52,203 nucleotides of DNA from positions 1-52,203 of the forward strand of contig JAFEEH010000043.1 of the NCBI GenBank assembly GCA_018241185.1, written 5' to 3'. Source of the DNA: Pseudomonadota bacterium. Its GTDB lineage: Bacteria; Pseudomonadota; Gammaproteobacteria; Burkholderiales; Burkholderiaceae_C. Under the pieces are notes generated by a model. The model was given only the letters and a program-made list of their open reading frames with translations. It ran no database searches and had not been told where the DNA came from. Shown one piece after another: positions 1-52,203 of the stretch (positions within the stretch are counted from its first letter, which is position 1; each line of letters starts with the position of its first letter). Both the position numbers and the translations under genes were made by a program.

Positions 1-892
1 CGGCAATGGCAGCAAGCGCGTTGAGCTGGTTGTGCTCGCCGGTCAGTGCCCACTCGATGCGGCCCACCACGCGGCCGTCGCGCAGCACGTCGAAGGCGTG
101 CTGCGCGCCCTCGACCTGCCACTGCGCATCGCTGCCGGCGGCGCCGAAGCCGGCTACCGGGCTCCAGCAGCCCTTGGCCAGCACGCGCTTCAGACTGTCT
201 TCCGCTGCGTTGACGACCAGCCGGCCGCTGGCGGGCACGGTGCGCACGAGGTGGTGGAACTGCCGCTCGATGGCGGCCAGGTCGTCGAAGATGTCCGCGT
301 GGTCGAACTCCAGGTTGTTCAGGATCGCGGTGCGCGGCCGGTAGTGAACGAACTTGCTGCGCTTGTCGAAGAAGGCGGTGTCGTATTCGTCGGCTTCGAT
401 CACGAAGCACTTGCCGGTGCCGAGGCGCGCCGACACCCCGAAGTCGAGCGGCACGCCCCCGACCAGGAAGCCCGGTTGCTGCCCGGCCTGCTCCAGCACC
501 CAGGCCAGCATCGAGGTCGTCGTGGTCTTGCCGTGCGTGCCGGCCACGGCCAGCACGTGGCGGCCCTGCAGCACATGCTCTGCCAGCCACTGCGGGCCGC
601 TGGTGTAGGGCGCGCCGGCGTCGAGGATGGCTTCCATCAAGGGGAACCTGGGGGCGCCGTCGGGCAGGCGCACGCGGGAGACGACGTTGCCGATCACATA
701 CATGTCGGGCTTCAGCGCCATCTGTCCGACGTCGTAGCCTTCGATCAGGTCGATGCCGAGCGCGCGCAACTGGTCGCTCATCGGCGGGTAGACGCCAGCG
801 TCGCAACCGGTCACACGGTGCCCGGCCTCGCTCGCCAGGGCGGCCAGCCCGCCCATGAAGGTGCCGCAGATGCCCAGGATATGAATGTGCAT
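1..892 (-). CDS. mpl: UDP-N-acetylmuramate:L-alanyl-gamma-D-glutamyl-meso-diaminopimelate ligase, 3' end cut by window edge
   Basis: Cytoplasmic Mur-ligase-family enzyme that joins recycled L-Ala-gamma-D-Glu-meso-DAP tripeptide to UDP-MurNAc using ATP, a murein-recycling step. About 297 N-terminal residues are present; the C-terminal third lies beyond position 1. The protein starts MHIHILGICGTFMGGLA, the Rossmann-like nucleotide-binding start typical of Mpl, and carries the ATP-binding P-loop GTHGKTTTT near residue 115 and EADEYDTAFFDKRSKF further on. ADEYD and FDKRSKF separate Mpl from MurC. The ATG at 890-892 is preceded by a -10-like hexamer and no Shine-Dalgarno. It diverges from the gene at 961 with only 68 bp between. 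ampD, another murein-recycling gene, lies 12 kb away. Identification is firm; only the missing end is unseen. Confidence 0.93.
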   Translation of the reverse strand, partial: MHIHILGICGTFMGGLAALASEAGHRVTGCDAGVYPPMSDQLRALGIDLIEGYDVGQMALKPDMYVIGNVVSRVRLPDGAPRFPLMEAILDAGAPYTSGPQWLAEHVLQGRHVLAVAGTHGKTTTTSMLAWVLEQAGQQPGFLVGGVPLDFGVSARLGTGKCFVIEADEYDTAFFDKRSKFVHYRPRTAILNNLEFDHADIFDDLAAIERQFHHLVRTVPASGRLVVNAAEDSLKRVLAKGCWSPVAGFGAAGSDAQWQVEGAQHAFDVLRDGRVVGRIEWALTGEHNQLNALAAIA

Positions 893-898
893 CGACCG

Positions 899-904
899 AT
901 TCTA
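899..904 (-). promoter_or_regulatory. -10-like hexamer TAGAAT of mpl (possible leaderless start)
   Basis: On the minus strand TAGAAT ends exactly 6 nt before the mpl ATG, so a start 6-7 nt downstream would fall on or next to the ATG. No Shine-Dalgarno is visible between them and no good -35 is seen. Inference from spacing only. Confidence 0.4.
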
Positions 905-948
905 GGGACGGGCCGCGGGGCGATCGGCGCGGAAAACGGCACAGCGGG

Positions 949-954
949 CACAAT
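949..954 (+). promoter_or_regulatory. -10-like hexamer CACAAT before the gene at 961 (possible leaderless start)
   Basis: CACAAT ends 6 nt before the ATG at 961, the same spacing seen at mpl, dmeF, the ECF sigma gene and the UbiH-family gene. There is no Shine-Dalgarno in the gap (CGCCCG) and no clear -35 box. Confidence 0.35.
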
Positions 955-960
955 CGCCCG

Positions 961-1545
961 ATGGACACCGGCAAGCGCGAAATCGCCGCAGCGGCCGCCC
1001 GACTCATCGTCGAGGAAGGGCTGGAGTACGGCGCCGCCAAGCGGCGCGCGGTGCGCGACCTCGGGCTGCCTGCGCGCACCGCGCTGCCGAACAACGACGA
1101 GATCGAAGCCGAGGTGCGCGACTACATCCAGCTGTTCTGCGCCGACACCCAGCCGGCCGAGCTGCAGGCGCTGCGGGCGCTGGCGCTCGAATGGATGGAG
1201 CACATGGCCGCCTTCCGTCCGTACTTGGGTGGAGCGGTGTGGCACGGCACGGCGACAAGGCTGTCCGACATCTACATCCAGCTTTTCTGCGACGACCCGA
1301 AGTCCGCCGAGATCGCCCTGATCGACCACCACGTGGACTACGAGCCGCGCATGGTCACGGGCTTCCATGGCGAGCAGGTCGAAGCATTGAGCGTGCATGC
1401 GCGCAGCCGGGCGCTCGGCACCGAGGTGGGTGTCCATTTGCTGATCTACGACCTGGACGATCTGCGCGGCGCGCTGCGTCCGGACACGCAGGGACGGGTG
1501 CCGCGCGGCGATCTCGCTGCCGTCCGGCGTCTGCTGGCAGGGTGA
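961..1545 (+). CDS. conserved hypothetical protein, possibly nucleotidyltransferase-like
   Basis: 194-residue soluble protein of unknown function, sitting divergently next to mpl and just upstream of the TlpA gene (7 bp gap). The N-terminal 40 residues (KREIAAAAARLIVEEGLEYG) look like a helical domain. The middle has HGTATRLSDIYIQLF at about residues 95-109, faintly recalling the G-x(n)-S-D-I core of Pol-beta-type nucleotidyltransferases, followed by acidic CDDPKSAEIALIDHHVDYE. A C-terminal LLIYDLDDLRGALRP segment follows. No signal peptide or membrane segment. I do not recognise a named family; the nucleotidyltransferase idea is a weak inference. Good codon usage and tight packing support a real gene. 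Confidence 0.8.
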   Translation: MDTGKREIAAAAARLIVEEGLEYGAAKRRAVRDLGLPARTALPNNDEIEAEVRDYIQLFCADTQPAELQALRALALEWMEHMAAFRPYLGGAVWHGTATRLSDIYIQLFCDDPKSAEIALIDHHVDYEPRMVTGFHGEQVEALSVHARSRALGTEVGVHLLIYDLDDLRGALRPDTQGRVPRGDLAAVRRLLAG

Positions 1546-1552
1546 GACGACC

Positions 1553-2095
1553 ATGAATTCATCGCGACGAAACTGGCTGTTTGGTGGTGTCGCCGTGGCG
1601 GCCGCGGCGGCCGGTGCTGCGGGCGCCTGGTGGCGCCACAGCCTGAGGGGAAATGCGGGCGGCGAGATGCTGGATGCTGCCTTCTGGGGCCAGACTTTCG
1701 ATCGGCCGGAGGGCGGGCAACTGGCGTTGTCGAGCCTCAAGGGCAAGCCGCTGCTGCTCAACTTCTGGGCGACCTGGTGCCCGCCCTGCGTCGAAGAGTT
1801 GCCGATGCTCGACCGCTTCTTTCGCGAACAAGCATCCAATGGCTGGCAAGTCGCGGGATTGGCGATCGATCAGCCGAGCGCGGTACGCAAATTCCTGGAG
1901 CGGACGCCGGTCAGCTTTCCGAACGGGATGGCGGGGCTGCAGGGCACCGATCTCGTCAAGCGGCTGGGCAATACCAGCGGTGGCCTGCCGTTCACGTTGG
2001 TGCTCGACCGAGGGGGCGCAGTCCTCGCACGTAAAATGGGCAAGCTCGAACCCGCCGACCTCGACGCTTGGCGGCGTGGACAAGTTCACGGATAG
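1553..2095 (+). CDS. TlpA/ResA-family thiol:disulfide oxidoreductase
   Basis: 180-residue membrane-anchored thioredoxin-like protein. Residues 8-29 form an Ala/Gly-rich hydrophobic anchor or uncleaved signal following a basic SSRRN start, which puts the catalytic domain in the periplasm. The redox site is FWATWCPPC (Cys76 and Cys79), the WCPPC form typical of TlpA/ResA proteins that reduce apocytochromes or other periplasmic thiols. GGLPFTLVLDRGG near residue 145 supplies the cis-Pro loop. It is codirectional with the hypothetical gene just upstream and lies 102 bp before accB. The physiological partner cannot be told from context. Confidence 0.88.
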   Translation: MNSSRRNWLFGGVAVAAAAAGAAGAWWRHSLRGNAGGEMLDAAFWGQTFDRPEGGQLALSSLKGKPLLLNFWATWCPPCVEELPMLDRFFREQASNGWQVAGLAIDQPSAVRKFLERTPVSFPNGMAGLQGTDLVKRLGNTSGGLPFTLVLDRGGAVLARKMGKLEPADLDAWRRGQVHG

Positions 2096-2197
2096 AATCC
2101 GGCGCTCTCATCGGCGATGGCGTTAGAACGCTGCAATAGGCCGATTTTCAGGTGAGTTGAACCCGATTGACCGGCAAAGCCGGCGCGCTGGAGGACC

Positions 2198-2659
2198 ATG
2201 GATCTGCGCAAACTCAAGACACTGATCGACCTGGTGTCCGAATCCAATATTTCCGAACTCGAGATCACCGAAGCCGAAGGCAAGGTCCGCATCGTCAAGG
2301 GTGGCGAGGCCGCGCCCGTGCAGTACGTGCAGGCCCTGGCCGCCGCGCCCGCCGCCGCCCCTGCGGCAGCGACGGCCGCAGCACCTGCAGCGTCCGCTGC
2401 GGCCGCTCCGCCCGCCGAGCCCACGGGGCACGTCGTCAAGTCGCCGATGGTCGGCACTTTCTACCGCTCGGCCAGTCCGGGCGCGCCGGCCTTCGTCGAA
2501 GTCGGCGCCCAGGTGAAGGAGGGCGACACGCTCTGCATCATCGAGGCGATGAAGATCCTCAACGAGATCGAGGCCGACAAGTCCGGCACCGTGACCAAGA
2601 TCCTCGGCGAGAACGGCCAGGCGGTCGAGTACGGCCAGCCGCTGTTCATCATCGAGTGA
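2198..2659 (+). CDS. accB: acetyl-CoA carboxylase biotin carboxyl carrier protein
   Basis: 153-residue BCCP subunit of acetyl-CoA carboxylase, first committed step of fatty-acid synthesis. The N-terminal domain starts [13 protein letters not shown] as in other AccB proteins. An Ala/Pro linker covers about residues 47-75, and the biotinyl domain runs from about 78 to the end. The biotin-accepting lysine is Lys119 in [10 protein letters not shown] (AMKI rather than the common AMKM). GGAGG at 2189-2193 is a strong ribosome binding site for the ATG at 2198. accC follows after 7 bp and must be co-transcribed. The accA and accD subunits are not in the window. Confidence 0.97.
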
Positions 2660-2666
2660 GTTCTTG

Positions 2667-4016
2667 ATGTTCAAGAAGATCCTGGTTGCCAACCGCGGCG
2701 AGATCGCCTTGCGGATCCAGCGCGCCTGCAGCGAGATGGGCGTGAAGGCCGTGATGGTCTATTCCGAGGCCGACCGCGAAGCCAAGTACGTGAAGCTGGC
2801 CGACGAGGCCGTCTGCATCGGGCCGGCGCCGTCGGGGCAGAGCTACCTGAACATGCCGGCCATCATTTCGGCGGCCGAGGTGACCGACGCGGAGGCCATC
2901 CACCCCGGCTATGGGTTCCTCAGCGAGAACGCCAACTTCGCCGAGCGCGTCGAGCAGAGCGGGTTCCAGTTCATCGGCCCTACGCCCGAGTCGATCCGCA
3001 TCATGGGCGACAAGGTGTCGGCCAAGCAGACCATGCTCAAGGCCGGCGTGCCTTGCGTGCCGGGCTCGGACGGCGAACTGTCCGACGATCCGGCCGCGAA
3101 CAAGCGCATCGCCAAGGCCATCGGCTATCCGGTGATCATCAAGGCCGCAGGCGGTGGCGGCGGCCGCGGCATGCGCGTGGTGCACACCGAGGCGGCACTG
3201 ATCAATGCGATCCAGATGACCAAGGCCGAAGCGGCCGCGGCCTTCAACAATCCGGCCGTGTACATGGAGAAGTTCCTCCAGAACCCGCGCCACATCGAGA
3301 TCCAGGTCCTCGCGGACAAGCACAAGAACGCGGTCTACCTGGGCGAGCGCGACTGCTCCATGCAGCGTCGCCACCAGAAGGTGATCGAGGAGTCGCCTGC
3401 ACCGGGCATCCCACGCAAGCTGATCGAGAAAATCGGCGAGCGCTGCGCGGCGGCCTGCAAGAAGATCGGCTACCGCGGCGCGGGCACTTTCGAGTTCCTC
3501 TACGAGAACGGCGAGTTCTACTTCATCGAGATGAACACCCGCGTGCAGGTGGAGCACCCCGTGACCGAGTTCACCACCGGCATCGACATCGTGAAGACGC
3601 AGATCATGGTGGCGGCTGGCGAGCGCCTGCCTTTCACCCAGCGCCAGATCGAGATGCGCGGCCACGCGATCGAGTGCCGCATCAATGCCGAAGACCCGTA
3701 CAAGTTCACGCCTTCGCCGGGCCGCATCACGATGTGGCATTCGCCTGGCGGTCCAGGCGTGCGGGTGGATTCGCATGCGTACACGAACTACTTCGTGCCG
3801 CCGAACTACGACTCGATGATCGGCAAGATCATCGTCTACGGCGACACGCGCGAGCAGGCCATGGCGCGCATGCGCACGGCCCTCAACGAGACGGTGGTCG
3901 AGGGCATCCTGACCAACATCCCGCTGCACCGCGAGCTGATGGTCGACTCGAAGTTCATGGCCGGCGGCACCAACATCCACTACCTCGAGGAGTGGATGGC
4001 GGCCCACAAGCGTTGA
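2667..4016 (+). CDS. accC: acetyl-CoA carboxylase, biotin carboxylase subunit
   Basis: 449 residues from the ATG at 2667, the same length as E. coli AccC; a TTG one codon earlier (2664) is less likely. It carboxylates the biotin on AccB using ATP and bicarbonate. Visible signatures: [16 protein letters not shown] at the N-terminus, [13 protein letters not shown], the glycine-rich ATP-grasp loop [12 protein letters not shown] near residue 160, [14 protein letters not shown], and the active-site [14 protein letters not shown] near 290. It is sandwiched between accB and prmA on the same strand with 6-7 bp gaps. No oddities. Confidence 0.98.
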
Positions 4017-4022
4017 CCGACC

Positions 4023-4910
4023 GTGTTTGAGCTGCGCCTGCTGGCACCCGAGGAGCGCGTCGAGGTGCTGGGCGAGGCACTCGAGGCGCTCGACGCCCTG
4101 AGCGTCTCGGTCGAGGACGCCGATGCACAGACCGATGCCGAGCAGGCCCTTTTCGGCGAGCCGGGCATGCCGCCGCCGCGCGAGGGCTGGCAGCGCTCGC
4201 GTGTGGTCGCCTTGTTCGCCGAAGCGGACGCGGCGCGCCATGCGGCCGAGGTTCTCGTGGCGCAGGACTTCTTCGAAGGTTGCGAAATCATCGGCGCCGC
4301 CGAAGTCGCAGAGCAGGACTGGGTGCGCCTGACGCAGTCCCAGTTCGCGCCGGTGGAGATCACGCCCACCTTCTGGATCGTCCCGACCTGGCATGAGCCG
4401 CCGGCCGCGGCGCGGCAGGTCATCCGCCTCGACCCGGGCCTGGCCTTCGGCACCGGCACGCACCCGACCACCCGCATGTGCCTGCGCTGGATCGCCACGC
4501 GCGGGCAAGGTGGCGCTGGCGCCCGGGTGCTCGACTACGGCTGCGGCTCCGGCATCCTGGCCATCGGTGCCGCCAAGTTCGGCGCGGGCGAGATCGATGC
4601 GGTCGACATCGACACGGCTGCGGTGCAGTCGACCGAACTGAATGCCGAGGCCAACGGCGTGCGGCTCAACGCGGGCCTGCCCGAAGTCGCGCGTGGCGAG
4701 TACGACACGGTGCTTGCCAACATCCTCGCCACGCCGCTCAAGGTGCTGGCGCCCCTGCTGTGCGCGTATGTGCGCCCGGGTGGCGCGCTGGTGCTGGCAG
4801 GCATCCTGGAGCGGCAGGCCGACGAACTCAAGGCGGCGTATGCGCCTCATCTTTCGCTGGAAGTGAGCGACACCGAGGACGGCTGGATCCTCATGACCGC
4901 GCGCCGCTGA
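4023..4910 (+). CDS. prmA: ribosomal protein L11 methyltransferase
   Basis: 295-residue SAM-dependent methyltransferase that trimethylates ribosomal protein L11. The start is GTG at 4023, giving MFELRLLAPEE; it is 6 bp after the accC stop. SAM motif I is LDYGCGSGILAIGAAKFGA near residue 170, with the acidic end of strand 2 in DAVDIDTAA and the NILATPL motif near 238 that matches the N-P-P-like catalytic loop of PrmA. DPGLAFGTGTHPTTRMCL before motif I is diagnostic. Length agrees with E. coli PrmA (293). Co-transcription with accBC is likely. Confidence 0.96.
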   Translation: MFELRLLAPEERVEVLGEALEALDALSVSVEDADAQTDAEQALFGEPGMPPPREGWQRSRVVALFAEADAARHAAEVLVAQDFFEGCEIIGAAEVAEQDWVRLTQSQFAPVEITPTFWIVPTWHEPPAAARQVIRLDPGLAFGTGTHPTTRMCLRWIATRGQGGAGARVLDYGCGSGILAIGAAKFGAGEIDAVDIDTAAVQSTELNAEANGVRLNAGLPEVARGEYDTVLANILATPLKVLAPLLCAYVRPGGALVLAGILERQADELKAAYAPHLSLEVSDTEDGWILMTARR

Positions 4911-4948
4911 AGCCCGACGCGCAGCGGTGGCGCAGGCAGGGGCGCCCC

Positions 4949-4954
4949 TACAAT
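4949..4954 (+). promoter_or_regulatory. -10-like hexamer TACAAT before the DUF3426 gene
   Basis: TACAAT (5 of 6 to TATAAT) ends 9 nt before the ATG at 4964, with no Shine-Dalgarno between. It may give the downstream gene its own short-leader transcript in addition to read-through from prmA. Confidence 0.35.
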
Positions 4955-4963
4955 CTTTCACCC

Positions 4964-6373
4964 ATGAGCCTTGTCACCCGCTGCCCTGCATGCTCGACTG
5001 CATTCAAGGTGGTGCGTGACCAACTCCGCATCTCCGAAGGCTGGGTGCGCTGTGGTCGGTGCAGCCAGGTCTTCGATGCCACGCTGGACCTGCAGGACTC
5101 GGAAGATGGCGTGCCGAACGCAACGACAACGCTTTCGCCTGCGCCTTCGTCCGAAGCTCAAGCTGCCGCACCCGATCCCGCATCGCCCGATCTGGTCGAG
5201 ACCGTCGGCGCGGCGCCGCCATCGCTCGACGAGGATGACTTCGTCGAGCCCGATGGCCTGCCGATGCCCGCTGCGCCGGCTGCAAGCTGGCCTGCGCGGG
5301 ACCTGCTGGATCTCGGGTTCGGGCCGGCGCCCGTCGCTTTGCCCGCTGGTCATCTTCTGGCCGAGTCGGAAGCGGCGCAGGAGCCGGAGATTTCCAGTTC
5401 AGTGTCGAGCAGTTCGACCGCGGAGGCCGCGCCAGCGGGCGCCAGCGGCTGGTTGTCGTTTCCCGCCGATCTGCCGGCCGTCGTGGCGGACGAACCCTGG
5501 CCCCTGAGCGCCGCCAGCCGGCCGCCGCAGGACGACGCCACGTCAGCCGAGGACGTGCCTCCGTCGCCGGTGGACCAGGCGGTCGATGCGCAACTGCAGA
5601 AGGCATTGCGGCGCGCGCGCATTCAGGCCCTGCGCGAGTCGCGCGCGCGTGCACGCGCCGAGGCAGAAGCGGAAGGCCGAACCCAGACCACAACCGCCGA
5701 CGCAGGCCCCGCGAGCGACACCGAGGTTCCGGCAGTGCCGTCCGAGCCGATCCCGGAAGCGCCCGCGTCCGTGCATGAAGCCGCGACCCTGCGCCAGGCC
5801 TCCGAAGAGCCGCCGGGGCCCGAAGCCGCCGTGCCCGCCCCTGCGTTGCCGAGCTTTCTCGACGTCGGGGCGCCCATCGAAACATCGACGAAGTCGCCCC
5901 ACCGTGCGGCGCTGCTCACCTTCGCAATGCTCGCCGCCTTGCTGTTGATGTTCCAGGTGCTGCGGCACGAACGTGATGCGCTCGCCGCTGCGCAGCCGGG
6001 CATGCGGCCCGTGCTCGCGATGCTGTGCCAGTTGAGCGGTTGCGAGCTGTCGCCGGTGCGGCGCATCGACGCGATCCGCATCGACGGCTCGTCCTTCACG
6101 CCCGAGCGCGACGGCGGGGGGTATCGGCTGCTCTTCAGCCTTCGCAATGCGTCGCCGACGGCGCTGGCGATGCCCGCGATCGAACTGTCGCTGCTCGACG
6201 GCAACGAGCGGCCCGTGGTGCGGCGCGTGTTCCAGCCCGCCGAGTTCGGCGCGCCGGCCGTGCTCGGCCCGCGGGCCGAGCACGCGGCCACGCTGGCGCT
6301 CGCGCTGAAGCTGCCCGAAAGCGGCGGCGTGCCGCCGGTGGTGGGCTACAGCCTGCTGGCCTTCTATCCCTGA
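4964..6373 (+). CDS. zinc-ribbon and DUF3426 domain membrane protein
   Basis: 469 residues from the ATG at 4964; an upstream in-frame extension overlaps prmA and is not used. The N-terminus is an MJ0042-type zinc ribbon with Cys7, Cys10, Cys30 and Cys33 (RCPACSTAF ... VRCGRCSQVF). A long Ala/Pro/Glu-rich disordered section fills about 45-300, including a basic helix rich in RAR near 215-230. One transmembrane helix (ALLTFAMLAALLLMFQVL) at about 310-327 precedes a C-terminal DUF3426 domain with paired cysteines (MLCQLSGCEL) and a beta-rich fold. The C-terminal domain should lie in the periplasm and the zinc ribbon in the cytoplasm. Proteins of this type commonly follow prmA in Burkholderiales; function unknown. 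Confidence 0.92.
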   Translation: MSLVTRCPACSTAFKVVRDQLRISEGWVRCGRCSQVFDATLDLQDSEDGVPNATTTLSPAPSSEAQAAAPDPASPDLVETVGAAPPSLDEDDFVEPDGLPMPAAPAASWPARDLLDLGFGPAPVALPAGHLLAESEAAQEPEISSSVSSSSTAEAAPAGASGWLSFPADLPAVVADEPWPLSAASRPPQDDATSAEDVPPSPVDQAVDAQLQKALRRARIQALRESRARARAEAEAEGRTQTTTADAGPASDTEVPAVPSEPIPEAPASVHEAATLRQASEEPPGPEAAVPAPALPSFLDVGAPIETSTKSPHRAALLTFAMLAALLLMFQVLRHERDALAAAQPGMRPVLAMLCQLSGCELSPVRRIDAIRIDGSSFTPERDGGGYRLLFSLRNASPTALAMPAIELSLLDGNERPVVRRVFQPAEFGAPAVLGPRAEHAATLALALKLPESGGVPPVVGYSLLAFYP

Positions 6374-6417
6374 GTGCGACCTTTTCCTCTTTCTTTCCTA
6401 CCTTTGCAGGACCTTCC

Positions 6418-7320
6418 ATGGCAGCAGTGATTTGCGGTTCCCTCGCCTTCGACACGATCATGAATTTCGAAGGCCGCTTCGCCGACCAGATCCTGCCGGA
6501 CCAACTGCACATCCTGAACGTGTCTTTTCTCGTGCCCGGCCTGCGGCGCGACTTCGGGGGCTGCGCCGGCAACATCGCCTACAGCCTGAACGCGCTCGGT
6601 GGTCAGGCGCTGCCGATGGCCACCGTGGGCAGCGACGGCGCCGACTATGTCGAACGCCTGCGCACGCTGGGCATCGGCACTGAATTCATCCGTGAGGTGA
6701 CCGACAGCTACACCGCGCAGGCCATGATCATGACCGACCGCGACAACAACCAGATCACCGCCTTCCATCCCGGGGCGATGCAGCAGGCGCACATCACCCG
6801 CATCGAGGCCCGCAGCGACATCCGCCTGGGCATCGTCGCGCCCGATGGCCGTGAGGCAATGGTGCAGCATGCGGCGCAGTTCAAGGCGGCCGGCACTCCC
6901 TTCGTCTTCGACCCGGGCCAGGGCCTGCCGATGTTCGACGGCAAGGAACTCGCCCATTTCATCGACCAGGCCGACTGGGTGGTGGTGAACGACTATGAAG
7001 GCAAGATGTTGTCGGACCGCACGGGCTGGGACAGCGCCGCCATCTCGCGCCGCGTGAAAGGCCTGGTCGTGACACTCGGGGCGGATGGCTGCGAGGTCTG
7101 GACCGATGGAGCTTCGGTGCATGTCCCTGCGGTCAAGCCCGCAGCCATCGTCGATCCCACGGGCTGCGGCGATGCCTGGCGGGGCGGCCTCCTGTATGGC
7201 CTCGAGCAGGGCTGGGACCTGCGCCGTTGTGCCGAACTGGGCAACCACGTCGGCGCGCTGAAGATCGCTTGCCGCGGGCCGCAGAACTACAGCATCGATC
7301 GAAGCCAGATCGGCCTGTAG
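6418..7320 (+). CDS. PfkB-family carbohydrate/nucleoside kinase
   Basis: 300-residue ribokinase-superfamily enzyme, of the kind often annotated adenosine kinase or sugar kinase. ICGSLAFDTIM opens the Rossmann-like core, and GGCAGNIAYSLNALGG is PfkB signature 1. The C-terminal ATP/anion-hole signature is DPTGCGDAWRGGLLYGL, with Asp in GDAW as the catalytic base; Trp replaces the usual Phe. The substrate cannot be told from sequence. The start ATG at 6418 follows AGGAC. The last four codons and the TAG stop lie inside a copy of the dispersed 60-bp repeat (7301-7360), so the present C-terminus (QIGL) may have been supplied by the repeat. Confidence 0.9.
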   Translation: MAAVICGSLAFDTIMNFEGRFADQILPDQLHILNVSFLVPGLRRDFGGCAGNIAYSLNALGGQALPMATVGSDGADYVERLRTLGIGTEFIREVTDSYTAQAMIMTDRDNNQITAFHPGAMQQAHITRIEARSDIRLGIVAPDGREAMVQHAAQFKAAGTPFVFDPGQGLPMFDGKELAHFIDQADWVVVNDYEGKMLSDRTGWDSAAISRRVKGLVVTLGADGCEVWTDGASVHVPAVKPAAIVDPTGCGDAWRGGLLYGLEQGWDLRRCAELGNHVGALKIACRGPQNYSIDRSQIGL

Positions 7321-7360
7321 CGCCCGCCGGATGGGCGCCGGAAGCTATCAAAAGCATAGC
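7301..7360 (+). repeat. 60-bp dispersed two-hairpin repeat, copy A
   Basis: Matches copy F at about 46 of 60 positions by hand alignment. It has the family plan: AAGCC start, GC hairpin GCGCCCG/TGGGCGC with one G-T pair, then GCTAT/ATAGC hairpin. It overlaps the last codons and the stop codon of the PfkB gene, so its first 20 bases are coding. Confidence 0.75.
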
Positions 7361-7394
7361 AAACCGTTCGAGTCGCAGGCGCGGTGACAGCATG

Positions 7395-7424
7395 AAAAAA
7401 GCCCGGCACCTTGCGGTGCCGGGC
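7395..7424 (-). terminator. Rho-independent terminator of the H1-like gene
   Basis: A perfect 10-bp stem GCCCGGCACC/GGTGCCGGGC with a 4-nt loop is followed on the minus strand by six T residues (A-tract at 7395-7400). It lies 29 bp after the stop of the minus-strand H1-like gene. Lacking a T-run on the plus strand, it should work mainly in one direction. Confidence 0.88.
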
Positions 7425-7452
7425 TTGGCCTGACAGGCGCTGCTAAAGCGAC

Positions 7453-7971
7453 TCAGGGCTTGCTGGCCGTGGGGAACGGCCAGGCAGCCTGCGGGTTCAG
7501 CGTGGTCTGTGCGGCAGGCGCAGGAGCAGCGGCTGCCTTGGCAGCAGGCGCAGGCTTCGCGGCCTTCTTCGCAGCAGGCTTCTTGGCGGCCTTCTTGGCA
7601 GCAGGCTTCTTGGCAGGAGCCTTTTTCGCAGCGGCCTTCTTGGCGGGGGCCTTTTTCGCAGCGGCCTTCTTTGCAGGCGCCTTCTTGGCAGCGGCCTTCT
7701 TCGCCGGCGCCTTCTTCGCTGCAGCCTTCTTCGCCGGTGCCTTCTTGGCAGCGACCTTCTTCGCCGGCGCCTTCTTGGCAGCGACCTTCTTGGCCGCAAC
7801 CTTCTTCGCCGGTGCCTTCTTGGCAGCGACCTTCTTGGCCGCAACCTTCTTCGCCGGTGCCTTCTTGGCGACGACCTTCTTGGCCGGTGCCTTCTTCGCT
7901 GCTGCGACCTTCTTGGCCGGAGCCTTCTTCGCGGCCGCTTTCTTCGCCGGCGCTTTCTTTGCAGTTGCCAT
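7453..7971 (-). CDS. histone H1-like DNA-binding protein (Lys/Ala/Pro repeats)
   Basis: 172 residues starting MATAKKAPAKKAAAKK at 7971; AAGGAG lies 6 nt upstream of this ATG, so a longer in-frame start at 8016 is rejected. Almost the whole protein is tandem KKAPAKK/KKAAAKK units, giving a very basic, disordered chain like the C-terminal tail of eukaryotic H1 and AlgP/Hc-type bacterial proteins. The end differs: an Ala/Pro stretch and then TTLNPQAAWPFPTASKP. The role is presumably non-specific DNA or RNA binding and nucleoid organisation; this is inferred from composition. The gene is monocistronic, with its own terminator. Repeat number is likely to vary among strains by slippage or recombination. 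Confidence 0.9.
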   Translation of the reverse strand: MATAKKAPAKKAAAKKAPAKKVAAAKKAPAKKVVAKKAPAKKVAAKKVAAKKAPAKKVAAKKVAAKKAPAKKVAAKKAPAKKAAAKKAPAKKAAAKKAPAKKAAAKKAPAKKAAAKKAPAKKPAAKKAAKKPAAKKAAKPAPAAKAAAAPAPAAQTTLNPQAAWPFPTASKP

Positions 7972-8021
7972 TTCTTTCTCCTTGATCAAGTTGAAAACAT
8001 CAACCTTTGGAAGCACTCCTC

Positions 8022-8077
8022 CGCTCGTCTGCGAGCGAGAAGCGATTCATGGCGTTGGAGCAGACTCCAGCGCCATG
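8022..8077. other. two intergenic hairpins between nrdB and the H1-like gene
   Basis: A CGCTCG/CGAGCG stem (8022-8037) and a 12-bp stem CATGGCGTTGGA/TCCAGCGCCATG with one T-G pair and a 6-nt loop (8048-8077). They lie between the nrdB stop and the H1-like start. No T-run follows on either strand, so they may end nrdB transcription only inefficiently, or act as mRNA 3' structure. Confidence 0.45.
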
Positions 8078-8159
8078 AACACGGGAACCCCGGACGCCGC
8101 ACTCTGCGGTGCATGAAGCGATCGGGGTGATTCTTGGGTCCATTCGATTCTTTGGAAAC

Positions 8160-9380
8160 TCAATCCCAGGAGAGCGCGCCACCCGACTGGTACTCGATCA
8201 CGCGGGTTTCGAAGAAGTTGCGCTCTTTCTTCAGGTCGATCATTTCGCTCATCCAGGGGAACGGGTTTTCCTCGTTCGGGAAAAGCGCTTCGAGGCCGAT
8301 CTGCGTCGCACGCCGGTTGGCGATGTAGCGCAGGTAGCCCTTGAACATGGAGGCATTCATGCCGAGCACGCCGCGCGGCATGGTGTCTTCGGCATAGCGG
8401 TATTCGAGTTCGACCGCCTTCTGGAACAGGCCCTTGATCTCCGCCTTGAACTCGGGCGTCCAGAGGTGGGGGTTCTCGAGCTTGAGCTGGTTGATCAGGT
8501 CGATGCCGAAATTGCAGTGCATCGACTCGTCGCGCAGGATGTACTGGTACTGCTCGGCCGCACCGGTCATCTTGTTCTGACGGCCGAGCGCGAGGATCTG
8601 CGTGAAGCCGACGTAGAAGAACAGGCCCTCCATCAAGCAGGCGAAGACGATCAGGCTCTTGAGCAGCGTCTGGTCGTTCTCGGGCGTGCCGGTGTGGAAG
8701 TTCGGATCCATGATCGCGCCGATGAACGGGATCAGGAACTCATCCTTGTCGCGGATCGACTGGACTTCGTTGTAGGCGTTGAAGATCTCGGCCTCGTCCA
8801 GGCCCAGCGATTCGACGATGTACTGGTAGGCGTGCGTGTGGATCGCCTCTTCGAAGGCCTGGCGCAGCAGAAACTGCCGGCATTCGGGCGCCGTGATGTG
8901 GCGGTAGGTGCCCAGCACGATGTTGTTGGCCGCCAGCGAGTCGGCGGTCACGAAGAAGCCGAGGTTGCGCTTGACGATGCGCCGCTCGTCCTCGGTCAGG
9001 CCGTTCGGGTCCTTCCAGAGGGCGATGTCGCGGTTCATGTTCACTTCCTGCGGCATCCAGTGGTTGGCGCAGGTGGCGAGGTACTTCTCCCACGCCCACT
9101 TGTACTTGAACGGCACCAACTGGTTGACGTCGGTCTGGCCGTTGATGATGCGCTTGTCAGCCGCGTTGACGCGGCGTGCGCTCGCCGGTGCGGCGTGCGA
9201 GGCGGAGGAAGCAGGGGCTGCAGCGGCGGCGGGCGACGCGAAGGAATGCGTGGCGAGCGAAGCAGCAGGAAGGGAAGTCGCTGCCGCCATCGAGACTCCC
9301 GCTGCGGCGGCGTTGCTCGATGAAGTTTGCGGCTGGCTCCTCGGTGCGGAGGGCTTGACTTCTTCGTCCCAGGTCAACAT
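8160..9380 (-). CDS. nrdB: class Ia ribonucleoside-diphosphate reductase, beta subunit
   Basis: 406 residues from the ATG at 9380 (an in-frame TTG lies 4 codons earlier). It supplies the diiron-tyrosyl radical to NrdA for dNTP synthesis. Metal ligands and radical residue are visible by comparison with E. coli R2: Asp147 (VTADSLA), Glu178 and His181 with radical Tyr185 in [11 protein letters not shown], and later Glu in CLMEGLFF and Glu/His in RDESMHCNF. An Ala/Ser-rich extension of about 65 residues precedes the conserved core ([13 protein letters not shown]). The C-terminus ends DKWAL-like as [12 protein letters not shown], the part that docks on NrdA. nrdA lies upstream, but a terminator and a candidate promoter separate the two. 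Confidence 0.96.
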
Positions 9381-9398
9381 AGAAAAATCCAATGCTCA

Positions 9399-9427
9399 AT
9401 TATCAGAGCAACGATGCGTGTTGGAAA
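9399..9427 (-). promoter_or_regulatory. candidate sigma-70 promoter of nrdB
   Basis: On the minus strand, TTTCCA (9422-9427) and GATAAT (9399-9404) are separated by 17 bp. The -10 ends 18 nt before the nrdB ATG. It lies downstream of the nrdA terminator and could transcribe nrdB independently. The -35 is a weak 4 of 6 match. Confidence 0.45.
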
Positions 9428-9496
9428 GTTATCCGCAGGCACCGTGCACGAATTATGTTGTGCGCAGGCGTCGTGCATGTCGTCCGATGCCGCGCG

Positions 9497-9531
9497 AAAA
9501 GAGAAGAGCGGTCCGTCGTGGACCGCTCTTC
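9497..9531 (-). terminator. hairpin terminator after nrdA
   Basis: A perfect 12-bp stem GAAGAGCGGTCC/GGACCGCTCTTC with a 5-nt loop (9503-9531), followed on the minus strand by TCTTTTCG. It begins 8 bp after the nrdA stop. The T-tract is short, so termination may be partial. Confidence 0.75.
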
Positions 9532-9538
9532 ATCGCCA

Positions 9539-12472
9539 TCACTGGCAGGCTTCGCAGCCCGGATCGTCGATCGCGCAGAACTTGATGTCGGTCGCGGGCG
9601 TCGCGTTCATCTGTTCCTGCGCAGCGGCCGCCGCGAGTTCGAGCGCGCTCGGTGCCGCGGGCTTCGCAGCAGCCGACATCTCGTGGCTGCCGCCAGAGGA
9701 CACCGCGTTGAGCCGGCCCGACTGCACCGTCGACTTCTCGGCGTGCGTGGCGCTGATGGTGCGCAGGTAATAGGTGGTCTTCAGGCCGCGCAGCCAGGCG
9801 AGCTTGTAGGTGTCGTCGAGCTTCTTGCCCGATGCGCCGGCCATGTAGATGTTCAGCGACTGGGCCTGGTCGATCCACTTCTGGCGACGCGCGGCGGCTT
9901 CCACCAGCCACACCGGCTCGACCTCGAAGGCGGTGGCGTACAGCGCCTTGATGTCCTGCGGCACGCGGTCGATGGGGCGCAGCGAGCCGTCGAAGTGCTT
10001 GAGGTCCATGACCATGACGTCGTCCCACAGGCCCAGGCGCTTGAGGTCGCGCACCAGGTAGTGGTTGATGACCGTGAATTCGCCCGACAGGTTCGACTTG
10101 ACCGACAGGTTGCCGAAGCAGGGCTCGATCGAGGCGTCGACGCCGATGATGTTGGAGATCGTCGCCGTCGGCGCGATGGCCACACAGTTGGAGTTGCGCA
10201 TGCCGTCCTGCGCGATCTTGGCGCGCAGCGCGTCCCAGTCGAGCGAGGTCGAGCGGTCCACTTCCACATAGCCGCCGCGCGCCTTCTCGAGCAGGTCCAG
10301 CGAGTCGATCGGCAGGATGCCCTTGTCCCACAGCGAGCCGCGGAAGCTGGAGTACTTGCCGCGCTCACGCGCCAGCTCGGTCGACGCCCAGTAGGCGTGG
10401 TAGCAGATCGCCTCCATCGAGCGATCGGCGAATTCCACCGCCTGCTCGCTGCCGTAGGGGATGCGCAGTTCGTACAGCGCGTCCTGGAAGCCCATCAGGC
10501 CCAGGCCCACCGGACGGTGGCGCAGGTTGGAGTCGCGCGCCTTCTTCACCGCGTAATAGTTGATGTCGATCACGTTGTCGAGCATCCGCATGGCGATGGA
10601 GATCGTCTTCTTGAGCTTCTCCTGGTCGACGGCCCCGTCCTTCAGGTGCTGCAGCAGGTTCACCGATCCCAGGTTGCATACCGCGGTTTCGGTGTCGCTG
10701 GTGTTGAGCGTGATCTCGGTGCACAGGTTGGACGAGTGCACCACGCCGGCGTGCTGCTGCGGCGAGCGCACGTTGCAGGCGTCCTTGAAGGTGATCCAGG
10801 GGTGGCCGGTCTCGAACAGCATCGAGAGCATCTTGCGCCACAGGTCGGTGGCAGGCACCGTCTTGGCCGGCTTGATCTCGCCGCGTGCCGCCTTTTCCTC
10901 GTAGGCGACGTAGGCCTTCTCGAAGTCGGCGCCGAACAGGTCGTGCAGGTCGGGCACGGAGGAGGGCGAGAACAGGGTCCAGTTGCCCTTTTCCATGACG
11001 CGGCGCATGAACAGGTCGGGGATCCAGTTCGCCGTGTTCATGTCGTGCGTGCGGCGGCGGTCGTCGCCCGTGTTCTTGCGCAGCTCCAGGAACTCCTCGA
11101 TGTCCAGGTGCCAGGTTTCCAGGTACGTGCAGACCGCGCCCTTGCGCTTGCCACCCTGGTTCACGGCCACGGCCGTGTCGTTGACGACCTTCAGGAAAGG
11201 CACGACGCCCTGTGATTCGCCGTTGGTGCCCTTGATGTGGCTGCCCAAGGCACGCACGCGGGTCCAGTCGTTGCCCAGGCCGCCGGCGAACTTCGACAGC
11301 AGCGCGTTCTCCTTGATCGACTCGTAGATGCCGTCCAGGTCGTCGGGCACGGTCGTCAGGTAGCACGACGACAGCTGCGAGCGCAGCGTGCCGCTGTTGA
11401 ACAGCGTGGGGGTGGACGACATGAAGTCGAAGGACGACAGCACCTCGTAGAACTCGATGGCACGCGCCTCGCGGTCGATCTCGTTCAGCGCCAGGCCCAT
11501 CGCCACGCGCATGAAGAAGGCCTGGGGCAGCTCGATGCGCTGCTTGCGCACGTGCAGGAAGTAGCGGTCGTACAGCGTCTGCAGGCCGAGGTAGTCGAAC
11601 TTCAGATCGCGGTCGGCCTTCAGCGCGGCACCCAGGCGGGCCAGGTCGTACTGCAGCAGCTTCTCATCCAGCAGTTCGTTGTCCACGCCCTTCTTGACGA
11701 AGTGGGGGAAGTAGTCGGCGTAACCCTGCGCCATCTCGGCGTGGGTCACTTCGCGGCCCAGCACCTCCTTGAAGATCGTGTGCAGCAGCAGGCGCGCGGT
11801 GGCGAAGGTGTAGTCGGGGTCCTTCTCGATCAGCGTGCGGGCGGCCAGGATCGATGCCTTGTAGACCTCGTCCAGAGGCACGCCGTCGTACAGGTTGCGC
11901 ATCGTCTCGGCGACGATCGGCTCGGCCTTGACGCCTTCGCCCAGGTTCGCGCAGGCCGACTCGAGCAGGCTTTGCAGGGCGCCCATGTCCAGCGCGACGC
12001 GCTCGCCGCGGTCCAGCACGTGCAGCGTGGGCTGCGCAGGCTTGGCGCTCTGCTCGCCCTGCTTCTGGCGTTCCTGGGTGCGGCGTTCGCGGTACAGCAC
12101 GTAGGCACGCGCCACCTCGTGGTGGCCGCCGCGCATCAGGCCCAGCTCGACCTGGTCCTGCACATCCTCGATGTGGAAGGTGCCGCCGCCCGGGCGCGAG
12201 CGCACCATCGCGCGCACCACCGCCTGGGTCAGGCCGTCAACCGTCTCGCGCACGCTGGCCGAGGCCGCGCCCTGCGTGCCGTGCACGGCCAGGAAGGCTT
12301 TCATCATCGCCACGGCGATCTTGTTCGGCTCGAAGGGCACGACGGCGCCGTTGCGCCGGATGATCTGGTAATGCGCGAGGGCCGGGCTGGCGGCGCTCGC
12401 CACGTCACGGCCCTGGGGCGTCGCCACTGGCGCGGCGCGAGGAGTCGAGGGGGAGGTCAGGGCAGCTTGCAT
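9539..12472 (-). CDS. nrdA: class Ia ribonucleoside-diphosphate reductase, alpha subunit
   Basis: 977 residues from the ATG at 12472, chosen because AAGGA sits 6 nt upstream; an in-frame start 32 codons earlier would overlap the promoter. It reduces ribonucleoside diphosphates. An N-terminal Ala/Pro stretch precedes an ATP-cone allosteric domain (YQIIRRNGAVVPFEPNKIA to about residue 140). The active site NLCTE near residue 580 matches the N-x-C-x-E radical motif, with its partner cysteine in ETAVCNLGS. The C-terminus ends DDPGCEACQ, the CxxC pair that re-reduces the active site. At 977 residues it is longer than E. coli NrdA (761), as is common in this lineage. Regulation by NrdR is strongly indicated by the upstream boxes. 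Confidence 0.96.
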   Translation of the reverse strand: MQAALTSPSTPRAAPVATPQGRDVASAASPALAHYQIIRRNGAVVPFEPNKIAVAMMKAFLAVHGTQGAASASVRETVDGLTQAVVRAMVRSRPGGGTFHIEDVQDQVELGLMRGGHHEVARAYVLYRERRTQERQKQGEQSAKPAQPTLHVLDRGERVALDMGALQSLLESACANLGEGVKAEPIVAETMRNLYDGVPLDEVYKASILAARTLIEKDPDYTFATARLLLHTIFKEVLGREVTHAEMAQGYADYFPHFVKKGVDNELLDEKLLQYDLARLGAALKADRDLKFDYLGLQTLYDRYFLHVRKQRIELPQAFFMRVAMGLALNEIDREARAIEFYEVLSSFDFMSSTPTLFNSGTLRSQLSSCYLTTVPDDLDGIYESIKENALLSKFAGGLGNDWTRVRALGSHIKGTNGESQGVVPFLKVVNDTAVAVNQGGKRKGAVCTYLETWHLDIEEFLELRKNTGDDRRRTHDMNTANWIPDLFMRRVMEKGNWTLFSPSSVPDLHDLFGADFEKAYVAYEEKAARGEIKPAKTVPATDLWRKMLSMLFETGHPWITFKDACNVRSPQQHAGVVHSSNLCTEITLNTSDTETAVCNLGSVNLLQHLKDGAVDQEKLKKTISIAMRMLDNVIDINYYAVKKARDSNLRHRPVGLGLMGFQDALYELRIPYGSEQAVEFADRSMEAICYHAYWASTELARERGKYSSFRGSLWDKGILPIDSLDLLEKARGGYVEVDRSTSLDWDALRAKIAQDGMRNSNCVAIAPTATISNIIGVDASIEPCFGNLSVKSNLSGEFTVINHYLVRDLKRLGLWDDVMVMDLKHFDGSLRPIDRVPQDIKALYATAFEVEPVWLVEAAARRQKWIDQAQSLNIYMAGASGKKLDDTYKLAWLRGLKTTYYLRTISATHAEKSTVQSGRLNAVSSGGSHEMSAAAKPAAPSALELAAAAAQEQMNATPATDIKFCAIDDPGCEACQ

Positions 12473-12566
12473 TCGGGTCCTTCGTTGACGTCTGTGGTTG
12501 TTCTGTGCCGGGCCGCTTCGGCAGGGTGCGAGCGGCTCGCAATGCCGTGTAGTTGGGGGCAGGCGC

Positions 12567-12614
12567 ACACTATATCTAGGGTGCGGATGGGCTTCAAGCC
12601 ACTACCTGTAGTGT
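12567..12614. promoter_or_regulatory. two NrdR boxes controlling nrdA
   Basis: Box 1 (12567-12582) ACACTATATCTAGGGT matches the NrdR consensus acaCwAtATaTwGtgt at 14 of 16 positions. Box 2 (12599-12614) CCACTACCTGTAGTGT matches at about 12. Their starts are 32 bp apart, three helical turns, the spacing known for NrdR tetramer binding. Box 1 covers the -10 and box 2 abuts the -35, so binding should repress. Confidence 0.9.
12569..12597 (-). promoter_or_regulatory. sigma-70 promoter of nrdA
   Basis: Minus-strand TTGAAG (12592-12597) and TATAGT (12569-12574) are separated by exactly 17 bp. Both are close to consensus and are interleaved with the NrdR boxes. The start would fall near 12562, giving a leader of about 90 nt. 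Confidence 0.8.
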
Positions 12615-12833
12615 TTTTCACGAGGAGGTTGCCGTGTTGCGTGGAGCCGCCGCCGCCGATGCCTGCGCAAGGCGCACCGAGGTTGCTTCACCTTAGCGCG
12701 GGCCGCGCGGCATGGGCTTCGCGGGCGCTTTTGGGCCTGGAGGCCGCATGGTTGCTGCGTCGGCCACGCGAGACGGCGCGGGCGGCGGCGTCCCATGCTC
12801 CCGGCGGCCGATGGGTCGGCCGAGAGAAAAATT
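12615..12833. other. intergenic stretch between ampD and the nrdA promoter
   Basis: No gene supported. A 7-bp hairpin CGGCCGA/TCGGCCG (about 12803-12820) follows the ampD stop on the minus strand but has no T-tract. A basic 92-codon minus-strand frame here overlaps ampD and the NrdR box and looks like a chance reading. Confidence 0.6.
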
Positions 12834-13445
12834 TCAGGTTCGCCCTTCGCGCGGCGGAAAAACCGCATCGGGCCAGCCAAGTGCTCGTTGCAGTCGCGCC
12901 CAGTCGAAGCCCGGCCCGGGGTCGAGCTTGCGGCCGGGTGCGATGTGTTCGTGCCCCGCCACGGCCTCGATCGGATAGCGCTGCATCAGGGCCGGGCAGA
13001 GGGTTGCGAGGGCCTCGTACTGTGCCGCCTCGAAGCGCTCCCCCTCCAGGCCTTCGAGCTCGATGCCGATCGAATGGTCGTTGCAGTTCGCGCGCCCGCG
13101 CCAACTCGATGCGCCGGCGTGCCAGGCGCGATCGTCGCAGCTCACGAACTGCCACAACTCGCCGGTGCGGCGCACATAGAAGTGTGCCGAGACCTGCAGG
13201 CCGCGGATCTGCTCGAAGTAGGGGTGTGCCGACCCGTCGAGGCGGTTCGTGAACAGGGCCTGCACTTCGTCGCCGCCGTAGCGGCCGGGCGGGAGGCTGA
13301 TCGAGTGCAGCACGACCAGGTCGATCGCGCTGCCCGAGGGGCGGGGTCCGAAGTTCGGCGAGTCGAGCCGGCGCGCCGGGCGATACCAGCCGCCGCTCCA
13401 CGGCGTGCGGTCGTCGCCGGCCGACGCGGGAGGCGAATCAGGCAT
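12834..13445 (-). CDS. ampD: 1,6-anhydro-N-acetylmuramyl-L-alanine amidase
   Basis: 203-residue cytoplasmic zinc amidase that removes the peptide from anhydro-muropeptides during murein recycling; its loss derepresses AmpC in many bacteria. Amidase_2 fold with zinc ligands His47 (VVLHSIS), His165 and Asp175 (AGHEHIAPGRKLDPGPGFDW), matching His34/His154/Asp164 of E. coli AmpD. NFGPRP near residue 31 and SAHFYVRR are also family features. The ATG at 13445 overlaps the end of the pilR-like gene by 8 bp, so ampD is translationally coupled as the last gene of the operon. Confidence 0.95.
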   Translation of the reverse strand: MPDSPPASAGDDRTPWSGGWYRPARRLDSPNFGPRPSGSAIDLVVLHSISLPPGRYGGDEVQALFTNRLDGSAHPYFEQIRGLQVSAHFYVRRTGELWQFVSCDDRAWHAGASSWRGRANCNDHSIGIELEGLEGERFEAAQYEALATLCPALMQRYPIEAVAGHEHIAPGRKLDPGPGFDWARLQRALGWPDAVFPPREGRT

Positions 13446-14949
13446 CGTCGCCAGCGGGCGTCGCGATGCCCAGGCGGTCGATCCGGTAGCGGATCTGCCG
13501 CAGGCTCAGGCCCAGGCGATTCGCCGCGGCCGTTCGGTTGAAACCTGTCTCGTGCAAGGCGCGCACGAGGATTTCGCGCTCCTTCTGGTCCAGGTAGCCC
13601 TGGAGGTCGCTGGGGATGCCCGGGGTGTCGGCAAGTGGCGCGACGGGAGCCGAAGGCGGCGTGGGCAGGTCGAGCGGCCGGCTGTCACGGGTCGGTCCGG
13701 GGCTCAGTGCGGTCAGCGCCCCGGGCCGGCTGTCGCCTGCATCCAGGTCCAATTGCAACTCGCTGCCTTCGCTCAGTGCCACGGCGCGGTGGAGCAGATT
13801 CTCCAACTCGCGCACGTTGCCGTGCAGGGGGTGCTCGGAGAGCACACGAAGTACCTGCGCCGACAGCGAGGGCACCGGCAGCCCTGCGTCGTGGGCGATG
13901 CGTGTCAGCAGGGCATGGCACAGCGCGGGCAGATCTTCGCGCCGCTCGCGCAGCGGGGGCAGCATCAGCTCGATGACGTTCAGGCGGTAGAACAGGTCCT
14001 GGCGGAATCGCCCGGCCTGCACATCGGCCTGCAGGTCCTTGTGGGTTGCACTCACGATGCGAACGTCCACGGCATCTTCCTGTGTCGAGCCGATCGGGCG
14101 CACGCTGCGTTCCTGGATGGCACGCAGCAGCTTGGACTGCATCGCCAGCGGCAGGTCGCCGATCTCGTCGAGGAACAGCGTGCCCCCGCGCGCGGCCTGG
14201 AAGTAGCCATCGCGATCCTGGGCGGAGCCGGTGTAGGAGCCCTTGCGCGCGCCGAAGAATTCCGCTTCCAGCAGGTTTTCGGGAATGGCACCGCAGTTGA
14301 CCGCCACGAAGGGGCCCTCACCGCGCTGGCTGCAGGCGTGCACCGCGCGCGCGACCAATTCCTTGCCCGTGCCCGATTCGCCGCGCACCAGCACCGGTGC
14401 CATGCCGCGCGCGACCTTGACGATGCGGGCCTTCACCAGACGCATCGGCTCGGAGTCGCCGACCAGGCGTTCCAGCGCGGCGTTGCCCTGCGTGTTGGCC
14501 GGAGTCACTTTGGGGGCGGTGCCGGGCGCTGCCTGCACGACGCGCGACGCCGCGCCCTGCTCCTGGACCGCCGAGGCGACAACGGCGCGGAACTGCTTCA
14601 GGTCCACCGGCTTGGTCAGGTAGTCGAAGGCGCCGGCCTTCAGGGCCTCCACCGCGTTCTCGGCCGATCCGTAGGCCGTCATGACCACGCAGCGCTCGGG
14701 CCGCTGCTGCTGCTGGAGCCGCTGCAGGATCTCCATGCCCAGGCCATCGGGCAGGCGCATGTCCGTGATCACGGCGTCGAAGCGCTGCGCGTCCAGGCGC
14801 TCCGTCGCTTCGGCCACGCTGCCCGCTGCCTCGACGCGGTAGCCTTCGCGCAGCAGCGTCAGTTCATACAGCGTGCGCAGGTCAGGCTCGTCGTCGACGA
14901 CGAGGATCTGCGCCGAGGCCTTGGGGGGGGATGCGGGCGGGCTGCTCAC
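13438..14949 (-). CDS. pilR: PilR-like sigma-54-dependent response regulator
   Basis: 503-residue NtrC-family activator. The receiver domain (about 14-130) has the acidic pair Asp19-Asp20, phospho-acceptor Asp63 (VITDMRLPDG) and the KP lysine in YLTKPVD. The AAA+ domain starts LVGDSEPM and has Walker A GESGTGKE near 193, Walker B GGTLFLDEIGDLP and arginine-finger region NVIELMLPPLRERREDLP. The sigma-54 loop reads GSYTGS where GAFTGA is usual. A Fis-type helix-turn-helix (RTAAANRLGLSLRQIRYRID) ends the protein. Closest in look to PilR, which activates pilin genes; its cognate kinase lies just upstream. No pil genes are in the window, so the regulon is unproven. Confidence 0.88.
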   Translation of the reverse strand: MSSPPASPPKASAQILVVDDEPDLRTLYELTLLREGYRVEAAGSVAEATERLDAQRFDAVITDMRLPDGLGMEILQRLQQQQRPERCVVMTAYGSAENAVEALKAGAFDYLTKPVDLKQFRAVVASAVQEQGAASRVVQAAPGTAPKVTPANTQGNAALERLVGDSEPMRLVKARIVKVARGMAPVLVRGESGTGKELVARAVHACSQRGEGPFVAVNCGAIPENLLEAEFFGARKGSYTGSAQDRDGYFQAARGGTLFLDEIGDLPLAMQSKLLRAIQERSVRPIGSTQEDAVDVRIVSATHKDLQADVQAGRFRQDLFYRLNVIELMLPPLRERREDLPALCHALLTRIAHDAGLPVPSLSAQVLRVLSEHPLHGNVRELENLLHRAVALSEGSELQLDLDAGDSRPGALTALSPGPTRDSRPLDLPTPPSAPVAPLADTPGIPSDLQGYLDQKEREILVRALHETGFNRTAAANRLGLSLRQIRYRIDRLGIATPAGDDA

Positions 14950-14955
14950 GGGGCG

Positions 14956-16647
14956 CTATTGTGGCAAAGCCGACTGCGCCGGCGCGAAATGCACGAAGAA
15001 GTTGTTGCCTTCGGGGCCCTCCCCGCCTGCGGCGCGGCGCTCGTAGCCGATCGCGGCACCGTGGCGCTCGCACAGCTCGCGGCAGATGTACAGGCCCAGG
15101 CCACTGGACCGGCTCTCGGACGAGAAGAAGGGCTCGAACAGGTGCCGCTGCACCGCGGGGTCGAGCGGCGCGCCGTCGCTCCACACGACCAGCTGCGCGC
15201 GGCGATTGGCGCCCACCGCGGTGCTGACCTGGATCGCGCCTTCGTCCTGGCTGGCATAGCGGGCTGCGTTGTCGAGCAGGTTCACCAGGATGCGGCGCAG
15301 GTGTTCTTCCTCGAAGCGCACCTGCGTGCCGGCGCTCAGGAACATCAGCACGCCCGGGCGACGGGTCTGGCGCACCCACTCCTCGACCAGGGTGCGCACC
15401 GCGATGTCCAGCGGCAGGGTCTCGCCGCCCAGCGGGAGGGCACGCTGCTGGCGGGCACGTGACACATCCAGCACATCGTCGACGATGCGCGCCAGTCGCT
15501 GGGCGTTGTGCTGCACCATTTCGTTGAGCTTGCGCTGGCCTTCGTCGGACAGATCCTCGGCCAGCAGCGCGCTGGCCTGCGCGATGGCCGCCAGCGGGTT
15601 GCGGATCTCGTGCGCCACGGCGGCCGACATGCGTCCCATGGCCGCCAGCTTCTCGGTGCGGATACGGGCTTCGAGCTCGCGCAGGTCCTGCAGGAACATC
15701 ACGCAGAAGCCCTCCGAGCGCGGCTCCATGGCCGGTGTCAGGCGGGTGCGGATGCGCACCTCGCGCGCCGCGCCGCGCGCCTGCGCGATGGGCAGCTCGG
15801 TCGACTTGCCCTCGCGCCGCTTGAAGGTCTGGGCCGCCAGTTGCGCCAGGGGACGCCAGGCCGGGTAGCTGTCGAGTGCGAAGGGCACCGCCATGGCAGC
15901 GAGGCCGTGGCCCAGGATCTGGTCCGCCGCCGGGTTCACGGCATGGACGCGGCCGTCCACGTCCACCACCAGCACGCCCTCGCCCAGCGTCTCGATCACC
16001 AGTTCGTTGACCTGGGCGTGCATCTGTGCGGAGGTCCGGCTGCGGGAGGCCAGCACCTCTTCGCGGGCCAGGCGAAGTGCCAACTGGTGCGCGAGCAGCG
16101 CCACGACGAACAGGCCGGTGCCGGTGAGCGCAGCCTGCAGGTAGCGGGCCGGTGCGTCGAGGCCGGAACCCAGCGAGTAGTGCAGCGCGTCGGCCAGCAG
16201 CAGCAGCGTGACGGCGGCCGTGGTGGCCAGGCCCACGGGCAGCGAACCCACCACCGCGCCCATCAGCACCGGCAGGGCGAACAGCGGCGTGAAGTTGATG
16301 CTGCCCGACTGCAGCAGCTGCAGCAGCGCGAAGGCCGCAAGGTCGACGCCGATCGAGCCGATCCAAGCCAGGCCCAGGCTTCGGATCGGTGGCTGCGGTT
16401 GCAGGATGCGCGCGCCGAGCAGTGCCAGCGCGAAGTAGGTTGCCGAGATGGCCATCGCCACCGGCTGGAAAGGCTGCCCCAGGCCGTAGGTGACCCCCTG
16501 CAGCAGCAGCAGTACCACGCCCACGAACACGCGCGCCGTCATGAAGCCGCGCCACAGCCGCGACAGGCCGGTGCTGCGCGGCGGCGGCGGGATATCGAGG
16601 CCGGCCCAGTCGGTGGCCGGGGCGCCGCGCGACCAGAGCAGCGCCAT
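14956..16647 (-). CDS. pilS: PilS-like membrane sensor histidine kinase
   Basis: 563 residues from the ATG at 16647. About six transmembrane helices (roughly 35-205) form the sensor, as in PilS. A PAS domain follows (LGEGVLVVDVDGRVHAVNPA). The phospho-acceptor H-box is SAAVAHEIRNPLAAI, then the ATP-binding domain with N box ILVNLLDNAARYAS and G box SSGLGLYICREL. It starts 14 bp after the PP0621-family gene and ends 6 bp before the PilR-like regulator, so the pair is co-transcribed. The signal is unknown. An in-frame start at 16755 would overlap the upstream gene and is rejected. Confidence 0.87.
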   Translation of the reverse strand: MALLWSRGAPATDWAGLDIPPPPRSTGLSRLWRGFMTARVFVGVVLLLLQGVTYGLGQPFQPVAMAISATYFALALLGARILQPQPPIRSLGLAWIGSIGVDLAAFALLQLLQSGSINFTPLFALPVLMGAVVGSLPVGLATTAAVTLLLLADALHYSLGSGLDAPARYLQAALTGTGLFVVALLAHQLALRLAREEVLASRSRTSAQMHAQVNELVIETLGEGVLVVDVDGRVHAVNPAADQILGHGLAAMAVPFALDSYPAWRPLAQLAAQTFKRREGKSTELPIAQARGAAREVRIRTRLTPAMEPRSEGFCVMFLQDLRELEARIRTEKLAAMGRMSAAVAHEIRNPLAAIAQASALLAEDLSDEGQRKLNEMVQHNAQRLARIVDDVLDVSRARQQRALPLGGETLPLDIAVRTLVEEWVRQTRRPGVLMFLSAGTQVRFEEEHLRRILVNLLDNAARYASQDEGAIQVSTAVGANRRAQLVVWSDGAPLDPAVQRHLFEPFFSSESRSSGLGLYICRELCERHGAAIGYERRAAGGEGPEGNNFFVHFAPAQSALPQ

Positions 16648-16661
16648 GGCGGACCTCGGCC

Positions 16662-16901
16662 TCAGCTTTCCGCCGCCTGGCGATGCGCCGGCGTGCAGTA
16701 GTGGCTGCTGCCGCGGCCGGGCACCGCGTCCGCCGCCGGCAGGTGCAGGCCGCAATGGGCGCAGCGCACCATCGCCTCCGGCCCCGCCACCCGCGGCGGG
16801 CGCTGCGGCGGTGGCGTGGCTGCGCGGATCTCTTCGCGCCGGTTGTTGCGCCAGATCCAGATCGCCACCGCGACCACGGCCAGGACGAGGAGGTACTTCA
16901 T
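16662..16901 (-). CDS. small PP0621-family membrane-anchored zinc-ribbon-like protein
   Basis: 79 residues. One N-terminal membrane helix (MKYLLVLAVVAVAIWIW) is followed by a basic linker (RNNRREE), a proline-rich stretch and a short cysteine/histidine module: VRCAHCGLHLPAADAV then SSHYCTPAHRQ, which could bind zinc. Its ATG overlaps the TGA of the upstream cytochrome c assembly gene (ATGA) and the kinase gene begins 14 bp after it. Small proteins like this commonly sit just before pilS in pseudomonads and Burkholderiales; function unknown. Confidence 0.85.
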   Translation of the reverse strand: MKYLLVLAVVAVAIWIWRNNRREEIRAATPPPQRPPRVAGPEAMVRCAHCGLHLPAADAVPGRGSSHYCTPAHRQAAES

Positions 16902-17707
16902 GCGCCGCCGCGTCCCAGGATGACCTCGAGCACGAAGCGCGAGCCCACGTACGCCAGCAGCAGCAGCACCGCGCCGGCGTAGAGCACGCGCTTGGCCGTG
17001 CGGCCGCGCCAGCCGAAGCGGGCTCGTCCGACCAGCAGCACGGCGAAGCTCAGCCATGCGAGGATCGAGAACACCGTCTTGTGGTCCCACTTCCAGGCCC
17101 GCACGGTGGGACCATAGAGCGTTTCGCTGAACAGCATGCCGGCGAGCAGGGTGGCCGACAGCAGCACGAAGCCGGCGGTGACGAAGCGGAAGGTGAGGCG
17201 CTCGAGCGTCAGCAGCGGCACGCCGGCATGGGCCTCCGTCGCCTGCCGCATCTGCTTCTCGGCGCGGGTCATGAGCCAGGCGTGCACCACCGCCGCGCCG
17301 AAGAGGCCATAGGACGCGATGCCCAGCGCCAGATGCAGCGGCAGCCAGGGCGATGCCGACACATGCAGCGGCGTGCCGGGAAAAGCCACCGCCAGCAGCA
17401 CCGCGAGCGCGCCCAGCGCCGCGAGCACGCGCCGCACGCTGAGCTGCGGGAAGAGCCGACTCTCCACCGCGTACACGGTCAGCACCAGCCAGGCCGTGAC
17501 GGACAGGGCGGGTGCGAAGCCGAAGCGGGGTTGGCCGCCGCCGAGGCTGCAGGCGAGGGCCAGCGCGTGCAGCAGCCAGGCCAGGCCGAGCAGCGCCTGG
17601 GTGGCCGGCCGGCCGAGCCGGGAGGCGGTTGCGGCCGTCATGCCGTAGGCAGCCGCGGTGGCGATGCCCAGTGCCACGCTGAGCGGGGAGGGGCTCGCTA
17701 AAATCAT
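16898..17707 (-). CDS. CcsA/HemX/YpjD-type cytochrome c assembly membrane protein
   Basis: 269 residues from the ATG at 17707, with eight or so predicted membrane helices. The family (CcmC/CcsA/HemX superfamily) handles heme or is a YpjD-like inner-membrane protein. Supporting features are LPLHLALGIASYGLFGAAVVHA with a conserved His, LFSETLYGPTVRAWKWDHKTV with the WxWD heme-handling-like motif, and a final helix LLAYVGSRFVLEVILG. In many proteobacteria this gene faces ffh, as here, with 92 bp between. First gene of the operon that runs to ampD. Substrate not proven. Confidence 0.87.
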   Translation of the reverse strand: MILASPSPLSVALGIATAAAYGMTAATASRLGRPATQALLGLAWLLHALALACSLGGGQPRFGFAPALSVTAWLVLTVYAVESRLFPQLSVRRVLAALGALAVLLAVAFPGTPLHVSASPWLPLHLALGIASYGLFGAAVVHAWLMTRAEKQMRQATEAHAGVPLLTLERLTFRFVTAGFVLLSATLLAGMLFSETLYGPTVRAWKWDHKTVFSILAWLSFAVLLVGRARFGWRGRTAKRVLYAGAVLLLLAYVGSRFVLEVILGRGGA

Positions 17708-17714
17708 CGGGGCG

Positions 17715-17720
17715 AGTTTA
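17715..17720 (-). promoter_or_regulatory. -10-like hexamer TAAACT before the ccsA-like gene
   Basis: TAAACT on the minus strand ends 7 nt before the ATG at 17707, with no Shine-Dalgarno between. It is a variant of the short-spacing pattern seen at five other genes. No convincing -35. Confidence 0.3.
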
Positions 17721-17799
17721 GCGGCTCGCCCTCTCGTTTTCGGATGGCGCAACGCCGTCTCCGCCCTTCCGCTTTCCCCCTCCCGAGCAGCAATCCCCC

Positions 17800-19179
17800 A
17801 TGGCCACCGCCCTCACCGACAAGTTCTCCCGCCTCGTCAAGCAGATGAGCGGCCAGGCGCGCATCACCGACGCCAACGTGCAGGACATGATGCGCGAGGT
17901 GCGCATGGCGCTTCTCGAGGCCGACGTGGCGCTGCCCGTGGTGCGCGACTTCGTCAACCGCGTCAAGGAAAAGGCGATGGGCGAGGAGGTGCTGGGCTCG
18001 CTCAAGCCGGGCCAGGCCCTGGTGGGCATCGTCAACCGCGAGCTGGCGGCCACGATGGGCGAGGGCGTCTCGGACATCAACCTCGCCGCGCAACCGCCCG
18101 CCGTGGTGCTCATGGCCGGCCTGCAGGGCGCCGGCAAGACCACCACCACCGCCAAGCTGGCCAAGCACCTGATCGAGAAGCGCAAGAAGAAGGTGCTCAC
18201 CGTCTCGGGCGACGTGTACCGTCCGGCGGCCATCGAGCAGCTCAAGACCGTGACGAAGCAGGCCGGCGCCGAGTGGTTCCCCAGCACGCCCGACCAGAAG
18301 CCGCTGGACATCGCGCGCGCCGCGCTCGACCACGCGCGGCGCCACTACTTCGACGTGCTGCTGGTCGACACGGCCGGGCGCCTCGCGATCGACGAGGTGC
18401 TGATGGAGGAGATCAAGACCCTCCATGCCGCGCTCAACCCGGTCGAGACGCTGTTCGTGGTCGACGCCATGCAGGGGCAGGACGCGGTCAACACCGCCAA
18501 GGCCTTCAAGGACGCGCTGCCGCTCACCGGCATCATCCTGACCAAGATGGACGGCGACTCGCGCGGCGGCGCGGCGCTGTCGGTGCGGCAGATCACCGGG
18601 GTGCCGATCAAGTTCGCCGGCACCAGCGAGAAGATCGACGGCCTGGAGGTCTTCGACGCCGAGCGCCATGCGGGCCGCATCCTGGGCATGGGCGACATCG
18701 TCGCGCTGGTGGAGCAGGTCACGGCGGGCGTGGATGTCGAGGCCGCGAAGAAGCTCGCCTCCAAGGTCAAGAGCGGGCATTTCGACCTCGACGACTTCCT
18801 GGCTCAGCTGCAGCAGATGAAGCAGATGGGCGGCCTCTCGGGCCTCATGGACAAACTGCCCGCCCAACTGGCCGCCAAGGCCACCGACGCCGACATGACG
18901 CGCGCCGAACGCGACATCCGCCGCAAGGAAGGGATCATCCACAGCATGACGCCGCTGGAGCGTCGCAAGCCCGAACTCATCAAGGCCACACGCAAGAAGC
19001 GCATTGCCGCCGGCGCTGGCGTCCAGGTGCAGGAAGTCAACCGTCTGCTCAACGAGTTCGAGCAGATGCAGGGGATGATGAAGAAGATGAAGGGCGGCGG
19101 CCTCATGAAGATGATGAAGCGCATGGGCGGCATGAAGGGCATGCTGCCGCCGGGCGCGGGCGGCATGCCCAGGTTCTGA
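17800..19179 (+). CDS. ffh: signal recognition particle protein Ffh (SRP54)
   Basis: 459-residue GTPase that binds 4.5S RNA and signal sequences and targets membrane proteins to FtsY. N domain (about 1-95), then the G domain with GLQGAGKTTTTAKLAKHL near 108, DVYRPAAIEQL, DTAGRLAIDE and TKMDGDSRGGAAL. The methionine-rich M domain from about 300 ends in repeated MKKMKGGGLMKMMKRMGG and GGMPRF. Length fits the family (453 in E. coli). The TGA stop is the first triplet of repeat copy B. Confidence 0.97.
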   Translation: MATALTDKFSRLVKQMSGQARITDANVQDMMREVRMALLEADVALPVVRDFVNRVKEKAMGEEVLGSLKPGQALVGIVNRELAATMGEGVSDINLAAQPPAVVLMAGLQGAGKTTTTAKLAKHLIEKRKKKVLTVSGDVYRPAAIEQLKTVTKQAGAEWFPSTPDQKPLDIARAALDHARRHYFDVLLVDTAGRLAIDEVLMEEIKTLHAALNPVETLFVVDAMQGQDAVNTAKAFKDALPLTGIILTKMDGDSRGGAALSVRQITGVPIKFAGTSEKIDGLEVFDAERHAGRILGMGDIVALVEQVTAGVDVEAAKKLASKVKSGHFDLDDFLAQLQQMKQMGGLSGLMDKLPAQLAAKATDADMTRAERDIRRKEGIIHSMTPLERRKPELIKATRKKRIAAGAGVQVQEVNRLLNEFEQMQGMMKKMKGGGLMKMMKRMGGMKGMLPPGAGGMPRF

Positions 19180-19236
19180 AGAAAAAAGGCCTGCAGCGCA
19201 CGCCCGCATTGCGCGGGCAGCTATCGTTTTTGTAGC
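19177..19236 (+). repeat. 60-bp dispersed two-hairpin repeat, copy B
   Basis: Starts on the ffh stop codon. It carries AGGCCTGCAGCGC, the GC stem GCCCGC/GCGGGC and GCTA/TAGC flanking a T-run (ATCGTTTTTG). Same 60-nt length and order as the other copies. It could act as a 3' stem-loop for ffh mRNA. Confidence 0.7.
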
Positions 19237-19534
19237 GATTCCCGGGTGTCCGCAGTGGCAGCGGAGCCATCCGGCCTGCGTTCGCGCGACCCCTCGGCCG
19301 CCGGACGCACGAGGTGTGGACCGCCGCGTCCAGCCGCGCACCTGCCTGCTCGAGCGGCCCGGGCTCCGGCGCGAACCCACAAAGTTCAATGGTCGACGTC
19401 GCCAGGGCGCTGTGGCGCGCAATGCGGGACTATTTCGCTCTTCCTAGACGGCGCACCCACGGATTGCCGTCAAGTCTTTGACAATATCGGGCAAATGGCG
19501 CGGCCAATGTCGCTGCGCCAAGGGAGTGGACCTG
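19237..19534. other. intergenic region upstream of the Crp/Fnr-family gene
   Basis: No gene supported; a 101-codon plus frame crosses into the regulator gene and has no recognisable features. The region holds a consensus-like -35 TTGACA (19478-19483) without an obvious -10 at 16-18 bp, and the inverted repeat described next. Confidence 0.5.
19469..19482. promoter_or_regulatory. inverted repeat GTCAA-N4-TTGAC, candidate operator
   Basis: A perfect 5-bp dyad with a 4-bp spacer, 52 bp before the ATG of the Crp/Fnr regulator and overlapping TTGACA. Size and spacing resemble Crp/Fnr half-site pairs, so autoregulation is possible. Short enough to arise by chance. Confidence 0.35.
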
Positions 19535-20257
19535 ATGACCAAAGATGTTGAATTGACAGGGGATGCGCTGCTCGCGCACCGCATCCTGGCCGCCGCGGAC
19601 CTGTTCGCCGGCTGGCCCGGCGAGGCGGTGGCGGACTTGGCCCGGGAGGCCAGCGTCGGCCGCTACGCGAGAGGACGCCACCTCTCGCCCGCCAACCCCC
19701 GCGTGCGCGAGATCGTGTTCGTCGGCTCGGGCTTCATCGATGTGAGCCTGACGACCCCGCGCGGCCGTGAGTTCCTCCTGGGCATCTTCGGGCCCGGCCA
19801 TGTTTTGGGCATCCTGCGGCTGCTGCCCGTCGAAGCGGCCGCCTACGACTATCGGGCGCGTGAGGATTCGGTGGTGGTGCGGCTGCCGTCAGACCGCCTG
19901 CTGGCGGTCCTGGATGGGGATCAGGCGCTGTGGGCCAGCGTGGCGCGCATGGCGCTGGGCCAGTACCGGGTGGCCATGCACGACGTCATCGGCCGCCGGG
20001 TGGGCGACATCTCGGCGCGCGTGGCCGGCGTGATGGACCACCTGGCGACGCTGCACGGCGAGCCGGATCCGCGCGGCATTCGCCTGCGGGTGCGCGTGTC
20101 GCAGGAAGACGTGGCCGCCATGCTCAGCACCACGCGCCAGACGGTGCACAAGGAGCTGCACCAGCTGGCCGAGGCCGGCGTCATCGACGTGCGCTATGCG
20201 GCCTGGATCATCCGCGACCTGACGGCCCTGCGGCGGCGGATGGACTACGCCTGGTGA
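19535..20257 (+). CDS. Crp/Fnr-family transcriptional regulator
   Basis: 240 residues from the ATG at 19535, with AGGGAG 8 nt upstream. The N-terminal cyclic-nucleotide-binding-like beta barrel spans about 20-130 (VFVGSGFIDVSLTTPRGREFLLGIFGPGHVLGI). A dimer helix follows, and a winged helix-turn-helix VSQEDVAAMLSTTRQTVHKE at about 190-210. There are no cysteines, so it cannot hold an Fnr-type iron-sulfur cluster, and the phosphate-binding RxS pocket of Crp is not obvious. The effector is unknown. It converges on the CdsA-like gene. Confidence 0.9.
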   Translation: MTKDVELTGDALLAHRILAAADLFAGWPGEAVADLAREASVGRYARGRHLSPANPRVREIVFVGSGFIDVSLTTPRGREFLLGIFGPGHVLGILRLLPVEAAAYDYRAREDSVVVRLPSDRLLAVLDGDQALWASVARMALGQYRVAMHDVIGRRVGDISARVAGVMDHLATLHGEPDPRGIRLRVRVSQEDVAAMLSTTRQTVHKELHQLAEAGVIDVRYAAWIIRDLTALRRRMDYAW

Positions 20258-20285
20258 GTGGCGACGGCGCTGCGCCGACGCCTTC

Positions 20286-21233
20286 TCAAGGCACCCACCA
20301 GTGGTGCAGCGCGTGGAAGTACAGCGGCGCCGCGAAGATGACCGAGTCGAGCCGGTCGAGCATGCCGCCGTGGCCCTCGATCATGGTGCCCCAGTCCTTC
20401 ACGCCGCGGTCGCGCTTGATGGCCGACATCACCAGGCCGCCGAAGAAACCCATCACGCAGATCATGAAGGCCATGAGCGCCGCCTGCCAGGGCGTGAAGG
20501 GCGTTGCCCAATAAAGCGCCGCACCCAGCGCCGTGGCGCTGGCGACGCCGCCGACGAGCCCTTCCCACGTCTTGGAGGGCGACAGCTCCGGCGCCACCTT
20601 GCGCTTGCCCAGGAGCTTGCCCCACACGTACTGCAGCACGTCGCTGCCCTGCACCACGATCACCAGGAAGGCGATCAGCAGCAGGTTGCGGCCCTCGAAG
20701 TCCGGAATCCTCAGCGTGAGCAGCGCCGGCACGTGGCTGATGCAGAACACGCACACCATCAGGCCCCACTGCACCTTGGCCGTGCGTTCGAGGAAGCGCT
20801 TGGTATCGCCGCCCACGGCCGAGAGGATCGGCAGGATCAGGAACACCTCGACCGGGATGAAGATCGCGAACATCCCGTACCACTCGATCCACACCAGGAA
20901 GTACTGCACCGGCAGCGCGATGTAGAACGCCGCCGCAATGGCCAGGTGGTCGCCGCGGCGCGTGTAGGAGAGGCTCATGAACTCGCGCAGCGCGTAGAAC
21001 GAGATCAGGTAGAACAGCACGATCACGCCGCCCTTGCCGAGCGCGAAGGCGATGCCGATGACCGCCACCATCACCCACCAGGCGTTCACGCGGGCGTTGA
21101 GGTTGTCGATGACGGCATGCGGCGCGCCGTGCGCCACGCGCCACTTGAGCAGCGCGCCGATGGCCGAGGCGAGGATCAACACGCCGGCCACGCCGCCGAA
21201 GAGCTGCAGCGTGGTCTGGGTCGAGGCGTTCAT
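20286..21233 (-). CDS. CdsA-family phosphatidate cytidylyltransferase (YnbB-like)
   Basis: 315-residue integral membrane enzyme with about eight helices that makes CDP-diacylglycerol from phosphatidate and CTP. The CdsA signature is near the C-terminus: SAIKRDRGVKDWG followed by MIEGHGGMLDRLDS, where Glu replaces the usual Pro before GHGG. Its ATG overlaps the stop of the acyltransferase gene (ATGA) and it is the last gene of a six-gene lipid operon. With the upstream YnbA/C/D-like genes it corresponds to YnbB of E. coli, so it is likely a pathway-dedicated paralogue rather than the housekeeping CdsA. That assignment is inference from context. Confidence 0.88.
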   Translation of the reverse strand: MNASTQTTLQLFGGVAGVLILASAIGALLKWRVAHGAPHAVIDNLNARVNAWWVMVAVIGIAFALGKGGVIVLFYLISFYALREFMSLSYTRRGDHLAIAAAFYIALPVQYFLVWIEWYGMFAIFIPVEVFLILPILSAVGGDTKRFLERTAKVQWGLMVCVFCISHVPALLTLRIPDFEGRNLLLIAFLVIVVQGSDVLQYVWGKLLGKRKVAPELSPSKTWEGLVGGVASATALGAALYWATPFTPWQAALMAFMICVMGFFGGLVMSAIKRDRGVKDWGTMIEGHGGMLDRLDSVIFAAPLYFHALHHWWVP

Positions 21234-21991
21234 GGTGCGCCCTCCGTGCCGGCGGCCGCCTGCACGGCCACGGCCGGCTTCGGTGCCTCCGTGTCGTCCT
21301 CGCGGTCGTACTCGGGCCGCAGGTCGAGCATGGCCTGCCGTGCACGGGCCAGGAAGGCGGCCTTGTCCTCGCCATCGCCCAGCGCCAGCGGCGCCCCGAA
21401 TCGCACCGAGCAGGCCAGCGGCACCGGCACCAGCTGTCCCTTGGGCAGCACGCGCTTGAGGTTCTCGATCCACACCGGCACCAGCCGCACCGCGAGGCCT
21501 TCCTGCTGCAGGTAGCGCGCGATGTGGAACAGCCCGCTCTTGAGCGGCAGCAGGATCTCCTCGCCGGTGTTGCGCGTGCCTTCGGGGAACATGATGAGCG
21601 AGTCGCCCGCCTTGAGCGCGTCGGTCATCTGCTGCACCGGGTTCGTCCCGTCGCTGCCGCCGTCGCGGCGGATCATGAGGGCGTTGAACACGTCCTCGCC
21701 GATGAAGCGGCGCAGCTTCGAGGCCATCCAGTAGTCCTGCCCGGCGACGGGGCGCGTGATCGCGCGCAGGTCGGGCGGCAGCGTGGCCCACAGCAGCACG
21801 AAGTCGCCGTGGCTGGTGTGGTTGGCGAAATAGAGCGTCTGCTCGGCGCGCGGCGTGGTGCCCGACCAGATGGCGCGCACGCCGGTCAGCAGCGCGGCGA
21901 CGCCGATGATGAGCCGGCCGGCGATGAAGGCGAGCACGCGGCGCAGGATCACGCGCGGGGGCGGGGCGTCGGAGTCGAAGGCGTCGGTCAT
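21230..21991 (-). CDS. PlsC-like 1-acyl-sn-glycerol-3-phosphate acyltransferase
   Basis: 253-residue membrane-associated acyltransferase expected to form phosphatidate, the substrate of the CdsA-like enzyme encoded next. An N-terminal hydrophobic helix (VLAFIAGRLIIGVAALLTGV) precedes the catalytic NHTSHGDF (the H-x4-D motif) near residue 57. MIRRDGGSDG and FPEGTRNTGEE follow as the substrate-binding blocks. The C-terminal 30 residues are acidic and Ala/Pro rich. The stop overlaps the CdsA-like start, giving the order phosphatidate synthesis then activation. E. coli ynbABCD lacks such a gene, as far as I recall. Confidence 0.88.
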   Translation of the reverse strand: MTDAFDSDAPPPRVILRRVLAFIAGRLIIGVAALLTGVRAIWSGTTPRAEQTLYFANHTSHGDFVLLWATLPPDLRAITRPVAGQDYWMASKLRRFIGEDVFNALMIRRDGGSDGTNPVQQMTDALKAGDSLIMFPEGTRNTGEEILLPLKSGLFHIARYLQQEGLAVRLVPVWIENLKRVLPKGQLVPVPLACSVRFGAPLALGDGEDKAAFLARARQAMLDLRPEYDREDDTEAPKPAVAVQAAAGTEGAP

Positions 21992-22022
21992 GCAGGGCGT
22001 CCGCGGCGGGGCAGAGGCAAGG

Positions 22023-22457
22023 TCATCGGAGGTCCTCGGTCATCACGGCGAGCAGGAACATGGCGCTCTGGCAGGCGATCACGATCAAATGGCGTTGCAT
22101 CAGCTGGCGCGTGCCGCCGATGCGGTCGGCGAGTGCACGCTCCGACTCGGGTGCGGCGCGCAAGCCCAGTGCGGCGAGCGCGCCGTCGAGCGCGCGCAGG
22201 GACGGCAGGGTGCCCGCAGCGAGCGACTCGAACAGCCGCTGGTCGAAGCGCAGGCGAAAAGCGAAATAGCGCTCCAGCACGCCGAGCACCGCGACTGCGC
22301 CGAAGCCCATGGTGGCCGTCATCGACAGCGCGCGCACCGTGAGCGCGAGCACGGCGGCGGCGATCACGCTGAGCGCAAAGCCCCACCAGCCCGCCAGGTG
22401 CTCGGCGCGCAGCAGCGCGGCCAGGGTCGCGCAGTGTGCGCGTTCGTTGTCGTTCAT
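22023..22457 (-). CDS. small membrane protein of unknown function in the lipid operon
   Basis: 144 residues with two clear N-terminal membrane helices (about 19-60, HLAGWWGFALSVIAAAVLAL and an adjacent segment with MGFGAVAVLGVLERYFAF). A cytoplasmic-looking helical middle follows (LRFDQRLFESLAAGTLPSL), then a C-terminal hydrophobic helix (LIVIACQSAMFLLAVM). Its ATG overlaps the stop of the PAP2-phosphatase gene and the acyltransferase starts 31 bp after it. I recognise no family. Position suggests an accessory subunit or scaffold of the lipid pathway. Confidence 0.82.
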   Translation of the reverse strand: MNDNERAHCATLAALLRAEHLAGWWGFALSVIAAAVLALTVRALSMTATMGFGAVAVLGVLERYFAFRLRFDQRLFESLAAGTLPSLRALDGALAALGLRAAPESERALADRIGGTRQLMQRHLIVIACQSAMFLLAVMTEDLR

Positions 22458-23851
22458 GCGGTGCTCTGCTCCTTCTCGTTCCCGAGGGCAGAGCTTAGTG
22501 CAGCGGCTGGCGCGGTGGCCGGAGAGCCGAGCAGCGCGCGCCAGGCCGGCTTGAGCACGATCTGCGGGCGCGCGCCGCGCACCAGGGCTTCGGCCGTGGC
22601 GGTGTCGGCCGCGCCGCCATGCAGCTGCAGCCAGCCGATCACGGTGGCCGCGCTGCGCGAGAAGCCCAATGCGCAGCAGACCCAGACCGTATCGCGCTCG
22701 CCGCCTGCGCGTCGCTGCGCATCGACCAGCAGCACCGTGCGCTGCAGCTGGGCGGCGCTCGGCACCACCAGGTCGAGCAGGGGCGCACAGCGCGCGCGAC
22801 CCGCTGCGGCGGCCCCGGCCGGCAGTTGCAGCTCCGCGCTCAGGCCGACGAGGCGCGGCCGGCCGGCCGCTTTCCATTCGGCCGTCGACGGCACGCGCCC
22901 CAGGCGCAGGCCGGGCGCGACCTCGACACTCGCTGGCAGGCGTCGCGTCCACAGGCGTGCGTTGATCCATGCGCCGAGTCGATAGGGCGCGAGCAGCCAG
23001 CGCGCGCTCCAGCGCATCCGGCCGTCGCGGCCCATGCCGAAGCCGCGCGCACCGAAGCCGAGGTAGTTGAGCGCGACGATGGTCAGCGCGGCCGCCGGCC
23101 AGGCCAGCCACAGGGCCGCGCCGTGCAGGCTGATCGCCAGTGCCAGGCACAGGCCGGCACCTGCGGCATAGAGGCCGGCGAGCTTCCAGCGCTGCGGGTC
23201 GCGCGCCAGGCGCCAGGCGCGCGGCAGCGCCACCGTTCGCTCCAGCGGCCAGAGCCACACGCACACGAGGCCGAGCAGCGCACCGGTCGGGATGTCGATG
23301 AAGTGGTGCTGGTAGGTGGTGAGCACCGAGCCGCAGATGGCCATCGTCCATGCATGCAGCACCACGCGGCCCCAACGCGGGGTGACGAGGCGCCGGTACC
23401 AGTCCCACAGGATCACCGCCAACGCGATGTGCAGCGACGGCGCCTGGTTGTAGGGCTGGTCGAAGCCGCGCAGCGCGTTGAAGAGGAAGGCCGGCGCGCC
23501 CTCGACCGGCGGCTGGCCGAAGCTGAAATGCAACGGCCACAGCACGAAGCAGCTCACGGCGACGAGCTGTGCCGTGAGCAGGCGCGCCGCATGCCGGTCG
23601 ACGAGGTGCTTCGTGCGCCCGAGAAAGAGCGACAGCGCGTAGAAGGCGTTGATCGACCAGTAGGGAAAGATCGTCCAGGCCCAGAAGGGCATGCCGCGTT
23701 CCCACTCGAACACCACCGAAGGCACCTGCGCCCGCGTGCCGGCCCACCAGTTGGCCAGGCCATAGCTCAGGTAGAAGAGCGGCCCCAGCAGCGCCAGCCA
23801 GGCGGCGGCGCGCTTCCAGGGCGAGGGCCTTCGCGGGTGCGCGGCGCTCAT
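22454..23851 (-). CDS. PAP2-family and dual-specificity phosphatase fusion (YnbD-like)
   Basis: 465 residues. The N-terminal half is a multi-pass PAP2_3-type domain: PSLH at 138-141 and HHFIDIPTG with His183 and Asp186 correspond to the PAP2 catalytic blocks, in the form seen in inositol-phosphoceramide-synthase-like members. After two more helices (about 225-265), the C-terminal domain is a dual-specificity protein phosphatase fold with the CX5R loop CALGFSRS (Cys393 to Arg399). Domain order and length resemble E. coli YnbD (430). Start and stop both overlap neighbours by ATGA. Predicted to dephosphorylate a lipid phosphate made by the CDP-alcohol transferase, but the substrate is unknown. 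Confidence 0.88.
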   Translation of the reverse strand: MSAAHPRRPSPWKRAAAWLALLGPLFYLSYGLANWWAGTRAQVPSVVFEWERGMPFWAWTIFPYWSINAFYALSLFLGRTKHLVDRHAARLLTAQLVAVSCFVLWPLHFSFGQPPVEGAPAFLFNALRGFDQPYNQAPSLHIALAVILWDWYRRLVTPRWGRVVLHAWTMAICGSVLTTYQHHFIDIPTGALLGLVCVWLWPLERTVALPRAWRLARDPQRWKLAGLYAAGAGLCLALAISLHGAALWLAWPAAALTIVALNYLGFGARGFGMGRDGRMRWSARWLLAPYRLGAWINARLWTRRLPASVEVAPGLRLGRVPSTAEWKAAGRPRLVGLSAELQLPAGAAAAGRARCAPLLDLVVPSAAQLQRTVLLVDAQRRAGGERDTVWVCCALGFSRSAATVIGWLQLHGGAADTATAEALVRGARPQIVLKPAWRALLGSPATAPAAALSSALGNEKEQSTA

Positions 23852-25611
23852 CGCTCCACGCGCTGCGCCAGCGAGACCGTGAAGATGCCCCATTCGTCGA
23901 CACGCTGGGCGATCTTGCGGAAACCCGCCTCCTCGACGAGCTGGTCCATCTCGGCCTGCGTGCGACGGCGCATCACCCACGCCTGGCCCTGCCGGTGGCT
24001 GGTCAGCGCGCGCGCGATCATCTCCAGCTGCGGGTGCCAGGGCTGGCCGGTGTAGACCAGCCAGCCGCCGTCTTCCACCGCGTCGCCGACGCCGGCGAGC
24101 GAGCGCCGCACCATCTCGTTCTCGGGGAAGAGTTCGTACAGGCCCGACACCACCGCCAGCGTGGGCCGCGGCGTCACGGTGGCCAGGCTCAGGCGGTCGA
24201 AGGCGTCGGCCTGCACGAACTCGGCGCGGTCCTGCAGCTCGCGCTGGGCGATCAGGGCGCGGCCGTCGCGCACGTTGATGTCGCTGTAGTCGCGCAGCAG
24301 GATCGACTGCGCCTTCACCGGGCTGGCGGCCACCGCGTCGAGCACGTAGCGGCCGTGGCCGGCGGCAATGTCCATCACCCGCACCTCGCGGTGCATGTGG
24401 GCCAGGCGCTCCATCGCGTCGCGAATGAGTTCCTCGACGTGCAGCTTGCGCTGGCGGATGCCGCGCCAGCCGATGGAGTCGAGGTAGGTGCGGTCGATCT
24501 GCCTGCCGATGAGAGGTGCGCCCGCGGCCTCGTTGCGGTACACGTAGTCGAGCGTGCTGCCCGAGTCGAAGCCGGTCGCGTGGCCCAGTGCGATGCCACG
24601 CGACAGCCTGCCGCCCAGCTTCAGGCCGGCGCGCGTCATGGCCCAGTAGGCGCCGCGCGGCGACAGGGGCGAGAGCGGCTCGGCCAGCGCGCGCGACTCG
24701 TCGGCCGTGGCGCCGGACTTGTCGGCCTCGCGCAAATCAACGGGCGCAGGGGGCGCGTCGAACAGGCGCAGGATGAAATCGCGCACCGCCGCCACGGCGG
24801 GGGCGCGGTCCTTCTCGCCCAGCGTGTCGTGGAAGAAGCCCGGGAGCTCGATCTTCTCCTTCACCGCGCTGCCCAGGCGCTCGAAGAACTGGTGCTGGGG
24901 CTTGTGGTGCACCACCCAGTCGGCGCCCGAGATGAGCAGCTGCGTCGGCACGACGATGGCGTTGGCGTCCTGCACCACGCGGTCGGCGGCGTTGTACAGG
25001 TCGAGCAGGATGTTCACGGCGATGGGGCGCGTGATGAGCGGGTCGGCCTCGAAGCTGGCGATGCGCTCGGGGTCGTGCGTGAGGAACTTGGCCTTGACGT
25101 AGCTGTTGACGAAGAACAGGCCGCGCAGCTTGTGCATCAGCGCCAGGCCCGGCCGCGCGAAGGGCACGTAGAGCTTGACCTTGAAGGCCGGCGACGCGAG
25201 CGTGAGGCCGCGCACCCTGGGCGCGTAGTCGTGCGCCCAGGTCGACACCAGCACCGCGCCCACGCTCTGCGCGACGACGTGGATGTCGTGCTCGGCCACG
25301 CCGTGCTGCGTGCCGATGTGCTCGATGAAGGTCTGCACGTCGCGCACCGAGTGGGCGAAGCTGGGGCTGTGGCCCCGCTGGCCCGGCGAGCGGCCGTGGC
25401 CCCGGGCGTCCCAGGCGAAGAAGTCGAAGTCGGGCAGGTCGAGCTCGTCGACCAGGTGCGCCATGCGCGCGCCGTGCTCGTGGCCGCGGTGGAACAGCAC
25501 GATGGCGCCGCGGCGAGTGGCGCCTGTGGCGGGCCAGTGGCGGTAGAACAGCGACTCGCCGTCGTGCGTGTCGAAGTGCAGTTCCTGCGCGGTGCGGGAC
25601 GAGGGGGTCAT
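23848..25611 (-). CDS. alpha/beta hydrolase - SAM methyltransferase fusion (YnbC-like)
   Basis: 587 residues, nearly the same length as E. coli YnbC. Residues 1-285 are a monoacylglycerol-lipase-like alpha/beta hydrolase: FHRGHEHGARM oxyanion region, nucleophile Ser116 in AQSVG, acid Asp231 (ISGADWVVHH) and His261 (GFFHDTLG). Residues about 310-587 are a class I SAM-dependent methyltransferase with motif I VMDIAAGHGRYVLDA at 412-426 and LLRDYSDINV at the acidic loop. No signal peptide or membrane helix. It follows the CDP-alcohol transferase gene after 100 bp that contain repeat copy C. The combination suggests deacylation and methylation of a lipid or its headgroup; this is inference. Confidence 0.9.
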   Translation of the reverse strand: MTPSSRTAQELHFDTHDGESLFYRHWPATGATRRGAIVLFHRGHEHGARMAHLVDELDLPDFDFFAWDARGHGRSPGQRGHSPSFAHSVRDVQTFIEHIGTQHGVAEHDIHVVAQSVGAVLVSTWAHDYAPRVRGLTLASPAFKVKLYVPFARPGLALMHKLRGLFFVNSYVKAKFLTHDPERIASFEADPLITRPIAVNILLDLYNAADRVVQDANAIVVPTQLLISGADWVVHHKPQHQFFERLGSAVKEKIELPGFFHDTLGEKDRAPAVAAVRDFILRLFDAPPAPVDLREADKSGATADESRALAEPLSPLSPRGAYWAMTRAGLKLGGRLSRGIALGHATGFDSGSTLDYVYRNEAAGAPLIGRQIDRTYLDSIGWRGIRQRKLHVEELIRDAMERLAHMHREVRVMDIAAGHGRYVLDAVAASPVKAQSILLRDYSDINVRDGRALIAQRELQDRAEFVQADAFDRLSLATVTPRPTLAVVSGLYELFPENEMVRRSLAGVGDAVEDGGWLVYTGQPWHPQLEMIARALTSHRQGQAWVMRRRTQAEMDQLVEEAGFRKIAQRVDEWGIFTVSLAQRVER

Positions 25612-25639
25612 AAAGCTCCAGAAGACGGGGTCTTATTTT

Positions 25640-25699
25640 GCTATTAAAAAGATAGCTGCTCGCGCCCGATCCACGGGCGTTTCGGGCCTTTTTGGCTTA
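25640..25699 (-). repeat. 60-bp dispersed two-hairpin repeat, copy C
   Basis: Minus orientation, starting 12 nt after the stop of the YnbA-like gene. GC stem CGCCCG/CGGGCG and GCTAT/ATAGC hairpin with a T-rich loop. It separates ynbA-like from ynbC-like within the operon and could modulate expression downstream. Confidence 0.8.
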
Positions 25700-25711
25700 A
25701 AGGGCTGCTGA

Positions 25712-26314
25712 TCAGCCGGTTTCGGCCAGCGTGCGGCGGATGCGGTTGGCGATGGTCCAGGCCACGAGCGCCGCCAGCAGCGGCATGCCCCACGCGGCCC
25801 ATCCGGCCAGTGGCCAGCCCAGCGCCACATACAGCCCCAGCGCCCCGAAGACGAAGGCGCGATCGCTCTTGCCCATCGGGCCGTCGTAACGCCGCGAGGC
25901 ACCCACCGTCGGGCCCAGCGCACCCGCGAATTCCGACAGGCCCGCCAGCACGATCACCGCGCCGACCCAGAAGCCCGAGAAGGGCGCCACCAGCGCAAAG
26001 GGCGCGTACAGCGCCGCGTCGGAGAGCACATCGGTCAGCTCGTTGAGGAAGGCGCCGAGCGTGCTCTTCTGGCCATGCTCGCGCGCCAGCATGCCGTCGA
26101 TGGCGTTGAAGGCCATGCGCAGGAACATCCACAGCGGTACCAGCGCGAAGGCCCAGCGGCCGGGCGCGGCGAAGAAGAGCCAGACGCCGAGCGCTACCGA
26201 CACCGCGCAGGCCGCCACCGTCACTTGGTTGGCGGTCACGCCGGCCCGGGCGAGGCGCCCCACCAGCGGCCGCAGCAGGGCCTGGAGGCGCGGCTTGAGT
26301 TGATAAATAGACAC
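25712..26314 (-). CDS. CDP-alcohol phosphatidyltransferase (YnbA-like)
   Basis: 200 residues from the GTG at 26314 (VSIYQLKPRLQ), chosen because E. coli YnbA, as I recall it, begins in the same way and is 201 residues. An ATG at 26347 would add 11 residues. It is an integral membrane enzyme expected to transfer an alcohol onto a CDP-lipid. The family motif reads DGMLAREHGQ then STLGAFLNELTDVLSD: the residue four after the glycine is Asn, not the canonical Asp, and an extra Asp follows four residues later. FGKSDRAFVFGALGLY-like segment (MGKSDRAFVFGA) further matches YnbA-type proteins. First gene of the lipid operon. Confidence 0.88.
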   Translation of the reverse strand: MSIYQLKPRLQALLRPLVGRLARAGVTANQVTVAACAVSVALGVWLFFAAPGRWAFALVPLWMFLRMAFNAIDGMLAREHGQKSTLGAFLNELTDVLSDAALYAPFALVAPFSGFWVGAVIVLAGLSEFAGALGPTVGASRRYDGPMGKSDRAFVFGALGLYVALGWPLAGWAAWGMPLLAALVAWTIANRIRRTLAETG

Positions 26315-26477
26315 TTGAGAAGAGTTGGACGGTTGACGGCCCTGCATTCTCCGGCCGCCGCTCGTCGGTCTGTGCTCGTCGGCGCGGCGAAGTATCACGT
26401 GTGTCTTCCTTTGGTATCTTCTCCACGTACGTCGGGAGCGCGCCAGTCGTTCCTGCGGCTCTAGGGAGGACGGATTG
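26315..26477. other. divergent intergenic region between ynbA-like and WG-repeat genes
   Basis: About 160 bp that must hold the promoters of the lipid operon and the WG-repeat gene. The plus strand shows a good ribosome binding site GGGAGGA at 26464-26470. I see no convincing paired -10/-35 or operator. Confidence 0.4.
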
Positions 26478-28250
26478 ATGAATCAGAGACGCACTTGCTG
26501 TATGACCGCCTGCGTGTCGTGTAATGGGAGTAGCAATCGCTCGCATGCTTGGCGATCTGCACTGTGTGCTCTGGGACTTTCGCTCAGTGTCGCAGCGGCC
26601 GTCGCTGCGCCGAAGATGCAGTCGAACCATAGGGTGGCGGACGCGCTCGTTCCGCTTTGCATCGAATCGCAGCCCAACGTCTGTGGATTGGCGGACTCCC
26701 AGGGGCGGTTGCTACAGAGTTCAACCACTGAACAGTTTGGCCCGGCAGGCACACATTGGCTGGCACGTCGCAGCGGGTGGCCGACACGCATCTTCGATGG
26801 GCGGGGGCGTGAGACCGGCGTGGTGCCTGCTGACGTCAAAAGCCTGGAGACCTTTTCTGAGAAGTTGGCAGCTTTCAGTGACGAGGAGCAACGTCATGGC
26901 TATCTCGATGAGCATGGTGTTGTGGTCGTTCCTGCTATTTACCACGCAGCCCGGCCCTTTTCGGATGGAAGGGCATTGGTGTCTCGGCGCGAAGCGTCGG
27001 GCGAGGAGCGCTTCGGCTACATCGATCGCAAGGGCAACGAGGTGATTGCGGTGGAATATCGGTCCGCTCAGCCATTCGTGCATGGCCTCGCGGTGGTCGA
27101 ACCGGCGCAAGGGCGCCAGCACATCATCGACACGGCCGGCCGGGTGGTTAGGGCAGCACCGCCGGGCGCTTACCCGGTACAGGTCGTTGCCAAAGACCGC
27201 TGGATCGAGCGGCGCTCGGATGGCACTGTGGATCTGGTCGACCGCGCTGGCCGTCGCCTTGCGCATGCCGAATCCATTCTCATGCTTGGAGGTGGCGCCG
27301 CTTTCGTATGGGGAGAGACCGAATCGGCGCTGAGTGTGCTCGATCTGAATACCGGCAAGCGCATCGGCCCGCTCAAGGTGCCTGCCGGAGTGGTGTCAGT
27401 CACGCCGCTGCATCCTTTTTCAGAAGGGCGAGCTTGGGTCCGGCTCGAGTTTGGTTCCGGTGACGGCTCTTCGAACCACCTGCGATTGATCGACCGCAGT
27501 GGTGCGACGGTGGCGGAGCCTGCGGGGGTTCGTTTCATCGGGCCGTTTCAGTACGGTGTGGCGAGTGCTCAGGACAGAGTAGAGCCGTTGCTGTTCGATA
27601 TACAAGGCCGGGTGATCGCAACACGACATCTTGGGCCGCGACAGAACGGCTCTGAAAATGGAAGTACGGGTCCGATCCACGCTTATGCAGGGACTCTGCC
27701 CGGTGGGTTGAACGATGTGCAGAACCGGCTCTACACCGATGCGTCGGGGCGGGTTTTGTTCGCCGTCCAAGCGATCCGGTGCGGTATTCAGCAACTGCAG
27801 GATGAGCGCGGCACGCCGATCTGGCCGCTCGACGACGTGCCGGAGCGGTGTGTGCTCTATGCCCAGCGCATGCACCGTGAGCCTGATCCTGCTGACGTTG
27901 CATCAGTGGATGCGCAACGCATGGCGGCACTGGTGCGTCCGGCCACATTGGCGCACCACGCGGATGCCTCTACGACGGTGGCGCCCGACGATTCGACTGC
28001 CGCGGATGCGATGTCAGTACCGATGCCCGGGTCGCCGGAATTCGAGCGCGCGTTGATTCAGCATCGGATCGAGGCGCGCGTCGAAGAGGCTCGCGAGCGG
28101 CGGGGATTGGAAAAGTTGGCGTCGTTCCTCAAGTCGGCCGGCGCAATTGCAGGTCTGATCGCGGCAATTTATGCCCTGCAGATGCGCAAGGCGCGTGAAG
28201 GCGCGCGCCACATGGCGGATGGAACCGCGGAGAATCGTGGGACATCCTGA
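26478..28250 (+). CDS. WG-repeat-containing exported protein
   Basis: 590 residues from the ATG at 26478, 7 nt after GGGAGGA (a TTG sits one codon earlier). A signal-like hydrophobic segment ends in SVAAAVAAPK around residue 45. The body has several WG/KWG-type repeats such as YLDEHGVVVVPAIYHAARPF, YIDRKGNEVIAVEYRSAQPF, LIDRSGATVAE and LFDIQGRVIA, each followed by an F-x(2)-G-x-A/V turn. A C-terminal helix (KSAGAIAGLIAAIYALQM) near 555 may be a membrane segment, followed by a basic tail. WG proteins are thought to mediate protein or surface interactions. G+C and third-position bias look lower than in neighbours, suggesting later acquisition. Function unknown. Confidence 0.85.
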   Translation: MNQRRTCCMTACVSCNGSSNRSHAWRSALCALGLSLSVAAAVAAPKMQSNHRVADALVPLCIESQPNVCGLADSQGRLLQSSTTEQFGPAGTHWLARRSGWPTRIFDGRGRETGVVPADVKSLETFSEKLAAFSDEEQRHGYLDEHGVVVVPAIYHAARPFSDGRALVSRREASGEERFGYIDRKGNEVIAVEYRSAQPFVHGLAVVEPAQGRQHIIDTAGRVVRAAPPGAYPVQVVAKDRWIERRSDGTVDLVDRAGRRLAHAESILMLGGGAAFVWGETESALSVLDLNTGKRIGPLKVPAGVVSVTPLHPFSEGRAWVRLEFGSGDGSSNHLRLIDRSGATVAEPAGVRFIGPFQYGVASAQDRVEPLLFDIQGRVIATRHLGPRQNGSENGSTGPIHAYAGTLPGGLNDVQNRLYTDASGRVLFAVQAIRCGIQQLQDERGTPIWPLDDVPERCVLYAQRMHREPDPADVASVDAQRMAALVRPATLAHHADASTTVAPDDSTAADAMSVPMPGSPEFERALIQHRIEARVEEARERRGLEKLASFLKSAGAIAGLIAAIYALQMRKAREGARHMADGTAENRGTS

Positions 28251-28256
28251 TATCGC

Positions 28257-29321
28257 ATGAGCATCCAGACCGACGATTTCGCACCGCCGCCGCCTCGCGT
28301 GGTGTCCGCTGCCCCCGCTTCGCCGAACGAGGAGGCCATCGAGCGGGCGTTGCGCCCCAAGCTGCTGGACGAGTATGTCGGCCAGGCCAAGGTGCGCGAG
28401 CAGCTGGAGATCTTCATCGGCGCGGCCAAGAAGCGCGGCGAGCCGCTGGACCATGTGCTGCTCTTCGGCCCGCCGGGCCTGGGCAAGACCACGCTGAGCC
28501 ACATCGTCGCCGCCGAACTGGGCGTGAACCTGCGCCAGACCAGTGGCCCGGTGCTCGAGAAGCCCAAGGACCTCGCCGCGCTGCTGACCAACCTCGAAGC
28601 GCACGACGTGCTCTTCATCGACGAGATCCATCGCCTGTCGCCGGTGGTCGAGGAAATCCTCTACCCGGCGCTGGAGGACTACCAGATCGACATCATGATC
28701 GGCGAGGGCCCCGCGGCGCGCAGCATCAAGCTCGACCTGCAGCCCTTCACGCTCGTCGGCGCCACCACGCGCGCCGGCATGCTGACCAACCCGCTGCGCG
28801 ACCGCTTCGGCATCGTGGCGCGGCTGGAGTTCTACACGGCCGAGGAGCTGACGCGCATCGTCACCCGCAGCGCCGGCCTGCTCAACGCGCCCATGGACGC
28901 CGAGGGCGCCTTCGAGATCGCGCGCCGCTCGCGCGGCACGCCCCGCATCGCCAACCGCCTGCTGCGCCGTGTGCGCGACTATGCCGACGTCAAGGGCACA
29001 GGCCGCATCACGCAGGACATCGCGCACAAGGCGCTGGCCATGCTCGACGTCGACCCGCAGGGTTTCGACCTGATGGACCGCAAGCTGCTCGAGGCCGTGA
29101 TCCACCGCTTCGACGGCGGCCCGGTCGGGCTCGACAACGTGGCCGCCGCCATCGGCGAGGAGAGCGGGACCATCGAGGACGTGATCGAGCCCTACCTGAT
29201 CCAGCAGGGCTACCTGCAGCGCACGCCGCGCGGGCGCATCGCCACGCTGGCCGCGTACCGGCACCTGGGCGTGGCGGCGCCGAGCGCCCGCGCCAACGAC
29301 GCGGACTTGTTCGGCAGCTGA
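28257..29321 (+). CDS. ruvB: Holliday junction branch migration helicase RuvB
   Basis: 354-residue AAA+ motor that drives Holliday-junction branch migration with RuvA and RuvC. Signatures: [19 protein letters not shown], Walker [15 protein letters not shown] near residue 75, Walker [15 protein letters not shown], sensor 1 [18 protein letters not shown] and the winged-helix C-terminus ([15 protein letters not shown]). It starts 6 bp after the WG-repeat gene, which interrupts any older operon. ruvA and ruvC are not in the window. Confidence 0.97.
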
Positions 29322-29481
29322 GAAGGTGTGAACGAACCCGGCATGCCCGCTCGTTCTGCCAAAACACGCCCACTCCGCGTTGCAAATGCTCGCCATAGCC
29401 CGAGCTGTGGCTGCGCTTTGCGCCTGGATCGGGCGCGTTTTCGCAGCCCGCTCGGCCACGCCGGATGCATTCACACCTTCT
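29321..29481. repeat. 160-bp imperfect inverted repeat between ruvB and dmeF
   Basis: The outer arms AGAAGGTGTGAA (29321-29332) and TTCACACCTTCT (29470-29481) are exact complements. Inner parts also pair, imperfectly: roughly 25 of 35 in the next block, including CCAAAACACGCCC against GGGCGCGTTTTCG, and about 12 of 19 towards the centre near 29401. The whole intergenic region can fold into one long stem. The ruvB stop overlaps the left arm and dmeF starts 25 bp after the right arm. Confidence 0.7.
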
Positions 29482-29494
29482 GAGCCGAGCGGCC

Positions 29495-29500
29495 CACAAT
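29495..29500 (+). promoter_or_regulatory. -10-like hexamer CACAAT before dmeF (possible leaderless start)
   Basis: CACAAT ends 6 nt before the dmeF ATG at 29507, with no Shine-Dalgarno. TTCACA at 29470-29475 resembles a -35 but at a 19-bp spacing. Confidence 0.35.
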
Positions 29501-29506
29501 GGCCGC

Positions 29507-30481
29507 ATGCACACGCACGACCTGAGTCCCTGGCAGCACAGCCACCACTTCGACACCGGCAACACCGCGGCGGAGCGCAGCACGCGCCTGGTGATGTGGA
29601 TCACCGCCGTGGCGATGGTGGCGGAAATCGGCGCGGGCGGGTGGTTCAACTCGATGGCCCTGCTGGCCGACGGCTGGCACATGAGTTCGCACGCGGTGGC
29701 GATCGGCCTGAGCGCCTTCGCGTACGCCGCCGCGAGGCGCTATGCGCACGACCCGCGCTTCGCCTTCGGCACCTGGAAGATCGAGGTCCTGGGCGGCTTC
29801 GCCAGCGCGCTGTTCCTGCTGGGCGTGGCGGCGCTGATGGTGGTCGGCTCGCTGGAGCGGCTGTGGTCGCCTTCGCCGATCCACTACCGCGAGGCGGTCG
29901 TGATCGCAGTGCTGGGGCTGGTGGTCAACCTGGTCTGCGCGCGCCTGCTGCATGCGGGCCACGGGCATGACCACGGGCATGACCACGGGCACGACCATCA
30001 CCACCGGCGTGGCCATGCACACCACGAGCTGCACGGCGCCCACCACCACGACCTCAACCTCCGCTCGGCCTACCTGCACGTGGTGGCCGATGCGGCCACC
30101 TCGGTGCTGGCCGTCGGTGCGCTGCTGGGCGGCTGGTTCTTCGGCTGGGCCTGGCTCGACCCGGCGATGGGCCTGGTGGGCGCCGTGCTCGTGGCGCTGT
30201 GGGCCAAGGGCCTGCTCAAGGAAACCGGAAAGGTCCTGCTCGACCGCGAGATGGACCACCCGGTGACCGACGAGATCCGCGACGGCATCGAGGCCACGCT
30301 GGCCGATTCCGAAACCCGCGTGGCCGACCTGCACGTGTGGCGCGTGGGCCGCGCCGCCTACGCCTGCGCGGTGACGGTGGTCACGCATTCGGCCACGCTC
30401 ACGGCCGACCAGGTGCGGGCCACCTTCGCGATGCACGAGGAGATCCGCCACTCGACGGTGGAGATCCAGCGCTGCGACTGA
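29507..30481 (+). CDS. dmeF: cation diffusion facilitator, DmeF-type Co/Ni/Zn exporter
   Basis: 324-residue inner-membrane metal/proton antiporter of the CDF family. The start MHTHDLSPWQHSHHFDTGN is typical of DmeF. Six helices; helix 2 has LLADGWHMSSHAVAIGLSAF and helix 5 HVVADAATSVLAVGALLGG, holding the paired metal-binding His/Asp. Between helices 4 and 5 is a histidine-rich loop (HGHDHGHDHGHDHHHRRGHAHH) encoded by tandem 12-bp units at about 29960-29995. The cytoplasmic C-terminal domain has VADLHVWRVG. Chosen start is the ATG at 29507. A DmeR-type repressor is not seen nearby. Confidence 0.92.
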   Translation: MHTHDLSPWQHSHHFDTGNTAAERSTRLVMWITAVAMVAEIGAGGWFNSMALLADGWHMSSHAVAIGLSAFAYAAARRYAHDPRFAFGTWKIEVLGGFASALFLLGVAALMVVGSLERLWSPSPIHYREAVVIAVLGLVVNLVCARLLHAGHGHDHGHDHGHDHHHRRGHAHHELHGAHHHDLNLRSAYLHVVADAATSVLAVGALLGGWFFGWAWLDPAMGLVGAVLVALWAKGLLKETGKVLLDREMDHPVTDEIRDGIEATLADSETRVADLHVWRVGRAAYACAVTVVTHSATLTADQVRATFAMHEEIRHSTVEIQRCD

Positions 30482-30488
30482 CCCGCCC

Positions 30489-32225
30489 TCAGGCTGCCAC
30501 CGGCCGCGTGTGGCGCACGATGAGCACCTGGGCCGCGTAGTAGGTGCCCAGCACCCACAGCGGCGCCATCGGCAGCGGCGTGACGAAGCGGTTCATTGCC
30601 AGCAGTGCATCGCTCAGCATGAAGAAGCCCGCACCCACCGCCACCCAGCGCGCGGGCGCGTCGCCCACTGCCGCCGCGCGGCCGATCGCCTGCGCCGCCA
30701 TGCAGGCGATGACCAGCACATAGGCCGCGACCGGCCCGCGCAGCGCCGGGGGCAATCCTCCCCACCACAGGAAGGCGTACATGCCGGCGCCGATGGCCAG
30801 CGTGGCCAGGAGCGGCCCGCGGCGCGGAAAGACTCCGACGCCCTGGCGAAACAGCGCGATGTACGCCAGATGCGCCAGCAGGAAGGCAACCAGCCCCGGC
30901 ACGAACAGCCCCGGCAACATCAGCAGCACGTCACCGGCCAGCGAGCCCGCCAGCGCCAGCAGGAAATACAAGCCAAATCGGCCGCCAGCGCCCGTTGGGC
31001 GGGCGCGAGCAGCTACCAAAACGATAGCAATTGCCAGGGTGGCGGGCTTGAACACCTGGTGCAGCGCCGTGAGGCCGAGCGCCGCGCCGGCGGTGGCCAG
31101 CGCGGCGCACTCGACCATCAACGCCTCACCCACGCCCAGCCGGCCCTGCAGCATCGCGCCGATGGCCCACAGCGCCGTGGTCAGCACCGCGAGCCACACG
31201 ATCGCCGTCGCGCGCGGCAGGCCATCCGCGGTCCACAGGAAGAGCGCCACGCCGCCGAGCAGCAGCAGGAACTGCAGGCCTGCGAAAAGCTGCACGCCGC
31301 GCCCCACGGCCGGCTCGTAGCGCGCCACCGCGGCGATGTCGAAGGCCGGCTTGGGAAAGCGCTCGGCCACGTCGGCCGGCCGCCAGCCCGGCGGCTTGAA
31401 CCACACGCGCAGCTTGTCGGCCCAGCGCCGCGCATGCCAGGCGTCGCGCGCCAGGCCGGCGTAGACCTCGGCGTTGGCCCACAGCGGGTCCCAGCTCGCG
31501 AGCGGGCTGCGCGTGCCGTAGACGCAGCGCTCGTCCTCCTCGCGAAAGGTGCCGAAGAGCCGGTCCCACACGACCAGGATGCCGCCGTAGTTGCGGTCCA
31601 GATAGCGGTCGTTCAATGCGTGGTGCACGCGGTGGTTCGACGGCGAGCAGAACCAGCGGTCGAACCATCCCAGCTTGCCGACCTGCTCGGTGTGCACCCA
31701 GAACTGGTAGAGCAGGTCGACCAGCGCCACCACGCCGAAGACCAGCGGCGGCACGCCGGCCAGCGCCATCGGCAGGTGGAAGACCCAGCCCAGCAGCGCG
31801 CCGCTGGAGGTCTGTCGCAGCGCGGTGGAGAGGTTGTAGTGCTGGCTCTGGTGGTGCACCACGTGCGCGGCCCACAGCACCGCCACCTCGTGGCCCATGC
31901 GGTGCAGCCAGTAGTAGCAGAAGTCGTAGAAGACCAGCGCCAGCAGCCAGCCGTACCAGGTGGTCCAGAACGCCTCGGCCGCCTCGCGCGGCACCAGCGC
32001 CAGACGGGCGTACACGGCCGTGTAGAGGCCGATGCGCAGCAGCCCGGTGAGCACGGCGCTGATCTGGCTCAGCATGCCCAGGCCGATGCTGTTGACGGTG
32101 TCGGCCAGGCGGTAGGTGTCGGCACCGGTGCCGCGACGCGCGCGGGCGCGGCCGACGGCGAACTCGAGCGCGATCAGCGCCAGGAAGACGGGGGTGGCAA
32201 GAACGATGACCTGGCCGGGACGCAT
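30489..32225 (-). CDS. alkylglycerol-monooxygenase-like sterol desaturase fused to TMEM86/YhhN lysoplasmalogenase-like domain
   Basis: 578-residue multi-pass membrane protein. Residues 1-260 are a fatty-acid-hydroxylase/sterol-desaturase domain with diiron histidine boxes H108RMGH, H121VVHH and H198RVHH. YNLSTALRQ, LLYQFWVHTE and the region RNYGGILVVWDRLFGTF recall animal AGMO, which cleaves ether lipids. A linker leads to residues about 385-575, a YhhN/TMEM86 domain with AGDVLLMLPG and AGFFMLSDALLAMNRF; TMEM86 enzymes hydrolyse the vinyl-ether bond of lysoplasmalogens. So both halves would act on ether lipids. Codons 400-419 are supplied by repeat copy D, between two helices of the second domain. 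It diverges from the LpxH-type gene. Confidence 0.9.
   Translation of the reverse strand: MRPGQVIVLATPVFLALIALEFAVGRARARRGTGADTYRLADTVNSIGLGMLSQISAVLTGLLRIGLYTAVYARLALVPREAAEAFWTTWYGWLLALVFYDFCYYWLHRMGHEVAVLWAAHVVHHQSQHYNLSTALRQTSSGALLGWVFHLPMALAGVPPLVFGVVALVDLLYQFWVHTEQVGKLGWFDRWFCSPSNHRVHHALNDRYLDRNYGGILVVWDRLFGTFREEDERCVYGTRSPLASWDPLWANAEVYAGLARDAWHARRWADKLRVWFKPPGWRPADVAERFPKPAFDIAAVARYEPAVGRGVQLFAGLQFLLLLGGVALFLWTADGLPRATAIVWLAVLTTALWAIGAMLQGRLGVGEALMVECAALATAGAALGLTALHQVFKPATLAIAIVLVAARARPTGAGGRFGLYFLLALAGSLAGDVLLMLPGLFVPGLVAFLLAHLAYIALFRQGVGVFPRRGPLLATLAIGAGMYAFLWWGGLPPALRGPVAAYVLVIACMAAQAIGRAAAVGDAPARWVAVGAGFFMLSDALLAMNRFVTPLPMAPLWVLGTYYAAQVLIVRHTRPVAA
30969..31028 (+). repeat. 60-bp dispersed two-hairpin repeat, copy D, inside a coding sequence
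   Basis: Identical to copy F at about 50 of 60 positions by hand. It lies antisense within the AGMO-YhhN gene and is translated as residues 400-419, including VAARARPTGAGGRFGL. GC stem GCGCCCG/CGGGCGC intact. It keeps the frame exactly (60 nt). Confidence 0.88.
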
Positions 32226-32340
32226 CGGTGGGAGCAGTGGGTGGGCACGCCGCGATTCTGGTGTGGCGCCCGCGCCGCGTCATCCGGTTGTCACCCCATG
32301 GACACGGGCCGGTCACGCGCGGGCCGGATGCTGCCAGGCC

Positions 32341-33219
32341 ATGCAACGCGACGACGCTTTCCTGCGCGCATGGCGCGACACCGCGGCCCGGGCCCTGATG
32401 CCGGAAGACGACGAGCCTGGCCGCGCGCCGCAGCGCTACCGCACGCTGTGGATCTCCGACTTGCACCTGGGCACGCCCGGCTGCCAGGCGCGGGCACTGC
32501 TCGATTTCCTCAAGCACACCGAGTGCGACACGCTCTTCCTGGTGGGCGACATCATCGACGGCTGGCAGCTCAGGCGGCACTGGTACTGGCCGCAGGCGCA
32601 CAACGACGTGATCCAGAAGCTGCTGCGCAAGGCGCGCAAGGGCACGCGGGTGATCTTCATCCCGGGCAACCACGACGAGTTCGCGCGCAAGTACCTGCAC
32701 CACAACTTCGGCGGCATCGACGTGGCCGAGGAATGGATCCACGAGACCGCCGACGGCCGCAAGCTGTGGGTGATGCACGGCGACCTGTTCGACGGCGTGA
32801 TCCAGTGCGCCAAGTGGCTGGCTTACGTGGGCGACTCGCTCTACGAGTTCACGCTCAAGCTCAACCGGCACCTCAACAGCCTGCGCGCGCGCATGGGGCT
32901 GCCGTACTGGTCGCTGTCGAAGTACCTCAAAGGCAAAGTGAAGCGGGCCGTGAGCTATGTAGGCGACTTCGAGCACGCCGTGGCGCGCGAGGCCCACAAG
33001 CGCGGCGTGCAGGGCGTGGTCTGCGGCCACATCCACCATGCCGAGATGCGCGAGATCGACGGCATCCTCTACTGCAACGACGGCGACTGGGTCGAGAGCC
33101 TCACCGCGCTGGCCGAGCATGCCGACGGCACGCTGGAGATCCTGGACTGGTCAGCGCAGATGCGGGCGACGGCGCATGGCGGTGTGCCCGCAGCATCGGT
33201 CGCGGCGGCCGGCGCTTGA
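32341..33219 (+). CDS. UDP-2,3-diacylglucosamine diphosphatase-like metallophosphoesterase
   Basis: 292-residue calcineurin-type phosphoesterase resembling LpxH-family enzymes that convert UDP-2,3-diacylglucosamine to lipid X. Metal and catalytic blocks in order: SDLHLG (Asp40, His42), GDIIDGW near 75, GNHDE near 118, MHGDLFDG near 150 and CGHIHHAEM near 225. It is longer than E. coli LpxH (240) at both ends, so it may be the broader LpxH-like clade with a different substrate. It starts 115 bp from the divergent AGMO-YhhN gene; no leaderless-type hexamer or strong ribosome binding site is seen. Confidence 0.88.
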   Translation: MQRDDAFLRAWRDTAARALMPEDDEPGRAPQRYRTLWISDLHLGTPGCQARALLDFLKHTECDTLFLVGDIIDGWQLRRHWYWPQAHNDVIQKLLRKARKGTRVIFIPGNHDEFARKYLHHNFGGIDVAEEWIHETADGRKLWVMHGDLFDGVIQCAKWLAYVGDSLYEFTLKLNRHLNSLRARMGLPYWSLSKYLKGKVKRAVSYVGDFEHAVAREAHKRGVQGVVCGHIHHAEMREIDGILYCNDGDWVESLTALAEHADGTLEILDWSAQMRATAHGGVPAASVAAAGA

Positions 33220-33248
33220 TCGTCACGTTCGTTACGAATTTGGCTTCA

Positions 33249-33275
33249 GCGCCCGGCTGGCGGGCGCTGCAGGCC
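33249..33275 (-). repeat. partial copy H of the 60-bp repeat family
   Basis: The perfect 7-bp stem GCGCCCG/CGGGCGC with a 5-nt loop (33249-33267), followed by TGCAGGCC, matches the central part of the family in minus orientation. The GCTATC hairpin is missing. Located 30 bp after the LpxH-like stop. Confidence 0.5.
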
Positions 33276-33310
33276 GATTGCACTTTTCGTTTTTCTGACC
33301 GATGAGCACG

Positions 33311-33348
33311 AAAAAAGCGCCGATGCCGCACGAGGCGGGCACCGGCGC
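33311..33348 (-). terminator. Rho-independent terminator of the TonB receptor gene
   Basis: On the minus strand an 11-bp stem (GCGCCGGTGCC with GGCATCGGCGC, one G-T pair) is followed by six T residues (A-tract 33311-33316). It lies about 120 bp after the receptor stop. Confidence 0.85.
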
Positions 33349-33423
33349 CGTGGCGCGTGGAGCGAGGCGGGCGCAGGGCCCGCCGCTGGTCTCAAGTCCA
33401 TGTGGCTTGCCATCTTGACTTGA

Positions 33424-33470
33424 GCCCCCCGCGGGGGGGGCGGGCTGGGCGCAGCCCGGCCCTGGGGGCC
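33424..33470. repeat. GC-rich hairpin element, second repeat family (copy a)
   Basis: CCCCCC-GC-GGGGGG hairpin, then GGGCTGGGCGCAGCCC hairpin, then CTGGGGGCC, ending exactly at the receptor stop. The same order (C-run/G-run, hairpin with GCGCAGC, CTGGGGGCC) recurs inside the MOSC gene at 43992-44042. An 8-bp dyad CTCAAGTC/GACTTGAG lies just outside (about 33391-33424). Confidence 0.5.
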
Positions 33471-35885
33471 TCAGAACGCGAAGTTGGCCGTCAGGCGGAA
33501 GGTGCGCGGCGCACCGGGCGTGTAGCGGTAGCCGCTCTTGTTGATCGCGGCCACGTATTCCTTGTCGGCGAGGTTGTAGACGTTGAACTGCAGGTCGACG
33601 TTCTTGTTGATGCGGTAGGCCGCCATCGCGTCGAAGACCCAGTACGAATCCACGTACGCCGGCGTGCCCACGGCGCCGTCGGTGCCGCGGTTGAGCTTGC
33701 CGTTGTAGCGGGCGCCGAAGCCCACGGTCAGGCCCACCGGCAGCTGGTAAGTCGTCCAGGCGGTGAAGGCGTTCTTGGGCGTGTAGGCCAGCGCAGAGCT
33801 GCCATCGGCCAGCACCGAGGGGCCGCTGAGCACCTTGGTGTCCTGGTGCGTGAAGCCCGCGCTCACGCCCCAGCGTTCGGTGATGGCGCCGGCGGCGCCG
33901 AGCTCGATGCCCTGCACGCGCTTCTTGCCGGTCTGGTAGTAGTTGCCGCTCACGGCGTCCTGAACCACCTCGTTGCTCACGTCGGTGCGGAACAGCGCGG
34001 CCGTCAGCGCCAGCTTCTTGTTCAGCACGTCCCACTTGGTGCCCAGTTCCCAGGTCTTGGTCTTCTGCGGGTCGAAGTCGGTGCGGTTGGCGCTGTTGCC
34101 GGTGCCGCTGGCCGCCAGCGCGAAGTTGTTGCCGCCCGGCGGCTGGGCTGCGGTGCCGTAGGCCAGGTAGACGCTGCTGTAGTCGGTGGGCTTGTAGACC
34201 AGGCCGAGCTTGCCGGTCCACAGGCTGCCCGACTTGCTGAAGCTGCTCGGGGTCAGCAGGCCGGCGGTGGCGCCCGTGGTGGCGAGGGTCGTGGCGTCGT
34301 AGTCGGTGGAGTAGTGGTCGTAGCGCAGGCCGCCGGTCAGCGACCATTGCTCGTTGAACTTGAGCGTGTCGAACACGTAGGCGCCGACGGTGGTCGTCGT
34401 GCCGTCGGTGCTGGTGCCGTTGGGCAGACGCAGGTAGCCCGTCACGTTGGGGTTGGGTGCGTAGAGGTTGGCGGCGGGCCAGAAGCCGGCGGTGCGGATG
34501 CCCGGCACGCCGTAGACGGTGGCGCCCTGGCCGTAGTAGCCGATCGACTCCTGCTCTTCGCGGATCAGCTCCACGCCGGCATTGAGCGTGTGGCCCACGC
34601 TGCCGGTGTTGAACTTCGCGCTGAGGTTCGTCTGGTTGGTGAGGATCGTGTTGTCCTGCGTCTTGTTGGTCGGCAGGTTGCGGGTGATCGTCCAGGCCAG
34701 CGGGTTGGCCACCGTCGTCGTGCCCGGCACGAAGGTGTTGATGAAGCCCGAGGTGGCGGATGGCAGGCCGCCGCGGTAGGTGCTGCTGGTGCCGGCACGG
34801 GTCGAGCTCAGCCCGCCCCCCATGAAGGCCGTGAGCATGTAGTCCTGCTCGGTCTTGCCGTAGCGGAAGGTGTTGCGCAGCGTGATGTCGGGCGTGATGT
34901 CGTGCTCGACGCGGGCCGTGAACATGTTCTGCGTGACGTTGTCGAAGTCCGAGCTCGTGCCGTAGAAGTTGCTGGAGTTCACGCGCGACGCGAAGTCCAG
35001 GTAGCCGCGGCGCAGGATGCCGGCGTTGATGGTCTTCGGGTCGGGGTTCGAATAGCCCGGCAGCCCGATGGTCGGCACGCCGCCGTCGGGGATGTTGTTC
35101 TGCTTGATGTGGACGAAATCGAAGTAGAAGCGCGTCGGGCTGTTCAGGCCGAAGGCGAAGGACGGCGCGATGCCCCAGCGCTTGTTCTTGACCACGTCGC
35201 GGCCCGAGACGTCGGCGTCCTCGGCCACGGCGTTCAGGCGGAAGGCGGCGCCGATGCCGTCGGGCCCGCTCAGCGCCTTGTTCCAGTCGATCGACGCGCG
35301 CTTGAAGCTGTCGCTGCCGGCGCCGACCGAGCCGAAGAAGCTGTCCGACAGCGTCGGCTTCTTGGTGATCAGGTTGATGTAGCCGGTGGGCGAGGTGCGG
35401 CCGGTGTCGCTGCCGGCCGGGCCCTTCACGACTTCGACCTGCTCGATGTTGAAGGTGTCGCGCGAGATCGAGCCGGTGTCGCGGATGCCGTCGACGAAGA
35501 TGCTGCTGGAGCTGTCGAAGCCGCGCATGTAGACCGCGTCGCCGGTGCTGGTGTTGCCGTTCTCGCCCAGGTAGAAGGCGCCGGCGCCCGGCGTGTTTCG
35601 CAGCGCCTCGGTCAGCGTGGTGGCACCCTGTTCGCGCAGCACCTGCTCGCGGATGACCTGCACGGTCTGCGGCGTGTCGACCAGCGGCGCGGTGAACTTC
35701 GGGTTGGCCGAAGTCTCGGCCTTGTAGTCGGCGGCGGGCGCCGAATCCTGCACCTGCACCGAGGGCAGGGTGCCGGCCGCCGTCTGCGCCAGGCTCGGCA
35801 GCGACAGGGCCATCAGCGTGGCGGCCGCGGTCAGCGGCGGAACGGCGCGCGCGACGGCGTGCTTGCGGGTCTTGATGTAAGCCAT
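33471..35885 (-). CDS. TonB-dependent siderophore receptor, Fiu-like
   Basis: 804-residue outer-membrane receptor for iron-siderophore uptake driven by TonB. A cleavable signal peptide ends near SLPSLAQTA (about residue 35). The plug domain covers about 60-200 (TPQTVQVIREQVLREQGATT, VYMRGFDSSSSIFVDGIRD, VEVVKGPAGSDTGRTSPTGY), then a 22-strand-type beta barrel that ends in Phe (FRLTANFAF), as outer-membrane proteins do. Plug and barrel look like the catecholate receptor Fiu; the ligand is not proven. GGAGG lies 7 nt before the ATG. A Fur-box-like sequence lies about 143 bp upstream, so iron repression is likely. Confidence 0.93.
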   Translation of the reverse strand: MAYIKTRKHAVARAVPPLTAAATLMALSLPSLAQTAAGTLPSVQVQDSAPAADYKAETSANPKFTAPLVDTPQTVQVIREQVLREQGATTLTEALRNTPGAGAFYLGENGNTSTGDAVYMRGFDSSSSIFVDGIRDTGSISRDTFNIEQVEVVKGPAGSDTGRTSPTGYINLITKKPTLSDSFFGSVGAGSDSFKRASIDWNKALSGPDGIGAAFRLNAVAEDADVSGRDVVKNKRWGIAPSFAFGLNSPTRFYFDFVHIKQNNIPDGGVPTIGLPGYSNPDPKTINAGILRRGYLDFASRVNSSNFYGTSSDFDNVTQNMFTARVEHDITPDITLRNTFRYGKTEQDYMLTAFMGGGLSSTRAGTSSTYRGGLPSATSGFINTFVPGTTTVANPLAWTITRNLPTNKTQDNTILTNQTNLSAKFNTGSVGHTLNAGVELIREEQESIGYYGQGATVYGVPGIRTAGFWPAANLYAPNPNVTGYLRLPNGTSTDGTTTTVGAYVFDTLKFNEQWSLTGGLRYDHYSTDYDATTLATTGATAGLLTPSSFSKSGSLWTGKLGLVYKPTDYSSVYLAYGTAAQPPGGNNFALAASGTGNSANRTDFDPQKTKTWELGTKWDVLNKKLALTAALFRTDVSNEVVQDAVSGNYYQTGKKRVQGIELGAAGAITERWGVSAGFTHQDTKVLSGPSVLADGSSALAYTPKNAFTAWTTYQLPVGLTVGFGARYNGKLNRGTDGAVGTPAYVDSYWVFDAMAAYRINKNVDLQFNVYNLADKEYVAAINKSGYRYTPGAPRTFRLTANFAF

Positions 35886-36027
35886 GGGAATCCCTCCTCC
35901 TTGAGGGCATCGGTCGAGGACCTGACATGGCTTGCTCGGAATCCCCGGCGGATCACGTGGCGTGACGGGGGAGGGGCTGGCTGGTCAGCAAATAGACGAA
36001 ATGCGGCGTCACGGCAACGTGAACGCG

Positions 36028-36046
36028 ACAAATGATAATCACTCTT
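36028..36046. promoter_or_regulatory. Fur box upstream of the siderophore receptor
   Basis: ACAAATGATAATCACTCTT matches the 19-bp Fur consensus (GATAATGATAATCATTATC) at 13 of 19 positions, with an intact central ATGATAATCA. It is the AT-rich island in an otherwise GC-rich 300-bp region upstream of the receptor gene. Confidence 0.75.
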
Positions 36047-36148
36047 ACTAACTTTGTGCGCGTTCTCCTGCTAGGAGACGACGCGCGCTGTGGTGGGGCT
36101 GCCACGATGCGCCGGTCCGGCACCGTGGTGAACGGTCGCGCGGCCAAC

Positions 36149-36183
36149 AAAAAAGCCTTGCAGGTGGACGACCTGCAAGGCTT
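36149..36183 (-). terminator. Rho-independent terminator of tRNA-Met
   Basis: A perfect 12-bp stem AGCCTTGCAGGT/ACCTGCAAGGCT with a 5-nt loop, followed on the minus strand by six T residues. It starts 6 nt after the tRNA CCA end. Confidence 0.93.
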
Positions 36184-36188
36184 GGATC

Positions 36189-36265
36189 TGGTGGCGCTTC
36201 ACGGACTCGAACCGCGGACCTGTGGATTATGATTCCATCGCTCTAACCGACTGAGCTAAAGCGCC
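36189..36265 (-). tRNA. tRNA-Met (anticodon CAT), elongator type
   Basis: 77 nt including an encoded CCA. Acceptor stem GGCGCTT/AAGCGCC, D-arm GCTCAGTCGGTTAGAGC, anticodon loop ATCATAA with CAT, T-arm CGCGGTTCGAGTCCGTG. The first anticodon-stem pair is an A-C mismatch. The loop and lack of initiator features favour elongator Met; a CAT anticodon can also be the Ile2 tRNA, but that is less likely. Confidence 0.93.
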
Positions 36266-36407
36266 GAGCCCGCCATTATAGCCAGACTCTGCGACCCCGC
36301 CAGAGCTCCCGGCGCGGGCGGCATCGACCGGATTCGACCGGCCACTGCGCCGCCTTCCGCTTCTTCGCTTCGACCCCGTTTCGCCGTCCCGCGCGTACCA
36401 CGGGGGT

Positions 36408-36413
36408 GACAAT
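36408..36413 (+). promoter_or_regulatory. -10-like hexamer GACAAT before the ECF sigma gene (possible leaderless start)
   Basis: GACAAT ends exactly 6 nt before the ATG at 36420. The gap CCTCCG cannot act as a Shine-Dalgarno. No good -35. Confidence 0.35.
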
Positions 36414-36419
36414 CCTCCG

Positions 36420-37091
36420 ATGCTCGCCCCTTCGTCCGTCGACGCGCAGCGCCATGCCATGGCCGACGACCAGCTGATGCTCGCCTACGCCGGCGGCGAT
36501 GCGGCCGCGTTCGACATCCTCTATGCGCGCCACGAAGGCGCGCTGTTCCGCTTCGTGCGCCGCCTGCTGGGTGCCCGCCTGGCGGCACAGGCCGACGAAG
36601 TCTTTCAGGACACCTGGCTGCGCATCGTGACGGCGCGCGACTCCTTTTCGCCGCAGGGCGCCACCTGGCGCACCTGGGCCTTCACCATCGCGCACAACCT
36701 GGCCATGGACCGGCTGCGCACGAGCGGGCGCGAGGTCGCACTCGACGCCGCGGGCCATGGCGACGATGAGGGCGACGTGCCGCACCTGCCGTCGCTCGAG
36801 CGCGGCGTGCAGGCCGCCGACGGCGCGGCCGATGCCGCACATCCCTCGGCCGAAGAACTCGCGTTCTGGCGTGCCGCCGGGCGCCGGCTGCTGGCCTGCC
36901 TGGACGAACTGCCCGTCGAGCAGCGCGCCGCCTTCCTGCTGCACCACGAGGACGGTCTCACCGTCGATGCGATGGCCGCGCAACTCGCGCTCGGTTTCGA
37001 GACCGTGAAGAGCCGCCTGCGCTACGGCCTGCAGAAGCTGCGCTCTTGCATGGCGCGCTACCTCGTGGCCCTGGAAGGGCAGAACGCATGA
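36420..37091 (+). CDS. ECF-subfamily RNA polymerase sigma-70 factor
   Basis: 223 residues. Region 2 is at about 20-90 (AFDILYARHEGALFRFVRRLL, ADEVFQDTWLRIV, TWRTWAFTIAHNLAMDRLR). An acidic linker covers about 100-140 (GDDEGDVPHLP). Region 4 follows with LDELPVEQRAAFLLHHEDGL and VDAMAAQLALGFETVKSRLRYG. The last codons overlap the start of the next gene (ATGA), which encodes a membrane protein with the layout of an anti-sigma factor. The stimulus and target promoters are unknown; the nearby TonB receptor is separated by a tRNA and faces away, so a FecI-type link is not supported. Confidence 0.92.
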   Translation: MLAPSSVDAQRHAMADDQLMLAYAGGDAAAFDILYARHEGALFRFVRRLLGARLAAQADEVFQDTWLRIVTARDSFSPQGATWRTWAFTIAHNLAMDRLRTSGREVALDAAGHGDDEGDVPHLPSLERGVQAADGAADAAHPSAEELAFWRAAGRRLLACLDELPVEQRAAFLLHHEDGLTVDAMAAQLALGFETVKSRLRYGLQKLRSCMARYLVALEGQNA

Positions 37092-38482
37092 CGCAGGACC
37101 CGCGCGATCTGCCCGGCGCCGCCGCCGAGGGCATGCCGCCTGCCGACCCGGTGCTGCGCCGCATGCTCGAGGCCGCACCGGACCGCGACGCGACCCCGCA
37201 TCCGGTCACGCGCGAGGCGATCCGGCGCACCGCGCACAACGCCGTCGCGCCGTCGCCGCTGGCCGCCCGCAAGGCTTTCGACGCGGCGCCGCTGCCCTGG
37301 TGGAAGCGCCTGTGGGGCGGCACGCCGGGCTCGCGCATGCCCTGGAACGCGGCGTTCGCCACGGTGCTGGTGGCCCTGTTCGTGACCGTGCTGTGGCATC
37401 GCGAGCCGGTGCCGGATGCGCGGCTCGATGCCGAGGCGCCTGCGGCTTCCCCTGCTGCACCAGCACCAGCACCAGCGCCAGCGCCAGCGCCGGCCGTCCC
37501 GGCATCGCCCGCGCCACCGGCCGTTTCGCCGTCGGTCGAGGATTCGGCGCCTGCCGTCGCGCTCGCGCCGCGCCCTTCGGCCACGCCGCAGGAGCGCGAG
37601 CCCGCGCCTCGCGCCGACGCCCGCGCAACGCGCGAGGAGCGCCGCAGCGCCGCCGAAGCCGATACCGCGGCCGAGCGACGGTTCGCCGCCAAGCCCGCTG
37701 CCAAGGCGCAAGCGGAGTCCCTGGCCGAGCGGCGCGAGGCGCCGTCGCCAGCACCCGCCGTCGCTGCCCCGCCGGCGCCGATCACCGTGCCACCCGTTGC
37801 CGAGGCGAATCTCGCGCCATCGCCATCGCCATCGCCATCGCCATCGGCCGGCCCGGGTGCGCCAGGGGCTGCCAGCGCACCGCCCGTGGCAGCGGCGCCC
37901 CGTGCCGCGCCCGCGGCCCCCGCCGCTGCCGCGCGCGAGCGGGCTTCCGGCGATCCGACGCTGTCCGAGCGGGCGCCGAGTGCGCCCGCGGGCGCGCCGT
38001 CCGGCGCTGCGGCTCAGGCGGGCGCGAGCAAGGCGTTATCGCCGATGGCGCCCCCATCCCCGCCGCCATCGTTCGACTTGGCACCGGCGCCCGCGGGCGA
38101 AGCTGCGGCACCGCCCGCCGCACTGGCACGCCGCTCGTTGGCGCCAGCCGCGCATCCGGGCGCCTGGCGCGGGTGGACGCATCTGCGCATCGTCGACGCG
38201 AGCGGCCGGTCGCGCCGCCTCGCGCGGGCCGAGGCAGCGCAGTTGGGTGCGCTGGTCGAGGCGGCTGTTCCTTCAGGGAGCGGCATTGCGGCCGCCGAGG
38301 CGCTGGCGCCGGGCTGGCGCATCGTGCTGGAGGGCGCGCGCGGTGCCACCCTGGGCGTGCTCGAGGTGCCGGCCGCGCCGGGCCGCGCACTGCGCTGGCG
38401 CGAGGGCACGGCATCGCCCGTGGCGGCCGAACCGCCACCGGCCGTGCTCGACGCGCTGCGGCGCGCCCTGGCCGAACGCTGA
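37088..38482 (+). CDS. putative membrane anti-sigma factor with long Ala/Pro-rich periplasmic region
   Basis: 464 residues, translationally coupled to the ECF sigma gene. The cytoplasmic N-terminus (about 1-85) has PLPWWKRLW before a single transmembrane helix (WNAAFATVLVALFVTVLW, about 90-107). The remainder is a very long low-complexity Ala/Pro/Ser stretch (to about 355), with AP dipeptide runs and a PSPSPSPS run from hexanucleotide repeats. A small folded C-terminal domain of about 100 residues follows (WTHLRIVDASGRSRRLARAE, GWRIVLEGARGATLGVLEV). No zinc-binding HxxxCxxC motif is seen. The anti-sigma role is inferred from position and topology. Family not recognised. Confidence 0.85.
   Translation: MTQDPRDLPGAAAEGMPPADPVLRRMLEAAPDRDATPHPVTREAIRRTAHNAVAPSPLAARKAFDAAPLPWWKRLWGGTPGSRMPWNAAFATVLVALFVTVLWHREPVPDARLDAEAPAASPAAPAPAPAPAPAPAVPASPAPPAVSPSVEDSAPAVALAPRPSATPQEREPAPRADARATREERRSAAEADTAAERRFAAKPAAKAQAESLAERREAPSPAPAVAAPPAPITVPPVAEANLAPSPSPSPSPSAGPGAPGAASAPPVAAAPRAAPAAPAAAARERASGDPTLSERAPSAPAGAPSGAAAQAGASKALSPMAPPSPPPSFDLAPAPAGEAAAPPAALARRSLAPAAHPGAWRGWTHLRIVDASGRSRRLARAEAAQLGALVEAAVPSGSGIAAAEALAPGWRIVLEGARGATLGVLEVPAAPGRALRWREGTASPVAAEPPPAVLDALRRALAER
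37816..37845 (+). repeat. hexanucleotide tandem repeat (GCCATC)x5 in the anti-sigma gene
   Basis: Five exact units encoding a Pro-Ser run. A second hexamer tract (ACCAGC then GCCAGC units, about 37459-37490) encodes Ala-Pro. Unit gain or loss would change length by two residues without a frameshift. Confidence 0.85.
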
Positions 38483-38508
38483 CCTGCCGCCCCCAAAAGC
38501 AGCGAGCC

Positions 38509-38568
38509 GCTATCGAATCGATAGCGGCTCGCGCAGATGGGGCGGGCGTTGCCAGCCCTTTTTACTTC
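38509..38568 (-). repeat. 60-bp dispersed two-hairpin repeat, copy E (divergent)
   Basis: Minus orientation, 35 nt after the stop of the enoyl-CoA hydratase gene. The GCTATC/GATAGC hairpin is extended into a perfect 15-bp dyad with one central base at 38502-38532. The GC stem has decayed. It lies between two convergent genes and may end transcription from either side. Confidence 0.65.
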
Positions 38569-38603
38569 TGACGAGGCGATGCCAGGCCGCATCGCCCGCG
38601 TGT

Positions 38604-39383
38604 TCACTGGTGCTTGAACTCGGCCTTGCGCTTGGCCACGAAGGCGTCCATGCCTTCCTTCTGGTCGGCGGTGGCGAACAGGGCGTGGAACAGCCGGCGC
38701 TCGAACATCACGCCGTCCGACAGGCCGCTCTCGAAGGCGCGGTTGACCGATTCCTTGGCCGCCATCACGGCAATCTGCGAGAAGTCGGCGATCTGCAGCG
38801 CCGCGCCCAGCGCCTCGTCCATCAGCTTGTCGTAGGGCACCACGCGGCTGACCAGGCCGGCACGCTCGGCCTCGGCGGCGTCCATCATGCGGCCCGTGAG
38901 TGCCATGTCCATGGCCTTGCTCTTGCCCACGGCGCGTGGCAGGCGCTGCGTGCCGCCGGCGCCGGGGATCACGCCGAGCTTGATCTCGGGCTGGCCGAAC
39001 TTCGCGTTGTCGGCCGCGATGATGAAGTCGCACATCATCGCCAGCTCGCAGCCGCCGCCCAGCGCGAAGCCGCTCACCGCGGCGATCACCGGCTTGCGGA
39101 TGCTGCGGATGCTTTCCCAGTTGCGCGTGATGTAGTCGCCCTTGTACGCATCGACGAAGCTGTACTTGGCCATGGCGCCGATGTCGGCGCCGGCGGCGAA
39201 GGCGCGTTCGCTGCCGGTGACGATCACGCAGCCGATCGCCTCGTCGGCATCGAAAGCCTTCAGGGCCGTGCCCAGTTCGGTCATGAGCGCATCGTTCAGC
39301 GCGTTCAGGGCCTTGGGGCGATTGAGCGTCACGATGCCGACCTTGCCGGCCTCGGTGCGCACTTCGATGTTCTCGTAGCTCAT
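38604..39383 (-). CDS. enoyl-CoA hydratase (crotonase family)
   Basis: 259-residue enzyme hydrating trans-2-enoyl-CoA in beta-oxidation. Catalytic glutamates are Glu113 ([11 protein letters not shown]) and Glu133 (GQPEIKLG), followed by [14 protein letters not shown]; the oxyanion hole is formed by AFAAGADI near 63 and GFALGGG near 109. The sequence is strikingly like mitochondrial ECHS1, including the C-terminal [15 protein letters not shown] at 39383; an upstream TATAGT (39436-39441, minus) may be its -10. Stands alone between repeat copies E and F. Confidence 0.95.
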
Positions 39384-39523
39384 GGTGTCTCCGGGAAAGG
39401 GTGGAACAAGCAGGCGCCGCGCGCCGCAGCGGGCCACTATACCCAGAGCCAGGCAGCGACCGCGACGCGCGGCGGATGGGGTGCCGCAGCCCGCGTCGGG
39501 CGGCCGCGCGAAGCGCGGAAATT

Positions 39524-39583
39524 CAAGCCAAAAGGGCCGTCAGCGCCCGCAGGACGGGCGCGAGCAGCTATCAAAAACAGAGC
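39524..39583 (+). repeat. 60-bp dispersed two-hairpin repeat, copy F
   Basis: Good representative of the family: CAAGCCAAAAGGGCC, GC stem GCGCCCG/CGGGCGC with a 5-nt loop, then AGCAGCTATCAAAAAC. It lies 17 bp beyond the stop of the M61 peptidase gene, in the opposite orientation to that gene, within the 216-bp gap before echA-like. Confidence 0.85.
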
Positions 39584-39600
39584 AGAACGCGGCGGCGCGC

Positions 39601-41421
39601 TCAGCGTCCGCCCAGCCATGCGCGCAGCTTGGGCGCATCCTGCGGCGTCAGGCGCAGCGTGGTCTCGCCCGCGGGCAGGCGCAGCGGCAGGCGCAGCAGG
39701 CGCCGGTCGCGCGCCACGATGGCCGTGCACTGCTTCGCGTCGCCGAGGTACAGGGGCAGTTCGTCGAGCTTGGCGATGCGCCAAGCGGAGGCGGCGCGTC
39801 CGCGCACGGCGGGCGGCTCGACGGCCAGCCACTCGTCGTTGGCCGAGAAGCCGGCCTGCTCGGCCGCGCTGCCGCGCAGCACGACCTTGACCTGCACGCT
39901 GCCGCCGGTCTCGGCCACGCGCAGGCCCAGCGCCTGCGCGCGCTGCGCGGGTTCGTCGAGCACGGCCACGCCATGCGCCTCGAGCAGGGGCTTGAGCGGC
40001 AGCTCGTCGGTGCCGTGCACCCACTTCGCCAGTTCGGGCGCATAGGAGCGGCGGCCCACCGTCTCGAGCGCCGCAGCGATGTCGCCCTCGGTGATGGGGC
40101 CGCCAGCCGAACGCGCCCACAGCAGCCGCATCACGTCGTCCAGCGTGCCGTGCCCTTCGCTGCGCAGCGTGAGGTCGAGGCACAGCGCGACCAGGGCGCC
40201 CTTGGTGTAGTAGCTCACCGTGGCGTTGGGCATCTGCTCGTCGGGGCGGTAGTACTTCACCCAGGCGTCGAAGCTCGCGTCGGCCACCGACTGCACGAAG
40301 CGGCCCGGTGTCTGCAGCACCTGGTTGGCCGTCTTGTTCAGGAGCTTGACGTAGGTGGCGTCGTCGATGCCGCCGGCGCGGCGCAGCAGCACGTCGTCGT
40401 AGTAGCTGGTGAAGCCCTCGAAGAACCACAGCAGGCGGGTGTAGTTCTCCTGGCCGTAGTCGTAGCGCGCGAACTCCGCCGGCCGCAACCGCTTGACGTT
40501 CCAGGTGTGGAAGTACTCGTGGCTGATCAGGCCCAGCAGCGTGGTGTAGCCCTCGCCGGCCTTGGCCATGCCGCGCTGGGGCAGGTCGCTGCGGTTGCAG
40601 ATCAGCGCAGTGGAGTGGCGGTGTTCGAGCCCGCCGTAGCTGTCACCCACGGCGTTGAGCATGAAGACGTAGCGGTCGTGCGGCGGGCGCTGGGCGGCAT
40701 CGCGCGCCGTGGCGCGTGCTTTGTCGCCGTGCCAGAAGCGCATCTGGGTCTCGCAGATGGCGCGGGTGTCGGCCACCAGGCGCTCGCCGTCGAACGCCGG
40801 CGTGGTGCCGGCGACCACGAAGCGGTGCGGCACGCCCAGCACGTCGAACTCGGCGCTCCAGAAGTCGCCCATCTCGACCGGGCTGTCGGCCAGTTCGTCG
40901 TAGCCGTCGGCGCGGTAGAGGCCGAAGCCGCGGCGGTCGACCTTCACCGGACGCAGCGCGGTGGCGCAGGACCAGGGCGCGGCGGTGCCCGAGGGTGCAT
41001 CGACCTGCAGCGTGCACGCGAGCTCGGTCTGGCCTTCGACGCGCAGGCACACGCTGGTGCCGTTGAAGAAGCCGCGGTCGGCGTCGAGCCAGGCGGTGCG
41101 CACCGAATGGTCGTAGGCACACACCTGGTAGTGCAGCGTCAGCGGCCGGCCGGCCTCGCAGTCGATCTGCCAGGCCGCCTTGTCTTGCTGCACCACCTGC
41201 AGCTTGCGGCGGCCCTGGGTCGCGCGCAGGCCCTGCAGGTTCTTCGCGAACTCGCGCACCAGGTAGCTGCCGGGGATCCACACCGGCAGCAACACGCGCT
41301 GCAGTGCCTGCGGCGCTTCGATCTCGAGGGTGATGTCGTACAGGTGGGCGTGCAGGTCGGCGCAGCGCACGTGGTAATGCACGGCCGCGGCTTTCGGCCC
41401 CGACGGAGCGCGCGCCGCCAT
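39601..41421 (-). CDS. M61-family metallopeptidase with PDZ domain
   Basis: 606-residue glycyl-aminopeptidase-type zinc protease. N-terminal beta-rich domain (about 15-175), then the catalytic gluzincin domain with H301EYFHTW as HExxH and the third ligand Glu335 in FFEGFTSYYDD; a GGLEHRHST motif at about 264-271 is typical of M61. A C-terminal PDZ-like domain (about 480-560) contains GSAAEQAGFSANDEWLAV. No signal peptide is seen, so it appears cytoplasmic unless the start is further upstream. Its ATG shares one base with the TGA of the DsbC-like gene (TGATG), indicating coupling. Confidence 0.92.
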   Translation of the reverse strand: MAARAPSGPKAAAVHYHVRCADLHAHLYDITLEIEAPQALQRVLLPVWIPGSYLVREFAKNLQGLRATQGRRKLQVVQQDKAAWQIDCEAGRPLTLHYQVCAYDHSVRTAWLDADRGFFNGTSVCLRVEGQTELACTLQVDAPSGTAAPWSCATALRPVKVDRRGFGLYRADGYDELADSPVEMGDFWSAEFDVLGVPHRFVVAGTTPAFDGERLVADTRAICETQMRFWHGDKARATARDAAQRPPHDRYVFMLNAVGDSYGGLEHRHSTALICNRSDLPQRGMAKAGEGYTTLLGLISHEYFHTWNVKRLRPAEFARYDYGQENYTRLLWFFEGFTSYYDDVLLRRAGGIDDATYVKLLNKTANQVLQTPGRFVQSVADASFDAWVKYYRPDEQMPNATVSYYTKGALVALCLDLTLRSEGHGTLDDVMRLLWARSAGGPITEGDIAAALETVGRRSYAPELAKWVHGTDELPLKPLLEAHGVAVLDEPAQRAQALGLRVAETGGSVQVKVVLRGSAAEQAGFSANDEWLAVEPPAVRGRAASAWRIAKLDELPLYLGDAKQCTAIVARDRRLLRLPLRLPAGETTLRLTPQDAPKLRAWLGGR

Positions 41422-42146
41422 CAGTTCGACGCCGCCAGCATCTTCTCGACTTGCGCGGCGGGCAGGGCGCCGGGCGCTCGGCTGCCGTCGGCAAAGATCA
41501 GCGTCGGCGTGCCGGTGATGTTGTACTTGCGGCCGAACTCCACGTTGCGCTTGAGGGCCGTGACGTCGCAGTCACCGCTCGCTGGCTTGACGCCGCCGAC
41601 CATCCAGTCGGTCCAGGTCTTGCCCTTGTCCTTGCTGCACCAGATGTCGCGCGACTTGACGACCGAGTCCGGCCCGAGCACCGGGTACAGGAAGAGGTAG
41701 ACCGTCACGTTGTCGACGTTGCGCAGGTCGGCCTCGAAGTGCTTGCAGTAGCCGCAGTTCGGGTCTTCGAAGACGGCCAGCTTGCGCTTGCCGTTGCCGC
41801 GCACGATCTTGAAGGCGTCCTTCACGGGCAGCTGGTCGAAGGCCACCTGGCTGAGCTTGTCGACGCGCTCCTCGGTCAGGTTCTTCTTCGCCTTGACGTC
41901 GATGAGCTGACCCTGCATGAGGTAGCTGCCCTGCTCGTCGGTGTAGTACAGGTCGAAACCCACCCGCACTTCCCAGATGCCGGGCATGGGCGACTTGCGC
42001 ACCTCGTCGATCTTCGCCAGCTGCGGGATGGCCGCGAGACTCTTGCGGATCTCGGCCTCGCCGGCGTGCGCGCCGAAGGCGGCGGACAGGGCGAGGGCGG
42101 CGAGTGCGGGGGCGGCCAGGCGGCGCAGCGGGGGCAGGAAGGTCAT
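41421..42146 (-). CDS. DsbC-family periplasmic thiol:disulfide isomerase
   Basis: 241 residues from the ATG at 42146. Signal peptide APALAALALSAAFGAHA is cleaved near residue 28. An N-terminal dimerisation domain (to about 85) has GIWEVRVGFDLYYTDEQGSYLMQGQ. The thioredoxin-like catalytic domain has Cys131-Gly-Tyr-Cys134 (DPNCGYCKHFE), the DsbC/DsbG-type CxYC site, and cis-Pro in GTPTLIFADG. Two further cysteines (IWCSKDK and GDCDV) may form a structural disulfide as in DsbC. It would correct non-native disulfides in exported proteins. First gene of a pair with the M61 peptidase. Confidence 0.93.
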   Translation of the reverse strand: MTFLPPLRRLAAPALAALALSAAFGAHAGEAEIRKSLAAIPQLAKIDEVRKSPMPGIWEVRVGFDLYYTDEQGSYLMQGQLIDVKAKKNLTEERVDKLSQVAFDQLPVKDAFKIVRGNGKRKLAVFEDPNCGYCKHFEADLRNVDNVTVYLFLYPVLGPDSVVKSRDIWCSKDKGKTWTDWMVGGVKPASGDCDVTALKRNVEFGRKYNITGTPTLIFADGSRAPGALPAAQVEKMLAASN

Positions 42147-42210
42147 GGTGCGGGGTTCGTGTGCGCGATGCGCCAAAGGTTCAGCGGGCCGGGTGGAACA
42201 AATGCGCGGA

Positions 42211-43344
42211 TCAGGCCAGTCCCATGGCCTGGCGGGCGATCCAGTTCTTGATCACGCGGGTGCGGTCGAAGCCGCGCATGCCCCAGTTGCGCAGCTGCGG
42301 CAGCGGGTCCATGGCGTGGGCGAAAAGCTGCTGCAGGCCGTCGGTGGCCAGGCCCATGGCCAGCACGTCGGCGCGGCGGGCGCGCTCGTAGCGGCGCAGC
42401 AGGCGCGTGTCGCCCACGCTGCGCCAGTACTCGCGCTGCTTGAGGACGCCGGCCAGCGCAGCGGCGTCGGCCAGGCCCAGGTTCAGGCCCTGGCCGGCCA
42501 GCGGGTGCACGGTGTGGGCGGCGTCGCCGGCCAGCGCCCAGGCGCCGCCGTCCTTGCCCTCGTCGGTGGTGAAGCGGCCGATCCAGCGATCGGCCGTGGC
42601 GCGCTGCAGCGGCCAGGCGGCGCGCTCGCTGGTGAGCGTGAAGGCACCGAGCGCATCGCCGCAGGCCTCGCGCACGCCGGCACAGAAGGTGTCGGCGTCC
42701 TGCGCCAGCAGCGCGGGGGCGCGGAACTGGTCGACCGACCACACCAGCGCCAGGGCGCGGCTGCCCGGCCCGCCGATCGGCAGGAGTGCCAGCACCTCGC
42801 CCTGGTCATTGAACCATTGGCGCGCGGTGTCGTCGTGCGGCCGCTCCGCCTCCAGCCGCGCCGCGACTGCGTGCTGCGGGTAGCGCGCCACTTCGTATTG
42901 CACGCCGAGCAACTCGCGCGTGGTGCTGGCCTTGCCTTCGCAGACCACGGTGAGGGGTGCCTTGACCGGCGCCTGCACCACCTCGACCTGCGGCGCGAAG
43001 CGCACCGCGTCGGCGAGCTGTCGATCGAGTGCGGGCACGTCGACGATCCAGGCCAGCGCATCGACGGCATGCTGGCGCGCCTGGAAGTGCACGCGCCCGC
43101 CTTCGTCACCATGTACCAGCATCTCGCGCACAGGGGTGGCGTGGGCCGCGTCGGGCCAGGCGCGCAGCGATTCGAGCAGCGCCTTCGACGCGGCGTTCAG
43201 GGCATAGGCCCGCACGTCCTCGCGCGCGGCCGTTTCCGCCGGCGCCACCAGTGCCACACGCACGCGCTCGCGCGCCAGCAGCAGTGCCAACGTGCGGCCG
43301 ACGATGCCGGCGCCGCGGATGCAAACCTCGGGGGGAAGAGCCAT
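42211..43344 (-). CDS. UbiH/UbiF/VisC-family FAD-dependent monooxygenase
   Basis: 377-residue flavoprotein hydroxylase, probably acting on the ubiquinone ring. The FAD dinucleotide-binding motif is GAGIVGRTLALLLARE at about 11-26, and the second FAD motif is GDAAHTVHPLAGQGLNLGL near 285, diagnostic for the Ubi hydroxylases. The middle is more divergent than in UbiH or UbiF, so the ring position cannot be assigned. The ATG at 43344 follows TACAAT by 6 nt and has no Shine-Dalgarno. The DsbC-like gene begins 64 bp after the stop. Confidence 0.9.
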   Translation of the reverse strand: MALPPEVCIRGAGIVGRTLALLLARERVRVALVAPAETAAREDVRAYALNAASKALLESLRAWPDAAHATPVREMLVHGDEGGRVHFQARQHAVDALAWIVDVPALDRQLADAVRFAPQVEVVQAPVKAPLTVVCEGKASTTRELLGVQYEVARYPQHAVAARLEAERPHDDTARQWFNDQGEVLALLPIGGPGSRALALVWSVDQFRAPALLAQDADTFCAGVREACGDALGAFTLTSERAAWPLQRATADRWIGRFTTDEGKDGGAWALAGDAAHTVHPLAGQGLNLGLADAAALAGVLKQREYWRSVGDTRLLRRYERARRADVLAMGLATDGLQQLFAHAMDPLPQLRNWGMRGFDRTRVIKNWIARQAMGLA

Positions 43345-43350
43345 CGCGGC

Positions 43351-43356
43351 ATTGTA
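43351..43356 (-). promoter_or_regulatory. -10-like hexamer TACAAT before the UbiH-family gene (possible leaderless start)
   Basis: On the minus strand TACAAT (5 of 6 to consensus) ends exactly 6 nt before the ATG at 43344, with no Shine-Dalgarno in CCGCG. The clearest member of the short-spacing group. Confidence 0.45.
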
Positions 43357-43401
43357 GGGAGGGGTGCCGGAGCGGGTGTGCATCCTGAGGCCATCGCGAT
43401 C

Positions 43402-43461
43402 GCTATCGAAAAGATAGCTGCTGGCGCAAGCTGGACGGGCGCTGCAGGCCCTTTTGGCTTG
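43402..43461 (-). repeat. 60-bp dispersed two-hairpin repeat, copy G
   Basis: Minus orientation, in the divergent gap between the UbiH-family and MOSC genes. AAGCCAAAAGGGCCTGCAGC and a perfect GCTATC/GATAGC hairpin with a 5-nt loop; the GC stem is reduced. Confidence 0.82.
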
Positions 43462-43566
43462 AAACCGGTAGGCGGCTCCGCTCACGCGGGCGGTGGGCGC
43501 GTGCGCGAGAATTCGCGTCCTGTCCTCACCCCACCGGCGCCCGCGCGCCGCTCGCCCCTTCCTCCC

Positions 43567-44541
43567 ATGACCCAGCCGTCCACGCCCTCCGATTTCGACG
43601 TTCAGGGCACCATCGCCCGCCTCTTCGTCTACCCCGTCAAATCCTGTGCGGGCGTCGAGGTGCGCGAGGCGCTGCTGACCGAGACCGGGCTGGAGTTCGA
43701 CCGCGCGTGGATGGTGGTGGACGAAGCGGGCGAGTTCGTCAGCCAGCGCGAGCTGCCGCGCATGGCGCTGATCCGTCCGCAGCTCAAGCAGTTCGAGATG
43801 GTGCTGCGCGCGCCCGGCATGCTGGCGCTGCACATCGCCTACGACCGGGTCGAGGCGCCGATGCAGGCGAAGGTCTGGAAGGACACCGTTGCCGCCTACG
43901 ACATGGGCGACGTCGCGGCGCAGTGGTTCAGCGATTTCCTTTCGGAGCCCGGCAAGCCGCGCGAAGATTCGCCGGGCCGTCCCCAGGAATCCTCGATCCC
44001 CTCGGGGGACGATGCGGCGCGCAGCGCCGCGTCTGGGGGCCGTCGGTATCGGCTGGTGCGCTTCGACCCCGAGCACAAGCGCCTGTCGAGCCTGCAGTGG
44101 ACCGGCGGCGTCGAGGCCGAGGTGCAGTTCGCCGACGGCTATGCGCTGCTGGTGGCCAGCGAAGGCTCGATGGCCGGGCTCAACGAGCGCCTCGCCGCCG
44201 GCGGCCATGCGGCCGTGGGCATCGAGCGCTTCCGCCCCAACATCGTGCTGGCCGGCCTCGAGGCGCACGACGAGGACCGCGTCGAGATGCTGCACGTCAC
44301 CACCGCCGAGGGCCAGGCGCAGCTGCAGCCGGTCAAGCCCTGCACGCGCTGTCCCATCCCCGACATCGACCCGGCGACGGCGACGAGCAGCCCCGAGGTC
44401 GGCGACACCCTGCGCAGCTACCGCGCCGACCCGCGCGTCGATGGCGCGATCACCTTCGGCATGAACCTGATCGTGCGCGAGGGCGTGGAGCACATGCTCA
44501 AGGTCGGCCAAGTGGTGGCCGCCAACTACCGATTCGACTGA
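43567..44541 (+). CDS. MOSC domain protein with N-terminal beta barrel (YcbX/MARC-like)
   Basis: 324 residues. The N-terminal MOSC_N barrel (TIARLFVYPVKSCAGVEV, FDRAWMVVDEAGEFVSQREL) is followed by the MOSC domain, with molybdenum-cofactor Cys259 in VKPCTRCPIPDID. FGMNLIVREGV near the end is also typical. Proteins of this type reduce N-hydroxylated compounds together with an electron donor. Residues about 131-159 (DSPGRPQESSIPSGDDAARS and the residues after) form a low-complexity insertion not expected in the family, encoded by a hairpin-rich repeat, and the frame is kept. No ferredoxin domain is attached. Confidence 0.92.
   Translation: MTQPSTPSDFDVQGTIARLFVYPVKSCAGVEVREALLTETGLEFDRAWMVVDEAGEFVSQRELPRMALIRPQLKQFEMVLRAPGMLALHIAYDRVEAPMQAKVWKDTVAAYDMGDVAAQWFSDFLSEPGKPREDSPGRPQESSIPSGDDAARSAASGGRRYRLVRFDPEHKRLSSLQWTGGVEAEVQFADGYALLVASEGSMAGLNERLAAGGHAAVGIERFRPNIVLAGLEAHDEDRVEMLHVTTAEGQAQLQPVKPCTRCPIPDIDPATATSSPEVGDTLRSYRADPRVDGAITFGMNLIVREGVEHMLKVGQVVAANYRFD
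43992..44042. repeat. GC-rich hairpin element, second repeat family (copy b), in frame in the MOSC gene
   Basis: TCCCCTCGGGGGA hairpin, then GCGGCGC-GCA-GCGCCGC (7-bp stem), then CTGGGGGCC, which also pairs with GGCCGTCCCCAG just upstream (43976-43986). Same arrangement as 33424-33470. It is translated as part of an insertion in the MOSC protein. Confidence 0.55.
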
Positions 44542-44563
44542 CCGCGCGGGCGCCTGCGCCGGT

Positions 44564-44956
44564 TCAGAACGCCACGCCCGCCACGAGGATGAGGTTCGCG
44601 TAGGGCATGCATTCGCCCGTGCGTACGACGGCGCGTGCGAGCGCCGTGCGGCGCTTGAAAGCCTCGTGCGACACGCGCTGCGCGCTCAGGCCCAGCGCGT
44701 GCGGGTACCAGGGCGGCAGGCCCCCCGCGGCTTCCAGCGCCTCGTTGGCGATGACCAGCCCTTCCACCTGCATCTCTGACAGCACGGCCTCCAGCACGTC
44801 GCCCAGCCGAGGCACGCCGCGCGACACGGCCAGGTCGATGCGGCGCGGTCCGTCGGGAATCGGCAGGCCGGCATCGCCGAGCACGAGCATGTCGCCGTGG
44901 CCGAGCGAGGCGATGACCTGGGAGAGTTCGGCGTGCAGCAGGAAGGTGCGCTTCAT
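44564..44956 (-). CDS. rbsD: D-ribose pyranase
   Basis: 130-residue enzyme that interconverts the pyranose forms of ribose so that it can reach RbsK. Family features are MKRTFLLHAELSQVIASLGHG with the conserved His, VLGDAGLPIPDG, RIDLAVSRGVPRLGDVL and the C-terminal RTGECMPYANLILVAGV. Its ATG overlaps the stop of rbsK (ATGA). It is the last gene of the ribose operon, whereas in E. coli rbsD is first. Convergent with the MOSC gene, 22 bp apart. Confidence 0.95.
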   Translation of the reverse strand: MKRTFLLHAELSQVIASLGHGDMLVLGDAGLPIPDGPRRIDLAVSRGVPRLGDVLEAVLSEMQVEGLVIANEALEAAGGLPPWYPHALGLSAQRVSHEAFKRRTALARAVVRTGECMPYANLILVAGVAF

Positions 44957-45912
44957 GGCAAGGTCCAGGCGGGGGCCGCGGGGCTGTGCAGCACGGCCTC
45001 GCGGGTGGGGATCGAGGGCTGCGCGCCCGCGTGCTGGATGCACAGGGCCGCCGCGCGGATGCCCAGGGCGACGGCGGCATCGAAGCCCTGGCCCTGCGCC
45101 AGCGCGACGGCGAGCGCGCCCAGGAAGGTGTCGCCCGCGGCGGTGGTGTCGACCGCGCGGACCACCGGTGCGGGATGGTGGCGTGCGCCCTCGGCGTCGA
45201 CCGCCACGGCGCCGCGCGAACCGAGCGTGACGACGACGCGGCCCACACCGCGCGCGCGCAGGGCGCTGCCGGCCTGCGCCGCCTGGGCGGGGGTGTCGGC
45301 CGCGCGGCCGGCCAGCGCCTGGGCCTCGACCTCGTTGATGACGAGCGTGTCGATCGATGGCCACCAGGCCTCGGGCACGGGCTGCACCGGCGACGGGTTG
45401 AGCAGCACGCTGCAACCCGCGCGGCGTGCCGCATCGATGGCCACGGCGGCCTGCTCGAGCGGTGTCTCGAACTGGGTGACGAGGAAGGCGGCACCCGCGA
45501 GCCGGCGCGCGAGCGCATCGCCGTCGACCGCCACCTGTGCATTGGCGCCAGGCACGATCACGATACGGTTCTGGCCGTTGTCCTCGACCTGGATCAACGC
45601 GGTGCCCGTCGGGTCGGCCGCGGCGACCTGCAGGCCCGTCGTGTCGATGCCGTCGGCCTCGAGCGCTTCGCGCAGCGCGGTGCCGTGCGCGTCGCGCCCC
45701 ACGCAGCCGATCATGTCGACGGCCGCGCCCTGGCGCGCGCAGCTCACGGCCTGATTGGCGCCCTTGCCGCCGGGGATGGTGGCGAGCGACCGGCCCAGCA
45801 GCGTCTCGCCTGCGCCGGGGGCGCGCGGTACGCGCAGCACCAGGTCCATGTTGAGGCTGCCCAGCACCACGATGCGCGGGGCATCGCCGGGCGTTGCGTG
45901 CGTGGCGCTCAC
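44953..45912 (-). CDS. rbsK: ribokinase
   Basis: 319 residues from the GTG at 45912, which overlaps the stop of the LacI-family gene (GTGA). It phosphorylates D-ribose at O5 with ATP. Signatures: VVLGSLNMDLVLRVPRAPGAGET with the substrate-binding N-x-D, IPGGKGANQAVSCARQGA (PfkB signature 1), PGAN, and the catalytic VDTTAAGDTFLGALAVALAQ (base Asp). A short extension of about 13 residues precedes the core. Coupled with rbsD downstream. Confidence 0.95.
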   Translation of the reverse strand: MSATHATPGDAPRIVVLGSLNMDLVLRVPRAPGAGETLLGRSLATIPGGKGANQAVSCARQGAAVDMIGCVGRDAHGTALREALEADGIDTTGLQVAAADPTGTALIQVEDNGQNRIVIVPGANAQVAVDGDALARRLAGAAFLVTQFETPLEQAAVAIDAARRAGCSVLLNPSPVQPVPEAWWPSIDTLVINEVEAQALAGRAADTPAQAAQAGSALRARGVGRVVVTLGSRGAVAVDAEGARHHPAPVVRAVDTTAAGDTFLGALAVALAQGQGFDAAVALGIRAAALCIQHAGAQPSIPTREAVLHSPAAPAWTLP

Positions 45913-46997
45913 GGGGTGCGCGCCCGGCGCGACGTCGCCGGGGCCTCCGCTTTCGCGTCGGCTGGCGCGGTGTGGCGTGCGGTGGACGCACGCACCCGCA
46001 GCTCGGGCTGCAGCACCACCGTGCGCGCCTCGTGCCGCTGGCCGGCGACCCGCTCGAGCAGCATGTCGACGGCGAGCGCACCGATGCGTTCCTTCGGTTG
46101 CGCCACGGTGGTCAGCGGCGGGCTCGCATAGGCTGCGAGCTCGATGTCGTCGAAGCCCACGATGGACAGCTCGTCCGGCACGTGCACGCCGCTTTCGTGC
46201 GCGGCGCGCAGGGCGCCGATGGCCATGAGGTCGTTGCACACGAAGACCGCCGAAGGCCGTGGCGTGGTGCGCAGGATGGCGTGCATCGCCTCGTAGCCGC
46301 CCTGGGAGGTGAAGCCGCCGCGCCACAGCAGCGCGCCGGCGCCCTGCGGGCCCGGTGCTGCGCCGCTTTCGGCCATGGCCAGGCGCCAGCCTTCGATGCG
46401 CTGCTCGCTGGGCGTCACGCCTGCGGGGCCGCCGATGCAGGCGATGCGCCGGTGGCCCAGCGACAGCAGGTGCCGCACGGCCAGGAGGCCGCCCTGCATG
46501 TGCGCCGTCTCCACCAGGTCGCAGGCCGGCTCGTCGATCTCGCGGTCGACCAGCACGGTCGGCACGCCCAGGCCGCGCAGCTGGCGTGCCAGCGCGTCGC
46601 CGCCGCTGTCTCCGCCCGCGGCGCCGGTCGAGACCACGACCACCCCGTCGATGCGCCGCTCCGCCATCACCTTGAGGTAGACGCTCTGGCGTTCCGGGGC
46701 GTCGTCGGTGTTGCACAGCACCAGCGTGTAGCCGGCGGCGAAGCAGCGGTCCTCGACGATGCGCACGATCTCGGCGAAGTAGGGGTTCGAGCAGTTGGGG
46801 ATCAGCATCCCCAGCGTCGACGTGGTGTTGCTCTTGAGGCTGCGCGCCATGGCGTTGGGCACGTAGCCCAGCTCGCGGATGGCGCTGTCGACGCGCTCGC
46901 GCACCGCGGTGCTCACATGGCGCGTGCTGTTGAGGACGTGCGAGACGGTGGTGACGGACACGCCGGCCCGGTGGGCGACGTCCTTGATGGTGGCCAT
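45909..46997 (-). CDS. rbsR: LacI-family repressor of the ribose operon
   Basis: 362 residues. N-terminal helix-turn-helix and hinge: ATIKDVAHRAGVSVTTVSHV then LNSTRHVS, with the minor-groove hinge helix near 50-58 (NAMARSLKSN). A periplasmic-binding-protein-like ribose-sensing domain follows (TLGMLIPNCSNPYFAEIV, VVVVSTGAAGG, FVCNDLMAIGALRAA, IVGFDDIELAAYASPPLTTV). A disordered, charged tail ends it. It lies inside the operon between rbsC and rbsK, so it should repress its own synthesis through the operator at 50681-50704. RbsR assignment rests on context. Confidence 0.9.
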   Translation of the reverse strand: MATIKDVAHRAGVSVTTVSHVLNSTRHVSTAVRERVDSAIRELGYVPNAMARSLKSNTTSTLGMLIPNCSNPYFAEIVRIVEDRCFAAGYTLVLCNTDDAPERQSVYLKVMAERRIDGVVVVSTGAAGGDSGGDALARQLRGLGVPTVLVDREIDEPACDLVETAHMQGGLLAVRHLLSLGHRRIACIGGPAGVTPSEQRIEGWRLAMAESGAAPGPQGAGALLWRGGFTSQGGYEAMHAILRTTPRPSAVFVCNDLMAIGALRAAHESGVHVPDELSIVGFDDIELAAYASPPLTTVAQPKERIGALAVDMLLERVAGQRHEARTVVLQPELRVRASTARHTAPADAKAEAPATSRRARTP

Positions 46998-47028
46998 GTG
47001 CGGCGTTCTTCCAGTGGTGTGGGGCGGT

Positions 47029-48045
47029 TCAGGCCAGGCGGCGTTCGGCCCGGCGCTGGCGCAGGGTGTCGATGATGACCGCGACCACGATCACGGCGCC
47101 GGTGATGATGCGTTTGCTCGGCTCGCTGGCGCCCACCTGGGCCAGGCCCGCTTCCAGCACCGCAATGATGAGCACGCCGAAGAAGGTGTTGACTACCGAG
47201 CCCCGCCCGCCCATGAGGCTGGTGCCGCCGATCACCACCGCAGCGATCACCTGCAGCTCGATGCCGACGCCGGCGTTCGGGTCGGCCGCCTCGAGCCGCG
47301 CCGACTGCATCAGCCCGGCCAGCCCGGCCAGCAGGCCGGTGACGGCGAAGACGATGATGCGGATCGGCCGCGGGTCCACGCCGGCCAGGCGCATGGCCTC
47401 CTCGTTGGTGCCGATGCCCACCACGTGCCGGCCGAACACCGTGCGGGTGAGCACCAGCTGCCCGACGACCACCAGCACGACGGCGAGCACGAAGGCCGCC
47501 GAGATGCCGCCGATCCAGGGCGCGGCGAGGCCGGAGATCGCATCGCCCACGTACTGCGTGCGCGAATCCGTCACCAGGTAGGCGCCGCCGCGCACGGCTT
47601 CGAGCATGCCCAGCGAGACGATGAAGCTGGGCAGTCGCCAGGCCACCGACACCGCGCCGGTGACGGTGCCGCACAGCAGCCCCGTCAGCAACCCGAGCGC
47701 GGCGGCCAGCGGAACCGAGAGTTTCCATTCGAGGATGGCCGCCGCCGTGACGGCCGCGCTGAGCGCCAGCACCGAGCCGACCGACAGGTCGATGCCGGCA
47801 ATGATCAGCACGAAGGTCATGCCTACGGCCATCACGGCCAGCGCCGGGATCTCGTTGGCGATCGACACGAAGGTCTCGCGCGTCAGGAAGTATTCGCTCA
47901 GCGACCCGAACAGGGCGACCATGCCGATCAGCACGACGGCCAGGCCCAGGTAGGTGCCGAGCTGGCCGCGCCAGGCGGGCGGCGCGGCCTGTGGTGCCAC
48001 GGGGATCGCGGCGGAGGAAGAGGGCGGGGCGGAAGATGCGTTCAT
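47029..48045 (-). CDS. rbsC: ribose ABC transporter permease
   Basis: 338-residue inner-membrane subunit with about ten helices, after an Ala/Pro-rich cytoplasmic start of about 25 residues. Family blocks are NEIPALAVMAVGMTFVLIIA followed by GIDLSVGSVLALS, and the coupling-loop region RLAGVDPRPIRIIVFAVTGL. Near the C-terminus are VIGGTSLMGGRGSVVNTFFG and ITGAVIVVAVIIDTLRQRR. Its ATG overlaps the end of rbsA (ATGA). Works with RbsA and RbsB to import ribose or a related pentose. Confidence 0.95.
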   Translation of the reverse strand: MNASSAPPSSSAAIPVAPQAAPPAWRGQLGTYLGLAVVLIGMVALFGSLSEYFLTRETFVSIANEIPALAVMAVGMTFVLIIAGIDLSVGSVLALSAAVTAAAILEWKLSVPLAAALGLLTGLLCGTVTGAVSVAWRLPSFIVSLGMLEAVRGGAYLVTDSRTQYVGDAISGLAAPWIGGISAAFVLAVVLVVVGQLVLTRTVFGRHVVGIGTNEEAMRLAGVDPRPIRIIVFAVTGLLAGLAGLMQSARLEAADPNAGVGIELQVIAAVVIGGTSLMGGRGSVVNTFFGVLIIAVLEAGLAQVGASEPSKRIITGAVIVVAVIIDTLRQRRAERRLA

Positions 48046-49655
48046 GGTGCGACGGCGTGTGCCGAGGACGATCGGAGGGCGGCGTGCGCCGCGGGCTGGC
48101 CGGCGCCGGCAGCGTCGCTGAAGGCGGCGGCGAGCAGCGACTGTTCGGTCCAGGTGCCGCGCTCGAACACCGCCACGAGGCGGCCGCCGCTCATGACGCC
48201 GATGCGGTCGCACATGGCCATGAGTTCGCGCAGGTCGCTGGACACCATGAGCAGCGCCTTGCCAGCGTCCGTCATGCGGTCGAGTTCGGCGTACAGGTCG
48301 GCGCGCGCACCGACGTCGACGCCGCGCGTGGGCTCGTCCAGCAGCAGCACCTTGCATTCGCGATGCAGCCAGCGCGCGAACACCACCTTCTGCTGGTTGC
48401 CGCCGCTGAGCGTGGCGACGGGCTGTTCGACGCTGTTCGATCGGATTCGCAGCAGGTCCGACAGCCGCTGCGCGATGCCGCGCTCTTTCGCACGCTGCAG
48501 CCAGCCGGTCCGCGAAACGGCGCCGAGGTCACTCAGCGTGGTGTTGACGCGGATCGACTGCGGCAGGAGCAGGCCCTGCGACTTGCGGTCTTCGGTCACC
48601 AGGCCGATGCCGGCGCGGATGGCCTGCATCGGCGAGCGCCAGCCACGACGCACGGTGCGCGCCGTGCCGCCGGCGTCGTGCAGCACGATCTCGCCACGAT
48701 CGGCGCGGTCGGCACCGAAGAGCAGGCGGACCAGCTCGGTGCGACCGGAGCCGACCAGCCCGGCCAGGCCCATCACCTCGCCGGCATGCAGGTCGAGGTC
48801 GACATCGCGCACCGCCTGCGCGCGGCCCAGGCCGCGCGCGCTCAGCGCCGCCGGCCCGGCCGTCCGGCGCGGCCGCCCTTCGTGTTCGTGAACCTCGCGG
48901 CCGACCATGCGCTGCACCAGCTCGGCCTCGCGCACACCGGCCATCGGCCGGACGTCGACCAGCCGGCCGTCGCGCAACACCGCCACGCGGTCGGCGATGC
49001 GCTGCAACTCCTCGAGCCGGTGCGACACGTAGACGATCGCCACGCCCAGGGCCTTGAGGCGCTCGATCTGCTCGAACAGGTGCAGCGTCTCGCGCGGCGT
49101 GAGCATGGCGGTCGGCTCGTCGAGCAGCAGCACGCGCGTGTCGTCGTGCAGGTTGCGGGCGATCTCGACCATCTGCTGCTGGCCGATGCCCAGCCGCGCC
49201 ACGGGCGTGGCCGGGTCGAGGTGCTGCATGCCGATCTTGGCCAGCTGGCGCGCGGCCAGGTCGTGCAGTTCGGGCCGGCGGATCCAGCCGGCGCGGTGGG
49301 GCAGGCGGTCCAGCAGCAGGTTCTCGGCCACCGACAGCGTGCCGACCAGGCCGAGTTCCTGCATCACCATGCGCACGCCTCGGGCCTCGGCCTCGCGGCG
49401 CGAGCCGGGCGCGAAGGGCTGGCCGGCCAGGCGCATGGCGCCCCGGGTCGGGCGCACCAGGCCGCAGACGATCTTCGACAGCGTGCTCTTGCCGGCACCG
49501 TTCTCGCCGGTGAGGGCCAGCACCTCGCCGGCACCGAGCGTGAGCGAGACACCGTCGAGCACCGGCGCGGCGTAGTCCTTGCCGACGCCCTCCAGCGCGA
49601 GCACCGGTGCGCCGGGCGGGCTGGCCGCGGTCGTTGGCTGCGCCGGACGGCTCAT
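48042..49655 (-). CDS. rbsA: ribose ABC transporter ATP-binding protein
   Basis: 537-residue double ATPase. Domain 1 has Walker A GENGAGKSTLSKIVCGLV near 55 and Walker B LLLDEPTAML; its signature LGIGQQQMVEIARNL is the degenerate form usual for this family. Domain 2 has GLVGSGRTELVRLLFG, a proper signature TLSGGNQQKVVFARWL and LLLDEPTRGVDVGARADLY. The ATG at 49655 was chosen because it follows the rbsB stop by 7 bp. Cytoplasmic, energises RbsC. Confidence 0.95.
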   Translation of the reverse strand: MSRPAQPTTAASPPGAPVLALEGVGKDYAAPVLDGVSLTLGAGEVLALTGENGAGKSTLSKIVCGLVRPTRGAMRLAGQPFAPGSRREAEARGVRMVMQELGLVGTLSVAENLLLDRLPHRAGWIRRPELHDLAARQLAKIGMQHLDPATPVARLGIGQQQMVEIARNLHDDTRVLLLDEPTAMLTPRETLHLFEQIERLKALGVAIVYVSHRLEELQRIADRVAVLRDGRLVDVRPMAGVREAELVQRMVGREVHEHEGRPRRTAGPAALSARGLGRAQAVRDVDLDLHAGEVMGLAGLVGSGRTELVRLLFGADRADRGEIVLHDAGGTARTVRRGWRSPMQAIRAGIGLVTEDRKSQGLLLPQSIRVNTTLSDLGAVSRTGWLQRAKERGIAQRLSDLLRIRSNSVEQPVATLSGGNQQKVVFARWLHRECKVLLLDEPTRGVDVGARADLYAELDRMTDAGKALLMVSSDLRELMAMCDRIGVMSGGRLVAVFERGTWTEQSLLAAAFSDAAGAGQPAAHAALRSSSAHAVAP

Positions 49656-49662
49656 CGGCGGC

Positions 49663-50616
49663 TTACTTGGAGTCCTTGGTGACCAGCACCACGTCGGTCT
49701 TGACCTCGGCGGGCATGTCGGCCTGCTTCTTCTTGTCGGCGATGGCCTTGAGGGCGGTCTCGATGCCGAACACGGCCTGCTTGGCGGCGAACTGGTCGGC
49801 GGTGGCCAGCACGCGGCCATCCTTGAGCATGGGCTTGATCGCGCCGATGTTGTCGTAACCCACCACCAGGACCTTGCCCGTCTTGCCGGCGGCCTTGACG
49901 GCGGCGACGGCGCCCAGCGCCATGCTGTCGTTGCCGGCCAGCAGCGCCTTCAGGTCGGGGTGTTCGCGCAGCATGCCGGCGGCCACCGTGTTGCCCTTGT
50001 CGATTTCCCACTGGCCGGACTGCACGCCGACCACGGTGGCGCCGGCGGCCTTCATTGCGTCCTGGAAGCCCAGCGTGCGTTGCTGCGCGTTGAAGGTGGT
50101 CGAGACGCCTTCGATGATGCCGACCTTGTCGCCGGCCTTGAGCTGCTTGGCCAGCGCATCGCCCACCAGCTTGGCACCGGCGCGGTTGTCGGGGCCGACG
50201 AAGGGCACCTGGATGCCCTTTTCCTTCAGCGCATCGGCGTCGAGGCGGTTGTCGATGTTGACCACCAGGATGCCCTTGTCGATGGCCGTCTTGACCACGG
50301 GCACCAGGGCCTTCGAATCTGCCGGCGCGATGACCAGCGCGTTGATCTTCTGCGCCATCATCTGCTCGACCATCTTGATCTGGGCGGCGGTGTCGGTTTC
50401 GTCCTTGATGCCGTTGGCCACCAGCGTGTACTCGCCGGCATGCGCCTTCTGGTGTGCCTTGGCGCCGTCTTCCATGGTGCGGAAGAACTCGTTGGCGAGC
50501 GACTTCATGACCAGGGCCACCTTGGGCTTGTCCTGGGCGAGGGCGGGCGTGGCGGTGAGGCTGCCCAGCGCGAGGGCTGCGGCGGCGCAATGGATGGCGC
50601 GTCGTGTGAATGGCAT
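49663..50616 (-). CDS. rbsB: ribose ABC transporter periplasmic binding protein
   Basis: 317 residues from the ATG at 50616, with AGGAGA about 7 nt upstream. A signal peptide (RRAIHCAAAALALGSLTATPALAQ) is cleaved near residue 28. The mature protein is a two-lobed periplasmic sugar-binding protein (KPKVALVMKSLANEFFRTME, ALVIAPADSKALVPVV, GIIEGVSTTFNAQQRTLGF, LLAGNDSMALGAVAAV, VVGYDNIGAIKPML). First gene of the operon, just downstream of the LacI-type operator. Ribose is the likely ligand, given rbsK and rbsD; a related pentose is possible. Confidence 0.95.
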   Translation of the reverse strand: MPFTRRAIHCAAAALALGSLTATPALAQDKPKVALVMKSLANEFFRTMEDGAKAHQKAHAGEYTLVANGIKDETDTAAQIKMVEQMMAQKINALVIAPADSKALVPVVKTAIDKGILVVNIDNRLDADALKEKGIQVPFVGPDNRAGAKLVGDALAKQLKAGDKVGIIEGVSTTFNAQQRTLGFQDAMKAAGATVVGVQSGQWEIDKGNTVAAGMLREHPDLKALLAGNDSMALGAVAAVKAAGKTGKVLVVGYDNIGAIKPMLKDGRVLATADQFAAKQAVFGIETALKAIADKKKQADMPAEVKTDVVLVTKDSK

Positions 50617-50680
50617 CGAATGTCTCCTGTGGTGGGTCGTGCGGCCGTTCCAGCGGTCGCCGATCGGCATCGTAGTAAAA

Positions 50681-50704
50681 GAAAACGTTTGCGCAAACGT
50701 TTTC
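50681..50704. promoter_or_regulatory. 24-bp perfect palindromic LacI-family operator
   Basis: GAAAACGTTTGC followed by its exact reverse complement, 64 bp upstream of rbsB. The core ACGTTTGC-GCAAACGT is the PurR/RbsR-type LacI-family operator. It lies in the rbsB-ychF divergent region, and RbsR is the obvious ligand. Confidence 0.92.
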
Positions 50705-50776
50705 GTCCCCGGTTTTACCCTGATGGACGATCGCGGGGCGCTGGTGCGCCAAAGGGCGCGTTCGAGGGGCGTCGCC

Positions 50777-50782
50777 TAAAAT
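50777..50782 (+). promoter_or_regulatory. -10-like hexamer TAAAAT of ychF
   Basis: TAAAAT (5 of 6) lies 34 nt before the ychF ATG, a conventional leader length. No clear -35 at 17 bp. Confidence 0.4.
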
Positions 50783-50816
50783 GCGCGGTTACCCCGAATC
50801 CAGGAAAGCCCCCGCC

Positions 50817-51908
50817 ATGAGCCTCAAGTGCGGCATCGTCGGCCTGCCCAACGTCGGCAAGTCCACCCTCTTCAACGCGCTGACCAAGGCTGGCATCGCG
50901 GCCGAGAACTACCCCTTCTGCACCATCGAGCCCAATGTGGGCGTGGTGGAGGTGCCCGATCCGCGGCTCGCGCAGCTGGCCGAGATCGTCCAGCCCGAGC
51001 GCATCGTTCCGGCCATCGTCGAGTTCGTCGACATCGCGGGCCTGGTGGCCGGCGCCAGCACGGGCGAGGGGCTGGGCAACAAGTTCCTGGCGCACATCCG
51101 CGAGACCGACGCCACGGTGAACGTGGTGCGATGCTTCGACGACGAGAACGTGATCCACGTCGCCGGCCGCGTCGACCCGATCTCCGACATCGAGGTCATC
51201 CAGACCGAGCTGTGCCTGGCCGACCTGTCGACGGTCGAGAAGGCGCTGCACCGCCACACCAAGGTGGCCCGCTCGGGCGACAAGGATGCGCAGAAGCTCG
51301 TCGGTCTGCTCGAGCGCTGCCAGAAGGCGCTGAATGACAACATTCCCGTGCGTGCGCTGGAGTTCACGAAGGAAGAGCAGCCGCTGGTCAAGAGCTTCAC
51401 GCTCATCACGGCCAAGCCCGCGATGTTCGTGGGCAACGTCAGCGAAGACGGCTTCGAGAACAACCCCTACCTCGATCGCCTGCGCGAGTACGCCGCCAAG
51501 CAGAACGCGCCGGTGGTGGCCATCTGCGCGAAGATCGAGGCCGAACTGTCGGAGATGGACGATGCCGACCGGCTCGAATTCCTGAAAGAACTTGGCCAGG
51601 ACGAGCCGGGCCTGAACCGCCTGATCCGGGCTGCTTACAAGCTGCTGGGCCTGCAGACCTACTTCACGGCCGGCGTCAAGGAGGTGCGTGCCTGGACCAT
51701 CCATATCGGCGACACCGGCCCGCAGGCGGCCGGCGTGATCCACACCGATTTCGAAAAGGGCTACATCCGCGCCCAGACCATCGCCTTCGACGACTACATC
51801 GCCTTCAAGGGCGAGCAGGGCGCCAAGGACGCGGGCAAGATGCGCGCGGAAGGCAAGGACTACGTCGTCAAGGATGGCGACGTGATGAACTTCCTGTTCA
51901 GTTCCTGA
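50817..51908 (+). CDS. ychF: Obg-family ATPase/GTPase YchF (OLA1)
   Basis: 363 residues, the same length as E. coli YchF, a ribosome-associated, ATP-preferring Obg-family protein linked to stress and translation. G1 [19 protein letters not shown]3 region [18 protein letters not shown], and NVSE in the G4 position (in place of NKxD), which explains ATP preference. A coiled-coil arm fills about 125-200 and the C-terminal TGS domain is [37 protein letters not shown]. Start ATG at 50817; an in-frame start at 50781 overlaps the -10. Confidence 0.97.
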
Positions 51909-51944
51909 AGCACCCGGGCGCCTGGCCTTCGCCGGTGCCGCCCA

Positions 51945-52203
51945 TCACTTGTTCCGGCTGCCCCACACCACCGTGTCGTCCACGGCATAGACCGCGCAGG
52001 TGACCTTGCGCTCGGCGCAGCCCTGGATGTGCGCCGTCAGTTCCGACGCCCGCGTGGCGGTGCCGTACTTGAGGTCACTCGTGATGATGAAGGCCCGGGG
52101 CCGCGCCTGCAGCAGGAACTGCTGGTACGCGATGCGAAGCTGTGCCGGGTCGATGCCGACCTCGGGCAGGCGATCGATGTTCTTCAGGTCGGCGTAGCCC
52201 GAA
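51945..52203 (-). CDS. hypothetical protein, 5' part beyond window edge
   Basis: The last 85 residues of a minus-strand gene whose start lies past 52203. It reads LKNIDRLPEVGIDPAQL, QQFLLQARPRAFIITSDLKY and ends VYAVDDTVVWGSRNK. It looks soluble, with two cysteines (QGCAERKVTCAV) that could pair if exported. I do not recognise the family. It converges on ychF with a 36-bp gap that shows no clear terminator. Confidence 0.65.
   Translation of the reverse strand, partial: SGYADLKNIDRLPEVGIDPAQLRIAYQQFLLQARPRAFIITSDLKYGTATRASELTAHIQGCAERKVTCAVYAVDDTVVWGSRNK

Follow-up and report, generated by a model that had tools for sequence, protein, structure and literature searches.

In a 52,203-nucleotide stretch of a Pseudomonadota genome (the window, by which we mean the whole stretch of DNA that was analyzed), we characterized a six-gene set that is found in many bacteria and probably builds a membrane lipid. 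The smallest recurrent unit of the set is a core of three genes, A, P, and B, to which C, D, and S are add-ons, and the protein encoded by gene A has an Asn-containing active site that sets the YnbA family apart from other CDP-alcohol phosphotransferases. Our survey therefore splits the operon into testable parts, namely the A-P-B core, the add-ons C and D-S, and the active-site change. All six genes are present on the minus strand at 20286-26314, in the transcription order A-C-D-S-P-B, which confirms the six minus-strand genes of a preliminary description of this DNA:

Gene A, 25712..26314, minus strand: YnbA-type CDP-alcohol phosphotransferase fold, with the motif NxxDGxxAR...GxxxNExxD
N70 of gene A, codon 26105-26107, minus strand: D1 position of the CDP-alcohol phosphotransferase (CDP-AP) signature
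N91 of gene A, codon 26042-26044, minus strand: D3 position of the CDP-AP signature
A-C spacer, 25612..25711, minus strand: one copy of a dispersed repeat of about 64 bp
Gene C, 23848..25611, minus strand: YnbC-type fusion of a monoglyceride-lipase-like hydrolase and Methyltransf_20
Gene D, 22454..23851, minus strand: YnbD-type PAP2_3-like membrane domain and dual-specificity phosphatase domain (C393, R399)
Gene S, 22023..22457, minus strand: small membrane protein with two hydrophobic segments and invariant D72, D91, and R112
Gene P, 21230..21991, minus strand: PlsC-like acyltransferase with NHx4D and FPEGTR motifs
Gene B, 20286..21233, minus strand: CdsA/YnbB-like cytidylyltransferase

The genes had been described as mostly linked by ATGA overlaps, which is the case at three of the five junctions (C/D at 23851, D/S at 22457, and P/B at 21233); S and P are separated by a 31-nt gap and A and C by a 100-nt gap, whose repeat copy is one of those found in at least 40 places in the same genome. 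Gene A starts at the GTG at 26314, a position that its homologs support over a further in-frame GTG at 26398, which is also open. One flank of the operon carries a Crp-like regulator and ffh, and the opposite flank a WG-repeat gene and ruvB. When reading frames of at least 80 aa within 5 kb of each named locus were compared, none outside the operon was common to more than three close genera, and no conserved regulator or seventh operon gene was found beyond three close genera. By gene C, the closest named genome among the matches listed is a Xenophilus (97%).

The gene identities of the preliminary description are borne out by Pfam matches, with the qualifications that S belongs to no Pfam family and that D scores below cut-off with its catalytic residues kept. 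Gene P matches Acyltransferase (PF01553; 2e-17, 63.7 bits against a cut-off of 23) and has NHx4D and FPEGTR, the NHx4D and PEGT motifs of PlsC acyltransferases being conserved in 80-81 of 81 rows; its score for the TIGR00530 subfamily is 43.9 against a cut-off of 102.95. Gene B groups with the CDP-diacylglycerol synthases by its match to CTP_transf_1 (PF01148; 3.5e-69, 234 bits against a cut-off of 24) and falls short of the housekeeping equivalog PRK11624 (90.8 against 385). Gene C matches Hydrolase_4 (9e-69) and Methyltransf_20 (1.1e-149), and the nearest relatives of its hydrolase half are monoglyceride lipases. The methyltransferase also gives one weak PADLOC match, to mads_2 of a defense system (0.00021).

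Both Pfam matches of gene D (PAP2_3, 0.00026; DSPc, 0.002, 18.4 against 33.5 bits) lie below the curated cut-offs, although its catalytic residues are conserved. Canonical PAP2 proteins carry the motifs K-x6-R-P, PSxH, and S-R-x5-H-x3-D, and dual-specificity phosphatases are marked by a C-x5-R loop and a general acid Asp. In the PAP2-like part of D, PSLH, H182, and D186 are present in 89 of 89 rows, the Arg of the third motif is replaced (by Val in 86 rows and Thr in 3), and the first motif is partial. The C-terminal domain has the C-x5-R loop and general acid Asp of a dual-specificity phosphatase despite its low Pfam score, C393, R399, and D360 being kept in 86 of 89 rows, with gaps in the other three; the residue preceding the nucleophilic Cys is Cys in 77 rows and His in 3. 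The three invariant residues of S hold across 45 aligned homologs, and searches returned no coherent Pfam match in 40 members and no PDB match.

All six genes occur together in 96 of 121 mapped loci, and 92 have the order A-C-D-S-P-B (gene A and B counts come from rebuilt profiles). This set is biased, since 80 of its loci were taken as the best 80 of 567 confirmed loci by similarity to the C gene of the window, and redundant, with three loci (L018, L028, and L029) on identical or near-identical contigs and many from Pseudomonas or Variovorax. In an even sample of 299 Pseudomonadota genomes, the six genes lie at one place in 13 of the 17 genomes with C; in one genome of this sample (G303), A-C-P-B are together and D-S lie approximately 42 kb away. 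The methyltransferase half of C (PF12147) was detected in 10 of 100 genomes from the family of the analyzed genome, in 17 of 299 from the phylum, and in 12 of 148 from another order of Gammaproteobacteria, and an acidobacterial metagenome-assembled genome (L086) carries all six genes with P-B in front. Gene C also has matches in 35 of 72,556 plasmid records, of which four were examined in detail. P-B is divergent from A-C-D-S on a 19 kb Burkholderia ambifaria plasmid, a Shinella megaplasmid has A divergent and then C-D-S-P-B, and an E. coli colicin plasmid carries A-B-P-C and a piece of D. A search of a phage collection returned no match, and a phage origin of the operon was set aside on this basis.

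It is hardly credible that these are unrelated lipid genes linked by chance. In keeping with chance linkage, P-B pairs are also found apart and 29 of the 121 loci depart from the standard order, some of them ending at contig edges. Against it, members of different classes keep the order, whether the genes are chromosomal or plasmid-borne, S is confined to genomes with C, and one locus has A and C fused in a single reading frame. We conclude from the recurrence of the order across classes, and from the lack of an outside gene common to more than three close genera, that the linkage exceeds chance, and the locus survey contradicts the chance explanation.

Within the sample of 299 genomes, all 17 genomes with C carry A, and a further ten have A without C; in these ten, A adjoins both P and B in eight, stands with part of B in one, and has neither in one. 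Counting the genomes with C as well, P and B are found at the A locus in 22 of the 27 genomes with A. S is found in 16 of the 299, all of them genomes with C. P adjoins B in 30 of the 30 best B loci. A relative of B is present in 134 of 200 genomes of the family, and in the genome analyzed here a third CdsA-like copy is paired with a P paralog beside ruvC. D was not detected (E 1e-5) anywhere in the ten genomes with A and without C, in a search that recovered three genomes known to have D and gave a weak partial PAP2 match for one genome (G026); another (G391) has A and C with D absent. D is consequently not always needed for the product of A, which counts against a strict model in which the phosphate ester formed by A has to be removed by D. 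The preliminary description had proposed a complete pathway of linked lipid genes; linkage and co-occurrence stand, and completeness is too strong a claim, as A-P-B is found without C and D and the pathway is therefore modular.

Gene A has the fold and the Pfam family (CDP-OH_P_transf, PF01066; 1.8e-09) of the CDP-APs, whose signature consists of eight residues, D1xxD2G1xxAR...G2xxxD3xxxD4 (PMC4634129). Six of the eight are kept in A, and D1 and D3 are Asn. The Asn pair is found in 87 of 87 loci, with D2 kept in all and D4 in 86 (one gap), and the aligned E. coli YnbA has the same motif. Among the 27 genomes with A in our sample, where the motifs were read by eye, D3 is Asn in 27 and D1 in 26, the one exception being Ala (G382). 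Other CDP-APs have Asp at D1, D3, and D4 in 33 of 33 controls, a set that leans toward well-conserved enzymes since, beside four from the same genome, it consists of 29 top-scoring PF01066 loci. D3 is immediately followed by a Glu (E92) that is invariant in the A family and absent from the controls. Given the invariance of the Asn pair and E92, we conclude that the site is selected as such and has not simply decayed. The preliminary description had treated the transferase as a standard CDP-AP; with two of the eight signature residues altered in every member examined, bar G382 with its further change, this cannot be assumed.

In the phosphatidylserine synthase (PSS) of M. jannaschii, D1 and D3 are reported to touch both metals, and replacement of signature aspartates by Ser or Asn to lower or abolish activity (PMC8633023). 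Taken with the Asn residues of A, these data suggest that A may not carry out CDP-alcohol transfer. A might instead be a CDP-diacylglycerol (CDP-DAG) sensor, scaffold, or lipid carrier for P-B in an operon that remodels or recycles phosphatidate and lysophospholipids, an explanation that we regard as unlikely. It would accommodate the contrast between the 87 loci and the 33 canonical controls, the retention of the nucleotide-contact (cytosine) residues, the company of P-B, and the acyl-handling nature of both P and C. A pure scaffold, however, would have no need of D4 (the catalytic base), D2, G1, A, G2, R152, and R191, all invariant in 32 aligned sequences (R78 is kept in 30), and the invariance of the Asn pair and E92 argues for a site under selection.

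R152 and R191 correspond to the two acceptor-phosphate arginines of phosphatidylinositol phosphate (PIP) synthase, R155 and R195, with which they are paired in the best alignment; one HMMER alignment (u114707) places R152 off by one from R155. The closest solved relatives of A are PIP synthases, and a phosphatidylinositol pathway, with A as PIP synthase and D as PIP phosphatase, would be consistent with the fold and with weak NCBIfam matches to archaetidylinositol-P synthase (74 of 180 bits) and PIP synthase (52.1 of 170 bits). We consider this pathway very unlikely, and an inositol lipid disfavored as the product, given that both NCBIfam cut-offs are missed by far, that the genome has no PF01658 inositol-1-phosphate synthase (imported inositol being a possible source), and that the inositol-contact residues are not kept, the positions of S132 and K135 being neither Ser nor Lys.

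We tentatively favor, as a plausible reading, that the six genes constitute a single pathway, self-contained and partly modular, to a minor phospholipid, running from P through B to A, with tailoring by D and C and with S as a partner. From the gene content, gene order, co-occurrence, fold, and conserved residues, we infer the reactions, their order, and the nature of the acceptor X. P would acylate lysophosphatidate to phosphatidate, and B would convert phosphatidate to CDP-DAG. A, as a divergent relative of PIP synthase, would attach the phosphatidyl group to an X-phosphate, a phosphorylated alcohol or sugar other than inositol phosphate. Where D is present, its cytosolic dual-specificity domain could take off the head-group phosphate, as PTPMT1 does on phosphatidylglycerol phosphate, and the PAP2-like part of D may shift a phosphoryl group; C, where present, could deacylate or methylate the product, and S would be a membrane partner that accompanies C and D. 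The stand-alone P-B pairs, the genomes with A lacking D (with or without C), the Asn residues at D1 and D3, and the shifted R152 count against this pathway, as does the reported lack of a clear phenotype when ynbB is knocked out in E. coli (PMC6362211). A further step, possible if doubtful, is that YnbA represents a CDP-AP-like class whose metal site has been rebuilt (NxxD...NExxD) and which has its own supply of CDP-DAG from P-B. This class would transfer phosphatidyl to a phosphorylated acceptor, not inositol phosphate, and so yield an undescribed phospholipid class that thousands of bacteria, E. coli among them, can make. An active A would be a natural exception to a signature held to be "absolutely conserved" and would point to a new lipid.

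The preliminary description left the product lipid unnamed, as do we, and knew of no settled function for ynbABCD. In the open-license literature, we found no paper assigning a function to the operon or family, but YnbB has a literature of its own: it is reported to make CDP-DAG in vitro (PMC7018664) and, in excess, to raise MPIase (PMC6362211). BglJ-RcsB is reported to activate ynbA (PMC12871917), and EcoCyc withdrew the cholinephosphotransferase annotation of YnbA (PMC3781023). CdsA membranes form GlcNAc-PP-diacylglycerol, the MPIase precursor, in a GlcNAc-phosphate-dependent manner (PMC6362211, PMC10881803), and the operon could make or support this lipid if YnbA or YnbB joined CDP-DAG and GlcNAc-1-phosphate. 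A sugar-1-phosphate is an X-phosphate and would fit the arginine pair. We nonetheless judge this role rather improbable: it assigns no part to A, C, and D, and many carriers of the operon among the best 80 of 567 loci are Burkholderiales and Pseudomonas, in which, to our knowledge, MPIase has not been described. It is also reported that MPIase is unchanged on ynbB deletion (PMC6362211) and that ynbB is not required for ECA-PG (PMC8609368).

The kinship with ynbABCD proposed in the preliminary description is well founded. All four gene types lie at one place in the window, and E. coli K-12 ynbABCD contains homologs of A (1e-44), B (1e-55), C (1e-227), and D (2e-81); it differs in its order, A-B-C-D, and in missing S and P. 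Of 5426 complete E. coli genomes, 4579 carry the operon (query coverage reaches at least 80% in 4242), yet it has no assigned function in the open-license literature that we found. The window had been described as an expanded ynbABCD, a direction of change that we reject: most loci have the six-gene form, and the E. coli operon is most likely a reduced one that lost S and P. In a midpoint-rooted tree of 46 of 119 C sequences, thinned at 82% identity, the copies of E. coli and of the E. coli plasmid are sisters (SH-aLRT 99) inside a set of 31 rows (SH-aLRT 98), and six-gene forms predominate both in this set and among the Pseudomonas rows beyond it. That E. coli lost S and P is the simplest reading and not proof of the ancestral set, since the tree has no fixed root and a long branch holds two divergent loci with the four gene types in the order B C a d (L024 and L025). 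An IncF plasmid of Citrobacter sp. TSA-1 links the six-gene set and the E. coli gene order: it carries A, B, P, C, D, and a weakly S-like gene (S profile 10.5 bits, E 0.012), differing from the window in being plasmid-borne and in its order, A-B-P-C-D-(S). Gene B resembles the YnbB/CdsA CDP-diacylglycerol synthases in PF01148 and in a conserved KD..GHGG.LDR stretch and is distinct from the housekeeping gene, the same genome having another copy beside rseP/frr-like genes (L026). Finally, gene A shares with the PIP synthases of R. salmoninarum and M. tuberculosis the fold, the catalytic base, the acceptor-phosphate arginines, and the cytosine contacts, and is set apart from them by Asn at D1 and D3, an added invariant Glu after D3, and inositol-contact residues that are not kept.

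Two features bear on the surroundings of the six-gene operon, one in the spacer between the genes for the YnbA-type transferase (A) and the YnbC-type hydrolase-methyltransferase (C), the other outside the operon in the same genome:

Window 25612-25711, a dispersed repeat roughly 64 bp long, present here as a single copy, from repeat comparison with its own genome
L027 (a mapped locus; G000:C28) 7780-10874, second PlsC-like/CdsA-like pair, adjoining ruvC

The repeat scored at 40 or more places in its own genome, this copy among them. Relatives of the CdsA/YnbB-like cytidylyltransferase (B) are present in 134 of the 200 family genomes.

A single open reading frame spans A and C in an Acetobacteraceae MAG (L053 1350-4397). 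A C homologue stands alone at L023 (465-2198), where the hydrolase nucleophile motif QSVG is replaced by QRAG; this gene looks like a relic. The highly divergent A-like gene at L260 (6740-8064), in which the first and third aspartates of the CDP-alcohol phosphotransferase signature are alanine and asparagine, respectively, occurs without B or the PlsC-like acyltransferase (P), beside a putative nucleotidyltransferase-like gene (a name assigned by eye).

The phosphatase loop of the YnbD-type protein (D; window 22454-23851) starts with Cys-Cys rather than His-Cys in 77 of 89 homologues. Among E. coli copies, the ynb operon of strain ET12567 (NZ_CP045457.1, 1780550-1786468) contains an IS4-like element, and a colicin plasmid (L188 9833-13973) carries A-B-P-C with a short fragment of D.
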